53,575 nucleotides of DNA from Planctomycetota bacterium (GTDB taxonomy: Bacteria; Planctomycetota; Phycisphaerae; UBA1845). Each line of letters begins with the position of its first letter. The first letter of the stretch is position 1. Of this stretch, positions 1 through 53,575 are shown piece after piece. The notes under the pieces were generated by a model that saw only the letters and a list, made by a program, of their open reading frames with translations, had not been told where the DNA came from and did no database searches. The stretch is taken from positions 1-53,575 of the forward strand of contig JAUWWQ010000029.1 of the NCBI GenBank assembly GCA_030616775.1, in the 5' to 3' direction. The translations under genes were made by a program, and so were the position numbers.

Positions 1-180
1 CCCTGAAAGGGTCGTCTATTCTCTGGGGCGCGTGCAACGTGGCGTTTATACGACCCCTGCAGGGTCGAATGGAACGGGTGTTGGGATTACCGTGGGCGGC
101 GTCCGCCTGTGGCGGACTTGCCCACGGATACTCTCGATCAGCCTTTCAGGCTGCATGAGGGTGCGGCGCTGAAGCCGCCG
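1..180. repeat. cluster of short REP-like hairpins
   Basis: No gene is visible before position 288. The stretch holds several small perfect stem-loops: CCCT-gaa-AGGG at 1-11, CGACCC-ctgca-GGGTCG around 51-67, GTCCGCC-tgt-GGCGGAC around 101-117, CAGCCT-ttc-AGGCTG at 139-153 and a GGC-GCTGAA-GCC type hairpin around 164-179. The TGAA/TTCA loop type returns elsewhere in the window, for example at 33210-33233. This suggests a dispersed intergenic repeat family. The function is unknown. Confidence 0.5.
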
Positions 181-287
181 ATACTGTCACGGACCCTACG
201 CGCGGAAGCCCGTCTTGACAGGATTGCGGCGGTGCCATAGCGTCGTGTCCTAAGAATGTAGGCGTTTTGAAGCAACGGGGAGCTATC

Positions 288-965
288 ATGCGAGCAGTCA
301 CAATCCTCTGTGCAGTATCGGCAGGCATTATTGCATTCTCCTTCTCGTCGTCCGGGTGCAAGAAGCAAGACAAGCCGAGCACCCCGGCAGGCGATGTTCA
401 GGAGCAACCGTCCCCAGAAGTTTCTGAGCAGCGGACCAGACCATCTGCGCGGCGGGCCGCCTTCACAGCAGAGAATAATCCCACCACGCTCGCCGGCCGG
501 GGCGAACCGAGTCTGGACGACTTTTTCCGGCTTCCAGCCTGGATCTACGTGGACGGCAAGGAGGGCAAGTTCATCGAGCGAGAGGACAAGCCCCAAGTCC
601 AATGGTTGATCGAGGAGCCGGTGGGCTACTCACCGACCTTCCGCGTCGAGGCCTACGAACCGCTCCTGGGCACGCCGAAGGACTTCACCTGCCAGCTTGA
701 CACCGTTGACTCGCCCGAGGCTTCGACCATTGCTTATTCCTTCCAGGCCAATCCGGGCACCTTCCGGGTGGGCCACGAATACTCCCTCCTTAAGCCGGGG
801 AACGACTTCACAATCCGCAACCGCGAATCCGGGGATGTCGTCACCGAAATACCGCCACTCGTGCCGGGCACCTATGTGCTGTGGGCGGGCATCAAGAACC
901 TCGAGGCCGGTAAGGAGGGACTAGCCATCACGTACTTCACCGTTGCCGAAGACTCCGGACAGTAG
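288..965 (+). CDS. putative lipoprotein of unknown function
   Basis: A protein of about 225 aa begins with a lipoprotein signal peptide: a hydrophobic stretch ends in a lipobox FSSSGC, followed by a charged KKQDKPST segment. It is probably exported and lipid-anchored. I chose the ATG at 288 because GGGGAG lies just upstream. An in-frame TTG at 267 is the longer alternative. The mature part is Pro- and charge-rich to about residue 70. It then becomes a compact domain with no recognised catalytic motif (DDFFRLPAWIYVDGKEGKF; GHEYSLLKPGNDF). The ending, with its GTYVLWAGI segment, looks like a beta-sandwich edge. No family is recognised. It is convergent with the HEAT-repeat gene downstream. Confidence 0.8.
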   Translation: MRAVTILCAVSAGIIAFSFSSSGCKKQDKPSTPAGDVQEQPSPEVSEQRTRPSARRAAFTAENNPTTLAGRGEPSLDDFFRLPAWIYVDGKEGKFIEREDKPQVQWLIEEPVGYSPTFRVEAYEPLLGTPKDFTCQLDTVDSPEASTIAYSFQANPGTFRVGHEYSLLKPGNDFTIRNRESGDVVTEIPPLVPGTYVLWAGIKNLEAGKEGLAITYFTVAEDSGQ

Positions 966-1075
966 AATCGGTCAACAGCGTTTACATGGTTACTGGTGGA
1001 GAGTCCGCCCGGACTGGTCGACTATCCGGAAGCTGATCCGCTGGTGGAAAGCCCGCTCGACAGTGGCCCAAGGAT

Positions 1076-3322
1076 TCAGTCTCCCGGTGGTGGTTGAGAT
1101 GGTGCCGCGTCAGTGTCACCAGATTCGAGACGCCGGGCTGCTTGCTCGAGCAGTTGGGTCCACGCCTCCCCGAGAGTATCAGCCGGCACCGAAGCCAGAT
1201 CGGCCAGCAATGTGCGGGCACGCTCCTGGTCCATGGTCAGCTCCGGGGAATTAAGGTACTCGCCGACGGTCTCGATGATTTTAGCCTTGTCAGTGTCATC
1301 CGTGGCCGTTGCGGCGAGCTGTTGCACCAACGCAGCCACTTGGAGCTCACCGGGCCTGCGCAGGACCGCCTTGAGCAGCCGCAAGCCGCTGGCCAATGCC
1401 TCTGGGTCGGAGCGTGTGCACTGCATGTCAAACAGCGTTCGAAGGTGCCCGACCGCCTCTTGATACCGAGCCTGGGCGATGAGCGTGGTCGCAAGACGGT
1501 CAAGCACGGTCTCCAGGTAGGCCGTGTCACCGTTGACCGTGGACAGGGTGTCAGCAAGTTGCTCCAGGTATCTCAGCTCCAGATCCGGCTGATCGCGCAG
1601 ACGTCGCGCCGCCTCGATACGATCGCGCACCGGGCGGTTGCCGAGCAACTGGCAGAACCCGCGCCACGCCGCTTCCCGGGCAAGCTCATTAGTTTCGATT
1701 GTGGGGTTGAGTCTGGTAAGCAGACTCTCCACGTCGGCGTCTTCGCGGCCAAGCTCTCCGACTGCTTCGATGGCCGCCAGTCGTACCAGCGCGTCTGAGT
1801 GGGCCATCAGCGTTCGTAGCCGCGGCAGCTTGGATGTATCCCCAATAGCGAGCACCCCGCGAATCGCCGGTCCTAAGATCGTCGGCTCATCCGACTCGAC
1901 CGCCTCAAGAAACTCCGGGATAAAGGCGCCATCGGCCACGCCGGCCATAGCGGTCAGCAGGGCGGCGCGCATTGCCGGGTCCTTCTCGGCCTCCATACGA
2001 TAGCGGCTCTTCAAGGCCCCAATGGCATCTTGCAGCGCCTCTTCCTCAGGCCACCTGGCAGCCACCTGCCCCAAGGCAATCGCGGCTTCACGCACGCAAT
2101 CAGGCAGGCTCTCCGGATTAGCAATCTCTCCGATCAAAGCCGGGATCGCCACAGGGCTGTCGAGCTTCCCCAGGGCCCTGAAAATTGCATGACGTGTTGC
2201 CGGATCCTTCTCCTGCTCAAGCCGTGCAAGAACGGCATCAACCACGGCCGGATCGTTCAGGTTCTGAATGATGTCCAATACCTCACATCGTATCTGGGGT
2301 GATTCCCCTGCGAGCAACTCCAAAAGGGCGTGAAGTACCTCTCCCTCCGGCCGCTTACCCTCGTCCGCGATGTGGGCCTTGATGATCGACAGCGCGGTGA
2401 ACTTCACAACCGGGAGCGGATCGTCGAGCCATTCCGCCAGCTTCGCATCCCGATGGTCCCCATTTACAGCCCGGAACAGCTCACGTTGGTAGCTTCGGGT
2501 TCGAGCGGTAATTGCTGAGTGCTCATGCCTGGCGCTTTCCCGGAAGGTCTGAAACTCCTCGGCCACTCTCCGGGAACGATCACGGTAAATCTGCAACTGC
2601 TCAGCCAGCCACGCCTCCTCACTGAGCTGCGATTTCTGCTCCCACCACTGCCGCCAGCGCTGCAGATCGGGCCCGAACGTGGCTTGCGTTGCCGACTCCA
2701 GGGCATTCAATGCGCGTTCGGTGATCTCCGGTACGCCGACGTCGAGCAGGTTGACGAGTTGACCTACGACCTCACGGCGATGTGTGTTAGGCGCGAGGGC
2801 GTCGATCGCGGCTAACCGCTTGGTCAACGGCACGTCCGCTTGCGCCGCCAGGGCTCCGAGCCTCGTGGGCACCTCCACTCCCGGGAACTCGGCGAGTGCT
2901 TCGCCGGCCAGGGCACGCAAATCTCCGGCCTCCGCCCCCAGAAGGTCGGCCAGCGGCCCGACGAACGTCGCATCGAGTCGCTCGGGAGCCTCCCTGGCAC
3001 GCTCGGCTATCACCCTACAAAGCGCACCCTGGACCTCGGCGTTCTCCGCGAGACCGAGCAGCTCCACAACAAGGGTCCGTGCGTGGGTTGAGCCGTAAGA
3101 GAGGAGCAGTTCGACCCAACGTCGCCTATCCTCCGGGCGAGCCTGGGGATCTACGATGCCCTCACGTATGCTTTGCAACTGGGCAAGGTGATCCCGGGTC
3201 GCTTGATCCGGAGGCCCTTCGGTCGTCTGTGAGTGGGCGAACGGGGCACCCAGTCCGATCAGAGATGTCAATGTAATCCAGACAACGTTCCGCAGCACAA
3301 ATGTGCTCCGCAGGCCGATCAT
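1076..3322 (-). CDS. exported HEAT-repeat protein
   Basis: The protein is about 748 aa if it starts at the ATG at 3322. There the N-terminus becomes a proper signal peptide (MIGLRSTFVLRNVVW, a hydrophobic core, then AHSQTTEG). An upstream in-frame start at 3433 adds 37 residues that would bury the signal. Most of the chain is alpha-helical HEAT/PBS-lyase-like repeats of about 30-35 residues, such as LRALAGEALAEFPG, VLDIIQNLNDPAVVDAVL and VRLAAIEAVGELGREDADV. The last 200 residues are TPR-like helices. Such proteins act as scaffolds in the periplasm or cell envelope. No enzymatic motif is seen, so the partner is unknown. A long opposite-strand frame inside it is a shadow. Confidence 0.85.
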   Translation of the reverse strand: MIGLRSTFVLRNVVWITLTSLIGLGAPFAHSQTTEGPPDQATRDHLAQLQSIREGIVDPQARPEDRRRWVELLLSYGSTHARTLVVELLGLAENAEVQGALCRVIAERAREAPERLDATFVGPLADLLGAEAGDLRALAGEALAEFPGVEVPTRLGALAAQADVPLTKRLAAIDALAPNTHRREVVGQLVNLLDVGVPEITERALNALESATQATFGPDLQRWRQWWEQKSQLSEEAWLAEQLQIYRDRSRRVAEEFQTFRESARHEHSAITARTRSYQRELFRAVNGDHRDAKLAEWLDDPLPVVKFTALSIIKAHIADEGKRPEGEVLHALLELLAGESPQIRCEVLDIIQNLNDPAVVDAVLARLEQEKDPATRHAIFRALGKLDSPVAIPALIGEIANPESLPDCVREAAIALGQVAARWPEEEALQDAIGALKSRYRMEAEKDPAMRAALLTAMAGVADGAFIPEFLEAVESDEPTILGPAIRGVLAIGDTSKLPRLRTLMAHSDALVRLAAIEAVGELGREDADVESLLTRLNPTIETNELAREAAWRGFCQLLGNRPVRDRIEAARRLRDQPDLELRYLEQLADTLSTVNGDTAYLETVLDRLATTLIAQARYQEAVGHLRTLFDMQCTRSDPEALASGLRLLKAVLRRPGELQVAALVQQLAATATDDTDKAKIIETVGEYLNSPELTMDQERARTLLADLASVPADTLGEAWTQLLEQAARRLESGDTDAAPSQPPPGD

Positions 3323-3489
3323 CGCGGCGTTACCAGAGAGGGCCCAAACAGAGGTCTGATCCCGTGCAAACCGGCACAAGTCCGCCTCAGCGAACTCCAT
3401 CCTAGTTGTACAGGTGCTAAGACCGGTTTGCAACGGCTCAGCCGCCTGCCGGCAAGGCGGCCCATATTCTAATTTGTCGGCACGATGGC

Positions 3490-4761
3490 CTATCTGGATG
3501 AGCCGCCCACACAGTCACCCGCAAGCAGTTCAGCTACGTTGAGCGTCACCGGCTCGCACTGCGGTGCCGGTCTCCCGTTCTTGGAGAACGCCACGTGCAT
3601 CCGCCGTTTGTTCGGCTCGAAGACCACACTGTGGTAGGTCACCAGGTGGAACACAACACCGCTCGGGCGAGCCACGGACCGAAGAATCTTCCACGCCCCG
3701 TCGATATCCAACGTCTGGGCACGAATTCCGAGGTCACCAAGCCGTGCGTGGATGGTCTTGAATCTATCGCACGCGACGGGCTCAGCCCGCTTGCGATAGT
3801 GGTTGGTGCAGAGTTGGTGTGGCTGCGCGCTGGGCGTGCGCAGCGTCACGCCGTCGGTACGGGATAGGAATCCGTCATACTCGAAGACGACCGACCCTGT
3901 TGACTTTGCCTTGTGGGGGATCGTGACCGGGACATTGTTGCCGACGACACAAGTGTGACTGCGGAGGACTCGGCCGATGTCTTCCACCGCTGAGGCCGCC
4001 CGGGCCGACTCAATAGCAGATCGCAGCGCCAGCCCACGGGGCGTAAAGCCGGTCGCCACGGTCGGCGGCCTGGCGCGCACGTCGTGCATGCACACGGTAA
4101 CGCCCTGGGCATTCATACCGGTCAGACACCCGATGTAGCCGGGCCAGGTGATCGAGACCCAGCCCAGGCTGTCCTGCTCGGGCTGCGGCGGGTACACCAC
4201 TACAAGCTGAGACCCGTCCAGAGCGTCCAATCGGCGCCAATCGAGGTTTCGCCCGGCCAACGTGCTGCCGTCGGCTGTCATCGGCCCCCATACCGCAAAC
4301 GAGGAACACCCGAACATAGCCAGATCCGGTATGCAGTTGATAGCCACTAGATCGTCGTAACCCAGCGCCCGACCCAGCGAGGCAACTTGTGCGGGCCCAC
4401 CGGTTCGGGCTTCGATCCCGGCAAGCATTCCGCGCAACTCGGCGTCATACGCTGGTGAAATCCGCATCAACTTTGTCATCGGGAGCGCGATCGTGCGGTA
4501 GCTGGCGACGCCGCCGATGGGTCCGGGGGAGAGGTATTGGTCGAACAATTCGATAATGTCACGGGCCAGCAGAAACCCATGGGCATAACCACGCTGGGAA
4601 GGAGTCCCCCATACCCGCAACACTCGAACGCCGTGGACCTCGCTTAGCGCACCGTGGATCTGCTCGGTGGGCTCGGTGCCGGCGCGTGTCACCGCCGCAA
4701 CCAGTGACAATAACGCTAACACACGTGCTAAAAGGTGGGCACAGGACAGCGGCTCGCGCAT
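3490..4761 (-). CDS. C45-type Ntn-hydrolase (acyl-CoA:6-APA acyltransferase-like)
   Basis: A 423-aa exported protein with signal peptide (LLARVLALLSLVAAVTRA). The core has the hallmark of the C45/choloylglycine-hydrolase-like Ntn family: MFGCSSFAVWG at about residues 149-159, then TADGSTLAGRNLDW. Cys152 is the predicted self-processing nucleophile, and the Arg/Asp of GRNLDW are the usual active-site partners. Later family-like segments are LTGMNAQGVTVCMHDV and CTNHYRKRAEPVACDRF. Family members hydrolyse or transfer amide-linked acyl groups after autocatalytic cleavage. The substrate here cannot be predicted. The ATG at 4761 has GGAG about 10 nt upstream; an in-frame TTG precedes it. The gene stands alone, transcribed toward the HEAT-repeat gene. 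Confidence 0.82.
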   Translation of the reverse strand: MREPLSCAHLLARVLALLSLVAAVTRAGTEPTEQIHGALSEVHGVRVLRVWGTPSQRGYAHGFLLARDIIELFDQYLSPGPIGGVASYRTIALPMTKLMRISPAYDAELRGMLAGIEARTGGPAQVASLGRALGYDDLVAINCIPDLAMFGCSSFAVWGPMTADGSTLAGRNLDWRRLDALDGSQLVVVYPPQPEQDSLGWVSITWPGYIGCLTGMNAQGVTVCMHDVRARPPTVATGFTPRGLALRSAIESARAASAVEDIGRVLRSHTCVVGNNVPVTIPHKAKSTGSVVFEYDGFLSRTDGVTLRTPSAQPHQLCTNHYRKRAEPVACDRFKTIHARLGDLGIRAQTLDIDGAWKILRSVARPSGVVFHLVTYHSVVFEPNKRRMHVAFSKNGRPAPQCEPVTLNVAELLAGDCVGGSSR

Positions 4762-4869
4762 CAATCGACTCCGTGGTTATGGCTTTCACGCCTTCGCAAG
4801 GACCTAACCTCTAGAGTGATAGCGTTTGGCGGGTACGGCCGGCCGGGCATTGGGGCTATCGCTTCGTGG

Positions 4870-5112
4870 TCAGTCCCAGATCACGATCTCTTCGTAGTAA
4901 TAATCGTCGTAGTAGTAGCAGTCGTCCCAGTAGTAGCAGTCGTCGTAGAACCAGTCGTCGATGATCACGTCGAAGAAACCGCGATCGTAGTAGTCATCGT
5001 TGCGGTAGATGCCCAGCGTTCCGCGATACGGATCACACGATGCAGTGGTGATCAGGGGTATGCCGGCAAACGCCAGCCCAACGAGCAGCCTCTTTGCCTT
5101 TGTCCAACTCAT
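4870..5112 (-). CDS. tiny Asp/Tyr-rich lipoprotein
   Basis: An 80-aa protein with a clear lipoprotein signal: KRLLVGLAFAGIPLITTASC, with the lipidated Cys at residue 26. The mature part (about 54 aa) is almost entirely Asp, Tyr, Trp and Glu. Two DCYYWDDCYYYDD-like runs follow GFFDVIIDDWFYDD. A strong GGAGG lies 7 nt before the ATG, which supports real expression. The composition suggests an extended, strongly acidic aromatic surface tail rather than an enzyme. Metal binding or adhesion is only a guess. No family is recognised with confidence. Confidence 0.75.
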   Translation of the reverse strand: MSWTKAKRLLVGLAFAGIPLITTASCDPYRGTLGIYRNDDYYDRGFFDVIIDDWFYDDCYYWDDCYYYDDYYYEEIVIWD

Positions 5113-6014
5113 GATCTGGCCTCCTCATCAGCCCGTACCTAAGAGTCTAACCCATCAGGGTGAGATAACCAAGCCTACGAAATAATTGACAACATGAAAT
5201 TAAACCGGTTAGCAACCGGGTTCAGATTACGTAACCTACTTCCTACAAAGAACCTACGTGTAATCCCGAGCGTGGCTTACCTCGCCGGCGCCGAACCTCA
5301 GGGTGTCGTGATGGCGGACCTGGACGGCCATTCGAGAGTGTGGTTAAAGCCGCACTTGTCTAGGGTGCGTGCGTCGGGCTCGGGAGACACCCGAAAAGGC
5401 TCAGTTTTTCTGGATTTTTCTTGCGGCGGCAACCGGGAAGGTATATCTTGTTTCTCACTTATCGGGCAGGCCCCGGAAAGGACCGCGCTGGCCGAACCAG
5501 TCGCGCGGGGATCAGCTTATATGGGGCTTGCATGGGAGGGTTGGCTGCGCCGCGTCGGTTCTCTCATCAGTAGCAGAAACTCGCGGTACGCGGCGAGAAG
5601 CCAATTCCCGGAGACAGGCGGCACAGCGACAGCGCCTGACGCGCTGCCAACAGCTCACGCCCAGCAGGTGACGGATAGCCACTTTGTCCGCACCCGGAGG
5701 CGAAAGAAGTGACCCGGCGAAGAAGCATCGTAGCGTCGGCCTTGCCCACCACCTTTCGCGAAGTAACAGGTCACCCGTCTGCAATGCGTCATACCGGGCC
5801 ATCTCTAGTGCCCCAAATATTCTTCTGTGTTCCGCTGTTTGCAATTTGCCTGTCGCGCCCGCGCGGGCCACCGATCCCGTGCTTACACGGATGAGCACTA
5901 TTGCGGCGGGCTAAAGCCCAGGCTACTTGCTGCTTGTGTAAATAACGACATTCAGGATTTCAGCTTATCGAAGGCTTTCTCCATGGGAGAATCAACAATA
6001 AGGAGGAAACAGAG
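5113..6014. other. long intergenic region, no convincing gene
   Basis: About 900 bp without a supportable gene. Open frames here (one about 170 codons from 5194) have no recognisable domain, irregular composition and no ribosome site. Visible structure: an ACCGGTT-agc-AACCGGGT hairpin near 5203-5222, and a GGGCT-aa-AGCCC hairpin at 5908-5919 of the window's REP-like type. At the right edge, AAGGAGGAA at 6000-6008 is the ribosome site of the next gene. Part of the region is probably the promoter and leader of that gene. Confidence 0.5.
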
Positions 6015-7292
6015 ATGCGATTTTCCATAATGGCGGTAAAGATGCGGATCGGTAGTGTCGTGGCGTGCTGCTTAGCTGCCACTTTCGTGCTCTTGGCTTC
6101 GAGCAGCTCGGCAGTGGCGGCGACGGAAGCACAGATCGAGGAGATGATCGTGGACGGGCTGGCGTGGTTGGCGGATCCGGCCCAGAAGAACTCCGACGGG
6201 GTGTGGGGAGATGGGTCCTGCGACAGAGTCGCCACGACCGGCCTTGTGCTCCTGAAGTTCGAGCACAGGGCCTATGAGCTCGGTTTCGGCGACCCAACGG
6301 ATTCGGGTTACCAGTATCACCAGGAGGTGATTGACGGGTTGGCTTACATTATGAGCCAGAAGAGAGAGGGCGTCGACATCTCGGGCGAGTCAGCGGCTGA
6401 CGGCAATTCCAACGGCACAGGGACGTATTTCAACGATTGCCCTGGGACTCGCGATGTCTACAACACGGGATGCGCGATGATGGGCATCGCGGGAAGCCGG
6501 AACGCCACGTACACTTTTGATCTTCAGGAGACCGTAGATTGGATGTCCTTCGCCCAAGCGAATCCGGCTTGTGGGCAGCACCGGGGCGGTTGGGGGTACG
6601 TGGCAAACCAGTGCTACGATCCCTACTGGCCGGACAACTCCAACGGGGGCTATGCGAGCCTGGGGCTGGGGTTTGCCGCATCCAACTCCCCACCCTACGA
6701 GTTTGGGCTGACGATTCCCTCATTCGTTGAGGATGAACTGAGTCTTTGGATCGACGCCCTGCAGGATTCTGGCGGTGGGCACGACAACGGGGGATCGTGG
6801 TACCGCGCCGGCGTGAACTCCTGGGTCAACATCCTCAAGACGGGAAACCTGCTGTACGAAATGCGTCTGGTCGACGATCCGCCGGGCAAACAGCGGGTCC
6901 AGGACGCCATCGACTACATCGAGCGGGCGTGGAATGACACGGGTGGCGGTGGAAGCGGTTGGAGGAATCACCGCCAAGCGATGTTCACAATGATGAAGGG
7001 TCTTGAGGCCTTCGACATCCACCTCATCGGTGCTATCGACTGGTTCGACGAGGTCTCGACTCATTTGTGGGACACGCGGGTAGGGGTAAATGATGATCAC
7101 TGGCCCAATGACCCCTGGGGAGACGACATCCTCTCCACGGCGTGGGCGCTGCTCACGCTGGAGAAGATCGTGCCGGAGCCGCCGCCCCTCCCGACGGTCT
7201 CAGAGTGGGGCTTGGCTGTCATTACCCTGCTACTGCTGACCGGGATCAGCATCAAGTTTGGTCGGCGGCGCGGGTCGGCTAAAGCGGCATGA
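6015..7292 (+). CDS. IPTL-CTERM surface protein with prenyltransferase/squalene-oxidase-like repeats
   Basis: A 425-aa exported protein with a Sec signal peptide (residues 1-37). The middle looks like the alpha/alpha toroid of the terpenoid-cyclase/prenyltransferase-repeat superfamily, with repeated GxWG segments (SDGVWGDGSCDRVATTGLVL, HRGGWGYV, STAWALLTL). No DxDD or QW-rich catalytic set was found, so cyclase activity is not claimed. The C-terminus is an exosortase sorting signal: LPTVSEWG at 392-399, a hydrophobic helix, then the basic cluster FGRRRG. That is the IPTL-CTERM pattern. A near-perfect AAGGAGGAA lies 6 nt before the ATG. It sits directly upstream of the sorting enzyme, its likely processor. 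Confidence 0.88.
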   Translation: MRFSIMAVKMRIGSVVACCLAATFVLLASSSSAVAATEAQIEEMIVDGLAWLADPAQKNSDGVWGDGSCDRVATTGLVLLKFEHRAYELGFGDPTDSGYQYHQEVIDGLAYIMSQKREGVDISGESAADGNSNGTGTYFNDCPGTRDVYNTGCAMMGIAGSRNATYTFDLQETVDWMSFAQANPACGQHRGGWGYVANQCYDPYWPDNSNGGYASLGLGFAASNSPPYEFGLTIPSFVEDELSLWIDALQDSGGGHDNGGSWYRAGVNSWVNILKTGNLLYEMRLVDDPPGKQRVQDAIDYIERAWNDTGGGGSGWRNHRQAMFTMMKGLEAFDIHLIGAIDWFDEVSTHLWDTRVGVNDDHWPNDPWGDDILSTAWALLTLEKIVPEPPPLPTVSEWGLAVITLLLLTGISIKFGRRRGSAKAA

Positions 7293-7328
7293 GCCGTAGC
7301 GGAAGGTCTGGATCGAAAGGAGTGACTC

Positions 7329-7374
7329 GGCTTCCGCCTCAACCTCTCCAACCGGAGAGCAAGAGGCGGGAGCC
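7329..7374 (+). terminator. two-tier stem-loop after the IPTL-CTERM gene
   Basis: A nested inverted repeat starts 37 bp after the stop codon. The outer stem is GGCTTCCGCCTC (7329-7340) with GAGGCGGGAGCC (7363-7374), 11 of 12 paired. The inner stem is CTCTCC with GGAGAG around an AACC loop. No T-tract follows, so it may end transcription inefficiently or protect the 3' end of the substrate mRNA. That would let the substrate be made in excess over the enzyme downstream. Confidence 0.55.
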
Positions 7375-7559
7375 GGGTGTTCATTAAGAAGGGGGGCGCG
7401 TCGCCGGGTGGCCCACCTTTTCAAAAGTGTGGTCATGATTTGGAATCGGCAATCGCGCCCCCACGTCTAAAGGAGCTGTCGATTTAATTAGCACGGAGTC
7501 TACCATCAAGGGTTTACGGCAACGCCAATCCACGTAACCTGTTATTCGAGGTTACGAAC

Positions 7560-8147
7560 ATGCCGGTTCCGCGACTAGATCGACACACCCTAAAGACGTG
7601 GGCCACCCGCCTGGGGAGGCTCACGAGCATTGGCCGCAAGCGGCCTGTGCTACGCGCGGTGATCGTCTTCGGCCTGCTGATGGGGCTTTTCTACGGCCTT
7701 GTTCACACGCCCAGGACCGAGAGCGACATATTCCGGCCGTATCTTGGTCTGATCGCTACCATTACCGGTGCGATCGTGAACCTCTTCGGTTACGAGACCA
7801 CCGTTGTCGACACGTCAATCACTTCCCCGGTGTTCTCGATGCAGATCGTACGCGGGTGCGATGCTATCGAGCCGACCGCGGCCTTTGTCTCGGCCGTCCT
7901 GGCCTCGCCGGTCTCACTCTGGCCCAAGATACCGGGAATCCTGATTGGAACGCTGACCCTGCTGCTGATCAATCTTGTCCGGCTGGTCAGTCTGTTTTTC
8001 ATCGGAGTACACTTCCCAAAAGCGCTTGACATAATGCACGAGGACGTGTGGCAGGCCGCCTTTATCGTTTTGGCCATCGTGCTTTGGGCGATGTGGGTTC
8101 AATGGGCCACACGAGGCAAGAGGGAACAACCCGATGCGTCCGGTTAG
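7560..8147 (+). CDS. xrtH: exosortase, XrtH type
   Basis: A 195-aa multi-pass membrane enzyme. Exosortases are transpeptidase-like sorting proteases that cleave C-terminal PEP/IPTL-type signals of exported proteins. The catalytic triad is visible: Cys100 in VRGCDAIEP, Arg141 in INLVRLVSLF and His160 in DIMHEDVW. Each lies at the end of a hydrophobic helix as the family requires. The RGCDAIEP form and the compact size fit exosortase H, whose substrates carry IPTLSEWG-like tails. The gene just upstream ends in exactly such a tail. The ATG at 7560 has only a weak GAGG upstream. The 3' end overlaps the next gene by 14 bp, indicating a transcriptional unit. Confidence 0.9.
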   Translation: MPVPRLDRHTLKTWATRLGRLTSIGRKRPVLRAVIVFGLLMGLFYGLVHTPRTESDIFRPYLGLIATITGAIVNLFGYETTVVDTSITSPVFSMQIVRGCDAIEPTAAFVSAVLASPVSLWPKIPGILIGTLTLLLINLVRLVSLFFIGVHFPKALDIMHEDVWQAAFIVLAIVLWAMWVQWATRGKREQPDASG

Positions 8148-8745
8148 AGTCCTTGGGGGATTCTTTCTCCGCTTTCTCCTGGTCTTTGTTCTTCTCATGG
8201 CCCCGTGGCCAGGGGTGAGCGAGGCGTACGCGGTGTTCTTTCGAGCAGGCGGGAATTTCCTGTTCAGCAGCTTCGGGTCCGAAGGCCGGGTCCGGTTTCT
8301 GCCATTGTCGGACGGTGACCCCGGCGAGGACACTGAAGTCGTGCTCGTTAACCGGCGAACCGGGGCACAGATCAGTATTGCCGGTGGGAGCCGGCTTCAG
8401 GGCTTCAAGCCGACGGCATTTGTTCTGGCGTTGATTCTGGCCACCCCGATTCCCTGGTCTCGCCGCTGGCGGGCCGCAGTGTTCGGTCTCATTCTGGTCA
8501 ACGCCTACGTAGCACTGCGCGTAACGCTCTTTCTTCTTGCAGCGTTCAGCGGCGACAGCGCCCTGGCACTATTCTCACCGGGGCCGATCTGCGGCACCAT
8601 CCTTGACTTCCTGTATTGGGTCTTTGTGGTCTCGTTTGCGGGTTGGCTGGTCGTTCCCCTACCGATCTGGGCGCTGGTTTCCTTTCGGCGGAGCGACTGG
8701 CCGACAATCCTGCAGCGACCCACGCCCAAATCCCGAACGGGTTGA
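8134..8745 (+). CDS. exosortase-associated membrane protein
   Basis: A 203-aa protein with about four or five membrane segments: residues 7-25, 88-105, 111-135, then 150-178. A soluble loop lies between the first two (VRFLPLSDGDPGEDTEVVLV, then NRRTGAQISIAGGSRLQGF). Its start overlaps the exosortase gene by 14 bp. Exosortase H genes are commonly followed by a small membrane protein of this size and topology, so I read it as the accessory partner. Its molecular role is not established. No catalytic residues are evident. It ends 26 bp from the convergent thiC gene. Confidence 0.75.
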   Translation: MRPVRVLGGFFLRFLLVFVLLMAPWPGVSEAYAVFFRAGGNFLFSSFGSEGRVRFLPLSDGDPGEDTEVVLVNRRTGAQISIAGGSRLQGFKPTAFVLALILATPIPWSRRWRAAVFGLILVNAYVALRVTLFLLAAFSGDSALALFSPGPICGTILDFLYWVFVVSFAGWLVVPLPIWALVSFRRSDWPTILQRPTPKSRTG

Positions 8746-8771
8746 GTAATCGCTTCTGCGTCCCGCTGTCG

Positions 8772-10879
<2,108 letters not shown>

Positions 10880-11147
10880 AACACCTTTATACATCTGCAC
10901 GTCCGAAGTGTCAATGGGTTTTATCGGATGCCTGGACCGGGAAAGACTGTGGCGGCACCTGCGTGCCGCCCTGGCGGCGCACCACGGGCGTGGATACCGG
11001 ATGTCCTAAGTTGGCCTCGACGGCTCGCCGATGTAAGGACCATGTAGCCCGTGTGCGCCATCTGATACCGCTTCCATCTTTGGCACCGGTGTAGGAAAGC
11101 GGGCGCTTGGGGCCCGGGGCACTGCGTTCACTTTGGAGAGCCGTTCG

Positions 11148-12071
11148 ATGAAGGCAAGCGTACTGGAAACGATCAAGAAATCCGCTGCAGTTCCGTCCAT
11201 CCCGCAGGTCGTGTTGCGGTTTCTCGAGATCATGCAGGACCCTCATTTCGAGTATTGCGATCTGGTAAGGGTCCTGTCTGCGGACGCGGGAACGGTCAGT
11301 GAAGTGCTGCGTTTAGCCAACTCCGCTCTGTTCGGTGTGCGGAACAAGATCGTATCATTGCAGCATGCCCTTACGCTGTTGGGCCCCAAGCGCATCCGTT
11401 CGCTTCTGCTGGGGCGGTATCTCGTCGATTCGATGTCCAAAAAGTACGTTGATGGGCTCGATATGAGATACTTCTGGCGGCGGTCATTGGCTTCCTCCGT
11501 CGTAGCCTCCCACTTCGCCGAAGTCCTAGTGCCGCGTCACCGAGACGAGGCATCAATTGGGGCCCTGCTCGCGGACATCGGCATCCCGATCCTGGCGGAG
11601 GCGTTTCCTGATACTTATAGGCCGATCCTGGCCCAATATACCCCACACGGAGATCCTATAGCGATGGACGATGAGCTGGAGGCCGTCGAGGTTACCCACG
11701 GACAGGTCTCTGCGATGGTCCTGGCGCACTGGAAGCTCCCGGAGGCGGTGACCAACGCCGTCAACCTCCATCAGTCGACGAACCCGGGAGATGGAAACAT
11801 TGCGACGGTCGCACGGGTTCTGAACGCGTCGGACCGAATCGCCAGGATACTCTGCGAAATTGCGACCCCAGAGCAGATAATTTCCGTTTGTACGGGAGCA
11901 ATCTCGTTCATCGCCGTGGACATGGAGGTTCTGGCAAAGCTCCTGCCCACCATCGAGAACGACATAGAGGAGCTTGCCGACACACTCCGGATCGACGTTA
12001 TTCCCAGTAAGGTCTACCCTCTAATCGCTGAGACCCTGCAGGAACACCTCAGCGCCCCAGCCACGGGCTGA
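11148..12071 (+). CDS. HDOD-domain signalling protein
   Basis: A 307-aa cytoplasmic protein that is essentially one HDOD domain. Signature parts are SIPQVVLRFLEIM, LSADAGTVSEVLRLANSALFG, IVSLQHALTLLGPKRIRSLL, and the ALLADIGIPILAEAFP and VTHGQVSAMVLAHWKLP segments of the HD-like fold. HDOD proteins relate to HD phosphohydrolases but usually lack catalytic metal ligands. They act in chemotaxis, motility and signalling. No fused output domain is present. The ATG at 11148 has GGAGAG 7 nt upstream, which is preferred to a TTG at 11133. Its position just before the flagellin block suggests a role in motility control, an inference from position only. Confidence 0.85.
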   Translation: MKASVLETIKKSAAVPSIPQVVLRFLEIMQDPHFEYCDLVRVLSADAGTVSEVLRLANSALFGVRNKIVSLQHALTLLGPKRIRSLLLGRYLVDSMSKKYVDGLDMRYFWRRSLASSVVASHFAEVLVPRHRDEASIGALLADIGIPILAEAFPDTYRPILAQYTPHGDPIAMDDELEAVEVTHGQVSAMVLAHWKLPEAVTNAVNLHQSTNPGDGNIATVARVLNASDRIARILCEIATPEQIISVCTGAISFIAVDMEVLAKLLPTIENDIEELADTLRIDVIPSKVYPLIAETLQEHLSAPATG

Positions 12072-12831
12072 ACCGCTGTGCCTTGACCTTATATGGCTGC
12101 TGCAATCCCTCTTACGAGCCGCGTGTGAGGGACGGATAAAGAAAGTCCTCATCTCTCGTTAGCGCGCCACCCATCAAGCACATCACCGAGGAGGCTCGGA
12201 GCTGATCCAAAACCGTTGCGCAATCAAACGTCGCCTTCCAAAAAGAGGAACTCACGGGTCATAGTCTGATTTGGACCGAGACAGCTCGCGGGCCATACCA
12301 GCCGGTAATTAGCTGAGGGAGAACGCCAAACGACCCATCCGCGGCGAGAAAACTTCTATGCGGCGCCCCCTCGGATACTCGGTGTCTGTCCGGTAAGATC
12401 GCGACAATACGCGGTTCAGGTTGGTAGGCCATGGTTATCGGGGCCTGCGGCCAACCCGGCAAACGTGAGGGGTGGTCAGAGGTCCGGATGTGTAGTCCGA
12501 ATGTACTAAAGGCGGTTTATCGGCAAGACGATTCTTCGTTTGTCATGCAGTCGGTTACTGGCCGCTTGTCCGGCTGTTCCGATAGCACCGAGGGGATCAA
12601 GAACCAAGTGGTCAGCTCGCCGAACCACGGACTTACGTAGAGGAAATGGCCGAGTATACGGCGATCGCGTTTACGAGGATCGGTCCGGCTTCAAACGGTT
12701 TCTCAGGTCGGAGCGAGCCTGTTGGGGCATAAGAGCCAGCGATAACGTCGAGTGAAGTCCGAACCTCGCGTTATGCCCTCCTCGTAGACACGGGCGCGGC
12801 TTCAAAAACGCGTTTGGAGGCATGAATCAGC
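12072..12831. other. intergenic region with a flagellin leader hairpin
   Basis: About 760 bp with no convincing gene. Near the right end, ATAACG-t-CGAG (12742-12752) pairs with CTCG-CGTTAT (12765-12774) around a 12-nt loop, forming a 10-bp stem with one bulge 58 bp before the flagellin ATG. It probably lies in the 5' untranslated leader and may affect mRNA stability or translation. GGAGG at 12816-12820 is the flagellin ribosome site. I could not assign a promoter with a convincing -35 or -24 element. Confidence 0.5.
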
Positions 12832-14355
12832 ATGACTCGGATCAACACTAACGTCCAGTCGCTCATCGCACGGCGCGCAATTGCTATTAACAACGCGTCG
12901 CTAAGCAAAGCCCTTGAACGCCTCAGTACCGGTCTGCGCATTAACTCCGGGGGGGACGATCCAGCCGGTCTGATTGCCTCGGAGACGCTGCGCTCCAACA
13001 TCAGGGCGATTTCGACGGCCATCGACAATGCCACTCGCGCGGACACGATTGTCGCCGTGGCTGAAGGCGGATTGCAGGAGGTCAGCGCACTGCTGCTGGA
13101 CCTCGAAAACCTGATCGACCAGGCGGCCAACGAGGCCGGTCTTACAAGTGACGAGGTCGAAGCCAATCAGTTGCAGATCGATTCGATCCTTCAGTCGATC
13201 AACCGTTTGGCCGAAGCGACTGCCTTCGGCGACAAGAAGCTGCTTAACGGCAATTTCGATTTCACCACCTCGGGCGTCAACATCAACGAGCCGACGGGGG
13301 CAACGCTCGACCATCTTGCCAACGTCCAGATCAACGCCGCCAAAATCGCCTCCGGTGCGTATCGACAGATCAACGTGACAAGGCTTGCCGCTTCTGAAGT
13401 GGCCCACCTCAGCGCGGTGCTGATCGGCACGGACGCTACCGGTGCCGCCAACGGAACGCTCGGAAACGCCACGACGATCCAGATTCGTGGTATTTACGGC
13501 AGCGAACTGCTCAGTTTCGCCTCGGGGACCGCCGCCGCCAGCATCGTTGCCGCAATCAACGATCGCTCCGACCTGACCGGCGTAGCAGCCTCGGCGAACA
13601 ACGGTGCATTGGGAAATGGGCCCGCGTCGATCAGTTTCCACAGCACGACCTACGGTTCGGACGCCTTCGTGGCGGTGTCCGTCCTGGAGAATGAAGGTGA
13701 CGTGGCAGGCAAAGCCCTGGACCTGGAAGGAATCACCGGGACCACGACCAAACGCGACACCGGTGTGGACGGGACATTCACCATCAACGGTGCCAGCGCG
13801 ATAATCAAGGGTCTGGAGGCCTCGGCGCGTGCCGGAGACCTGGCTCTCGACCTGATATTCTCATCAGCCTTTGGCGGCGGCACCAGCGCGGAAAGCACCA
13901 CGAGCTTCGAAATCACTGGTGGCGGGGCTGTATTTTCGATATCTCCCACGGTCGGCCTGTCTGGCCAGGAATCGATTGGGATCTCGGAAGTATCAACGGC
14001 CCACCTGGGCAACGCGAGCGTGGGATTCCTTTCGACGATCGGTTCCGGCATGGCCAATGACTTGTCCAACAAGAACTTTGCCACGGCGCAGCGAATCGTA
14101 CGAGCGGCGATAAACCATGTGGCCAGCCTGCGCGGTCGGCTCGGCGGATTCCAGAAGGACACGCTGGTAACCACGATTAACTCGCTGAGAATCGCCCGTG
14201 AGAACATGACCGCCGCTGAAAGCGCCATCCGCGATGCCGACTTCGCCGTTGAAACGTCGAACCTTACGAGAGCTCAGATCCTGGTGAGCGCATCAATGGC
14301 GGTGCTGCAGCTTGCCAATGCCCAGCCGCAGACCACTCTCGCGTTACTCGGTTAG
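12832..14355 (+). CDS. fliC: flagellin (first copy)
   Basis: A 507-aa filament subunit. The N-terminal D0/D1 region is canonical (TRINTNVQSLIARRA, then RLSTGLRINSGGDDPAGL). The C-terminal D1/D0 helices are also canonical (ENMTAAESAIRDADFAVETS, NLTRAQILVSASMAVLQLAN, ending TTLALLG). Between them, at about residues 140-430, lies a variable surface domain with beta-rich repeats (TTIQIRGIYGSELLSFASG; FEITGGGAVFSISP). It is exported by the flagellar type III system, for which FliS is the chaperone. GGAGG lies 11 nt upstream. A second, clearly paralogous flagellin follows 312 bp downstream, so the filament may contain two subunit types. Confidence 0.95.
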   Translation: MTRINTNVQSLIARRAIAINNASLSKALERLSTGLRINSGGDDPAGLIASETLRSNIRAISTAIDNATRADTIVAVAEGGLQEVSALLLDLENLIDQAANEAGLTSDEVEANQLQIDSILQSINRLAEATAFGDKKLLNGNFDFTTSGVNINEPTGATLDHLANVQINAAKIASGAYRQINVTRLAASEVAHLSAVLIGTDATGAANGTLGNATTIQIRGIYGSELLSFASGTAAASIVAAINDRSDLTGVAASANNGALGNGPASISFHSTTYGSDAFVAVSVLENEGDVAGKALDLEGITGTTTKRDTGVDGTFTINGASAIIKGLEASARAGDLALDLIFSSAFGGGTSAESTTSFEITGGGAVFSISPTVGLSGQESIGISEVSTAHLGNASVGFLSTIGSGMANDLSNKNFATAQRIVRAAINHVASLRGRLGGFQKDTLVTTINSLRIARENMTAAESAIRDADFAVETSNLTRAQILVSASMAVLQLANAQPQTTLALLG

Positions 14356-14667
14356 CAGGCCTGGCAGTCCTTTCAAAGGCAAGTCTGGCGGAAATGAACG
14401 CTGCCTGGCGTGACCGACGCCGGTCAGTCTGATTGTCCATTCCCGATTCAGGCCCGGCCCGTATTTCTGAGGGCCGATAACCGCCCACTATCTAAAGAAG
14501 GTCCGATTATCCGCCGAAAAGCCGGGTGAGCACGCTTCACATCCCAACGGTGGGCTGCCCAAGGGACGACCGGGATGTGCGAGCACCTACGGTGACAGTT
14601 GCACAAGGCGGTGCGACCTGTGGTGTCGAAGTGGTGACACCGCAAATGAGCCGTCAGGGAGGACGCG
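14356..14667. other. spacer between the two flagellin genes
   Basis: 312 bp without a gene. The sequence GCCGATAA at 14473-14480 equals the -10 consensus of flagellar sigma-28 promoters. However, no TAAA-like -35 lies 15 nt upstream, so promoter status is uncertain. GGGAGGA just before the GTG at 14668 is a clear ribosome site. No T-rich terminator is seen after the first flagellin. Confidence 0.4.
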
Positions 14668-16119
14668 GTGAGCCGTATCCATTCCAACATACCCGCCCTT
14701 CGGGCGATTCACCAGCTTCAGCGCAACCACAATGACCTGAGTCTTCACCTTGGCCGGCTGGCGACAGGGCTACGCATCAATCGCGGTGCTGACGATCCGG
14801 CCGGGCTCATCGTCTCCGAGCGCCTGCGATCGGAGATCCGCACCATCCAGCAGGCGATCGACAACTCCATTCGGGCAAGCAACGTGATCTCGGTGGCCGA
14901 AGGCGCGCTCAACGAAGTCTCTGCGTTGCTGCTGGACCTGCAAGGTCTTATCGTCGAGACGTCCAACGAAGCGGGCCTCCTCGAAGAGGAGGTCAACGCC
15001 AATCAACTTCAGATAGACTCGATTCTAGACAGCCTCGACCGGATCGCGAATACCACAACATTCGCGGGAAGGAAGCTGCTGGACGGTAGCCAGGCCTACC
15101 TTACTTCCGGGATTCCGCGGGCAGCGTTCCAGTCAGTCCAGCTATTTGGGGCACGACTGCAGGCCGGCAGCGCCCGGCAGGTTCGTGTTCAGGTGACCCA
15201 GTCGGCACAGACAGCTCAGGTCGCCTTCATCGGATCGAACCTGGTCGGTCCGTCCACAACCTCCGCCACAACCATCGAGATAAGAGGCACACTGGGTGCC
15301 GAGCTGCTTACATTCGCTTCGGGCACCTCTCTCGGGCAAATCCGGGCAGCGATCAATAGCGTCATCGCGGTGACCGGGGTGTCTGCGGTGGTATCGACAC
15401 CGAGTGTGGCCGGCGTGGCCAGCGCGCTTCTGCTAAACAGTACGACCGTAGGTTCCGATGCATTTGTCTCCGTGGAGCCGCTCAGCGGTGCATTCATAGT
15501 CGCGGGCAATCACAATATGATTCACCGGGACACCGGCGTCGACGCCGGAGTGTCGGTGGATGGGCAGCCGGCCTCGGTCCAAGGACTACAGGCCGACATA
15601 CGCTCGAACGGCCTGGACGCAAGGCTCCACCTGACACGGACATTCGCCCAGACTCTGTCATCGGCCACCTTCGCCATCACCGGGGGAGGTGCATTATTCC
15701 AGCTCACGCCGGAGGTGACACCACATGGACAGATAAATTTCGGGTTCAACTCGGTCTCGATCACGCACCTCGGCGACCCCGTCACAGGTCTGATGTACAC
15801 GCTCCGCTCAGGCAACACCAACGACCTGAAGAGTAAGAACTTCTTCACGGCCCAACAGATTGTCACCGAGGCGATCGACCAGGTGTCCTTCTATCGCGGG
15901 CGGTTGGGCAATGTGCAGAGGAACCATATTGAACCGAACATCAACAGTCAGAAGGTGGCGTTGGAGAACGTCACGGCCTCCGAATCGACCATCCGCGACG
16001 CCGACATGGCTGTGGAAGTCTCGGCCCTTACCCGGGCTCAGATCCTGGTCCAGAGTACGCAGAGCACCCTGCAAATCGCCAACTCCGTGCCCAACATGGT
16101 GCTGTCACTACTAAGATAG
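14668..16119 (+). CDS. flagellin (second, divergent copy)
   Basis: A 483-aa flagellin starting at GTG with GGGAGGA upstream. The D0/D1 ends match the first copy in pattern but not closely: SRIHSNIPALRAIHQLQRNH versus the TRINTNVQSL type, then LATGLRINRGADDPAGLIVS. The C-terminus has ENVTASESTIRDADMAVEVS and ALTRAQILVQSTQSTLQIAN, ending MVLSLLR. The central domain keeps the same module order as the first copy (TTIEIRGTLGAELLTFASG; FAITGGGALFQLTPEV), so the pair arose by an old tandem duplication. It may be a minor, basal or hook-proximal filament subunit, which is inference. FliD follows 249 bp downstream. Confidence 0.93.
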   Translation: MSRIHSNIPALRAIHQLQRNHNDLSLHLGRLATGLRINRGADDPAGLIVSERLRSEIRTIQQAIDNSIRASNVISVAEGALNEVSALLLDLQGLIVETSNEAGLLEEEVNANQLQIDSILDSLDRIANTTTFAGRKLLDGSQAYLTSGIPRAAFQSVQLFGARLQAGSARQVRVQVTQSAQTAQVAFIGSNLVGPSTTSATTIEIRGTLGAELLTFASGTSLGQIRAAINSVIAVTGVSAVVSTPSVAGVASALLLNSTTVGSDAFVSVEPLSGAFIVAGNHNMIHRDTGVDAGVSVDGQPASVQGLQADIRSNGLDARLHLTRTFAQTLSSATFAITGGGALFQLTPEVTPHGQINFGFNSVSITHLGDPVTGLMYTLRSGNTNDLKSKNFFTAQQIVTEAIDQVSFYRGRLGNVQRNHIEPNINSQKVALENVTASESTIRDADMAVEVSALTRAQILVQSTQSTLQIANSVPNMVLSLLR

Positions 16120-16368
16120 ATGGTCGTACAGCACAGATGTCCCGTTCTGCTGCTGAAGCGGCGTTGGAGGACTGCCCCAGCCCGAGAGCGTTCACATCAC
16201 GGCTCTTCGGCAGAAAGCCAATGGCGGCGTACCGGTATAAGTGACCCGCACATTTGAGTCGATCCCACAGGCCGACCGATAACAGAGGGAGGGATTTGGT
16301 GTGCGCGCCGGCCGAGGAGGTGGGTGCGGTCACGAACGCGCAAGATTTAGCAGCGGGTTGACAGTGTC

Positions 16369-19300
16369 ATGAGCGGGATATCGAGTGGTATCGGGCTGAT
16401 ATCGGGGATCGATACGGCCACTTTGATCGATCAACTCATCGCCATAGAACGGAGGCCGGTCAACACCCTGCAAGCCCGCGTTGATGCTCTGGACGTACAA
16501 CGGGCTGCGTTTATGGGGCTGTCCGCGCAGCTACTGGCGGTTCAGAACGCCATCCTGGGCTTCGGCCGACCTTCATTCTTCAGGCGGTTCAACTCCGCCA
16601 GTACCAACGAGAGTATCCTTACCGCCAATGCCGGAGAGACGGCCGCACCGGGCTCTTACACCTTCCGGGTCCGCTCGATGGTGACGAACCATTCGCTTAT
16701 AAGCCGCGGGTTCGCCGACGCCGACAGAACGCCTGTGGGAGTCGGCGCGTTGACCGTCGAGGTGGGCAACGGCAGGGTCAACAAAAGTACCCAGCTCGAC
16801 ACGCTCAACGGCGGAGCAGGCGTCCGGCGCGGCGTCATCACCATCACCGATCCCAGCGGAGCCTCGGCGGACATCGACCTGTCCACGGCACTTAAGATCG
16901 ACGACGTGCTTAACGCCATCAACTCAAACACGGCGATCAACGTTCGTGCAAGTGTCACCGGCGTGTCGTCAAACGGCGCCACCGGCGACCGCATCGTCAT
17001 TGAAGACCTCACCGGCGGCACAGGTGCTTTTGTAGTCGCCGACAAGGACGGCGGATCGACCGCTGCCGATCTGGGGATCGTGATAGACGCGGCTGTCGAC
17101 CGTGTCGATGGACACGACCTGGTCCGCCTTTCGTCATCCACACCGCTTTCCATGCTCAACGACGGGAATGGCGTGGGCAGGTTCAGGGCGGATACCGACC
17201 TGAAGTTCAGCACGACCTTGGGTGACTTCACCGTCTCGCTGACAAATATCCTGGCGACACGGCTTGACACCGACTTGAGGATGCTCAACAGCGGCAACGG
17301 CGTCCGCCTGGGGACCATCCGTATAACAGACCGCAGCGGAACATCCGCCGAGATTGATCTGTCAAGCGCCAGAAGCGTGCGGGACGTGCTCGACGCGATC
17401 AATGCCGCTGGCATATCGGTCAGCGCCACAGTCATACAGGTCAACGATGACTCCTTCTTCCAGATCACCGATACATCGGACATCCCGGAAGAGGCCGAAC
17501 ACGCGGACAAGCTCAAGATCGAGGATGTGACCGGGTTCGCAGCGGCCGATCTCGGCATCGCCGGCGAGGTCGAAGGCACCTACGTGCACGGCCAGGACAT
17601 CTACCGGATCGAGACCATCGGCGATGTCGTCAACGCCATCAACTTCGCGCCGGACAATAACTCGTTCGTCCAAGCGTCGATCTCCCAGGATGGCAACGGC
17701 ATCACCCTGCGGGCCCTGGGACTGGGAAACACCTTTACGGTCACTCCGGGAGAGAACGAAGATGGAGAGGTGTCGACGGCGGCGCGCGACCTCGGCTTGC
17801 TGGGTGCCGAGGGTGTTGCGTTGTATGAATCGCACCACTTAGTTGCCGGCCTTGATACCGTCCTCTTGCATTCGCTTAACGGCGGTCAAGGCGTCGGAGT
17901 GGGCACGGTGAGATTGACGGATCGCGCCGGCCAGACCACGAGCATCGACTTCTCCGACGCGCATACCCTTCAGGACGTGATCGACCTGATCAACCTGGAC
18001 GATATGACTTCGCTGGTAGCGTCGGTCAACGCCGCGGGCAACGGTATGGTCCTTGGCGATGAGTCCGGCGGTACCGACCCCGTGATCATCGAGGACGTGA
18101 GCGGGACACTGGCCGCCGATCTGAGTATCGCGGGTACGTTCACCGAGGCGGATGGCGAAAGCATCAACAGCGGCAACCTGCAGCTACAGTACATTTCGCG
18201 GCAGACGCTCCTGGCGGATCTTAACGGAGGGCGCGGAGTCACGCCGGGTACCTTCCGCATTACGGATTCCAACGGTGCGGTCTACGTCGTCAATCTCAGC
18301 GACACGGCCAAGACAATGGGTGACGTGATCGACGCCATCAATCGTGTCGCCCCGGACACGATCGAGGCCCGCATCAACGACACCGGCGACGGCATCGTGG
18401 TTGTGGACACCTCCGGCGGCGCAACTCCGCTGAGCATCGAGGACCGCGATGGCGGTCGCGCTGCCGCCGACCTGCGGCTGACGGGCACGGCTGGGGCGGG
18501 AGAAAACTTCATTGACGGGTCGTTTGAGTTTCGCATCGAGATTGACGCCCAGGACACGCTCGAGTCGATCTCGCAGAAGATCAATGATCTGGGTGCCGGT
18601 TTTACGGCATCGGTCCTCAATCACGGCGGTACGGTCAATCCCTACAGCCTGACCATCACCTCGGAGGTGTCGGGTCGACGAGGCGAACTTCTGATCGATT
18701 CCATCGGTGTGGATCTCGGGTTGACCACGCTGTCCCGGGCGCAAGACGCCGTGATCACGATCGGTGACGATACGTCAGCCAATCCGCTCGTCGTGTCGAG
18801 CCCGACCAACACGGTGGAGGGTGTCGTCGATGGGGTGACGCTAAACCTGCTCTCCCCTAGCGATGAGCCCGTAACCCTCACGATCAGTCAGGATCTCGAC
18901 GGCATCGTCCAGGCCGTCAAGACGTTTGTCGAGAAGTACAACAACGCGCTGAATACCATCGACAATAACACCCGCTTCAATCCCGATACATACGAGCGGG
19001 GTCCCTTGCTCGGCGATCGCACCGTCAATCTGGTGCGAAACCGTTTGCTTCGCGTCATGCTCAGGCGGTTTGAGGGCACTGACGAGTCGGTATCAAGGCT
19101 GTTTTCCGTGGGACTGCGTCTGGGGACGGGCAATCGCCTGGAGTTTGATGAGGAGCGGTTCCGTGATGTTTATGGAGAATCGCCCAAGCTTGTAGAAGAG
19201 CTCTTTACCCAGGAAGACACGGGATTCGCGGCCGTTCTCCAGGATACGCTCGAGGAGTTGACGCGGGACTTCGATGGGGTAATCAGCCGCAAGGACGACC

Positions 19301-19473
19301 TGCTGAAAGATCAGCAGGAGCTGCTCAACAAGCGGATTGACGGCCTAAACGTGTTGCTGGATGCCAAGCGTGCCCGGCTTGAGGCCCAGTTCGTCGCCCT
19401 GGAATCTTCGTTGGCAGCGCTGCAAGCCCAGCAAACCGCCCTTGGCTCGCTTGCCCAGATGGCTATGGGGTAA
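16369..19473 (+). CDS. fliD: flagellar cap protein FliD (HAP2), greatly enlarged
   Basis: FliD caps the growing filament and helps flagellin fold into place. At 1034 aa this copy is roughly double the usual 450-650. The N-terminus is classical (SGISSGIGLISGIDTATLID, then coiled-coil residues 30-65, FliD_N). The C-terminus is also classical (VDGVTLNLLSPSDEPVTLTI, AVKTFVEKYNNALNTID, then a coiled coil at about 985-1025). In between are four copies of a roughly 90-residue module starting at about residues 143, 303, 499 and 616. Each has LNxGxGVxxGxxxITD, then a D-rich IDLS and VxDVxxAIN segment, ending AADLxIxG. These resemble the flagellin hook IN motif. No clear ribosome site precedes the ATG. 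FliS follows. Confidence 0.95.
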   Translation: MSGISSGIGLISGIDTATLIDQLIAIERRPVNTLQARVDALDVQRAAFMGLSAQLLAVQNAILGFGRPSFFRRFNSASTNESILTANAGETAAPGSYTFRVRSMVTNHSLISRGFADADRTPVGVGALTVEVGNGRVNKSTQLDTLNGGAGVRRGVITITDPSGASADIDLSTALKIDDVLNAINSNTAINVRASVTGVSSNGATGDRIVIEDLTGGTGAFVVADKDGGSTAADLGIVIDAAVDRVDGHDLVRLSSSTPLSMLNDGNGVGRFRADTDLKFSTTLGDFTVSLTNILATRLDTDLRMLNSGNGVRLGTIRITDRSGTSAEIDLSSARSVRDVLDAINAAGISVSATVIQVNDDSFFQITDTSDIPEEAEHADKLKIEDVTGFAAADLGIAGEVEGTYVHGQDIYRIETIGDVVNAINFAPDNNSFVQASISQDGNGITLRALGLGNTFTVTPGENEDGEVSTAARDLGLLGAEGVALYESHHLVAGLDTVLLHSLNGGQGVGVGTVRLTDRAGQTTSIDFSDAHTLQDVIDLINLDDMTSLVASVNAAGNGMVLGDESGGTDPVIIEDVSGTLAADLSIAGTFTEADGESINSGNLQLQYISRQTLLADLNGGRGVTPGTFRITDSNGAVYVVNLSDTAKTMGDVIDAINRVAPDTIEARINDTGDGIVVVDTSGGATPLSIEDRDGGRAAADLRLTGTAGAGENFIDGSFEFRIEIDAQDTLESISQKINDLGAGFTASVLNHGGTVNPYSLTITSEVSGRRGELLIDSIGVDLGLTTLSRAQDAVITIGDDTSANPLVVSSPTNTVEGVVDGVTLNLLSPSDEPVTLTISQDLDGIVQAVKTFVEKYNNALNTIDNNTRFNPDTYERGPLLGDRTVNLVRNRLLRVMLRRFEGTDESVSRLFSVGLRLGTGNRLEFDEERFRDVYGESPKLVEELFTQEDTGFAAVLQDTLEELTRDFDGVISRKDDLLKDQQELLNKRIDGLNVLLDAKRARLEAQFVALESSLAALQAQQTALGSLAQMAMG

Positions 19474-19574
19474 GCGGTCTAATAGTCCCGTGCTTTGTGT
19501 TATCGGGCCGTCTAGCACCGCGAGCGGTTGCGGTAGTTATGCCACTCACTCTAGCGACCGATAGTATCAGCGAT

Positions 19575-20033
19575 ATGGGCGATGCAAGCGAAAACCCTTA
19601 CCTTCGTGACGCGGTGATGACCGCAACACCCGAGCAGCTACAGCTAATGCTGTACGACGGCTGCATTCGCTTCGCACTCCAGGCTCGCGATGCCATCGAG
19701 AAAAACGACTACGAGACCTCGTATGAAAAACTGGGGCGGGCCCAGCAAATCATCATCGAGATGGACAACGGCCTCAACTACGACGTCAACCGCGAGCTGT
19801 GTGAGCGTGTGGCCTCGATCTACAACTTCTTGTATCGCAAGCTGGTCGACGCCAGCATCCACCGCGATATTGGTGCGATCAATGACGCCCTCAAGGTGCT
19901 CCGCGTCGAACGCGAGACCTGGCAGATCCTGGTCGACAAGGTCAACAAGGCCCGGCAGCACACCGAGGGCGAGCAACGCGATCCCTCCCAGCAGGGTGAC
20001 GCAGCATCGGTCAGCTTCTCGGCGGAGGGATAG
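19575..20033 (+). CDS. fliS: flagellar export chaperone FliS
   Basis: FliS binds the flagellin C-terminus in the cytoplasm, preventing premature polymerisation and guiding export. About 152 aa from the ATG at 19575, close to the family's usual 125-150. Family signatures are NPYLRDAVMTATPEQLQLML, YDGCIRFALQARDAI, then GLNYDVNRELCERVASIYNF and REAW-like RETWQIL. The reading frame is open back to 19497, but those extra 26 residues are not FliS-like. No strong ribosome site marks either start. It lies about 100 bp after fliD, the typical fliD-fliS order. The C-terminal 20 residues (QRDPSQQGD...) are a poorly conserved tail. Confidence 0.93.
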   Translation: MGDASENPYLRDAVMTATPEQLQLMLYDGCIRFALQARDAIEKNDYETSYEKLGRAQQIIIEMDNGLNYDVNRELCERVASIYNFLYRKLVDASIHRDIGAINDALKVLRVERETWQILVDKVNKARQHTEGEQRDPSQQGDAASVSFSAEG

Positions 20034-20213
20034 GCGTCGGCAGCTTGGCCTCTTCCCGGAAGACGACGACTGCTGTCGATGCATTTCCGCTGACGGACTT
20101 GCCGCAACGTCGCCCCCTTCCTATAGTCCAGGCGTATAGTGCGCGGCTGTCAGTACCACCAAGCATCGGTGGCATCGAGTCGGAGCCGAGTCACCTGGTT
20201 CGGAGCACAAAGG

Positions 20214-21323
20214 ATGGCCATTCGAGTTCCGTTATTCTGGATTATGGCGTTGTGGGTGTCTGCGATCTTGGGGCAGGCTGTTGAGCCTTCGGAGCCTCCG
20301 CGTCAACAGGCAGAGCCTGCCCAAAACGCCGCTATCCAAGAGACATCGACCGAATCCGCCATCGGCGTTGACCAAGCGGTTCATCTGGCGATCGATGCTC
20401 TTGACCGCTTGGAGGCCCGGGACGAAAGTGACGCGCTTGTGCCACTTACGGATGAGGCCAACCGCTACATCGAGGTTGTGGAGGCCAAGGACGCCGCCAA
20501 TCCCTGGCTTCCCTATCTATATGGTCGAGCCTATGCCATTATGGGGCGGCGGGGGGATGCCGTTGACCAGCTTGTCAAGTTCGTCGAGACGCGGGAAGGC
20601 CGAAACGAATGGCGGGCCTACCGACTCCTCGGGGACCTGTTCGTCGATGAGTTTCCGCGGCTTGCCAAGGCCAACTACCAAAAGGCCAAGGTGCTGAATC
20701 CGGCCGAGCCGACGGTGTTGTTCGGCCTGTCTGTGTGTGCGTTCAAACTTGGTGACGTCGAGGGAGCGATTTCCTTGGCGCGGGAAGCGCTTCAAGTCGA
20801 TGGGGTGCAGACGGTCCGGTACGTCTCGCATCTCGCAGCGCTGCTCAGCGCCGACGGGCAGTCGAATGAGGCATTTAAGGAGGCACAGCGGGCCCTGGCC
20901 CTGGCACGGACCTCCATGCAGGCCGAGCTCGGTTCTCACGGTCCGCTGCTTGTGGTTGATGCTCAATACCAGCAGATCATCGACATTCTGCAGGCCCGCG
21001 TAAACGAGCCGGCTCACACGGACATCAGCGACTATATCCGTCTGGCCGCGTCCGTTCGACAGCGAGCTCAGATCAGGCAGATGCTAATGCTTCACGATGT
21101 GCTGCGCGTCGTCGAGGCCGGGGTAGACAAAACCTCGCCCGACACGCCGCCGGCTCTGTTGGAACAGTATGGGATAGTCCTTGCCGAGGTAGGGCGCACC
21201 GATGCTGCCATTGGAGTATTCGAAAGGCTCTTGGGTGTGGACTCCGACAATAGCGTTGCGACCGAGTGGCTAAGCCGCCTGCGACCCGATTCAGTCAAAT
21301 CTCAGCAAGCCGAAGAACCGTAA
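20214..21323 (+). CDS. exported TPR protein
   Basis: A 369-aa protein with a Sec signal peptide (MAIRVPLFWIMALWVSAILG) from the ATG at 20214, with GGAG 8 nt upstream. An in-frame start at 20139 would bury the signal. After a Pro/Gln/Ala-rich linker the rest is helical TPR repeats: WLPYLYGRAYAIMGRRGDAV, NYQKAKVLNPAEPTVLFGL, FKLGDVEGAISLAREALQV, and the last LAEVGRTDAAIGVFERLLGV. TPRs mediate protein-protein contacts, and no partner is indicated. Its stop codon is followed in the same frame by a broken FTCD fragment. It is not a recognised flagellar gene despite its position. Confidence 0.8.
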   Translation: MAIRVPLFWIMALWVSAILGQAVEPSEPPRQQAEPAQNAAIQETSTESAIGVDQAVHLAIDALDRLEARDESDALVPLTDEANRYIEVVEAKDAANPWLPYLYGRAYAIMGRRGDAVDQLVKFVETREGRNEWRAYRLLGDLFVDEFPRLAKANYQKAKVLNPAEPTVLFGLSVCAFKLGDVEGAISLAREALQVDGVQTVRYVSHLAALLSADGQSNEAFKEAQRALALARTSMQAELGSHGPLLVVDAQYQQIIDILQARVNEPAHTDISDYIRLAASVRQRAQIRQMLMLHDVLRVVEAGVDKTSPDTPPALLEQYGIVLAEVGRTDAAIGVFERLLGVDSDNSVATEWLSRLRPDSVKSQQAEEP

Positions 21324-21326
21324 GGT

Positions 21327-21653
21327 ATCCCTTTTGCGCGTTCCACGGAACCGGCAGATGGTAAGAAAGACATCGAAGTGCCTTTTCGCGTCATGAAGAC
21401 CTCGCTAAGATGCATGGAAGTGTGCAAGGCCATCGCCGAGATCGGCAACCGCCCCTCAGTCTCCGATGCCGGGGTCGGCGACATCGCCGCCCGTTCAGCC
21501 GTCATGGGTGCGTATCTCAACGTCAGAATTAATTCCGCCGGCGTGGAATATAAGAAGTGGATGGACGACATCCTCACTCGCGGCACCGAGATCCAAGAAA
21601 AAGCCATCGCCCTCGAACACGAGATCGTGGAGATTGTGAACGGGAAACTGTAG
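21327..21653 (+). pseudogene. C-terminal fragment of an FTCD_C-type cyclodeaminase
   Basis: The frame from about 21327 reads like the tail of formimidoyl-tetrahydrofolate cyclodeaminase / methenyl-THF cyclohydrolase (FTCD_C, FchA): EVPFRVMKTSLRCMEVCKAI, GNRPSVSDAGVGDIAARSAV, MGAYLNVRIN. Only about 100 residues remain, against roughly 200 for the domain. The N-terminal half is absent. The upstream in-frame stop is the TAA of the TPR gene. A GTG at 21378 could start a 91-aa peptide, but that would be half a helical bundle. I read it as a remnant left by deletion at the left border of the accessory island. Expression as a short protein is not excluded. Confidence 0.7.
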
Positions 21654-21772
21654 TCTCGAACCGAGTTTGCGTAGCTCACTCGGTTCATGACGTGAAATCC
21701 AACACCGGAATCATTTGAGCCAAATGGTCAGCAACGGCAGTCCCGTCGTGCTTGCATGGAGGGAGTTGTGTT

Positions 21773-24112
21773 ATGGACGTCTCCTTATACGGGCAGATCG
21801 TGGCACTACGCGATCTCACCAATGCGCCCAAGCGAGGTTATCGGTTTGAGCAAGCCCTTCGTGAGATCTTGCCTTGGACCTCGCGCCCGCCGCTCACGGC
21901 GAGTGGACAATCTGAGCAGTTCGATGCGTTCTACGAGTGGAACAGGAGGTTCTATCTGGTTGAGGCGAAAGCGAAGAGACCTATCATCAAGCAGGGTGCT
22001 TCCGAGTGGGAAGATTTCGAACTCAAGCTGCGCCGGCGACAGGGGAGTGTTGTCGGCCTCTTCTGCAGTTTGTGGCCTGTTCACGAAAATGTTATCGATG
22101 CCGCGAGACGGATGAATGAAGGTGCAGTTCCAGCGATCGTTCTTGCGGGAGGTATATGGGACGAACTCACTGAGATGCCTTTGCCATTCGGCGACGTTCT
22201 CCAGTATTGCTTGTATCACGCGCACACCAAGCATTCGGCAACACCTCCCGCCTTGAAGGCCGTACAGGAGTGGTGTTACGAACGATCCTCCACAGAAGCC
22301 CACGTACGCGACGTGTGTTGTAAGAAGTCTGGGACCTTCCTCCGTAGATACCGTTTGCCGAAGCATTCCGAGCTGTATGTTCCACGGGCGCTTGATGAAT
22401 ACGCTGGTGCGCTTGCCGACTCGTTGCGTCCTTCGTTGCTTAGAAGGCAAGTACGCAAACATAAGCATGGTAAGGAAATTGTGGAAGTCAAGCGTGAGGC
22501 ACCACGACAAGTATGCGTGATACGCGATTTGTCAGGATGCGGGAAGACGATGTTCGTCGTCAATCTAGCGCTACAGTCGCCCAAATGGTTCTGCGTTGCG
22601 CGCGCCGCACTCGAGCCGGACATCGACGACCTCTATTCGATACTTCATGACGTTGGCAGAGAGGACGGGCTGTTCCATCTCTTATCGCTGGATAGGCCGA
22701 TGTTCTACGCTGTCGACTCTCTTGATGAGGCAGGACATATTCCGGAGAAGCGGCGCGAGTCAATTGCGATTCTACGAATAATCGATGACCTGAACACTAA
22801 GGCCCGGGCGGTAGGACTGCTCTGCTTCCCGATTGCCCTGGTTGTCACAGTGCGCGAGGACTACTGGCGCCACTGGCAATCTGTCTTCGAGGGGCGACCA
22901 TTGCTCACTTATCGCAAACGCCTGTCCAATTTCACCACACCAGAATTCGATGACGCGCTCCAACAGTACGCCACAACCTACCACTACACACCAACGACGA
23001 CGCCCACCGCTTCGGCACGCCGGCTGCTCAGCGTTCCCTTTAATCTGCTCGTCTTCTCGGAGGCTCACGAATATGCCGGGACGCTGTCATTTGCAGAGGT
23101 CTTTCCCGAGAACGTGCTGCATCTCTACTTCGCCAAGAAACGCGACGACATCCTTCGACGCCACATCCCCGGATTCGTAGGAGCCCAACTCATGCACGTT
23201 TGCGCTGAGTTGGCCGTCAAGGTTGCCAAAGCGCGTGCGAACCGCATTGCTCAAAGTGCGGTGCTTCAGGCCATCGGCGGGAGCTTTCCGACTCTGGCCC
23301 CCCTTGCCGAGGAGATCGTGCTCGCGCTTGTGTCTGAGCAGATCCTACTTCGAGACCCGGACAATCCGGATGAGCTACGGTTCCGCCATAACCGCGTAAT
23401 TGAGTACCTGATCGCATACCACATCGTCGCGACAGTGGAGGAACGACAAAACACGGACTGGCTTGACGAGGAGATTCGGGATCTGGTCGAATCGGAGCTG
23501 ATCACCATATACAGCATCCATGAATGCATCAAGTTTATGTGCAAGAGCGAGAAACCTGCTATCTATCGGCTGTTTGAAAAATACTACGCAAGCTCGAGCG
23601 AGTTAATGAAGATAACTCTCGCCCACTTGCGTCAAGACATAGCGTACGGTGGATTCACTGATCCGGACGATCTCAAGCTGATAGCAAAACACACACAGTC
23701 ATCGGATCCGGCAGGTTGCTGGGATTGCTTCTTTGTCTTGGCGGCACGGCGGAATAGTCAGCCTCCTGGGAAGATCGTAGAGGCATTTGATTTCGCTTGG
23801 ACGACTAACCCAAACTCAGTGGAGCGCTGGCGACTGCTCCACAAGCTTTGGGAGCGCGGCCTGCTTCTCAACGAGAGAGTCTTCCTTCGGATAACGGAAA
23901 GCGACTCGGCCAAGGAATGGCAGGTGTTCCTTGGATGCCTGTTAGAGTCGCCCGACCGTGAAGGTCTCGTGGAAATGTGGAACGAGTTCGGGGGCGGTGA
24001 GGTGCACCACAAGCTCAAAGCGCAATCCGGCGGCGAGTGGCGTCATGTCGATCGGCTACTCACAATCTTACTGGAGGGCAGGGACTACATACCTGGCGAA
24101 GCGCTATGGTGA
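21773..24112 (+). CDS. nuclease-STAND NTPase (putative anti-phage protein)
   Basis: A 779-aa protein starting at the ATG at 21773, with GGAGGGAG upstream. Residues 1-105 look like a PD-(D/E)xK nuclease domain: GYRFEQALREIL (Glu26), SEQFDAFYEW (Asp51), then FYLVEAKAK with Glu64 and Lys66, and VVGLFCSL. Next comes a STAND-type NTPase: P-loop IRDLSGCGKT (Gly255, Gly257, Lys258, Thr259), Walker B MFYAVDSLDEAG (Asp315, Asp318, Glu319), sensor VVTVREDYW (Arg361), and a winged-helix-like FRHNRVIEYLIAYHIV near 537-552. The last 200 residues are helical and could be the sensor. Order and logic match Avs/NACHT-like defence proteins, but it is far shorter than typical Avs proteins. The defence role is inferred. 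Confidence 0.78.
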   Translation: MDVSLYGQIVALRDLTNAPKRGYRFEQALREILPWTSRPPLTASGQSEQFDAFYEWNRRFYLVEAKAKRPIIKQGASEWEDFELKLRRRQGSVVGLFCSLWPVHENVIDAARRMNEGAVPAIVLAGGIWDELTEMPLPFGDVLQYCLYHAHTKHSATPPALKAVQEWCYERSSTEAHVRDVCCKKSGTFLRRYRLPKHSELYVPRALDEYAGALADSLRPSLLRRQVRKHKHGKEIVEVKREAPRQVCVIRDLSGCGKTMFVVNLALQSPKWFCVARAALEPDIDDLYSILHDVGREDGLFHLLSLDRPMFYAVDSLDEAGHIPEKRRESIAILRIIDDLNTKARAVGLLCFPIALVVTVREDYWRHWQSVFEGRPLLTYRKRLSNFTTPEFDDALQQYATTYHYTPTTTPTASARRLLSVPFNLLVFSEAHEYAGTLSFAEVFPENVLHLYFAKKRDDILRRHIPGFVGAQLMHVCAELAVKVAKARANRIAQSAVLQAIGGSFPTLAPLAEEIVLALVSEQILLRDPDNPDELRFRHNRVIEYLIAYHIVATVEERQNTDWLDEEIRDLVESELITIYSIHECIKFMCKSEKPAIYRLFEKYYASSSELMKITLAHLRQDIAYGGFTDPDDLKLIAKHTQSSDPAGCWDCFFVLAARRNSQPPGKIVEAFDFAWTTNPNSVERWRLLHKLWERGLLLNERVFLRITESDSAKEWQVFLGCLLESPDREGLVEMWNEFGGGEVHHKLKAQSGGEWRHVDRLLTILLEGRDYIPGEALW

Positions 24113-24225
24113 CAGGGCCGACTGTGCGGTCTCTCGGCGTCCCGGGTGCCATGCTGAAGCCGAAGGCGCTGGCATGATTCATTGGCACGAGTCCACGTGA
24201 CCGCACTCCGCTTGGACATGGCACG

Positions 24226-24267
24226 CACCCCTCTCCCTTGCAGGGAGAGGGGCAGGGGGTGAGGGTG
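24226..24267 (+). repeat. palindromic GC-rich repeat, copy A
   Basis: A 42-bp unit: a perfect inverted repeat CCCCTCTCCC-ttgca-GGGAGAGGGG followed by a GGGGGTGAGGGTG tail. It lies 114 bp after the STAND gene. The same unit recurs at 24550-24591 and 25160-25201. Related inverted-orientation copies (CCCTCCCCCTGAGAGGGGGAGGG and variant) lie near 24373-24410 and 24976-25011. The family resembles the palindromic repeats often found around DUF559 genes. Confidence 0.85.
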
Positions 24268-24362
24268 CAGTGGTTCTGGCATCGAGGGCGCACCACGCCC
24301 ATGACCATGCAAGGATGCGGGTGGCGGTGTACGTTGGGCGGTCACGGACTCGAACGGTATCT

Positions 24363-24595
24363 GTAAGTCTCCACCCCCACCCTGCCCTCCCCCTGAGAGG
24401 GGGAGGGGTAAAGCGAACCGCAAGCGTTTGACGGGTGGCAGGCGGGCTCGTTATGAGTGGTTCGGCGTTGTCCTTGCTGCCGGGTGGCACGGTTGACACG
24501 GAGCATGGCCACGTGTGGTATCGTGAGAGGAACGGGTGCGGCAGTCTTACACCCCTCTCCCTTGCAGGGAGAGGGGCTGGGGGTGAGGGTGGGAA
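24363..24595 (+). repeat. left ~235-bp direct repeat flanking the DUF559 gene
   Basis: This segment and 24966-25203 are long, nearly identical direct repeats. Each starts GTARGTCTC, contains an inverted-orientation palindrome, then the same body (AAGCGTTTGACGGGTGGCAG, TTATGAGTGGTTCGGCGTTG), and ends with a forward palindrome copy and GAA-ATG. The copy here leads straight into the DUF559 start codon. The GAGGGTGGG tail of the palindrome doubles as its ribosome binding site. Confidence 0.85.
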
Positions 24596-24961
24596 ATGAC
24601 GAATGAGAAGCGTCATCGAGTGCCACCAAAGATGACGGAACGAGCGCGTGATCTGCGGCGCGAGGCTACGTTTCCTGAGCGCCTGTTATGGAGTCGGTTG
24701 CGCGACGGTCAATTAGAAGGGACGCGCTTTCGTCGCCAACATGTGATCGGTCCGTATGTTGCTGACTTCTACTGTGCGAAGCACAATCTCGTGATCGAGC
24801 TCGACGGACACAGTCATGACACAACGGCACAAGCTGATCTCCGAAGGGAAGAGTATCTGAAGGAGCAAGGATGTCGGATTGTCCGGTTCAGGAACGACGA
24901 GGTGATTGAGAATATCGATGGTGTCCTGGATGCCATCTCGAATGCGGTTGCCGAGACCTGA
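24596..24961 (+). CDS. DUF559 (Vsr-like) endonuclease
   Basis: A 121-aa protein of the DUF559 family, a PD-(D/E)xK nuclease fold related to the very-short-patch repair endonuclease. Signature segments are the TERARDLRREATFPERLLWS leader, RFRRQHVIGPYVADFYC (Asp57), LVIELDGHSHD (Glu68 and Asp70), and the tail GCRIVRFRNDEVIENIDGVL. All expected catalytic acidic residues are present and the length is complete. It is enclosed by 235-240-bp direct repeats made of palindromes. This arrangement suggests that gene and repeats form one unit, as REP sequences do with their RAYT transposases. The biological activity of DUF559 proteins is not established. Confidence 0.9.
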   Translation: MTNEKRHRVPPKMTERARDLRREATFPERLLWSRLRDGQLEGTRFRRQHVIGPYVADFYCAKHNLVIELDGHSHDTTAQADLRREEYLKEQGCRIVRFRNDEVIENIDGVLDAISNAVAET

Positions 24962-24965
24962 GTTC

Positions 24966-25203
24966 GTAGGTCTCTACCCCCACCCTGCCCTCCCCCTGGG
25001 AGGGGGAGGGATAAAGCGGACCGCAAGCGTTTGACGGGTGGCAGGCGGGCTCGTTATGAGTGGTTCGGCGTTGTCTTTGCTGCCGGGTGGTATCCGCCTC
25101 CGGCGGACGCTTGCGTGGCCATCTGTGGCATCGTGAGAGGAACGCGTGCGGCGGTCTTGCACCCCTCTCCCTCGCAGGGAGAGGGGCTAGGGGTGAGGGT
25201 GAA
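24966..25203 (+). repeat. right ~240-bp direct repeat flanking the DUF559 gene
   Basis: The second copy of the long direct repeat, beginning 4 bp after the DUF559 stop and ending at the start codon of the next gene. It differs from the left copy by scattered substitutions and one block swap: TCCGCC-tcc-GGCGGA, a small hairpin, replaces about 15 bp of the left copy. Because both copies end at GAA-ATG, the pair looks like a duplicated leader, with the DUF559 unit inserted before the downstream gene. Confidence 0.85.
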
Positions 25204-26166
25204 ATGGTGGTCAAGCGGCATCTTGAAGCGTTCCACGAGACCAGTCGGAAGCTGGACTTCATGGGCCCCATGGAGTCTTTGCTGAACGAATTCCGCCGGG
25301 GGAACATTGCGGACAAGAATCGCGTCCAAGAAGCATCAGCCATTCAATCTCACCTCGGAGAACACTACGAGGCATGGGACCACGTCTTTCCAAGGTTTCC
25401 CGAATGCCCCTGGAAGCGGCGCACGATCACCTGGGAGAATCACAGAGGCCGGAGAGACGCCTACCTGGAGCATCTGATCGTCACCCATGTACCGCAGCAC
25501 GAGGCCGGAAATCGCCTCATCATCAATCCCGCCACTGTGGCCGGCATGCATGCCAGAAGGCTGGCCCATAAGCTGCCCGCCTATGAGGTCCTCGGAACTG
25601 ACATTGACCCTCGGTGGAACCGCCTTTATCGATTGGTGCTCTTCTGGAAATATCGCCAACTGAGAAACTATCGATTCGTGCGAGAGAACATCTATGATCC
25701 GGATCTGGAGCGACACCCGGCCGCCGTTGTCTTCTTTGGCGCCTGCGGTTCCGTGACCGACGGATGCATGGACTACGCCATAGCCGTGAGGTCACCCTTT
25801 TTGATCTGCAGGTCCTGCTGCCATGACAACATCGGGGGCAATACGCAGATCGTGAGGCGACGGGGCCGCCCGATCAACGATTTCTTCGCATGGAAGAACT
25901 ACTGGTTCGCGAAATACAAGAAAAAAGGGAAGGGCTTCTACTTCTCGGATCGCTACGTCAAGGACGCCTACCCCAGAAGCAAGGCGGCACGGGAAATCAT
26001 GGACTCCGACACGATCATCGCCGCCGCCCGGAATTCGCCGGAGAGTGACATTTGCAGAAGCCTGATTGACCTCGACCGGTGCCTGTTCCTGCGAGAGAAC
26101 GGCTACGATGTCATGTATCGCGAGGAGCTCTTCTTTGCTCACAGACGGCGCGAAGCCTCCGGTTGA
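25204..26166 (+). CDS. methyltransferase-like protein of unknown family
   Basis: A 320-aa protein if it starts at the ATG right after the repeat. A longer frame from 25060 would translate the repeat itself (PLSLAGRGARGEGE) and is rejected. The middle resembles a class I SAM-dependent methyltransferase: LIINPATVAGMHARRLAHKL (Gly-poor motif I), VLGTDIDPRWNRLY (acidic end of strand 2), FVRENIYDPD, then AAVVFFGACGSVTDGCMDYA and the striking FLICRSCCHDNIGGNTQIVR. Cys/His residues at that last position recall RNA/protein methyltransferases with a PCCH-type motif. The N-terminal 100 residues are charged helices. The substrate is unknown and the methyltransferase reading is tentative. It follows the DUF559 unit in the island. 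Confidence 0.6.
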   Translation: MVVKRHLEAFHETSRKLDFMGPMESLLNEFRRGNIADKNRVQEASAIQSHLGEHYEAWDHVFPRFPECPWKRRTITWENHRGRRDAYLEHLIVTHVPQHEAGNRLIINPATVAGMHARRLAHKLPAYEVLGTDIDPRWNRLYRLVLFWKYRQLRNYRFVRENIYDPDLERHPAAVVFFGACGSVTDGCMDYAIAVRSPFLICRSCCHDNIGGNTQIVRRRGRPINDFFAWKNYWFAKYKKKGKGFYFSDRYVKDAYPRSKAAREIMDSDTIIAAARNSPESDICRSLIDLDRCLFLRENGYDVMYREELFFAHRRREASG

Positions 26167-26370
26167 CGCCGGCATGGTTGAAGCGTTGGATGATGACCAC
26201 CCCGACCATGATTCTTCAAGGTGACCGGCTGCTGAATCAGCCTGTTACGTCACGAACGGCACCCGGCTCGACCCTTCCCGCACCACCTTAACCGGCCCGT
26301 TGCTTATGCAGCCGGGCTGCTGGCCGTAGAATCCGCCTCAGCCTTGCGTAAACGCCGTTTTTCGGCCTAG

Positions 26371-26434
26371 TTTGAGAATTCTGAAAACCCGCTTGACTTT
26401 CGTTCTCAATATTGCGAACATATAGGAGGCACGG
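26371..26434 (+). promoter_or_regulatory. toxin-antitoxin promoter with two dyad operators
   Basis: Two near-perfect palindromes precede the toxin gene: TTTGAGAATTCTGAAA (26371-26386) and GTTCTCAATATTGCGAAC (26402-26419, one mismatched pair). They share the half-site TTGAGAA / TTCTCAA. A -35-like TTGACT at 26393-26398 lies between them; the -10 is weak (GAACAT at 26416-26421, 17-bp spacer). GGAGG at 26425-26429 is the toxin ribosome site. This is where an HTH antitoxin would bind to autoregulate. Confidence 0.65.
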
Positions 26435-26809
26435 ATGCCGCGAACCGAGGTCATCCTCTTCAAGGAGGACGACAAGAGCGTGCCGCTCGTGGAATGGCTT
26501 GAATCCGCTCCCAAGAAGCCGCAGGCGAAGTGCGTCGCCGCACTCGCCCGGCTTGAGGAACTCGGCCACGAACTGCGTCGCCCCGAGGCGGATTACCTCC
26601 GGGACGACATCTATGAGCTTCGCGTCCGGTTTCAGAGCGTGAATTACCGCATGCTCTACTTCTTCCACGGACGAGCTGTCGCAGTCGTGTCACACGGCTG
26701 CACGAAAGAGCGAGCGGTCCCAAAACGAGAAATCGACGCTGCCGTCAAACGAAAAGAGCGGTTTGAGAAAGAACCAAAGAAGCACAGCGAACGATTCACG
26801 AAGGGTTAA
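26435..26809 (+). CDS. RelE/HigB-type toxin (Gp49-like)
   Basis: A 124-aa toxin of the phage-derived Gp49/HigB group, ribosome-dependent mRNA interferases. Recognisable parts are VPLVEWLESAPKKPQAKCVA, LEELGHELRRPEADYLRDDI, YELRVRFQSVNYRMLYFFHG, then HGCTKERAVPKREIDAAVKR. The basic residues of the Y-E-LR-R-NYR core are those expected on the RNA-binding face. GGAGG lies 5 nt before the ATG. The antitoxin starts 2 bp after its stop, so toxin precedes antitoxin as in higBA. The C-terminal tail is Lys/Glu-rich. Full length, no sign of decay. Confidence 0.87.
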   Translation: MPRTEVILFKEDDKSVPLVEWLESAPKKPQAKCVAALARLEELGHELRRPEADYLRDDIYELRVRFQSVNYRMLYFFHGRAVAVVSHGCTKERAVPKREIDAAVKRKERFEKEPKKHSERFTKG

Positions 26810-26811
26810 CG

Positions 26812-27153
26812 ATGCCTGCACGAAAAAGCAAAAAGCAGAAGCCATCCTCCCCGGCCCTAAAGCACCTCCATAAACGTTTCATCGAGGGCGACGCCGAGCA
26901 GGAGGCCGCCTACGAAGAGCACCTCGCAAACGCCGAGATTGCCCGCAAGCTCTACGACCTACGCGATAAAGCGGGGCTCAGCCAGCGCGAACTGGCCAAG
27001 CTCGTCGGCACTTCCGCGTCGGTCATCTGTCGCCTTGAGGATGCGGACTACAACGGCCACTCGCTCTCCATGCTCCAGCGCATCGCGGCCGTGCTCGACA
27101 AGCGCGTGGAAATCCGTTTTGTCCCTGTGCGGCGGAAAGCACAACCCGCTTGA
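26812..27153 (+). CDS. HigA-like XRE antitoxin
   Basis: A 113-aa partner of the preceding toxin. Residues 50-105 are a Cro/C1-type helix-turn-helix: IARKLYDLRDKAGLSQRELA, KLVGTSASVICRLEDADYNG, SLSMLQRIAAVLDKRVEIRF. The first 45 residues are basic then acidic helices likely to wrap the toxin. It should bind the two dyads upstream of the toxin gene and repress the operon. A longer frame on the same strand but another phase runs through its 3' half and is a shadow. Just downstream lies a dead tyrosine recombinase, so the module probably arrived with a mobile element. Confidence 0.87.
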   Translation: MPARKSKKQKPSSPALKHLHKRFIEGDAEQEAAYEEHLANAEIARKLYDLRDKAGLSQRELAKLVGTSASVICRLEDADYNGHSLSMLQRIAAVLDKRVEIRFVPVRRKAQPA

Positions 27154-27172
27154 CCTTCACCTTGGCCGCAGT

Positions 27173-27552
27173 TTACGCCGCTTGGTGCAGGATCAGGTGC
27201 TCCTGGAAGGCTTGAACCTCCTTCACGGACACGGTGCACATGCGCCACGACTCAGCGGGCCAATCGAAGTCCACGAATTTGATAAAGGATTCCACGTCCT
27301 GGCGGTAGGCGCACTAGGTGTACGGACTCCGGCGACGCGCGACCCAGGCCTCAAAGAGCTGCGCCAGCGACGCGTAGGACTTCTCGACACGGAGGCGTGT
27401 CTCGGGCGTCAGATGGCCAACGAGCACCGGCGGAACCTCCATCCGATTGTTTGCGACCGTGGACCGGAGCTCCCCGCGCGCAGCGCGGAGGAGACGGTAG
27501 TTGTCAGCCGGGAACCCGACTTCGCGGGAGGGAGTGACCCTCTCTGTACACC
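27173..27552 (-). pseudogene. broken tyrosine recombinase (N-terminal SAM-like domain)
   Basis: The minus strand here reads EVGFPADNYRLLRAARGELR, then MEVPPVLVGHLTPETRLRVE, FEAWVARRRSPYT, an in-frame TAG, then CAYRQDVESFIKFVDFDWPA, ESWRMCTVSVKEVQAFQEHL and a TAA at 27173-27175. The segment from SPYT on matches the core-binding N-terminal domain of XerC/phage-type integrases (a helical YRxDLxxFxxFL start, then VxDVQAFxxHL). The catalytic domain is missing and the TAG falls where serine, arginine or similar would normally be. No start codon exists before 27442. A decayed integrase next to the toxin-antitoxin pair marks a former mobile element. Confidence 0.72.
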
Positions 27553-27562
27553 TTCAGGACGG

Positions 27563-28150
27563 TTAGGACTTGAAGGATCGCACCTTCTGGTCGGTCACCA
27601 GCATATCGACGTGGCGGTCGAGCGGTCCGGCGGGGACCGAGGCTGTCATCTGTTCCTCAAAGGCCAATGCGCAGGCCAGGCCTTTGAATTCAGGATGGGC
27701 AAGGAAGCGGTCATAGAAGCCGCGGCCCCGGCCTAGACGGTGGCCGTACTGATCGAATCCCAGCCCTGGAACGATCACCAGATCGATCATCGAAATTGGA
27801 AATGGAATTCCGGAAACCGGCTCACGAATGCCCATGTGCGAAACGGCCAGATCCTCGGTCAGCGACCGGATCTCAACAGGCATCATACGCCGCTGGCTCC
27901 AGCTCACCTTCGGTGCCAGGATCCGCTTTTGATCCTGCCACGCTCGAAGCACCAGCGGGGATGTATCAATCTCGGCAGGCAGTGAGAGAAACACCATGAT
28001 CACTTCGGCCTTGACGTACTGCGGCTGCTCGAACAGCCGATGGCAGGCGCGGAGCGACTTGGTTTCCAGCTCTTCGGGTGGGATTTCGGTCAGGATTTTG
28101 CGAAGCCGCTGGCGTAGTTCTTTCTTTACAGACAAATCGGTCACTCGCAA
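27563..28150 (-). CDS. 5-formyltetrahydrofolate cyclo-ligase
   Basis: Converts 5-formyl-THF plus ATP to 5,10-methenyl-THF, returning a storage or inhibitory folate to the one-carbon pool. At 195 aa it is the normal size. Signatures are the N-terminal ELRQRLRKIL helix, VIMVFLSLPAEIDTSPLVLR, RILAPKVSWSQRRMM, MGIREPVSG, and the nucleotide-binding loop IDLVIVPGLGFDQYGHRLGR followed by GRGFYDRFL (residues 128-150). It starts 15 bp after the rarA stop on the same strand, so the two probably share a transcript. Intact, with no unusual residues noticed. Confidence 0.93.
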   Translation of the reverse strand: MRVTDLSVKKELRQRLRKILTEIPPEELETKSLRACHRLFEQPQYVKAEVIMVFLSLPAEIDTSPLVLRAWQDQKRILAPKVSWSQRRMMPVEIRSLTEDLAVSHMGIREPVSGIPFPISMIDLVIVPGLGFDQYGHRLGRGRGFYDRFLAHPEFKGLACALAFEEQMTASVPAGPLDRHVDMLVTDQKVRSFKS

Positions 28151-28165
28151 GCGGTGTAGTCGGTG

Positions 28166-29512
28166 TTACTGCTTATGCTTCCTTGCCTTTGCCACCTTTC
28201 CTCGTACCTTCTCGAGATAATCATGTAGTATTGCTTCGGCCCCACGGTCGGTCGGAGTGTAGTAAACTTTGTCCACTCCGAGATACTCCTGGGGGACTAT
28301 AGCGTCCTTGGCGTCGTGAGGATAGCGATACCCCTCGCCGGAACCAAGCGTCTTGGCACCGGAATATCCCGTGGACCGGAGGTGCTTGGGAACCGGGAGT
28401 GTTCGGCCACTGCGTACGTCGTCTGCGGCACTCCAGATGGCCTTAGCGACGGCGTTCGATTTCGGGGCGCAAGCCAGATAGATTGCCGCCTGTGCAAGTG
28501 CCAGTTGACACTCCGGCATGCCGACCATCTGCGTGGCATCGGCGGCAGCCTGGGCAAGCACCAGGCCTCGTGGGTCGGCATTTCCGATGTCCTCGGCGGC
28601 GGCGATTACGATCCGCCGCGCGATGTAGCGTGGGTCTTCGCCCGCTTCAAGCATCCGGGCAAGCCAGTACACTGCGGCATCGGGATCACTGCCGCGGATC
28701 GACTTGATCATAGCGCTGATAGCATCATAGTGGGCGTCCCCGGCTGCGTCGTATTGAATAGCCTTCCGCTGAATGGAATCCGCCGCCGTTTCCAAATCAA
28801 CAACGATTGGCCTCTTGCCGCCGCCGACACGATCGGATTGGGACAGCACAGCTATCTCCAGGGCGCTCAGCGCCCGCCGGGCGTCTCCGTCAGACATGTT
28901 GGCCAGGTGATCGGCGGCTTCGTCCGTTAGAGTAACACGATAGGCCCCCAGTCCGCGTTCCGCGTCACTTATCGCGCGACGCAGCAGGGTCTTGATATCC
29001 TCGTTGGAGAGGGGTTCGAACTGGAAGATCTGACTCCGCGAGACCAGAGGCGTGTTCAGGGCGAAGAAGGGATTTCCCGTTGTGGCACCAATCAGAATCA
29101 CCACACCGTTCTCCACATCGTCCAGTAGCACGTCCTGTTGGGGCCGGTTGAAGCGGTGGAGCTCATCGACAAACAGGATCGTGCGCTGCTCGCCGGTTTC
29201 CAAACGCTCCCGCGCTGCGGCAAGAATCTCCCGAATCTCTTTAACACCGATAGCAGCCGCATTGACCTGCTCGAAGTGGGCACGGGTGGTAGCCGCAATG
29301 ATCATGGCAAGCGTTGTCTTGCCGGTCCCGGGCGGGCCGTAGAATAGCGCGCTGGTGATCCGGTCCGCCTCCAGCGTTCGCCGGAGTAGCTTCCCTTCCC
29401 CTATGAAAATTTGCTGCCCGACGAACTCATCGAGTGTTCGAGGCCGCATCCGTACAGACAGGGGCTCCACGCTGCTGCGATTCGCTCGGCGCTGTTCCTC
29501 GAAAAGGTCCAT
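28166..29512 (-). CDS. rarA: replication-associated recombination protein RarA (MgsA)
   Basis: An AAA+ ATPase related to the clamp-loader family, acting at stalled replication forks. About 448 aa from MDLFEEQRRANRSSVEPLSV at 29512. A start at 29641 would add a non-conserved leader. Motifs are RPRTLDEFVGQ (box II-like), Walker A YGPPGTGKTT (residues 58-67), Walker B ILFVDELHRFN (Asp116, Glu117), sensor 1 VILIGATTGNP, arginine finger region NTPLVSRSQIF, and the C-terminal tetramerisation domain with EAGEDPRYIARRIVIAAAED. The tail has LPVPKHLRSTGY and YRYPHDAKDAIVPQEYLGV. GGGAAG lies about 10 nt upstream. It is followed at once by the folate cyclo-ligase gene and is divergent from glmS across 300 bp. 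Confidence 0.96.
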   Translation of the reverse strand: MDLFEEQRRANRSSVEPLSVRMRPRTLDEFVGQQIFIGEGKLLRRTLEADRITSALFYGPPGTGKTTLAMIIAATTRAHFEQVNAAAIGVKEIREILAAARERLETGEQRTILFVDELHRFNRPQQDVLLDDVENGVVILIGATTGNPFFALNTPLVSRSQIFQFEPLSNEDIKTLLRRAISDAERGLGAYRVTLTDEAADHLANMSDGDARRALSALEIAVLSQSDRVGGGKRPIVVDLETAADSIQRKAIQYDAAGDAHYDAISAMIKSIRGSDPDAAVYWLARMLEAGEDPRYIARRIVIAAAEDIGNADPRGLVLAQAAADATQMVGMPECQLALAQAAIYLACAPKSNAVAKAIWSAADDVRSGRTLPVPKHLRSTGYSGAKTLGSGEGYRYPHDAKDAIVPQEYLGVDKVYYTPTDRGAEAILHDYLEKVRGKVAKARKHKQ

Positions 29513-29812
29513 TTGCGGCTTCCCTTTCTGGCGATTATAAGACCGGTTAGTGGGCTGGTCACGGCCCGGTGGTCGTGAAACTTGCAAGTCACACAGGGCC
29601 TGACACCGTATGGCCGGCGTACTGGTTTGCACCTGTAGCAAAAGAGCCGATAATACTTATGTAGCATACGTGCGACCGTAACTCTCACGAGGCTGGCTTA
29701 GTGCTGGACTGGAGGACAATCGATAATGGTCACTATGGCCGGCCCGTCGTGTCGAGCAAGGTCTGACCTGGCGTGCCTGTGGCACCGTAAGGACTGAAAA
29801 AAGGGTGGCTCC

Positions 29813-31636
29813 ATGTGTGGAATCATCGGGTATGTCGGGCACCGACCGGCCCTGCCAATCCTGATGGAAGGCCTCCGCCGGCTGGAATACCGGGGGTATG
29901 ACTCAGCCGGAGTGGCCCTTGCCGACTCGGGTACTGTTTCGGTGACCAAGTCGGCCGGACGTATCTCGGTCCTGGAACAACGGCTCGACTTCGAGGTTAC
30001 CCAGACTGCCGGAGTCGGGCACACCCGCTGGGCCACTCACGGGGCGCCGACGGACATCAACGCCCATCCGCACCTGGACGGCTCCGGCAGGATCGCGGTG
30101 ATCCACAATGGGATCATCGAAAACGATCGGGCACTTCGAACGTATCTGGAAAGGCAAGGCGTTCAGTTTACCAGCGAGACCGATACGGAGGTGATAGCCC
30201 AACTGATCGGGCAGTTCTACGACGGCAACCTGGAGCAGGCCGTTCGTCAGGCACTGCATAAGGTTACAGGTACCTATGGGATTGCCGTGATATGCGCCGA
30301 CGAGCCGGACGTCATCGTCGCCGCCCGCCAGGGAAGCCCGCTGATCATCGGGGTGGGACAGAACGAGCATCTGCTGGCCTCGGATGCGGCGGCCATTCTC
30401 GCCCATACCAGCCAGGTGATTTACCTCGGTGACGGAGAGATGGCACGAATGACCCCGGATGATCTGCGCCTGACCACGCTCGACGCCGTTCCGGTCGCTA
30501 AAGACGTCGAAGAGATCGAATGGTCGCTCGAGCAGATCGAGCTGGCGGGGTACGAACACTTCATGCTCAAGGAGATCTGCGAGCAGCCGACCTCGCTGGA
30601 GAACTGTCTGCGCGGGCGAATCCACCTGCGCGAGGGAACCGTGCATCTGGGCGGGCTTGTAGACTGCTCGCGTGAGCTGGTAAGAGCCAAGCGGATCATC
30701 ATGGCTGCCTGCGGCACGGCGTGGCATGCGGCGCTGGTCGGCGAGTATCTCTTCGAGGACCTGGCTCGCATCCCTACCGAGACCGAATACGCCAGTGAGT
30801 TCCGCTACCGCAACCCGATCATCGACGACGGCACGGTGGTGCTGGCCGTTTCCCAAAGCGGTGAGACGGCCGATACCATCGCCGCGCTTATGGAAGCCAA
30901 GCGGCGCGGGGCGATGACCCTCGGTGTCGTCAACGTCGTTGGTTCGACGCTGGCCCGGGAGACTGACGCCGGTGTGTACCTGCACGTTGGCCCGGAGATC
31001 GGCGTCGCCAGCACCAAGGCCTTTACCGGTCAGGTGTCCATGCTGGCACTTATGGCCTGTTATCTAGGCCGCCGCAAGCACATGTCACCCGCCGCAGCCA
31101 TGCAGTTTATCACCGCGCTGTCGCAGATTCCCGAGCAGATGAGCCGGCTACTCGAACACGCCGACGACGCCAAAGCGGTGGCCCAGCGATATCTCGCACG
31201 CGATAACTGGCTGTACCTCGGACGCGGATACAACTACCCGGTTGCGCTCGAAGGCGCCCTGAAGCTCAAGGAGATCAGCTATATCCACGCGGAGGGTCTG
31301 CCGGCCGCTGAGATGAAGCACGGCCCGATAGCCCTGATTACCGAAGGCATGCCGGTGGTCGTGATCGCCACCGCGGGAAGCCAGTACGACAAAATGATGA
31401 GCAACATCTCGGAAGTGCGCAGCCGCGGCGGCAGTATCATCGCGATTGCAACCGACGGCGACAGCGAGATCGCCGAGCTGGCTGAGCACGTTCTTTACGT
31501 GCCCGACACGCTCGAACCGCTGCAACCCCTGTTGACCGTAATTCCACTGCAGCTCATCGCCTACCACGCAGCCGTCCTCCGAGGCTGCAACGTCGACAAA
31601 CCACGAAACCTCGCCAAAAGCGTGACCGTGGAATAA
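29813..31636 (+). CDS. glmS: glutamine--fructose-6-phosphate aminotransferase GlmS
   Basis: Makes glucosamine-6-phosphate from fructose-6-phosphate and glutamine, the first step to UDP-GlcNAc for peptidoglycan and LPS. At 607 aa it is full length. Cys2 of MCGIIGYVGHRPA is the glutaminase nucleophile after Met removal. The amidotransferase half has EYRGYDSAGVAL, HTRWATHGAPTDINAHPH and HNGIIEND. Two SIS sugar-isomerase domains follow (ACGTAWHAALVGEYLFE; AVSQSGETADTIAALMEAK; YLGRGYNYPVALEGALKLKE; EGLPAAEMKHGPIALI). The C-terminus RNLAKSVTVE is canonical. It stands alone; no glmS ribozyme-like or other riboswitch leader was recognised in the 300 bp between it and rarA. Confidence 0.98.
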   Translation: MCGIIGYVGHRPALPILMEGLRRLEYRGYDSAGVALADSGTVSVTKSAGRISVLEQRLDFEVTQTAGVGHTRWATHGAPTDINAHPHLDGSGRIAVIHNGIIENDRALRTYLERQGVQFTSETDTEVIAQLIGQFYDGNLEQAVRQALHKVTGTYGIAVICADEPDVIVAARQGSPLIIGVGQNEHLLASDAAAILAHTSQVIYLGDGEMARMTPDDLRLTTLDAVPVAKDVEEIEWSLEQIELAGYEHFMLKEICEQPTSLENCLRGRIHLREGTVHLGGLVDCSRELVRAKRIIMAACGTAWHAALVGEYLFEDLARIPTETEYASEFRYRNPIIDDGTVVLAVSQSGETADTIAALMEAKRRGAMTLGVVNVVGSTLARETDAGVYLHVGPEIGVASTKAFTGQVSMLALMACYLGRRKHMSPAAAMQFITALSQIPEQMSRLLEHADDAKAVAQRYLARDNWLYLGRGYNYPVALEGALKLKEISYIHAEGLPAAEMKHGPIALITEGMPVVVIATAGSQYDKMMSNISEVRSRGGSIIAIATDGDSEIAELAEHVLYVPDTLEPLQPLLTVIPLQLIAYHAAVLRGCNVDKPRNLAKSVTVE

Positions 31637-31948
31637 CGGCTACCGAACCCTGGACCTGGGTGCCGTGACCATCCCCGCAAGACGGGTGCATCCCGAAAAG
31701 GGTGGCATAAGCTGACCGGGTGATATGGACAAGCGGTAGCTTGCCCGTGTCGGGAACGGGGTAAGCATGGGCAAATCCCGACGTACGTCGGGACTCGTGC
31801 CACCTGACGAGCGCGACCCGCCTACAAACGTCTGGAGTAGACCAAGACAACGACCACAGTCGGACCGGGCGACTGGCGCCCACGATCAGAGGCCCTGCCC
31901 GGGCCAGACCGGAAAGCGACAGGCGCACTCGTGCTGTTCAAGTATCGA
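31637..31948. other. convergent intergenic region with two hairpins
   Basis: 312 bp between convergent glmS and the transporter gene, with no gene. Two stem-loops could end transcription from either side. One runs from GCTTgCCCGT to ACGGGgtAAGC around 31739-31766. The other is TCCCGACGTACGTCGGGA at 31776-31793, a perfect 18-bp palindrome. Neither is followed by a T-run. The second could equally be a protein-binding dyad or a member of a dispersed repeat family. Confidence 0.5.
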
Positions 31949-32905
31949 CTATTGTGGCTGGATGAACAACAGGGCCGAGCCGGCGACGGCGATGACGGCA
32001 CCGATTACGGCTCGGGGGCTGATGTGTTCCTTGTGGATGAATGCGGCGAAGGGCAAAAGGAAGATCGGCGGCAGTGAGCACAACGTCTGGGCGATGCCCA
32101 GTGGGGCGCGATCCGAGGCGACCAGTGACATCCACACGCCCAGGTACGGTCCGACTACTGCACCGCATGAAGCGAACAGAAAGCCGGCCCGGCGTGAGCC
32201 GACCGGTTCCGGGAACACACCGGCCGCACGTCGCGTGCGCTCCCGACGTGCGTGCAGGATCACAATAGGAATCACTCCCACACCGGCAAAAAGCATGCGG
32301 ATGAGCGTGGCCGCCTGGGGGGCCAGGTGTTGATCTTCGGGCAGCCAGCCGTGGCCCATGCCTTGCTTGCTCAGCAGCAATCCCCCGGCCTGACAGGCTG
32401 CGGCCACGAATGCGAATATGATCCCGCGCATTCTATGCGGTGCCAGGCCGCTCACTTTACCCTTCGGTCGCTCCAACACGACCCAGGACACCCCGCCGAC
32501 GGTCAGCACGATTCCCAGCGACGCGATCGCACCCAACGTCTCATCCAGCACCACCCATCCGAAGAGTGCGGCGAACAGCGGCGCGGTGGTCATGATCAAC
32601 ATGGCCAGTCGTGGGCCTATGTCCACAAACGCGGTAAACAACGCCTGATCACCGATGCTCAAGCCGATGATGCCCGACAGTGCCAGAAAGAGCACCTGAC
32701 CGGCTACTACGTCAGGAATCCACGTTCCCGCGAGCAGTCGGAAGGTTACACCGTGAAAGATAATCGCAAGTAAGATGCGGCCGGCGTTGACCACCGTAGG
32801 ACCGATGCGTTTGCCCGCCGCAGTGAAAAACAGCGACGTCGCAGTCCATAACATGGAAGTCGCGACGCCGGCCATCGGACCGATATAGACATCCAAGGCG
32901 ATCAT
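31949..32905 (-). CDS. EamA/DMT-superfamily transporter
   Basis: A 318-aa inner-membrane protein with about ten hydrophobic helices arranged as two five-helix repeats, the drug/metabolite transporter layout. First repeat: GVATSMLWTATSLFFTAAGK, VVNAGRILLAIIFHGVTF, then ALFTAFVDIGPRLAMLIMTT and WVVLDETLGAIASLGIVLTV. Second repeat: GIIFAFVAAACQAGGLLLSK, RMLFAGVGVIPIVIL, ASDRAPLGIAQTLCSLPPIF, HKEHISPRAVIGAVIAVAGS. The LDET and HKEH motifs are the usual EamA helix 4/9 markers. A charged cytoplasmic loop separates the halves. The substrate cannot be inferred; metabolite efflux is typical. It is not in an operon. Confidence 0.9.
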   Translation of the reverse strand: MIALDVYIGPMAGVATSMLWTATSLFFTAAGKRIGPTVVNAGRILLAIIFHGVTFRLLAGTWIPDVVAGQVLFLALSGIIGLSIGDQALFTAFVDIGPRLAMLIMTTAPLFAALFGWVVLDETLGAIASLGIVLTVGGVSWVVLERPKGKVSGLAPHRMRGIIFAFVAAACQAGGLLLSKQGMGHGWLPEDQHLAPQAATLIRMLFAGVGVIPIVILHARRERTRRAAGVFPEPVGSRRAGFLFASCGAVVGPYLGVWMSLVASDRAPLGIAQTLCSLPPIFLLPFAAFIHKEHISPRAVIGAVIAVAGSALLFIQPQ

Positions 32906-33008
32906 TATCAGCAGTCTAGGTCACCAAGGCAGGCGGAGAAAGCGAGGGCGATGCGCGAGGGCATGACGTTGTCAAGGCACAACTCCGTCTTAATTGTGGG
33001 GTCTAGAT

Positions 33009-33092
33009 CCTATCCCAAAAAGTGTGGCACGGGTTTGCAACCCGTGTACTTCACCGGTTGGAAACCGGTGCCACAGGGGTTAATGGGATAGG
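33009..33092. repeat. 84-bp MITE-like element with terminal inverted repeats
   Basis: The ends are perfect 9-bp inverted repeats, CCTATCCCA (33009-33017) and TGGGATAGG (33084-33092). Inside is a second pair, GTGGCAC (33024-33030) and GTGCCAC (33068-33074). The centre holds two hairpins: CACGGGTT-tgc-AACCCGTG and CACCGGTT-gga-AACCGGTG. The whole folds as a cloverleaf/cruciform. It has no coding capacity. It could be a non-autonomous mobile element or a REP pair. Confidence 0.75.
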
Positions 33093-33209
33093 CTCTCAGT
33101 CAAATCGACCGGTTTCTCGCTCCCGAGCACCCGACGGAACTTCTCCCGATTAGCTCAGGAGTCTGCGGCGACTGCCGATTGCGATTGATGTTGACTCAGA
33201 GAAGGGAAC

Positions 33210-33233
33210 GCCGCGCGGGCTGAAGCCCGCGGC
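33210..33233. repeat. GCGGGCTGAAGCCCGC hairpin
   Basis: A GC-rich stem-loop with the core GCGGGCT-ga-AGCCCGC at 33215-33230. It is one of the GGCTGAAGCC-type hairpins scattered between genes here; compare 139-153, 164-179 and 5908-5919. Probably a short dispersed repeat. Confidence 0.6.
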
Positions 33234-33403
33234 TCAGAGCTTTGCTGTCATCGCAACGAGCCAACCAGTCGCTTTGAGTGCTTAGCAAACGACACCTCCT
33301 GGCGCGAAGGACCGATGACAACGGTGCTCGCAGTGTCGTAAAGATGGCACCAACTTCTCCCGGGACCTGATCTCCGCCTGAAGGGCTGCCGCTGAGCCAT
33401 TTG

Positions 33404-33820
33404 TCATGGAGTCGGCGGCGTGAGGGCGTTCAGTGATTCGACTGAATGCGATAATGACGAGCCGATAAGAGAGATGGCCACGAAGATTCCGACCCAGCAG
33501 ATCAATGTGAACGCGCTGCTGACGATGCCCGTGAGGGCCCACTTGGCGCCGCCCAACTCGATTCCCGCTCGCCGGGCCCGGCGGATCCGCGCCAGGCTGA
33601 GCGTCCCGAAAGCCAGGCCGATAACCTGAGACACCAACGGTACGATGGCTGTGAAACCGCATATGGCTGACGCCACCGCAAATCCGTCGGTCCGCTTGTG
33701 GACATGGACGTTTCCGGCAGGGTTGACGGGCACAGCGCCGACGGGCGTGTGCTCGGTCGAAATGCCCGCCACCACCGTCCCAACGGGCCGTGCATAGGGA
33801 ACGTGCGTCAAATCGTTCAT
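33404..33820 (-). CDS. DUF4190-type small membrane protein
   Basis: A 138-aa protein from the ATG at 33820, with a GGACG-like site upstream. A start at 33934 would add non-conserved sequence. Residues 1-50 are soluble (MNDLTHVPYARPVGTVVAG). Two membrane helices follow with the DUF4190 pattern: DGFAVASAICGFTAIVPLVS, IGLAFGTLSLARIRRAR, GGAKWALTGIVSSAFTLICW. Such proteins pair a cytoplasmic tail with a GxxxGxxSLxxI membrane hairpin. The function is unknown. It stands alone between repeat-rich spacers. Confidence 0.78.
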   Translation of the reverse strand: MNDLTHVPYARPVGTVVAGISTEHTPVGAVPVNPAGNVHVHKRTDGFAVASAICGFTAIVPLVSQVIGLAFGTLSLARIRRARRAGIELGGAKWALTGIVSSAFTLICWVGIFVAISLIGSSLSHSVESLNALTPPTP

Positions 33821-34054
33821 ACTGAAACGTCCGAGATATCCGATCCTCCAGGCATGATCACTCCCAAGTGTACGATACCTTCGATTGCGGATTGGGGATT
33901 GCGGATATGAGTTGGCGGGTACTGCAATCGACAATCGAAAATCGCCAATTGACGCGAGCTTCAGGGCGTTGCCTTGACGTGCTTGGATCTGACCAGATGA
34001 TGCCCGGACCGCTTCTTTCGCTGTTCGCTATTGTTCATTCCAAATTCGCGATCG

Positions 34055-36550
34055 CTACGGCGATTCGGGGCACGGCGATACCGGCCGGTACCACCTGGCG
34101 ACACCCAAGGATGGAACGCCTCCGGCAGACGTGAAGGAACCGCCCGCATAGAGGGCAGGGCCGCTGCCGTCGTCGAAAACGGCCAACGCCTTGACCGCGC
34201 CAAGCTGATCCATTCCTCTTCCAACCGGCCACCATGAACAGCCGTCCCACCTGGCGATGCTCAAGGCCACGGTGCTCCCAGCGTGGGTGAAATCATCACC
34301 GACGAAGAGAGTCGGGCCGCTGCCGTCGTCGAAGCCGGCCAACGCCTCAACCGCGGGGTTGACACCGCTCCTCAGGGCAGACCACGAAGTGCCGTCCCAC
34401 TTAGCGATGTCATCCGCTAAGACGCCGCCAGCCGATTGGAAAAACCCACCGACATACAGGGCTGGTCCGGTGCCATCATCAAAAACGGCCAGCGTATAGA
34501 CCGAGCCACCAACACCGCTCGCCAACGGCGACCAATTCGTCCCGTCCCACTTGGCAATATTTGCCGCTGTCACACCTCCGGCGGACACGAACTGGCCACC
34601 TGCATAGAGCGCCGGCCCCGACCCATCGTCGAAAACGGCCAGAGCCAGGACCATCCCGGACTCGTCGACGCCGTCACCCACTGGCGACCACGAGCTGCTG
34701 TCCCACCGAGCAATGTGGTTCGCCGGCCCGTCACCGGCAATGGTGAACTCCCCACCCACATAGAGTCCCGGCCCGGTTCCGTCGTCGAAAGCGGTCATTG
34801 CCCAAACCTTGCCGTTGCCTATGCCGCTGCCTAGCGGTGACCATGCATCACCGTCCCATCGGGCGATGCGCGCAGCGGACAGATCGCTGGCCACGGTGAA
34901 CTCGCCGCCGGCATAGAGCGCTGTCCCGGATCCATCGTCGAATACGGCGAGGCTGCGAACCCGGCCATTAGTACCATCCCCCAACGCCGACCAGGCGCTT
35001 CCGTCCAGCCGGGCGATGTTGTTCGCTGCGGTTTCTCCCACCTTCCCGAAGCCGCCGCCAGCGTAAAGCCCCGGCCCATTCCCGTCATCGTAAACGGTAA
35101 AAGCGTCGACCGACCCATAGATCCCGGCACCGGGTATACCTTCCAGTGACGACCAGGTGACGCCGTTCCAGCGAGCTATGTTCCTTGCCCGGACCTCTCC
35201 CGCTGTCGCGAACATACCGCCGACATATAGGCCGGGTCCGCTGCCGTCGTCGAAGGCGATCAGTGCTCGCACCCACGGCCAGCCCGAGAAGCCGGCGTCT
35301 ATTCCGCTCCCCAGCGGTGACCAGGAAACGCCGTCCCACTTGGCGATACCATTGACCACGGCACCGCCGGCTGAAGTGAACGACCCGGCGGCGTATAGAG
35401 CCGGGCCGCTCCCGTCGTCGAACACGGTCAGCGCGAACACCCCGAAGTATCCCTCGGTGCCGCCTCCCACCGGGGACCAGGAACTACCATCCCATCTGGC
35501 GATGTAGTTCGCCTCGGCGTCGTCGGCCATCGTGAAGTAGCCGGCGGCGTAGAGCGCCGGCCCGCCGCCGTCGTCGAAAACGGTCAGGGCTGCGACCTCT
35601 CGATTCATCCCACTGCCCAGTGCGGACCATGAACTGCCGTCCCATTTGGCTACCTTGTGCGCTTCCACACCCCCAGCCAAAGTAAAGTTGCCGCCGGCGT
35701 ACAGCGCTGGACCGGTGCCATCATCGAACACCGCCAGAGCCGAGACCCCGGACTCGACACCGCCTCCAACAGGCGACCACGTGTTGCCATCCCATTTGGC
35801 GATACTATTGGCCGCCGCGCCGCCCACAGCATCAAATCCGCCACCAGCATAAAGCGCCGGGCCGCTCCCGTCGTCGAAGACGGCAAGGGCCTGAACGTGG
35901 CCGTTTGTTCCTTGACCCAACGCTGACCATCTGCTTCCGTCCCAACGGGCGATGTTGTTCGCAGGTAACCCCCCGGCCTTTTGGAACATCCCACCAACGT
36001 AGAGCGCCGGGCCGGTGCCGTCATCGAAGACGGCCATTGTGCTGACCAGGGGAGGATCAGAGTACGGGGAATAGGGGCCAAACCCGCTGCCTAATGGCGA
36101 CCACGAAGTGCCGTCCCACTTGGCGATGCTCTGGGCTGCTGTTGCTCCAGCCAACGAGAAACTACCGCCGGCATATAAGGCAGGACCGCCTCCGTCATCG
36201 AACACAATGAAAGCCTCGACCAAACGATCCATCCCGGGCAGGTGGAAGCCTTCCACCCAGCGGGCGTCGCAATCGAGAATGCCAGAATCCGTTCCGAAGG
36301 CTGACTGGAACGTCCGCCAGTCGTACAGATCAACATCGTTGTCGGAATCAAAGTCCGCGGGAAAGCAGTCCGGCGATATTGGCTCGCCGCCCGGTCCGGT
36401 CAGGCAATCGAAGAATGCCGCAAAGTCGATATGGTCAACGTGCCCGTCGTCGTTAAAGTCTCCGCAACGCGCGCGTACCACACTTGGCGCGCAGAGAAGC
36501 AGTGAACAGACCGCCCCAAAAACGCAGACGTATCGACAACACAGTCTCAC
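34055..36550 (-). CDS. exported dockerin-like protein with fourteen ~50-residue repeats
   Basis: 831 aa from a GTG at 36550, with GGAGG 6 nt upstream; this start gives a clean signal peptide (CVFGAVCSLLLCAPSVVRA). The ORF extends to an ATG at 36643 but without one. Next is a dockerin-like module with two Ca-binding loops: CGDFNDDGHVDHIDFAAFFD and PADFDSDNDVDLYDWRTF. Fourteen repeats follow, each close to ALAVFDDGSGPALYAGG, a short variable stretch, AGG, then IAKWDGxSWSPLGSG. Fourteen about 50-residue beta units would suit two seven-bladed propellers, which is inference. The last repeat ends irregularly (RWYRPVSPCPESP). Likely a cell-surface protein. The catalytic state and partner are unknown. 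No operon partner. Confidence 0.85.
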   Translation of the reverse strand: MRLCCRYVCVFGAVCSLLLCAPSVVRARCGDFNDDGHVDHIDFAAFFDCLTGPGGEPISPDCFPADFDSDNDVDLYDWRTFQSAFGTDSGILDCDARWVEGFHLPGMDRLVEAFIVFDDGGGPALYAGGSFSLAGATAAQSIAKWDGTSWSPLGSGFGPYSPYSDPPLVSTMAVFDDGTGPALYVGGMFQKAGGLPANNIARWDGSRWSALGQGTNGHVQALAVFDDGSGPALYAGGGFDAVGGAAANSIAKWDGNTWSPVGGGVESGVSALAVFDDGTGPALYAGGNFTLAGGVEAHKVAKWDGSSWSALGSGMNREVAALTVFDDGGGPALYAAGYFTMADDAEANYIARWDGSSWSPVGGGTEGYFGVFALTVFDDGSGPALYAAGSFTSAGGAVVNGIAKWDGVSWSPLGSGIDAGFSGWPWVRALIAFDDGSGPGLYVGGMFATAGEVRARNIARWNGVTWSSLEGIPGAGIYGSVDAFTVYDDGNGPGLYAGGGFGKVGETAANNIARLDGSAWSALGDGTNGRVRSLAVFDDGSGTALYAGGEFTVASDLSAARIARWDGDAWSPLGSGIGNGKVWAMTAFDDGTGPGLYVGGEFTIAGDGPANHIARWDSSSWSPVGDGVDESGMVLALAVFDDGSGPALYAGGQFVSAGGVTAANIAKWDGTNWSPLASGVGGSVYTLAVFDDGTGPALYVGGFFQSAGGVLADDIAKWDGTSWSALRSGVNPAVEALAGFDDGSGPTLFVGDDFTHAGSTVALSIARWDGCSWWPVGRGMDQLGAVKALAVFDDGSGPALYAGGSFTSAGGVPSLGVARWYRPVSPCPESP

Positions 36551-36932
36551 GTTCGTCCTCCGACGTGTCAGCCCACGCAGCGTCAGCGCACGCCGAATCA
36601 AAAAGCACTGCTCCCCTGGAGAGCCGTGGCAATCTGTCTTCATTTGGGACAGTCCGCGTCCCTCCTGGTAAACCGGATTGGTTCAAAGCCCCCCAGACCT
36701 TACCCAACTTATTGTATGGAGCCGAAGCCACCGGGACAACGAAGACGGAAACATACCCACGGTAGGCTTGACTTATGGCGTTTCGTAGACCAGCGTCAGA
36801 TAAACGTCACGAGTAGGGCAGATTAGAGGGTCTGGTGCAGGGTTGCACCGGCATTACGTCTTGACCCTGTAGGCCCTCGTGGGTCCAATAGGTCTACAAG
36901 CGTTCCCCGACGGCGCGAGAGTGAGCACCGCG
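36551..36932. other. divergent intergenic region
   Basis: About 380 bp between the divergent repeat-protein gene and a small plus-strand gene. One short hairpin is seen, GGTGCA-gggt-TGCACC at 36834-36849. No gene or clear promoter was identified. Promoters for both flanking genes are expected here. Confidence 0.4.
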
Positions 36933-37217
36933 ATGCCTACTTTGGAAGCGGACAAAAGCGGCCAATTCCCGCTCAATGACGAGCACCGAATGCTCCTTCG
37001 CATTCGCGACACGCTCTATGAGGGTAGCTGGGAAGACTTTGTGCGGGACCTGCATGCTCGGGCACAAGGCCGACCCCACGTGTTCGAGACCGTTACCGAT
37101 TCGCCGGCCATGAAGGCCACTATCGAAAACCACCTCGTCATGATCGACGAGATGCAAACATGGGAACTACAGCAGCAACGCACGCTCTCCGCCGACGATC
37201 CTATGACCACGATGTAA
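36933..37217 (+). CDS. small protein of unknown function
   Basis: A 94-aa soluble protein from the ATG at 36933, with GAGAGTGAG a few bases upstream. The frame is open to a GTG at 36879. The sequence is charged and helical: DEHRMLLRIRDTLYEGSWED, FVRDLHARAQGRPHVFETV, NHLVMIDEMQTWELQQQRTL. No signal peptide, membrane segment or recognised motif. It precedes the PQQ-propeller gene by 140 bp, separated by an inverted repeat, so co-transcription is uncertain. Coding is supported by regular amino-acid composition and by the ribosome site, not by homology. Confidence 0.6.
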   Translation: MPTLEADKSGQFPLNDEHRMLLRIRDTLYEGSWEDFVRDLHARAQGRPHVFETVTDSPAMKATIENHLVMIDEMQTWELQQQRTLSADDPMTTM

Positions 37218-37275
37218 TCAACGGGCCGTGCCTCCTCCGACGTGCGCCCGGGGTCGAGCAATAATAGACCGGCGC

Positions 37276-37304
37276 TTGACGGGCAAGGCCTTTTCCCGTC
37301 AAAT
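37276..37304 (+). promoter_or_regulatory. inverted repeat overlapping a promoter-like sequence
   Basis: TTGACGGG (37276-37283) and CCCGTCAA (37295-37302) form a perfect 8-bp inverted repeat around an 11-nt loop holding AAGGCCTT. The same stretch reads as a sigma-70-like promoter: TTGACG, 17-bp spacer, TCAAAT (37299-37304). It lies 54 bp before the PQQ-propeller gene, whose ribosome site is AAGGAGA. It could be an operator-promoter or a terminator hairpin of the preceding gene. Confidence 0.5.
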
Positions 37305-37357
37305 CATGCAAGATTGGCGGTGCATACCTGTTACGTTCACACAAGGAGACGTGCTGC

Positions 37358-38629
37358 ATGCTATCGAGTTTGACGGCCTTAGCACTGTTCGTAATCGTCC
37401 CCCTCGTGGAGCCACAGGTCGACCAGGCCCCACCACTGATCGACGACGCCAAGCTTCAAGCGGCGGGGATGTTCAGGTATTGGCAGGCCAGCCTGCCCCT
37501 CCCGCCGGGCGACTCGCCCGACGAGGCGCATCTCGTGGATGAGGCGCTGTATGTTGTCACCGACGGCGGCGTCCTTTTCGCACTGACCGCCAATACCGGC
37601 CTGGTCCGATGGGCTGCGAAGCTGACTGAAGCGGACCATCGGATCTACTCGCCGACGCACATCCGGACAGCCGATGGCGCCGGGCCGGTGGTCATCCCCA
37701 CCAGCACGAAGGTCTTCATCCACGACCGCTTCTCCGGGGATATGATCCAGAGCTTTACGCCGGAGTTCGCTGTGGGAAGTCCGGCGGTAGGTTACGACGA
37801 CGTGCTCTTTATGGGCGGCGCCGATGGGCGGTTTTATTCGTTGCGGCTCAACCACCCACTCGCCCGGGAGCCATTTAAGCGATGGGCGGCAGCAGCCGAG
37901 GGCCGGGTAACCGCCGCCCCGGTCCTTTACGCCCACGACATGCTCCTGTTTGCCTCGCAGGGTGGCGCGGTGTATTCCTGCCGGGCGGCCGACAAAACCC
38001 TGAACTGGGTCTTCCGGGCCAACGGTCCGATTACAGGCGATCCTGTGGTCGACGAAAGCGGGGTATACCTGGCCAGCCTCGACCGTTCGCTTTACAGGCT
38101 TCACCTCTTAAGCGGCAGGGTGATCTGGCGCGTGCGTTTGCCGCGGCCTCTTGATGAAGGTCCGGTCGTAACCGCCCACACCGTGTACCAGTATTGTCCG
38201 GGTCACGGTCTCAGCGCAATCGACGCAGATACCGGCCGGGAGAAGTGGCGAAGCGACAACGCCCGTGCGTTCCTCGCCCACACCAGAAACGGTGACATCG
38301 TCTTTACCAGCGATCACCGGCTTGAAGTGCTGGATCACGACAACGGCGATGTACGCCACAGCATCGAGGCACCTGCCAAGACCCGAACCGCGTCGAACAG
38401 GAATGATGACGCGGTATACCTTTTGGGTCGGGATGGACGCGTTCTGTGCGCCCGGCTTGACAGCGTTCCTTATCTACGACGCCAGCAGGTGATCGCCGCT
38501 CGCCAGCAGCTTAACCGACCACCACGCGACGAAGCGAAAGTAGCCCGAAAGGCCCGGGAGGCGGGCGACGCTAGAACCGACACGAGTTTGAGTGATCCGC
38601 TTCGCAGCCGGCGAGACGTCAGACCCTAA
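37358..38629 (+). CDS. exported PQQ-like beta-propeller protein
   Basis: A 423-aa protein with an N-terminal hydrophobic signal (LSSLTALALFVIVPLV). AAGGAGA lies 9 nt upstream. The body is built of PQQ/WD-like blades: TDGGVLFALTANTGLVRWAA, GGAVYSCRAADKTLNWVFRA, SLDRSLYRLHLLSGRVIWRV, GLSAIDADTGREKWRSDNA, and RLEVLDHDNGDVRHSI. About six or seven blades can be counted. Typical roles are BamB-like scaffolding or an enzyme-associated propeller. No catalytic residues are identified, so it is called by fold only. The C-terminal 40 residues are charged and low-complexity. Confidence 0.82.
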   Translation: MLSSLTALALFVIVPLVEPQVDQAPPLIDDAKLQAAGMFRYWQASLPLPPGDSPDEAHLVDEALYVVTDGGVLFALTANTGLVRWAAKLTEADHRIYSPTHIRTADGAGPVVIPTSTKVFIHDRFSGDMIQSFTPEFAVGSPAVGYDDVLFMGGADGRFYSLRLNHPLAREPFKRWAAAAEGRVTAAPVLYAHDMLLFASQGGAVYSCRAADKTLNWVFRANGPITGDPVVDESGVYLASLDRSLYRLHLLSGRVIWRVRLPRPLDEGPVVTAHTVYQYCPGHGLSAIDADTGREKWRSDNARAFLAHTRNGDIVFTSDHRLEVLDHDNGDVRHSIEAPAKTRTASNRNDDAVYLLGRDGRVLCARLDSVPYLRRQQVIAARQQLNRPPRDEAKVARKAREAGDARTDTSLSDPLRSRRDVRP

Positions 38630-38743
38630 GCCGCTGCGCACAAAGCCACAGTGGCAGTCAGAGTCCCGGCGCAAACCACGGGACGACACCGGTCAGCCTC
38701 CGGCCGTGTGACATGATCGTCCGATCCGAGTACCATGACTTCC

Positions 38744-40465
38744 ATGGCTGACAGTAAGATTAAACGCGCCCTGATTAGCGTTTACGACAAGACCGGCATT
38801 GTCGACTTCGCCCGCACGCTGGTCGACGAATTCGTAATCGAGATCATCTCCACCGGCGGAACGGCCACGCTGCTGAAAGAGAACGGCATACCGGTGACAC
38901 TCGTCGAAGAGATCACCGGCTTTCCCGAGATGCTGGACGGGCGGGTGAAGACTCTTCACCCCAAGATCCACGCCGCCATCCTGGCTGATCGGGACAACCC
39001 ACAGCACATGCGCCAACTCGAGGAGCAGGGCATCGAGCCGATCGATATGGTAGTGGTCAACCTCTATCCGTTCGAGAAGACCATCTCCGACCCGGACTGC
39101 ACGTTCGAACAGGCCGTAGAGATGATCGACATCGGCGGTCCCTGCCTGCTGCGGGCGGCGGCGAAGAATCATAAGCATGTTTGGCCCGTGTCGAACCCGG
39201 AGATGTACCCGGAAGTGCTGGATCTGCTGAGGGGTGAGCAGGCGTGTGGAGAGCACTTCGGGTACAAAGCACGTTCCTTGGCGGCGTACGGGAGCTTCGA
39301 GCGGACAACCTATTACGACGCTACGATCACAGGTTGGCTGGCACCCTCGGCATTTCCATCGAACGTGGAGATCATGCACGGTTGGGCCCCCCCACTTCGA
39401 TATGGTGAGAACCCCCACCAGAGGGCGGCTTTGCTCCACCAGAAGGCCTACTCAGGTCGAGCCAATCTTCTGGTCGCGAGCGGTCCTGAAATCGCCGACA
39501 CCATGTCGTTCACCAACTACGTGGATGGGGATGCTGCGGTTCGCTTGTGCTCGGAATTGTCCGTTGCTAACGGTCGAGAGCAAGAAACGGAGAACTTGGA
39601 CAATGCGAAGTGTGCTTGTGTTTTCGTCAAGCACACGAATGCCTGCGGCTGTGGTGTCGCGGTGGATCCCATAGAGGCCTATAGACTCGCTTACCTCGGC
39701 GACCCCAACGCGGCGATGGGCGGAATCCTGGCTGTTAGTCTCACCATCGACGTTCCGACGGCCCAAGCCGTCATGAACTCACTTGACCGTTGGGGTAGAG
39801 CAGCGGGTGCGAAAGCGTTCTTCGTGGAGGTCTGGATCGCGGAAGATTTCGACACTGAGGCTGTCAAGGTGATAAGAAGCGCCAAGAGCTGGGGAGAGCG
39901 CGTTCGTCTCCTTTCCGTGGGGCATATGCTGCCATTAGGATCCTTGGAAGCGGAGGACGACCACGAGCGCACCTACTTGGGCGCGAAAAAGGCCGACCTG
40001 GAGTTCAGGCACATTGAACAAGCGTTCCTCATGCAGACGCGTGATGAACTCGGGCTCAACGAGGATCAGTGGAAGGTGGTTACGAAACGGCAGCCGACCG
40101 AAGCTGAGATGGATGATCTGAGGCTGGCCTGGCTGATCTGCAAGCACACCAAGAGCAACGCCATTTCGATTTGTAAGGACGGGATGCTCATCGGCAACGG
40201 GGCCGGACAGATGTCCCGGGTGATGAGCTGTCGCATTGCCACTTGGCTGGCCAAAGAAAATGGCCACGCAGGCCAACTTCCCGGGTCGGTTGCTGCTTCC
40301 GATGGGTTCTTCCCCTTCTCCGATGGGCCCAACATCCTGATAGACGCGGGTGTCACGGCGATCATCCAACCCGGCGGGTCGAAGCGGGATAGCGATACGA
40401 TAGCCGCTTGTGATGATCGGGACGTTGCCATGATCGTAACAGGCACGCGGCATTTCAAGCACTGA
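38744..40465 (+). CDS. purH: bifunctional PurH (AICAR transformylase / IMP cyclohydrolase)
   Basis: Performs the last two steps of de novo purine synthesis: AICAR to FAICAR, then to IMP. About 573 aa from MADSKIKRALISVYDKTGIV, somewhat longer than the usual 510-540. The MGS-like cyclohydrolase half shows IISTGGTATLLKENGIP, GFPEMLDGRVKTLHPKIH, VVNLYPFEKT, IDIGGPCLLRAAAKNH. The transformylase half has LRYGENPHQRAALLHQ, FTNYVDGDAAVRLCSEL, the catalytic Lys-His of VFVKHTNACGCGVA, and the tail SDGFFPFSDGPNILIDAGVT, IIQPGGSKRDSDTIAACDD. In that KH loop Ala replaces the usual Pro (KHxNPCG). A further ATG lies 3 codons upstream. The gene precedes the cobalamin enzyme with a 105-bp gap. Confidence 0.95.
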   Translation: MADSKIKRALISVYDKTGIVDFARTLVDEFVIEIISTGGTATLLKENGIPVTLVEEITGFPEMLDGRVKTLHPKIHAAILADRDNPQHMRQLEEQGIEPIDMVVVNLYPFEKTISDPDCTFEQAVEMIDIGGPCLLRAAAKNHKHVWPVSNPEMYPEVLDLLRGEQACGEHFGYKARSLAAYGSFERTTYYDATITGWLAPSAFPSNVEIMHGWAPPLRYGENPHQRAALLHQKAYSGRANLLVASGPEIADTMSFTNYVDGDAAVRLCSELSVANGREQETENLDNAKCACVFVKHTNACGCGVAVDPIEAYRLAYLGDPNAAMGGILAVSLTIDVPTAQAVMNSLDRWGRAAGAKAFFVEVWIAEDFDTEAVKVIRSAKSWGERVRLLSVGHMLPLGSLEAEDDHERTYLGAKKADLEFRHIEQAFLMQTRDELGLNEDQWKVVTKRQPTEAEMDDLRLAWLICKHTKSNAISICKDGMLIGNGAGQMSRVMSCRIATWLAKENGHAGQLPGSVAASDGFFPFSDGPNILIDAGVTAIIQPGGSKRDSDTIAACDDRDVAMIVTGTRHFKH

Positions 40466-40570
40466 CACGCCGTGTTGTTCGCCCGGGGGTACGACCGTGG
40501 CTCGCAGCGCCGTTGCCCTGTTCCTGCAACCACATATAATGCCACAGGTTATCATTAAGAGGCGGCGCGG

Positions 40571-41116
40571 ATGAAGCTCTATACAAAACGTGGCGACGAC
40601 GGCACCACCGGCCTGATCGGCGGTGCGCGAGTGTCCAAGGATGATCCGCGCGTGGTTGCCTGCGGTGGCGTTGATGAGACGAACGCTGCGATCGGGATGG
40701 TCGTTGCCAACTGTAGCGATGATGCCACCGTGGGCATGTTGCGGCAGATACAATCGGAGCTGTTTATCCTCGGTGGCGAACTTGCGACGCACAAGGGTGG
40801 CCGTCCGGAACTGATGATCGGCGATGCCCACGTGGCCCAGCTCGAGAAGTGGATCGACGAAGTCTCGGCTGAGGTCTCCCCGCTCAAGGGTTTCATCTTG
40901 CCGGGTGGAAGCGAGACCGCCGGTCGGCTGCACCTTGCCCGGGCCATCTGCCGCCGGGCCGAGCGCGCCGTGGTTGCACTCGCACAGCAACAGCCCGTCG
41001 ACCGGTCGGCTATTGCCTATTTGAACCGGCTTAGTGATCTGCTGTTCGCGCTAGCCCGGCTGGCGAACGCCCAGGCGGGCGTAGCGGAGACCCCTTGGAC
41101 GGCGCCGAATGGATAG
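40571..41116 (+). CDS. PduO-type cob(I)alamin adenosyltransferase
   Basis: Transfers the 5'-deoxyadenosyl group of ATP to cob(I)alamin, giving coenzyme B12. 181 aa, normal for the PduO/CobO-like (ATR) family. The signature N-terminus is MKLYTKRGDDGTTGLIGG. Also seen: VDETNAAIGM, ELFILGGELAT, LPGGSETAGRLHLARAICRR, AERAVVAL and the final YLNRLSDLLFALARLAN. The conserved Arg and Asp of the active site (RAER; NRLSDLLF) are present. No cobalamin riboswitch was seen in the 105 bp before it. Location after purH may be accidental. Confidence 0.93.
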   Translation: MKLYTKRGDDGTTGLIGGARVSKDDPRVVACGGVDETNAAIGMVVANCSDDATVGMLRQIQSELFILGGELATHKGGRPELMIGDAHVAQLEKWIDEVSAEVSPLKGFILPGGSETAGRLHLARAICRRAERAVVALAQQQPVDRSAIAYLNRLSDLLFALARLANAQAGVAETPWTAPNG

Positions 41117-41190
41117 CTTCGCTGCCCGGCCCGTTGATGGTTGGCCGCTGAACTGCTGCTGTTGACACTCGTAACGCTCCGGTCGATTTG

Positions 41191-44100
41191 ATGCCACAAG
41201 CGATGAACGACGTGCCCAAATACGAGTCGAGCGCTGCCCGCCCCCTCAATGTGGTTATGTTCTGCCTGGTGGTCATGACCGTCGCGGGAGGCTCACTGCT
41301 TCTCAGCGCCGCGAAGCCCATCGCCCCTGTGGACGGGGCTATCGAGTGGCAGGAGGAATCGCCGCTTCGCGCCGTTGTTCAGTTGCTCTGCCTCAATTAT
41401 CAGGCGCCCACGATCTACGCCGGGACCGTCAAGAACTACATCTTCGGAATCGGTGCCGGCCTGGCGATCCTCGTCTTGAGCATTGCCATAGTGGGGGGGC
41501 CGAGAACACGCGCTGAAGGTGTGGCCGGCGATGACGTGCCTTTGACATCAAGTGTCCCGAACAGTGCCGCAACAGAGGCCGGACCACACAAGGTGCACGT
41601 GGCCCCGCTCATCGCCGCCCAGCTACTGGTGGTGCTGTATCTGCTGTGGTCTTTCGCGAGCAGTCGGTGGCTGTGGGCTCCGGAGTTGGCGGTCGGCGGA
41701 AGCATCCTGCTTACGATCCATTTTCTATGGGCCTTCGGCATCGGCAACGGGCTGGGTTCCTCTGCCGCAAGGCTGGCGTCACGGGCAGTCGTGGTAATCG
41801 CCGTGGTAACGGCTGCCGTTGCCATCTGGTACCACTATGGCCGCAACCCCACACTTCGAGCCGACTTCCCAGTGGGTAATCCGGCCTTTCTGACAGCCTG
41901 TCTTATCCCCGGCATCCTCCTCACTGCCGCGCTCATCTGCGAAAAGATCGGGAGCGCTGTCAAGAAGCGTGCGAGAGCCGCCCTGGCGATCATAGCTGCT
42001 GCGGTGATGGCCATTTGCCTTTGGGCTTTTTTTCTCGCCGATTCGCGCGGTGCCTACGTCGGGCTTCTGTTTGGCGCATTGGCCATGGCATTTTTTGGCC
42101 TGCGAGGCCGCATGAGATGGATTCCGGTGGTCTTTGGGGTAGCGGTAGCGGCTCTTGGCTGGTTCTATTTCTCCGGGCGGGCCGACACCTTCTCACAGAC
42201 CGGCCGCAGCGCCACCGTTCGTTTGCGTACCTACGCCTGGAGTTATGCCTGGCGCATGTTCAATGAGAAACCGTTCACCGGACACGGGCAAGGCGCCTTT
42301 GTGCTCGCAGGTGACTCGCACGTTGTCAACGACGTGCTAAATGACCCGCTGGTCTTCGAATCGCGCATTGCCCACGCACACAACGAATGGCTCGAGGTCA
42401 TGGCCGATTTGGGATCGGTCGGGATCGTCCTGATAGCTGCCGCACTATTACTGACGCTTCGGGCCGGCGCGGCTGCACTAACGGCATCGCCTCCCCGCGG
42501 CGAGCGGTGGGCGCTTGTCGGTCTGATGGGCGCGTTGGTCGCCCTTATTGTTGAAGAGTGTTTCAGTGTGGGTCTGCGCGTCTCCGGCGTCCCAATACTA
42601 TTCTATACCGTGATCGGATTGATCTGGGCGCTCAGCGGCTACGGCGCTCCGGGCCTCGCCCACTACCTTTCCGCAACACGTGCTCGACGCGTTATCGCCG
42701 TATTTGCCGGCGGTGCGGTCGGGCTTGCGGCGTTGGTTATGACGCAGCAGGACTTCGCGGCGGCACGCGGTGTTTACCGTGCCAGGGAAGCTTTCCTCGA
42801 TAGCGACTACGATGAGGCCATTCGGTTGGCTTCTCTGGCCACCAACCGGCTCAATCCGCAGCGCTCGCTCACCAATCTTTACCGGTTGAGTGAGGCCCAT
42901 TTGCAGGCTGCGGAGTATCTGCAACACCGCGCCGGCGATCGCGAGCGCCGGGCATATGAAACGCAGCCTCCGAATGCCAGACTCCTGGCCCTGGCGGAGG
43001 AGGACTACCGGCTCAGTGATGAGCGTTGTGAAGAAGGGAGCGGCGCGCTTAAAGAGCTGGTCCTCCGATCCCCTGGGTACATCAACCACGGCAGGGTGGA
43101 ATACTGGCTCAACATAACCCGGGCCCGCAGTGCGACCGCCCGAAACGACCTGGAGAAGTCACGGGCTTTGTTGGAGGATGCTGTGGCCGCGATCAGACGC
43201 GAACTTCTCCGCCAGCCCTTCAGTCCATTGGTCGCCGCCGACTACATGCGCGCCCAACGGAACCTGGCCGGTTCGGCGCTGGATCTTGCAGAGGTAGTCG
43301 ATGTATTCGCCCGCCCCCTCCGACATCACCAGGTCACCGGGTCATATGTAGATATCCTGGCAGAGTTGGCTGCAGAACCTGAGTTTGATCGCCAGCTTGA
43401 AGCCCTTCTACGGGAAGCAGCAAACGCACTGACCACGCCGCCGATCGATGATCAGACGGGTGAACCGCGCGAAACATGGGCACCGGAAAAGCTTCGACTG
43501 CTGGCTACGGTCCGCTTTATGCAGGGCGACTATCACGGTGCTCGAGAAGTACTCGAGCTGGCGGCATCATCCTACGATGCAATCGCCGGGGCAGTGCCGT
43601 TCGGAGCGGCTAGTTGTTATGCGGAGCTGGCCGACTGCCGGTTCTTCAGTGTACCCAATGACCCACCATTGGCACTGGCCAGCGCGACCCGGGCGATCAC
43701 TCTCGCGCCGGTGTCGCGATCAGGACGCTTGTTGATACTCAGTGTGCAAACACGAATGGTGGATTACTTCCTCGCCGCCAACGAGGAGGAAAAGGCAAAA
43801 CATCTGTTGCGAGAGACCGGGCCCAGCGCCGCTACCGACGAGGATGTGTTGCGCGAGCTTGCGGCGCGATATCGGAAAATGTGTGAGTCGCTGCTCGGAC
43901 GGCGCGAGGCCGGCGGGGTGTTGCGAAAGCCTCCTGCGGACCTGGTGCCAAAGCTCCAGCGTTGGGCGACGCGAGCCATCGAGTTGAATCCCGATGCCCC
44001 CCTGGCCCACTACCTGGCCGCCGACCTGGCGTTCTATGTCGGCGATGACGATGTTACCGCAAAGCACCTTCGTGACGCCCTCGACAAAGGTCTGCCGCCG

Positions 44101-44265
44101 GATCTAGCCAGACAGTTCGTTCAGACCGCTCGGGATAAGAGACCCAACAGTTCAGCACTGGAGGCGCTCTGGTCGAGGCTTGCGCCGCTGCAGCCGCCAA
44201 GCCAGCCCGCCGGTGAATCGCCATCGCCGCCCGAAACGCGTTCTCCCACGGCACCGCAGGACTGA
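41191..44265 (+). CDS. O-antigen-ligase-like membrane protein fused to TPR-like repeats
   Basis: A 1024-aa protein. Residues 1-500 hold about 11-12 membrane helices with O-antigen ligase/Wzy_C features: FFLADSRGAYVGLLFGALAM, YAWSYAWRMFNEKPFTGHGQ, and the His-rich loop IAHAHNEWLEVMADLGSVGI near residue 395. Enzymes of this family join or polymerise surface glycans on the periplasmic side. Residues from about 500 on are helical with TPR-like units (RAREAFLDSDYDEAIRLASL; RYLEAEL-type segments; KHLRDALDKGLPPDLARQF), probably facing the periplasm for partner binding. A first-codon TTG at 41188 precedes the ATG; no clear ribosome site. The C-terminal 20 residues are Pro/Ser-rich. Confidence 0.83.
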   Translation: MPQAMNDVPKYESSAARPLNVVMFCLVVMTVAGGSLLLSAAKPIAPVDGAIEWQEESPLRAVVQLLCLNYQAPTIYAGTVKNYIFGIGAGLAILVLSIAIVGGPRTRAEGVAGDDVPLTSSVPNSAATEAGPHKVHVAPLIAAQLLVVLYLLWSFASSRWLWAPELAVGGSILLTIHFLWAFGIGNGLGSSAARLASRAVVVIAVVTAAVAIWYHYGRNPTLRADFPVGNPAFLTACLIPGILLTAALICEKIGSAVKKRARAALAIIAAAVMAICLWAFFLADSRGAYVGLLFGALAMAFFGLRGRMRWIPVVFGVAVAALGWFYFSGRADTFSQTGRSATVRLRTYAWSYAWRMFNEKPFTGHGQGAFVLAGDSHVVNDVLNDPLVFESRIAHAHNEWLEVMADLGSVGIVLIAAALLLTLRAGAAALTASPPRGERWALVGLMGALVALIVEECFSVGLRVSGVPILFYTVIGLIWALSGYGAPGLAHYLSATRARRVIAVFAGGAVGLAALVMTQQDFAAARGVYRAREAFLDSDYDEAIRLASLATNRLNPQRSLTNLYRLSEAHLQAAEYLQHRAGDRERRAYETQPPNARLLALAEEDYRLSDERCEEGSGALKELVLRSPGYINHGRVEYWLNITRARSATARNDLEKSRALLEDAVAAIRRELLRQPFSPLVAADYMRAQRNLAGSALDLAEVVDVFARPLRHHQVTGSYVDILAELAAEPEFDRQLEALLREAANALTTPPIDDQTGEPRETWAPEKLRLLATVRFMQGDYHGAREVLELAASSYDAIAGAVPFGAASCYAELADCRFFSVPNDPPLALASATRAITLAPVSRSGRLLILSVQTRMVDYFLAANEEEKAKHLLRETGPSAATDEDVLRELAARYRKMCESLLGRREAGGVLRKPPADLVPKLQRWATRAIELNPDAPLAHYLAADLAFYVGDDDVTAKHLRDALDKGLPPDLARQFVQTARDKRPNSSALEALWSRLAPLQPPSQPAGESPSPPETRSPTAPQD

Positions 44266-44502
44266 GAGCCGTCAAGAGGCACCGGCCGCTAACGATGGTG
44301 GTCGGCCTGGGCAGACCGTCATGAAGGTAACGTACCTCCCGCACATCACCGCATCCGGTTCGGCAGGTGGTGAATCCCGACTTGCGTCCGAGTCCCGGTG
44401 TCCGTACGTTAGGGGCCGGCTTGGTACGAGATATGCGGTCGAACGACTCCTGCATGCCAGCGAGCGACCGGGGACTCTTGATTTGCGCGGGCTGCTGGGC
44501 GT

Positions 44503-45777
44503 ATGAGCGACCTTGTGCACGAAAACCTCCCTTGCGGCATTGAGCTCGGCGTGGCCCCGTTACCGCAGCGGCATGTGGTCTCGTTTCAGATTCGGGTACT
44601 GACCGGAGCCTGCGCAGAACCGGCTGACAAGCTCGGTCTGGTCCGCCTGATCGGCGAGACAATCGACAAGGGAACCCAACAGCGGACGGGTCGTCAGCTT
44701 TCGGACGCGTTCGATGCGATCGGTGCGTCGCATGGTGGCGCCACCGGGCGGGAGACCGCGACCTTTGGCTGTACGGTCTTGCCCGAGCATTTTGCCAAGG
44801 CCGTCGCCCTCCATGCCGAGTTTATGCGCACGCCGACGTTTCCCGGAAATGCCTTTACCGCCAGCGTCCAACTCGCCAGGCAAGAGCTGCTTGCTCTTCA
44901 GGACGACGCCCACGGTCTTGCGGACAAGCTGATTGGTCTAAAGGCCTACGGGCCGCTGCTCGGTCGGCATCCGCTCGGTGAGCCGGAAACGCTTGATCGC
45001 ATCATCCGAGACGATCTTGAAGATCACTGGCGATCGCACTTTCACGCCGGACGCATGATGGTGGCGGTGGCCGGCGCGGTCGATCCGAAGCGGGTGGCTG
45101 AGGTGCTCCAAGAGCAGTTCGACGGATTCGGCAGCCCGTATCGCGACGGACGGGCGACGTTTCCCGTTGAGTTTTCAGCCGGCGCGAGCCACCACCACAA
45201 GGAGTTGGAACAGGAGCAGATCGGGATTTGTTGGCCCGGTGTCGGGGCCACCCACGAGGACTTCCCCATCCAGCAAGTCATTCTGGGGGTCCTATCGGGG
45301 GGCATGAGCGGACGACTGTTTACCGAGGTTCGCGAGAAGCAGGGCCTGGTCTATTGGGTCAACGCATGGCAGGAGACACCCCGGGGTACAGGCATGATTT
45401 TCCTTGGTGCCTCCACCACGCCGGATCGCTGCGACCGGACTTATGCAACGCTGCTTCGGGAGGTGGATCGGCTGGCAAACGATATTCAGCAGGACGAACT
45501 GGATCGGGCGATCACGGGTATCGTCGCAGCTCTGGAAACGCGCGGTGACAGCACCCGGGCACGTTGCGCGGAGCTGGCCAACGATTTGTTCTTCTTCGGC
45601 CGGCCACGCTCCGATGAGGAGAGAGTCGCCAAGGTGCAAGCAGTCACAATAGAGGACGCCTGCCGGTATCTGACGACCTATCCGCGTGATAGATTGTGCG
45701 TGGTGACGTTGGGTCCCAGGCCGCTGGCCGACAGCGCAATCGAGGATGCTCACCCAAATGACAGCGCACCGGCGTGA
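44503..45777 (+). CDS. M16 peptidase-like protein, catalytically inactive partner
   Basis: A 424-aa M16B-family fold. The N-terminal ligand site is lost: the HxxEH position reads LVRLIGETIDKGT, with Arg48, Gly51 and Glu52 instead of His, Glu and His. The rest of the fold is kept: LGVLSGGMSGRLFTEVREKQ, LVYWVNAWQETPRGTGMIFL, LANDIQQDELDRAITGIVAA, and the C-terminal TIEDACRYLTTYPRDRLCVV. In many bacteria an inactive M16 subunit pairs with an active one. The next gene, 37 bp downstream on the same strand, keeps the zinc site. I infer a heterodimer. Confidence 0.88.
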   Translation: MSDLVHENLPCGIELGVAPLPQRHVVSFQIRVLTGACAEPADKLGLVRLIGETIDKGTQQRTGRQLSDAFDAIGASHGGATGRETATFGCTVLPEHFAKAVALHAEFMRTPTFPGNAFTASVQLARQELLALQDDAHGLADKLIGLKAYGPLLGRHPLGEPETLDRIIRDDLEDHWRSHFHAGRMMVAVAGAVDPKRVAEVLQEQFDGFGSPYRDGRATFPVEFSAGASHHHKELEQEQIGICWPGVGATHEDFPIQQVILGVLSGGMSGRLFTEVREKQGLVYWVNAWQETPRGTGMIFLGASTTPDRCDRTYATLLREVDRLANDIQQDELDRAITGIVAALETRGDSTRARCAELANDLFFFGRPRSDEERVAKVQAVTIEDACRYLTTYPRDRLCVVTLGPRPLADSAIEDAHPNDSAPA

Positions 45778-45814
45778 CGCCCGTAAGCAGGCGGCAGGTA
45801 CCTGAGGGAGTGAG

Positions 45815-47068
45815 ATGCAAAAAGTGACCGACGGTCCTTACACGCTCCATACCTTGGATAACGGACTGCGCGTGGTAATCGAGCGGATGCCCCACGTGCG
45901 CAGTGCGGCGGCCGGCTTTCTCGTCCGAACCGGTGCCCGGGACGAGACCCCTCCTCTTGCCGGCGTTTCGCACTTTTTGGAACACATGATGTTCAAGGGT
46001 ACGGCCAGGCGTACATGGCGTGACATAACCGTCGACTTCGACTGCATGGGCAGTGCCTATAACGCCTATACCAGCGAGGACCGGACCATCTATTACGGGT
46101 GGGTCCGCAAGGCGGACATCGGCAAGCAGATCGAGCTGCTCGCCGACATGATGCGCTCCACGCTGCCCGCTTCGGAGTTCGAGACCGAAAAGAAGGTTGT
46201 TCTTGAAGAGATCGCTATGGCCAAGGACAACCTCGAACACCGGGCCTTCGATTTTCTGCAGGAGAAAGTCTTCGCCGGTCATCCACTCGCCTGGCCTGTC
46301 CTGGGCTATGAGGACACCGTCGGCCCGCTCGCGCGTGACCAGATGGGAGAGTACTTCGAGCAGCGTTACGCTCCCGACAACATGATGTTGATCGTTGCCG
46401 GGAACGTGAATCCGAAGGAGATCATCGGCTTCGCCGAAAAACACTGTGGCTCCTGGGCGGTTTCGGGCATATCCGCTAAGCAGGTCCCGCCGGACATTCA
46501 CGGCGGCACGGACGTGCTCACCGTGGAACGCTTCAAGCAACAAATTGTCGTGCTGACCTTTCCGTCGATCAGCGCCTGTGACAAGCGAGCGGAAACAGCA
46601 GGGGCGGCGGCGACGATTCTCGGCGGGGACAACTCGCGGTTCTTCTGGAGCATTGTGCAGAAGGGCGTGGCTCCGCGAGCGGGTGCCTATCATCTCGAAT
46701 ACACCGATTGCGGACTGATGATGCTGTACGGCATTTGTCAGCCGGAGAACGCCGAACAACTGTTGGAGGCCATGCGGGTTGAGGCCAATCGCATCTGCAC
46801 TGAACGGGTGCAGGAACATGAGGTCGAGCGGGTCAGGAACAAACGTCGGACGTCGCTCGCCATTGAAAGTGAGGCGCCGTATTATCGTCTCGCACAGTTG
46901 ATAGATGACATGGAGTACCGTGGAGCGCCGCGAACGGTCGAACAAATGTTGGCGGAGGTCGATGCGGTCACAGCCGATACGATCTACGATTATTTTCAAG
47001 AGTACCCGGTCAACGCCGACGGCCATCTGGCAAGCGCCGGCCCGAGACGCTGGCCGGAGGGCGATTGA
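45815..47068 (+). CDS. M16 zinc metallopeptidase, active subunit
   Basis: A 417-aa M16B peptidase (insulinase/processing-peptidase family). The inverted zinc motif is intact: VSHFLEHMMFKGT with His53, Glu56 and His57. The third ligand lies near Glu131/132 in KKVVLEEIAM. FDCMGSAYNAYTSEDRTIYY, LGGDNSRFFWSIVQKGVAPR and VERVRNKRRTSLAIESEAPY are family segments. It cuts peptides of limited size inside a clam-shell dimer. GAGGGAGTGAG precedes the ATG. It follows the inactive paralogue closely, in an apparent two-gene operon. It has no signal peptide, so it is probably cytoplasmic. The substrate is unknown. Confidence 0.92.
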   Translation: MQKVTDGPYTLHTLDNGLRVVIERMPHVRSAAAGFLVRTGARDETPPLAGVSHFLEHMMFKGTARRTWRDITVDFDCMGSAYNAYTSEDRTIYYGWVRKADIGKQIELLADMMRSTLPASEFETEKKVVLEEIAMAKDNLEHRAFDFLQEKVFAGHPLAWPVLGYEDTVGPLARDQMGEYFEQRYAPDNMMLIVAGNVNPKEIIGFAEKHCGSWAVSGISAKQVPPDIHGGTDVLTVERFKQQIVVLTFPSISACDKRAETAGAAATILGGDNSRFFWSIVQKGVAPRAGAYHLEYTDCGLMMLYGICQPENAEQLLEAMRVEANRICTERVQEHEVERVRNKRRTSLAIESEAPYYRLAQLIDDMEYRGAPRTVEQMLAEVDAVTADTIYDYFQEYPVNADGHLASAGPRRWPEGD

Positions 47069-47120
47069 TAGCGTATAACAATACCCGACGACCCGCATCA
47101 TCGGAAGGACTCGTTCCGAT

Positions 47121-48896
47121 ATGAAGTCACTCAGGATGTCAAAGACTGGTACGACCCGCCGAAAGATCATGGGGGCGCATTACACGCCGCGGCCCCTCGC
47201 TGATTTCCTAGCAGATCGCCTCGCATGTAAAGCCCGGGATAGCCACCAGACGCCCGTCCGCATCCTCGATCCGGCGTGCGGTGACGGGATACTTCTGGAA
47301 TCGCTGCTGACGCGTCTGCAAGACTCCGGAATCCTTCACCACTGCGAGGTTGTGGGCGTTGACCCCGATCCGCTGGTTCTGCCGGGCTGGGAGCGTAGGA
47401 TGGGACGGTTTGGGGAAGTTCACCGTCAGTTGGTCCGGGGAGACTTCTTGGATATCGCTGCTACGCGGCGCGGGGAAACGGAACTCTGGCAATCTCGCTC
47501 GGGGGATCCCACCTTGGAGCACGCTTTTGATATTGTAATTGCGAACCCCCCTTATGTCCGTACTCAGCTTCTAGGTGCCAAGAAGGCTCAACAACTTGCG
47601 GTCCGGTACGGTCTCACCGGACGGATCGATCTCTATCATGCTTTCCTCGTAGGCGCGACTGAGATAATGCGCGCAGGAGGGTACATGGGTATCATCACCT
47701 CGAACCGGTTCCTTTCGACTGCGGGAGGATCAGCGATTCGCGGGTATCTCGCGCGGAACTATGAGATTGAAGAGGTTATCGATCTAGGGGACACAAAGCT
47801 GTTTGACGCCGCCGTACTGCCGGCGATCTTTATTGGTCGTCGTCGGCAAGAAGCCCCGATGCGGCGGGCCCGGACCAGAGCACAGTTCATCAAGGTCTAT
47901 TCCCACAGGGATCGAGGTGCCAAGACCCGCGACGATACGCGCCCCACAACAGGGATTATGGAGATGGTGAAAGACGGTAAGCCGGGGCTTTACCGGACCT
48001 CTCACGGCCTATTCAATCTCACTAGCGGTGAGTTGATAATTGGTCGGGATCCAACAAAAATATGGTCACTTACCAGCAGGGAGGAAGCCGCGTGGCTTCG
48101 TCGCGTGCGCGATGCAGCGTTCGGACTGTTCGAGGACGTCGCCGTGGTACGCGTGGGGATAAAGACCACAGCCGATGACGTCTTCATCCGCTCGGATTGG
48201 AACACCCTCCCTCCGAAGATCCGGCCTGAACCGGAGCTGTTACGGGATTTGTTGACGCATGAGGACGCACGCCGCTGGACCGTTCCGGGGACAGCTCACC
48301 CATCTGCGCTCGTCCTGTATCCGCACGAGGTATCAAGAGGGCGTAGAAGGCCTGTTGATCTTGAACGCTACCCCAGGGCCAAAGCATACCTGGAGTCGAA
48401 CAGAAAACGACTCCAAAGGCGAGAGTATGTGCTCAACGCGGGAAGAAGGTGGTATGAAATCTGGGTACCGCAGAATCCCGATGCGTGGGCGGCGCCGAAG
48501 ATCGTATTCCCCGACATTAGCCCCAGCCCGCGCTTTTACCTGGATCTTGAAGGGTACGTCGTTAACGGTGATTGCTATTGGATAACCCTACGACCGGGTG
48601 TGCCGCGGAATATCATTTATCTTCTTCTTGCATTGGCCAACTCCTCCCTGATGACCCGATTCCACGATCTTGCTTTCAACAACAAGTTATATTCCGCGAG
48701 GCGGCGTTACATCACTCAGTACGTAGCGAAATACCCCTGTTCTGATCCTGGATCGCCTCATTCTCAAAAGCTGATTGCCCTGGCAAGGCAGATGGTTCGA
48801 GAAACTAAGCGCGATGATCAGTCGGAGGATCATCCCTTGCACGCCGAGCTAGACGTGGTCGTTCAAAGGACCTTTGGCTTAGAGCCCGCTGAGTGA
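47121..48896 (+). CDS. N6-adenine DNA methyltransferase (type II R-M, Eco57I-like)
   Basis: A 591-aa methyltransferase. Motif X/I region: MGAHYTPRPLADFLADRL, then RILDPACGDGILLESLL (residues 48-63). Motif IV is FDIVIANPPYVRTQ (NPPY at 142-145), followed by IDLYHAFLVGATEIMRAGGY, MGIITSNRFLSTAGGSAIRG. This order (gamma-class, NPPY) marks adenine-N6 methylation of DNA. The C-terminal 300 residues hold the target-recognition region (WYEIWVPQNPDAWAAPKIVF, then NGDCYWITLRP, YLLLALANSSLMTRFHDLAF). No fused nuclease is seen; the separate restriction gene follows with its start overlapping or 5 bp after the stop. Alternative ATGs at 47136 and 47169 exist. The target site cannot be predicted. Confidence 0.9.
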   Translation: MKSLRMSKTGTTRRKIMGAHYTPRPLADFLADRLACKARDSHQTPVRILDPACGDGILLESLLTRLQDSGILHHCEVVGVDPDPLVLPGWERRMGRFGEVHRQLVRGDFLDIAATRRGETELWQSRSGDPTLEHAFDIVIANPPYVRTQLLGAKKAQQLAVRYGLTGRIDLYHAFLVGATEIMRAGGYMGIITSNRFLSTAGGSAIRGYLARNYEIEEVIDLGDTKLFDAAVLPAIFIGRRRQEAPMRRARTRAQFIKVYSHRDRGAKTRDDTRPTTGIMEMVKDGKPGLYRTSHGLFNLTSGELIIGRDPTKIWSLTSREEAAWLRRVRDAAFGLFEDVAVVRVGIKTTADDVFIRSDWNTLPPKIRPEPELLRDLLTHEDARRWTVPGTAHPSALVLYPHEVSRGRRRPVDLERYPRAKAYLESNRKRLQRREYVLNAGRRWYEIWVPQNPDAWAAPKIVFPDISPSPRFYLDLEGYVVNGDCYWITLRPGVPRNIIYLLLALANSSLMTRFHDLAFNNKLYSARRRYITQYVAKYPCSDPGSPHSQKLIALARQMVRETKRDDQSEDHPLHAELDVVVQRTFGLEPAE

Positions 48897-48901
48897 GTGC
48901 G

Positions 48902-49519
48902 ATGACCCGACACGGATCCCTCTTTCGGTCAGCCGATGCTAAGAGAGATCGCATCCACGCCCTGGACTTGGCTGACGGCGACCCTCTGGCGAACGCGCCT
49001 GCCGATCCGAGCCTACTTTTTACGCTTGAGGAACTCGCCGTCCTGCTCAAGCCACTGATGCGCATTGAGGCCCCACGTGACACGGGGAACCGAATACTCG
49101 AAGTACGTCCCAAAGGACATTGGTTTGAATACCAGGTCGGAACACGTCTTGGGTACCACTATCCGCCAGGCGCGGGCTTGTTTCCGGACGTTCGCCACCA
49201 GCTCTTAGAGGTGAAGCACCACACCGGGAAATCCATCACCGTCGACTTCGGTCGGCATCATCCTGCATCAAAGGAAGTGCTCGAGGTGAGGTGGAACGAG
49301 AAGGTTCGTGTTCCAGTATGCGACATTCGGTATCTGATAGCACTAGCCCCGCCCCCGGATTTTCGTGTGACGGTGATGGTCCTGGCCACGGGCGCTGAGA
49401 TAGATTCCATCTTCGGGGTGTCGCCTACCCAAACCATCAAGTACCAGATGGGCATCTCGAAACAGTGGCGAGAAGAACATGCAGGGAAGATACTCGTATC
49501 TGGTCAGGAGTTTCGTTAA
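48902..49519 (+). CDS. type II restriction endonuclease partner
   Basis: A 205-aa protein right after the methyltransferase. A GTG at 48893 would overlap its TGA, and the ATG at 48902 is preceded by GAGTGAGTG. It looks like a PD-(D/E)xK nuclease: HWFEYQVGTRLGYHY (conserved Glu before the core), then AGLFPDVRHQLLEVKHHTGK, where Asp96, Glu103 and Lys105 form the PD...ExK triad, followed by SITVDFGRHHPASKEV. The later VCDIRYLIALAPPPDFRVTV strands fit the fold. The partner methyltransferase and tight spacing argue for the restriction subunit. The recognition sequence and subtype are unknown. No family name is claimed beyond the fold. Confidence 0.75.
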   Translation: MTRHGSLFRSADAKRDRIHALDLADGDPLANAPADPSLLFTLEELAVLLKPLMRIEAPRDTGNRILEVRPKGHWFEYQVGTRLGYHYPPGAGLFPDVRHQLLEVKHHTGKSITVDFGRHHPASKEVLEVRWNEKVRVPVCDIRYLIALAPPPDFRVTVMVLATGAEIDSIFGVSPTQTIKYQMGISKQWREEHAGKILVSGQEFR

Positions 49520-49532
49520 TGACTCGTTCTCC

Positions 49533-50372
49533 ATGAACACCCCGGCACCCCTTGACGTTAAAGTTATCTATAGCGCCTCGAAGCGCCGCCGTCGAGGTTG
49601 GCGGCCTTCTCGCGCCGGCGTGCCCATCCGAGACTCAGGCCTGGTGGTGCTGGGCATACTGAATCTCATCGCCGCAGGTGGATTGTACTACAGTACCTGT
49701 TGGCTGGCCGACCCGGAACTAAGACTGACGCTCATCAGGCACCTGCCGCTGCCGGGCGTCGATATCGATGCAGCCGCCGAGATGCTCACGCCAAGCCAAC
49801 CACAGTCACCCGGCTCTCAAATCCCGACCGTCGTCCGGCCGGCTCCAAGCGCAACACCCAGTACTACGGGTCAGACTGCCCGCGCCGTACTGTTGATTGC
49901 CACGGTAGTCGGATGGGAGGCACTGGCCGTGATCACTGCTTGCGCTTTGGCGCTGTTGGGCGGTGCACTGCTGGGACAAGCCGGTACTCCCGGGTTGCGC
50001 CTTGCCGGTGTCATCCTGGGTTTGGTGGGACTTGTTGCCGTCGGCTGGGCGGCCTATGGCCTGTGGGGCCAATACGGGAGATTTGTACCTGATCAACTGC
50101 GTACCGATATCGGCGGGCTGGTGCTGCTTGCGGCACTGCTTGGGCTTGTATTCGGCCGGGGGATACAAGGGCTCACTTACTTGGCCGCCATTACACTGAT
50201 CCTTTCAGCCGCCGGCAGCGTTCTTGGCCTGTACATCGGGGCCCAGTACGACGCCGTTAAACCGCAGGAGCTGCCCCTTCCATTTTTCGCTTTCCTGGTC
50301 CTTATCTTCGTGATTCATTCACTCTGGGCTTGGGTATTGCTACTACTGGCCTCACGTATTCGTCCATATTAG
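49533..50372 (+). CDS. multi-pass membrane protein of unknown function
   Basis: A 279-aa protein from the ATG at 49533, 13 bp after the restriction gene. The frame is open further upstream, but that part overlaps the preceding gene. Residues 1-35 are basic (SKRRRRGWRPSRAG). Then come about seven hydrophobic helices, including GLVVLGILNLIAAGGLYYST, AVLLIATVVGWEALAVITAC and FFAFLVLIFVIHSLWAWVLL. A soluble Pro/Ser-rich loop (TPSQPQSPGSQIPT) follows the first helix. No catalytic or transporter motif is recognised. It is not obviously linked to the R-M genes or to the BlaI pair. The GC-rich 200 bp after it contains no gene. Confidence 0.7.
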   Translation: MNTPAPLDVKVIYSASKRRRRGWRPSRAGVPIRDSGLVVLGILNLIAAGGLYYSTCWLADPELRLTLIRHLPLPGVDIDAAAEMLTPSQPQSPGSQIPTVVRPAPSATPSTTGQTARAVLLIATVVGWEALAVITACALALLGGALLGQAGTPGLRLAGVILGLVGLVAVGWAAYGLWGQYGRFVPDQLRTDIGGLVLLAALLGLVFGRGIQGLTYLAAITLILSAAGSVLGLYIGAQYDAVKPQELPLPFFAFLVLIFVIHSLWAWVLLLLASRIRPY

Positions 50373-50515
50373 AGCGTTCCCGCTTACCACGTAGCAGTCG
50401 GCGTCCCCCGCCGGCCGTGGCCTTCGGCCTGGGCCAATCCGACGAGGCCGATACGGCAAGCGGTCCTGCCTACCACGTGATCCCCGCGTCGCGGGCGGTA
50501 TCGACAACTTCTTAC

Positions 50516-50567
50516 TTGACAGCCTACTAGACACGTAGTAATATTCCTATGTCGCTAGTAATAGGAA
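50516..50567 (+). promoter_or_regulatory. sigma-70 promoter with embedded BlaI-type operator and leader hairpin
   Basis: TTGACA (50516-50521), a 17-bp spacer and TAATAT (50539-50544) form a near-consensus promoter. The dyad TACTAGACACGTAGTA (50525-50540) fills the spacer; it resembles the BlaI/MecI box (TACTA...TAGTA half-sites). TTCCTAT at 50544-50550 pairs with ATAGGAA at 50561-50567, and this stem would cover the AGGAAG ribosome site of the repressor gene. Repressor autoregulation is the simplest reading. Confidence 0.75.
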
Positions 50568-50573
50568 GTCTGA

Positions 50574-51008
50574 ATGGACGATTCGATCCCGCACATCACA
50601 GGGGCAGAGCTCCGAATCATGAAGGTGCTCTGGGAACTCGGTCGAGGCACCGTGCGGCAGGTCCTGGACGCCCTGCCAACGCATCAGGACGAACGACCGG
50701 CCTACACGACCGTCATGACCGTAATGAAGCAGCTCGCCGAGAAAGGCGCCCTGACTGTAGATCGGGAGCGTCAGCCGTTCGTGTACGTGCCCGCACTGCC
50801 TCGGGATCAGGTGCTCGGTTCTCGTTTGGCTCAGTTCCTGCACACGGTGTTCGACGGTCAAGTCGAGGATCTGGTCCTGCACTTGGCCAGACAGGCTCAC
50901 ATCTCTCCGGAGGACCTACGCCGCATTGAAGCGAAGATCCGGGCGCGCGAGCAGGCGGAGAGGCAGCCTCGTAGTCGTCCGGCAAAGCGCAAAAAGGGAA
51001 AGCTGTGA
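50574..51008 (+). CDS. BlaI/MecI-family transcriptional repressor
   Basis: A 144-aa winged-helix repressor. The N-terminal DNA-binding domain reads ITGAELRIMKVLWELGRGTV, RQVLDALPTHQDERPAYTTV, MTVMKQLAEKGALTVDRERQ, typical for BlaI/MecI/CopY. The rest, QPFVYVPALPRDQVLGSRLA onward, is the helical dimer domain; its tail is Arg/Lys-rich. BlaI repressors are inactivated by cleavage from a paired membrane protease. The protease gene overlaps this stop by 4 bp (GTGA). A dyad of the right type sits in its own promoter. No beta-lactamase gene is in the window, so its regulon is something else. Confidence 0.93.
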   Translation: MDDSIPHITGAELRIMKVLWELGRGTVRQVLDALPTHQDERPAYTTVMTVMKQLAEKGALTVDRERQPFVYVPALPRDQVLGSRLAQFLHTVFDGQVEDLVLHLARQAHISPEDLRRIEAKIRAREQAERQPRSRPAKRKKGKL

Positions 51009-52849
51009 TCCCGACTACTTCCGGAATTGACATCCAATCTGTCGCCGATGCCATCCTTGGGTGGACTGCACACGCCGTGGCGTTCGGCACAATCGTGGCG
51101 GGCCTGACTTGGCTGGTAATTCGCCTGCTGGGCAAACGCGCGTCACCAACGCTGCAGGTGGCGTTATGGTCGCTCGTTCTTGTCAAGTTCCTGGTTCCCG
51201 TGGGGCCTGGGTGGTCGCTTTCATTAGCCAGCAGCTACGAAAGGCTCTCGATGCGCGCATCGAGTCTTCGCGTTGCCGATGCCGATGCCGAGACCGGCCC
51301 CGTATTCGCGCCCATAGCGACGGCGAACGAAGCGGTGCAGGCGGACAAGATGGCTGCGCCGCTGTGGTTCAACTGGAAGGCGATTGCGGCAGGAGCGTAC
51401 GTTCTTACCGTGGTCGGCCTGGGAGCCACGAGGATTCGAGGCTATCGTCTCTTTCGCGCCCGCTGTCTGGCGTTCCCGGCGCCCGATGAATCCACTCGCC
51501 GCGTCGTGTGCGGTGTCTGCCGCAGACTCGGCGTGCGTCGGATGCCGTTGATCCGGATCAGCGACGAAGCCCGGGCACCGTTCGTGACCGGGTTTGTTCG
51601 TCCTTTGTTGGTACTCTCCAGTCGCCAGCTCGTGCGGCCGAACGAGCTGGAGACGGTGATCGTGCACGAGGTCACTCATATCCGGCGGGGTGACATGTCC
51701 GTGCGTTGTCTGCAATGGGTTGCCGGAACCGTCTTGTTTTTCTGGCCGGTCGTAGCATGGGTCAACCGTCGAATCGACGGAGCCCGGGAGTTTGCCTGTG
51801 ACCAATGGGCCCTGCGTCACGGGAAGCTCACGGTGTGCGAATACGCCAGGTGCCTGCTAAGCGTGCTTCGACCACTGCAGGTGCCGAGGTTGGTCTATCA
51901 GCCCGCATGCATGGCCGGCAGTCCAAGCACGATGGAAAGGAGAATCGACATGATTCTAGCGTTGTCAAGCCGCCCGGCACGGCGGCCGATCTGGGGCCTG
52001 TTTACGGTGGCGATTCTGGTGGCGTGGGGTGGTTTCACGCTCACCGGTGCAGCAGTTACAAATGGGGGTCCCGCAGCGAGTGAACCGAAGTATCTCCCAA
52101 CCGAAAAGGACATGAGACTCCACGCCGACACCGTGTACGCACGGGTCAACGAATACGCTGCGGGCGATCTGAACGGCGACGGTCAGACGACCAAGGACGA
52201 GTGCTGGAGCTTCGTGACGGCTGTCGTCTTGCAGCAGACCGACGCGGTGCTCGAGGAGTATCCGGACGCCGATCGCAACTCGGACGGCGAGCTGGATCTC
52301 CTGGAAGCGTACCAGTTCGTGCGCGGGGATTATGACCTCAAAGCGGTGCAGAAGTACGCTCAGTACGAGCTAACCTCGGCCAAGAAAAGCGGAGACAAGG
52401 AACGCTTCAAGGAGCTGAAGGCCGAGGCGTTCGCCCGCGAGATGGAAGCCTGGCACTTCATTCTCGACCGACGAGATCGGCTCATGGACATGATGAGCAC
52501 GGAACCGAATCTCGAGAAGGTCAAGAAGATCGCAGCGAAGATCGCCAAATTCGAGGACAAGAAGAAATCGGCCGCCCTAGCCGGAGGCCCGAAGCTCGCA
52601 TCCGCGATGGCGGACATCTCCGAACTCAAGGCGAAAGCTGAGGACCTAAGAGCGCAGGCGGCCACTCTTTCCAGTGAAGAGGCCGAGGGCTACTACAGCA
52701 AAGCGACCCAGCTTGAACAGAAGGCCACAACGCTCAGCGCCAAGTTGACTGGTGCCCTCGAAGAGAATATTGCCAGGCTCGAGGCCGCCGGCAAGCACGA
52801 CGAGGCTGCCGACCTCAAGGCCAAGCTGGCCAAGCTGCAGGAGCTGTAA
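51005..52849 (+). CDS. BlaR1-like M56 metalloprotease with EF-hands and coiled coil
   Basis: A 614-aa protein starting at GTG inside the repressor stop. The N-terminal half is the BlaR1/MecR1 antirepressor module: helices near residues 18-42 and 125-140, then VIVHEVTHIRRGD (HEVTH at 221-225, the zinc motif) and DGAREFACDQWALRHG (third ligand Glu262). A helix at 328-350 follows. Known BlaR1 proteins then carry a penicillin-binding sensor. This one instead has two canonical EF-hand loops (DLNGDGQTTKDE at 388-399, DRNSDGELDLLE at 423-434) and about 180 residues of charged coiled coil. The signal is therefore likely calcium or a protein partner, an inference. It should cleave the BlaI-type repressor. 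Confidence 0.88.
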   Translation: MIPTTSGIDIQSVADAILGWTAHAVAFGTIVAGLTWLVIRLLGKRASPTLQVALWSLVLVKFLVPVGPGWSLSLASSYERLSMRASSLRVADADAETGPVFAPIATANEAVQADKMAAPLWFNWKAIAAGAYVLTVVGLGATRIRGYRLFRARCLAFPAPDESTRRVVCGVCRRLGVRRMPLIRISDEARAPFVTGFVRPLLVLSSRQLVRPNELETVIVHEVTHIRRGDMSVRCLQWVAGTVLFFWPVVAWVNRRIDGAREFACDQWALRHGKLTVCEYARCLLSVLRPLQVPRLVYQPACMAGSPSTMERRIDMILALSSRPARRPIWGLFTVAILVAWGGFTLTGAAVTNGGPAASEPKYLPTEKDMRLHADTVYARVNEYAAGDLNGDGQTTKDECWSFVTAVVLQQTDAVLEEYPDADRNSDGELDLLEAYQFVRGDYDLKAVQKYAQYELTSAKKSGDKERFKELKAEAFAREMEAWHFILDRRDRLMDMMSTEPNLEKVKKIAAKIAKFEDKKKSAALAGGPKLASAMADISELKAKAEDLRAQAATLSSEEAEGYYSKATQLEQKATTLSAKLTGALEENIARLEAAGKHDEAADLKAKLAKLQEL

Positions 52850-52950
52850 GCCGTAGCGGATCAGGCTCCCACTGGTCGCTGACGAGAGTGTATGACCAGG
52901 CCGTAAACACCTGACGCCACTAACACTGATACGGCGCTCACAACAAGCCA

Positions 52951-52990
52951 GCCCCGCCCCAACAAGCCGAAACGCTTGCGGGGGCGGGGC
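52951..52990. terminator. long GC-rich stem-loop after the BlaR1-like gene
   Basis: GCCCCGCCCC (52951-52960) pairs perfectly with GGGGCGGGGC (52981-52990). The loop contains a second stem, CAAGC-cgaaac-GCTTG. It starts 101 bp after the stop codon. No T-run follows, so a Rho-independent terminator is possible but weak. It may be a mobile-element or REP relict. The decayed transposase fragment lies next to it on the other strand. Confidence 0.5.
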
Positions 52991-53105
52991 TTGCGAATAA
53001 AGGCCACCTACGGCAATCCCACCCGGCCGCGTCATTTTGCGATGTCTGGATCGTGGGCCGGTCCGTTTTTCGAGCGACCTGAAAAACAATTCCCAACACC
53101 TCTTC

Positions 53106-53270
53106 TCACTCGCGCAGAATCTGATGGATCAGGACGTGGCTAATGGTGCAGTCTTCGCTGCGGAGGATGTCCCGGATGTCGTAGACGGAGTAGTTCTGTT
53201 TTCGAAGTTCGATGACCCGCTGGCGGGCGGGCTCACGTACTGTGATATCAGCTAATTGCTACTCGCTCAT
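53106..53270 (-). pseudogene. dead transposase N-terminal fragment
   Basis: On the minus strand a frame starting ATGAGCGAG meets a TAG at codon 4, then reads QLADITVREPARQRVIELRK, QNYSVYDIRDILRSEDCTIS, HVLIHQILRE and a TGA at 53108-53106. The RQRVIELRKQNYSVYDIRD segment matches the helix-turn-helix head of DDE transposases found in planctomycetes. No catalytic domain follows. Two in-frame stops show it is a decayed copy. Confidence 0.65.
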
Positions 53271-53575
53271 ACCGCCTGGCAGGCCCACGGATGTGCGTTC
53301 GCCGGTGTAAAGCCGGGATACCGTGCGAACAACGAGCCCGCGCGGTCAAATGGATTGGGGGCGAATCCCCTCAGGCGAAAATCCAGACTAAGAACTCGCC
53401 CGGGAAAGGGCCAAACCCCAGAGAAGGGCAGGCTTGCGGCCAAGCCCACCCTTCCTTCGGTATGTCTACCTCGAGCTACACCCGGTTACGGGCATCCGTC
53501 CGGTCCGGGCCAGCCAGTTGCCGGAGGCGTTTGCGCAGGCGGATAGGCGAACCCGCGGAACGCATCGAGCTCAAA
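53271..53575. other. unassigned right-end sequence
   Basis: About 300 bp with no supportable gene. A plus-strand frame from 53256 is rejected as compositionally odd. Short GC pairings can be drawn (for example GCCGG-tgtaaa-GCCGG-like, GGGGG-cgaat-CCCCT), but no known RNA family was recognised. The sequence runs off the window. Confidence 0.3.

Follow-up and report, generated by a model that had tools for sequence, protein, structure and literature searches.

The window, as we call the whole stretch of 53,575 nucleotides analysed here from contig JAUWWQ010000029.1 of a Planctomycetota bacterium, contains a long gene located between flagellar genes and a block comprising 5-formyl-THF cyclo-ligase, AAA and glmS genes (names taken from the translations). 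An earlier note, made from the letters alone, had described it as encoding a protein of 779 residues, and the open reading frame is indeed real: a GGAGGG box is found shortly 5' of its ATG, and a chance frame of this length would occur with p ~2e-14 at the base composition of the window (Table 1). The gene is single-copy in its own genome. With 55.2% GC and 63% GC3 in a window of 60% GC, it has the lowest GC and the fifth-lowest GC3 among the 27 long open reading frames, a composition compatible with a recent arrival, although no proof of it.

The same note had placed the gene in an island with a recombinase relict, a toxin-antitoxin pair and DUF559. The last two are there, DUF559 with a Pfam match at E 2e-38 and the pair as a HigB/Gp49 toxin with an HTH partner (HigBA-like). 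The relict was not found: the small upstream ORF (21378-21653) belongs to a 3' fragment of FTCD_C (formiminotransferase-cyclodeaminase; 21363-21653), an intact copy of which lies on another contig of the same genome, and no recombinase match was obtained among the ORFs of the region that were tested. This fragment is possibly the scar of an insertion or duplication. Nor is a clear defence island in the window supported, since just the DUF559 gene, a methyltransferase-like ORF (25060-26166, PF13679 at only E 0.0064) and the HigBA-like pair would count towards it. The DUF559 gene (24596-24961) is bracketed by a 229-nt direct repeat, 88% identical between its copies at 24363-24591 and 24966-25201, with a partial third copy at 24226-24267 and with CCCTCTCCCT/AGGGAGAGGG palindromes. 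As the repeat flanks this gene and has no other occurrence in the 4.4-Mb genome, DUF559 may here be encoded on a cassette that is mobile or was duplicated. Rfam reported no RNA in window positions 21000-27600.

Table 1. Features of the nuclease-NACHT gene, in window coordinates; "invariant" refers to the eight-member alignment described in the text
Feature	Coordinates	Strand	Basis
779-aa nuclease-NACHT protein (ATG to stop)	21773..24112	+	full-length homology to relatives (one truncated by a contig end); alignments
Predicted N-terminal PD-(D/E)XK nuclease domain, residues ~1-140	21773..22192	+	AlphaFold2; VIA-align
E26, catalytic helix residue (RGYxFEQ)	21848..21850	+	invariant
D51 (SEQxDxF), metal ligand	21923..21925	+	invariant; weak profile alignment to Can2 nuclease motif
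E64-x-K66, ExK motif	21962..21970	+	invariant
Helical linker, residues ~141-235	22193..22477	+	secondary structure of the model
Predicted NACHT nucleotide-binding domain (NBD), residues ~236-390	22478..22942	+	Foldseek (Avs4, NLRC4, NLRP3); VIA-align (NLRP3, Z 14.9)
P-loop RDLSGCGKT, residues 251-259	22523..22549	+	R251, D252, S254, G255, G257, K258, T259 invariant
Walker B DSLDE, residues 315-319, NACHT-type D[GAS]hDE	22715..22729	+	invariant
TxR sensor, residues 359-361	22847..22855	+	T359, R361 invariant
HD1 and winged-helix (WHD) region, residues ~391-557	22943..23443	+	model aligned to NLRs over ~173-652
HD2-like helices, residues ~558-640	23444..23692	+	model aligned to NLRs
Short C-terminal helical region, presumed sensor, residues ~641-779	23693..24109	+	helical in the model

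A predicted nuclease joined to a NACHT module

All the motifs that had been named beforehand are found at their positions in the translation: E26, D51 and E64-x-K66, an SGCGKT ending at 259, VDSLDE at 314-319 and VREDYW at 360-365. In an alignment of eight members, in which the window protein is joined by five copies from Bacteroidota and one each from an alphaproteobacterium and the Acidobacteria, the nuclease residues E26, D51, E64 and K66 are invariant (8/8) within a family signature that reads RGYxFEQxIRE...SEQxDxF...ExKA...WEDFELKxRRR. The AlphaFold2 model of residues 1-165 (pLDDT 84, pTM 0.83) has as its nearest solved fold the nicking enzyme Nt.BspD6I (VIA-align Z 12.2, rmsd 3.6 over 158 residues), followed by R.BspD6I2 (Z 11.0), FokI (Z 9.4) and the N-terminus of Avs4 (Z 7.1), and it likewise resembles the Can2, Cdn1, McrC and MspJI-type nucleases. 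Foldseek matches to this model were weak (best 9.5e-3), and a profile search against PDB sequences placed Can2 on top at a weak E of 0.22, in an alignment touching the D51 motif, with one unrelated ribosomal protein as the only other match. With the core alpha-beta fold in the model and the E, D and (D/E)xK residues of the PD-(D/E)XK superfamily in place, residues ~1-140 are predicted to form such a nuclease, and the core proposed earlier from motifs is recovered by structure prediction.

The Mrr_cat family (PF04471) gave no match to the window protein in the Pfam scan; only stand-alone relatives of the N-terminal domain pass its cut-off, three small proteins at 7e-8, 8e-7 and 3e-9. Five stand-alone proteins of ~300-390 aa from Bacteroidota and Acidobacteriota share the nuclease domain, which occupies their C-terminal half and follows an N-terminal half without assigned domain.

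Residues ~175-650 are modelled as an NLR-type NACHT module in which NBD, HD1, WHD and HD2 succeed one another, HD2 ending near residue 650. The full-length model was built on 7 sequences (pLDDT 78, pTM only 0.50); its top Foldseek match is Avs4 at 8e-7, followed by NLRC4, NLRP7, NLRP14 and NLRP3, and at that pTM of 0.50 VIA-align superposes NLRP3 with Z 14.9 and rmsd 6.6 over 369 residues, spanning 176-652. The motifs of bacterial NACHT proteins are also present, with the SGCGKT P-loop, DSLDE and TVR embedded in an invariant core, save that the Walker A motif is altered by an invariant Asp replacing its first glycine (RDxSGxGKT). A FRHxRxxEYL motif occurs at about 537-546 in the HD1/winged-helix region of the alignment, and like the DSLDE Walker B it is of NACHT type. 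The Pfam NACHT model gave no match to the window protein, and the highest-scoring relative still remains sub-threshold (E 0.0029, 17.9 bits against a cut-off of 26.7), and the NACHT assignment therefore rests on motifs and fold, which agree with the STAND-type P-loop NTPase of the earlier note. Since the nuclease and NACHT motifs are both invariant across the window, alphaproteobacterial, acidobacterial and five Bacteroidota copies, both predicted activities appear to be under selection.

Beyond HD2 the protein has just a short helical end, in which no Pfam domain was found. The compact single-protein layout with a helical C-terminus had been anticipated correctly, although the earlier figure of about 200 residues left for sensing comes down to ~140 because the NACHT module extends to near residue 650. 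Mean pairwise identity falls from 50% in the nuclease and 45% in the NBD to 31-32% in WHD, HD2 and the C-terminus, as one would expect of a presumed sensing end. The Azospirillum and Prevotella copies carry insertions of ~50 residues before HD2, and the Flavobacterium relative (L009:8001-11171) has an extra C-terminal DUF7829 (residues 837-1054, E 6e-30), a domain for which our literature search found no mention and which may be an added sensor. These differences indicate that the sensing end varies among the members.

A rare family scattered over several phyla

A tblastn search yielded one full-length relative, on plasmid AZO_p2 of Azospirillum lipoferum, typed as conjugative, and a search with the resulting two-sequence alignment over 84,980 species added seven loci, from a Chitinophagaceae bacterium, Mucilaginibacter, Puteibacter, two near-identical members of the Prevotella group, Flavobacterium and an Acidobacteria MAG, whose copy is cut by a contig end. 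Altogether, these are eight relatives, seven of them distinct, at 32-41% identity. A single-sequence scan of genome contigs, made before the alignment, gave no relative, and neither did a phage genome collection or three viral-contig scans, one of them with the single sequence. In a sample of 392 genomes from its own phylum the other 391 lack a copy; profile searches of Bacteroidota (395 genomes) and Acidobacteriota (297) recovered only the seeds as full-length copies, with nothing full-length beyond the seeds among 648 genomes of the seed orders and families (samples partly overlapping). Three weak matches at model positions ~102-203 in the Bacteroidota and Acidobacteriota samples are likely due to chance, since the ORF overlapping one of them resembles a radical-SAM methylthiotransferase. 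The family is thus rare and scattered, and present in at least four phyla. The Chitinophagaceae copy shares 44-54% identity with the Prevotella, Puteibacter and Flavobacterium copies, 64% with that of Mucilaginibacter and 61% with the acidobacterial one over the first 480 residues; this last pair fits with a copy having moved between phyla, although the short MAG contig may be mis-binned.

Consistent housekeeping surroundings of the homologues, which the earlier note held would speak against a defence role, were not found. In Mucilaginibacter a complete Septu system lies ~1.3 kb upstream (PtuA 5e-107, PtuB 1e-67). The Chitinophagaceae relative has a convergent block (L003:10638-15471) encoding an LmuA/Avs1a-like MBL-fold protein, a 678-aa protein without assigned family and a patatin, which may represent a separate defence operon, and the acidobacterial relative stands head to head with another patatin, 26% identical to the former. 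In the Prevotella group the relative adjoins AbiEii, a metallophosphoesterase, an integrase, a two-component pair and a helicase, the last two of which recall CTnDOT-type elements. A reverse transcriptase neighbours the Puteibacter copy, and ordinary genes surround those of Flavobacterium and Azospirillum. Defence-type neighbours at four relatives and ordinary ones at two are a suggestive association, drawn from about seven independent loci without a background count.

Known systems and the proposed role

Bacteria employ proteins that couple a nuclease to an NLR-type switch to cut DNA and shut down the infected cell upon phage attack. No convincing match to the window protein was found among the models of Pfam, PADLOC, NCBIfam and PHROGs, nor among PDB sequences, and the PADLOC models, those for Avs included, gave none at E up to 1. 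However, its architecture is of a known kind. bNACHT25 and bNACHT32, antiphage proteins of bacterial NACHT clade 6, combine a PD-(D/E)XK DNase, a NACHT and an NCH1 helical C-terminus; their nuclease is required for defence, which D48A mutants lose, and their activation degrades DNA (PMC12169576). The window protein shares this order of N-terminal PD-(D/E)XK, central NACHT and helical C-terminus when compared by described architecture only, and differs in that its C-terminus lacks a detected Pfam domain. Avs1-4 also carry nuclease effectors and recognise phage DNA-packaging proteins (PMC12931631). Avs4 (AVAST type 4; PDB 8dgf), also a nuclease with a STAND NTPase, is the top Foldseek match, aligned over model residues 7-621, although its chain of 1541 residues compares with 779 here and most of its large sensor is missing from the window protein; the large repeat C-terminal sensor of Avs1-Avs5 is likewise absent, with only ~140 residues past HD2. 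A Mrr-NACHT fusion noted in 2007 (gi:68548712; PMC1913061) is, by its description, another protein with the same two domain types. In a similar way, animal NLRs such as NLRP3, NLRC4 and NOD2 share the NACHT-HD1-WHD-HD2 module (Z up to 14.9), at an identity of about 10-13%, whereas the window protein has neither their LRR nor their death-fold effector. The sequence family being in no library searched and its architecture known, we regard the protein, as judged from sequence, as a rare, previously uncatalogued family of a known kind; the earlier label of undescribed thus holds for the family but not for the kind, for which bNACHT25/32 and the Mrr-NACHT fusion are precedents. In this way, the bacterial NLR-like proteins would gain a coherent family that has escaped the protein-family and defence libraries searched here.

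We think it probable that the gene encodes a single-gene NLR-like antiphage protein, a compact abortive-infection system of bNACHT/Avs type whose nuclease is freed on oligomerisation. In the resting state the NACHT module would keep the N-terminal nuclease inactive. HD2 and the C-terminal helices would presumably read the infection cue, either on their own or by way of a host factor, the latter being the case in bNACHT25. The cue would then drive a nucleotide-dependent oligomerisation of the NACHT module, gathering the nuclease domains so that DNA, which we infer to be the substrate, would be cut, the phage stopped and the cell lost. Its small size would make the protein convenient for learning in what way infection is recognised when a NACHT protein has hardly any dedicated sensor. 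A bolder proposal, which we hold to be doubtful, is a separate clade of bacterial NLRs marked by a BspD6I/FokI-like nuclease and the altered Walker A, where sensing would fall to NACHT/HD2 with the ~140 final residues or to an unlinked host partner; were it true, the protein would be among the smaller self-contained nuclease NLRs.

The same nuclease-NACHT switch might be aimed at plasmids, conjugation or other mobile DNA, as the architecture is silent on the invader and two relatives lie on mobile elements (the conjugative-typed plasmid and an integrase-bearing element) where the exclusion of rivals would pay; the characterised bNACHT25/32 and Avs1-4 respond, however, to phage proteins (PMC12169576; PMC12931631), and we judge this target unlikely. 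Less likely still is a modification- or sequence-dependent restriction enzyme of the Mrr/McrBC sort, in which the NTPase would control or drive DNA cleavage without protein sensing. The nuclease domain is Mrr_cat-like and resembles those of BspD6I, FokI, McrC and MspJI-type enzymes, but Nt.BspD6I and FokI, its closest solved folds, are nicking and restriction enzymes with DNA-recognition domains and an identity of about 9-14%, whereas the Pfam scan detected no such domain here and the NTPase is NLR/NACHT-like with HD1-WHD-HD2 and not a helicase. A stress-regulated or developmental NACHT protein outside defence, for which the ordinary neighbours in Flavobacterium and Azospirillum and the flagellar and glmS flanks of the window would speak, is the hardest to credit, its extreme rarity and cross-phylum sequence relations being unfit for housekeeping.

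Follow-up and report, generated by a model that had tools for sequence, protein, structure and literature searches.

The DUF559 locus of the window

The window, a stretch of 53,575 nucleotides from a contig of a Planctomycetota bacterium, a phylum that the gene content also suggests, contains a DUF559 gene (24596..24961, + strand; 121 amino acids) set among five palindromes. Inspection of the window sequence places them, as described in the first-pass annotation, in alternating orientation (A+, B-, C+, D-, E+). All five have hairpin folds with perfect stems of 10-11 bp and loops of 3 nt, and in every one a pyrimidine 5' arm and a purine 3' arm enclose the short loop, which is the hairpin of BoxC/triplex motifs. 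Strand was assigned from an asymmetric G-rich purine tail (GGGGGTGAGGG or GGGTGGGGG) that stands to the right of A, C, and E (+) and to the left of B and D (-). Palindrome A (24226..24267) consists of a hairpin at 24228-24252 and a purine third-strand tail at 24253-24267, and palindrome B (24371..24410) of a left tail at 24371-24384 and a hairpin at 24385-24407. The hairpins of C (24550..24592), D (24974..25013), and E (25160..25203) lie at 24552-24576, 24988-25010, and 25162-25186, respectively. The mirror purine third strand scores 9/9 in B, C, D, and E, and A has the same tail by sequence.

Palindromes B and C with their spacer form direct repeat 1 (24363..24598, + strand), a REPIN-like pair with outward tails. 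D and E with their spacer form direct repeat 2 (24966..25206, + strand), whose tails also point outward. The two repeats are 87% identical over 243 gapped columns (E 3e-81), with an ungapped identity of 95% in the first 125 nt and 90% in the last 89 nt. The repeats of about 240 bp previously described as enclosing the DUF559 gene are real, with boundaries a few bases wider than first given. Each ends, as had been noted, at a start codon: the DUF559 ATG at 24596 and the ATG of the next gene at 25204. The DUF559 gene lies between palindromes C and D, whose tails point inward. The tail of C (GGGGGTGAGGGTGG) is Shine-Dalgarno (SD)-like and lies immediately 5' of the DUF559 start codon, and that of E reaches up to the start codon of the gene that follows.

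Counted genome-wide, the palindrome unit is restricted to this locus. The core CTCTCCC(N2-10)GGGAGAG occurs three times in the entire 4.45-Mb genome, every time at the window locus, and the reversed control pattern has no match in the whole genome; the array is therefore far beyond chance. The DUF559 gene beside it is the only one of the genome.

The neighbouring gene on the right (25204..26166, + strand) codes for a conserved protein of 320 amino acids without a convincing family match. The protein is 82-90% identical in three relatives, in two of them at other sites. Homology to the three begins at 25221-25222, about 20 bp past palindrome E, and the palindromes are missing in all of them. 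On the left, an FTCD_C-like gene (21378..21653, + strand) anchors a site that is syntenic with the same-genus genome G295 (L238). No DUF559 gene is present in G294 or G295, two same-genus genomes that are incomplete (76% and 71%). The homologue of the right-hand gene in G295 still has the FTCD_C-like gene as its neighbour; the space between them holds histidine-kinase-like, response-regulator-like, and nuclease-like ORFs (labels assigned by eye from translations), and neither a DUF559 gene nor palindromes. The arrangement is thus not fixed among relatives; its fixation was one of the two findings that the first-pass annotation had named as counting against its reading. An exact empty site for the window cassette was not found, the only synteny being with this variable island of G295. 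The simplest reading is that the whole array arrived in the window lineage at a variable site, and the window copy, the single one of its genome, was probably acquired horizontally and sits within a variable island. The same island contains a gene for a 786-aa protein with a P-loop-like motif (GCGKT; 21752-24112). It has no Pfam, NCBIfam, or PADLOC match, is missing from the 59 relatives searched, and may be a defence gene. A HigBA-like toxin-antitoxin pair (Gp49/DUF891 + HTH; 26435-27153) adjoins the island.

DUF559 is a common nuclease family of "unknown function". The window protein matches PF04480 with 131 bits (E 1.9e-38), and its AlphaFold model has a pLDDT of 90.6. The best fold matches are NGO0050 (3hrl) and the catalytic domain of I-Bth0305I (3r3p; TM-score 0.78-0.80 depending on the target, profile E 8e-6), with Vsr (1vsr) further down. 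Residues E28, D57, E68, D70, and H74 are present and are invariant or at least 90% conserved in an alignment of 24 sequences. The protein therefore models as a Vsr/I-Bth0305I-type homing-endonuclease domain of the PD-(D/E)XK kind and is a predicted nuclease. YcjD of E. coli, NGO0050, and VsrA of Caulobacter belong to the same Pfam family, but the retrieved papers on them contain no link to palindromic repeats.

Palindromes at DUF559 genes across phyla

Palindrome detection required perfect arms of 8 or 9, so all counts are lower bounds. In 85 DUF559 loci from 53 genomes of the phylum of the window (window included), 2.7-3.3 palindromes per kb were found within 100 bp of the domain, against about 0.14-0.23 per kb at 1-9 kb. 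A broader set of 80 DUF559 loci from named genomes of many phyla had 4.1 per kb upstream and 7.3 per kb downstream within 100 bp, and a palindrome within 300 bp at 66 of the 80 loci. Pyrimidine-first palindromes lay within 300 bp at 103 of 160 DUF559 loci and in 17 of 300 shifted control windows (Fisher 1e-42), and on both sides at 50 of 160 loci and in 1 of 300 controls (Fisher 1e-24). Purine-first palindromes were present at only 4 of the 160. In a hold-out set of new loci from the family and order of the window, taken after the criterion had been fixed, all 11 stand-alone DUF559 genes were palindrome-positive and four fused or partial domains were negative; the far flanks contained no palindrome in 22,336 bp. 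Reversed-pattern controls, shuffled tails, and shifted windows exclude chance or base composition as the source. The association between DUF559 genes and this palindrome class is near certain, and the earlier proposal that the repeats are tied to DUF559 holds well outside the window genome; the other finding named against it, repeats unconnected with DUF559, does not apply. At about 36% of DUF559 loci no palindrome was detected; most of these have domains fused to large proteins or diverged motifs. At least two palindromes were present in 25 of 53 genomes with DUF559 and in 28 of 241 without detected DUF559, phylogeny being ignored in this comparison.

Tandem DUF559 copies 1.7-4.2 kb apart were seen in genomes of family f49 (L062, L059, L082), and G195 has one more DUF559 copy than G153 at the same place. 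At another locus of G195 (L058, contig C42), the DUF559 gene contains an internal stop, and the palindrome close to it is of another sequence (GTAGAGACAGG...CCTGTCTCTAC).

Knowledge of BoxC repeats in E. coli dates back to the 1990s. BoxC and PIT are earlier names for the intrastrand triplex motif TM_ECO (Holder et al. 2015, PMC4666352), which has 23 copies in E. coli MG1655, is present in over 260 genomes, and has been shown to form a triplex in vitro for the E. coli motif (PMC4666352). Near DUF559, 171 of 199 palindromes (86%) have a third strand, against about 18 after shuffling. In 119 of the 199 it is a perfect 7-nt mirror after a loop of 0-6 nt (2.8 with shuffled tails), and in a further 52 it follows a longer loop (15.5 with shuffled tails). 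Since the pyrimidine arm, the purine arm, and the mirror third strand fit the motif definition, the palindromes near DUF559 are, by their sequence, BoxC/PIT/intrastrand triplex motifs (TM class). Those of the window are predicted to be able to fold as intrastrand triplexes, in which the order would be pyrimidine arm, loop, purine arm, loop, and purine third strand. In Alphaproteobacteria (L150, L170, and others) a second small hairpin separates the third strand (GGAGGGG) from the hairpin, a structured version of the long loop.

The likeness to TM_ECO also covers the intergenic location, multiple copies, and inverted pairs, and in E. coli MG1655 a motif copy lies in the gap between ycjD, a DUF559 gene, and fabI, directly 3' of ycjD (L215:4030-4840). 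The difference lies in the neighbouring gene: the 2015 survey found no transposase or integrase near triplex motifs (PMC4666352), and its text mentions neither nuclease nor DUF nor ycjD, whereas the present data link the motif to DUF559 in many phyla. Text searches of literature outside subscription papers found none linking DUF559 with palindromes. Full-length ycjD is present in about 3,340 of 5,426 complete E. coli genomes, and others have the eef operon in its place. The locus was rejected as a clean empty site, ycjD and the eef operon being alternative contents.

Palindrome and nuclease variants also go together. Arm similarity tracks protein similarity across genomes (Mantel r 0.35, reached in 0 of 500 permutations); it was 0.89 to the locus with the nearest foreign protein and 0.70 to a random other locus. 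Where a genome has more than one DUF559 gene, the arm variant tends to differ from gene to gene. The variants of G153 (TCCCCCTT, TCCCCCGC, TCCCCTCT, and TCCCCTCCTT) are each nearer to the closest relative elsewhere than to their sisters in the genome. Some of these closest relatives are orthologues within one genus; in others, such as the counterparts of G153 locus L057 in G168 (L070) and G239 (L084), homology is limited to the gene and the palindromes.

Insertions and absences of the cassette

Two Deinococcus plasmids carry homologous cassettes (98 of 113 amino acids identical in the proteins, 421 bp at 79%) at different sites of orthologous hpa operons, one between hpaE and an oxidoreductase gene and the other between the oxidoreductase gene and hpaB. 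The site used in the first plasmid is closed in the second, where hpaE and the oxidoreductase gene overlap. The copy in the second plasmid has 61-bp inverted ends that contain the palindromes. In Synechocystis sp. B12, a cassette of 436 bp interrupts an MmeI-like methylase gene (L286:1474-5792). When its flanks were joined in silico, the resulting sequence (LENPGEVKVFTIFGNLSK) was continuous with the uninterrupted homologue of Planktothrix (ETANPGKIVIAPDGQLSK). Insertion into a site that is uninterrupted in homologues, the mark of a homing gene, is thus seen at the Synechocystis mmeI-like locus; the window site is variable. An additional frameshift lies upstream of the cassette in the Synechocystis mmeI-like gene. 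A second Synechocystis cassette, on another plasmid, lies within a DUF1156 methylase gene whose homologues are 30-39 residues longer at the junction, so that some gene sequence may have been lost.

In both clean insertions (Deinococcus and Synechocystis) a lone cassette ends in palindromes and lacks a long duplication, and no target-site duplication of the whole cassette was established at them. Their tails point outward, and those flanking the window gene point inward. Long direct repeats (score at least 50) flank 12 of 158 DUF559 loci and 0 of 121 controls. The direct-repeat architecture of the window therefore recurs, as a minority form. At a Neisseria gonorrhoeae locus (L276) it is visible by eye. 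The suggestion of the first-pass annotation that the leader is duplicated on insertion does not hold as a rule, given the rarity of long repeats and their lack at the clean insertions. The window repeats more plausibly represent a palindrome pair present twice (B-C and D-E), probably through local duplication of the pair, than a duplicated leader.

The palindromes also vary in presence without the gene. In the pst intergenic region of E. coli a single BoxC motif is present or absent (L222:1340-1600, L226:391-560). The 92-bp difference has an 8-bp direct repeat (AACCGTGT) at its ends and fits either insertion or slippage deletion. The zntA-tusA intergenic region (L223:1280-1620, L227, L228, L230) also occurs in several length alleles, in which a BoxC motif is combined with REP-like sequence.

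Within a genus, synteny and conservation of DUF559 loci are common, so the cassette rarely moves. Plasmid or phage carriage was rejected as the main vehicle (DUF559 in 42 of 72,556 plasmid and 3 of 50,697 phage records), and a short tblastn search against phages returned no match. A supposed cassette swap at a Brevundimonas site (L138 versus L150/L170) was also discarded, as it looks like fast divergence of one lineage. The window locus is not a classical IS or MITE: palindromic ends are present and there is no transposase. On the evidence of the insertions, mobility of the cassette is very likely.

Candidate mechanism and its alternatives

The pairing across phyla, the matching of palindrome and nuclease variants, and the insertion or absence of the cassette at several sites favour one reading: the window locus is, with reasonable probability, a copy of a mobile cassette found in many phyla, which acts as a REP/RAYT-like replicator with a homing-type nuclease as its driver. 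The DUF559 nuclease would recognise the palindrome of its own cassette, most likely in the extruded form of a hairpin or triplex, or a similar target, and would make a nick or break there. Repair or recombination between palindromes would then copy the cassette, or a palindrome pair alone, to a new place, and non-autonomous pairs would be by-products of this copying. Nuclease action on the palindromes is the step that we infer. A broader claim, to which we give slightly less than an even chance, is that a hitherto unrecognised class of mobile element, with a Vsr-fold homing-type nuclease that reads folded DNA (hairpin or triplex) as its sole protein, has BoxC/triplex palindromes as its ends and as its non-autonomous offspring. 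DUF559 would be the first candidate enzyme for the long-orphaned BoxC repeat family, and the tie gives each a testable partner. It would also add a second kind of nuclease-palindrome replicator to REP/RAYT. E. coli K-12 carries both ycjD and BoxC, and the idea is testable there.

The palindromes could instead be passive regulatory or structural parts of the DUF559 gene (a hairpin at the ribosome-binding site, a terminator), with the nuclease acting elsewhere, for example in mismatch repair or defence. The DUF559 start codon often lies 5-35 nt past a palindrome with the purine-rich tail in SD position, and the tail of the first palindrome points towards the gene in 77 of 108 cases and outward in 31 (p 1e-5). 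Hairpin and tail may thus act as a ribosome-binding site and in translational control. Caulobacter VsrA, which behaves like a repair nuclease of the Vsr kind and has a link to a cytosine methyltransferase, is needed for the DNA-damage response in cells without this partner (PMC12907096), which would suit a role elsewhere. However, gene-free palindromes reach hundreds of copies per genome and are polymorphic for presence in E. coli, a terminator would not need a purine third strand, and earlier work cited in the 2015 survey found BoxC/PIT without promoter or terminator activity (PMC4666352). Purely regulatory palindromes are therefore unlikely.

Equally unlikely is that DUF559 cassettes are homing elements entering pre-existing BoxC-type palindromes that were spread by replication slippage, RAYT, or recombination. 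The homing-endonuclease-like fold and the many genomes with palindromes and without DUF559 would agree with this, and a palindrome tail is similar in part to the insertion target in Synechocystis (AACCCC^GGTGAG). With the I-Bth0305I/Vsr-like homing endonucleases DUF559 shares the catalytic-domain fold and the finding of cassettes inside conserved genes; the differences are that DUF559 proteins are stand-alone, of 120 amino acids, free of introns or inteins, and flanked by triplex palindromes, and that their cleavage activity is predicted. Against prior palindromes as targets, the window genome has no other palindrome that could have served as one, and the cassette brought palindromes into a coding sequence and an operon junction that lacked them. 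Y1_Tnp genes, moreover, are not associated with the palindromes. A third proposal, that DUF559 is a resolving or repair nuclease kept adjacent by selection against triplex-repeat instability and does not mobilise anything, fits the Vsr-like fold and the genetic instability reported around BoxC loci in E. coli (PMC4666352), but is very improbable, as a trans-acting repair enzyme needs no bracketing repeats and the distinct palindrome variant at each of several loci per genome would be unexplained.

The mobile-cassette reading resembles REP/REPIN with RAYT (TnpA_REP, an HUH transposase) in its short palindromes, inverted pairs, many non-autonomous copies elsewhere, and a lone small nuclease gene with a palindrome variant of its own on its flanks. 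The analogy drawn in the first-pass annotation is apt in kind, palindromes and nuclease forming a unit. The differences are that the enzyme here is a Vsr-fold PD-(D/E)XK protein and not HUH/Y1, that the palindromes have a third purine strand, and that the tetranucleotide tags are lacking: in the window, neither GTAG nor CGTC stands directly at a hairpin foot, and G-rich tails follow there. At 21 Y1_Tnp loci from palindrome-rich genomes, no such palindromes were found within 300 bp, only other palindromes or none. G084 has 333 palindrome copies and, as an incomplete genome, no Y1_Tnp match; G172 and G197 (the latter incomplete) likewise have copies and no match. The genome of the window has 8 Y1_Tnp matches, none on the window contig. 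On the Y1_Tnp loci and the palindrome-rich genomes with no Y1_Tnp match, RAYT-driven REP was rejected as the origin of these palindromes. In the single such case seen (L037, G033:C66:13685-13909), one palindrome array contains both a DUF559 gene and, about 220 bp away, a partial, RAYT-like Y1_Tnp match.
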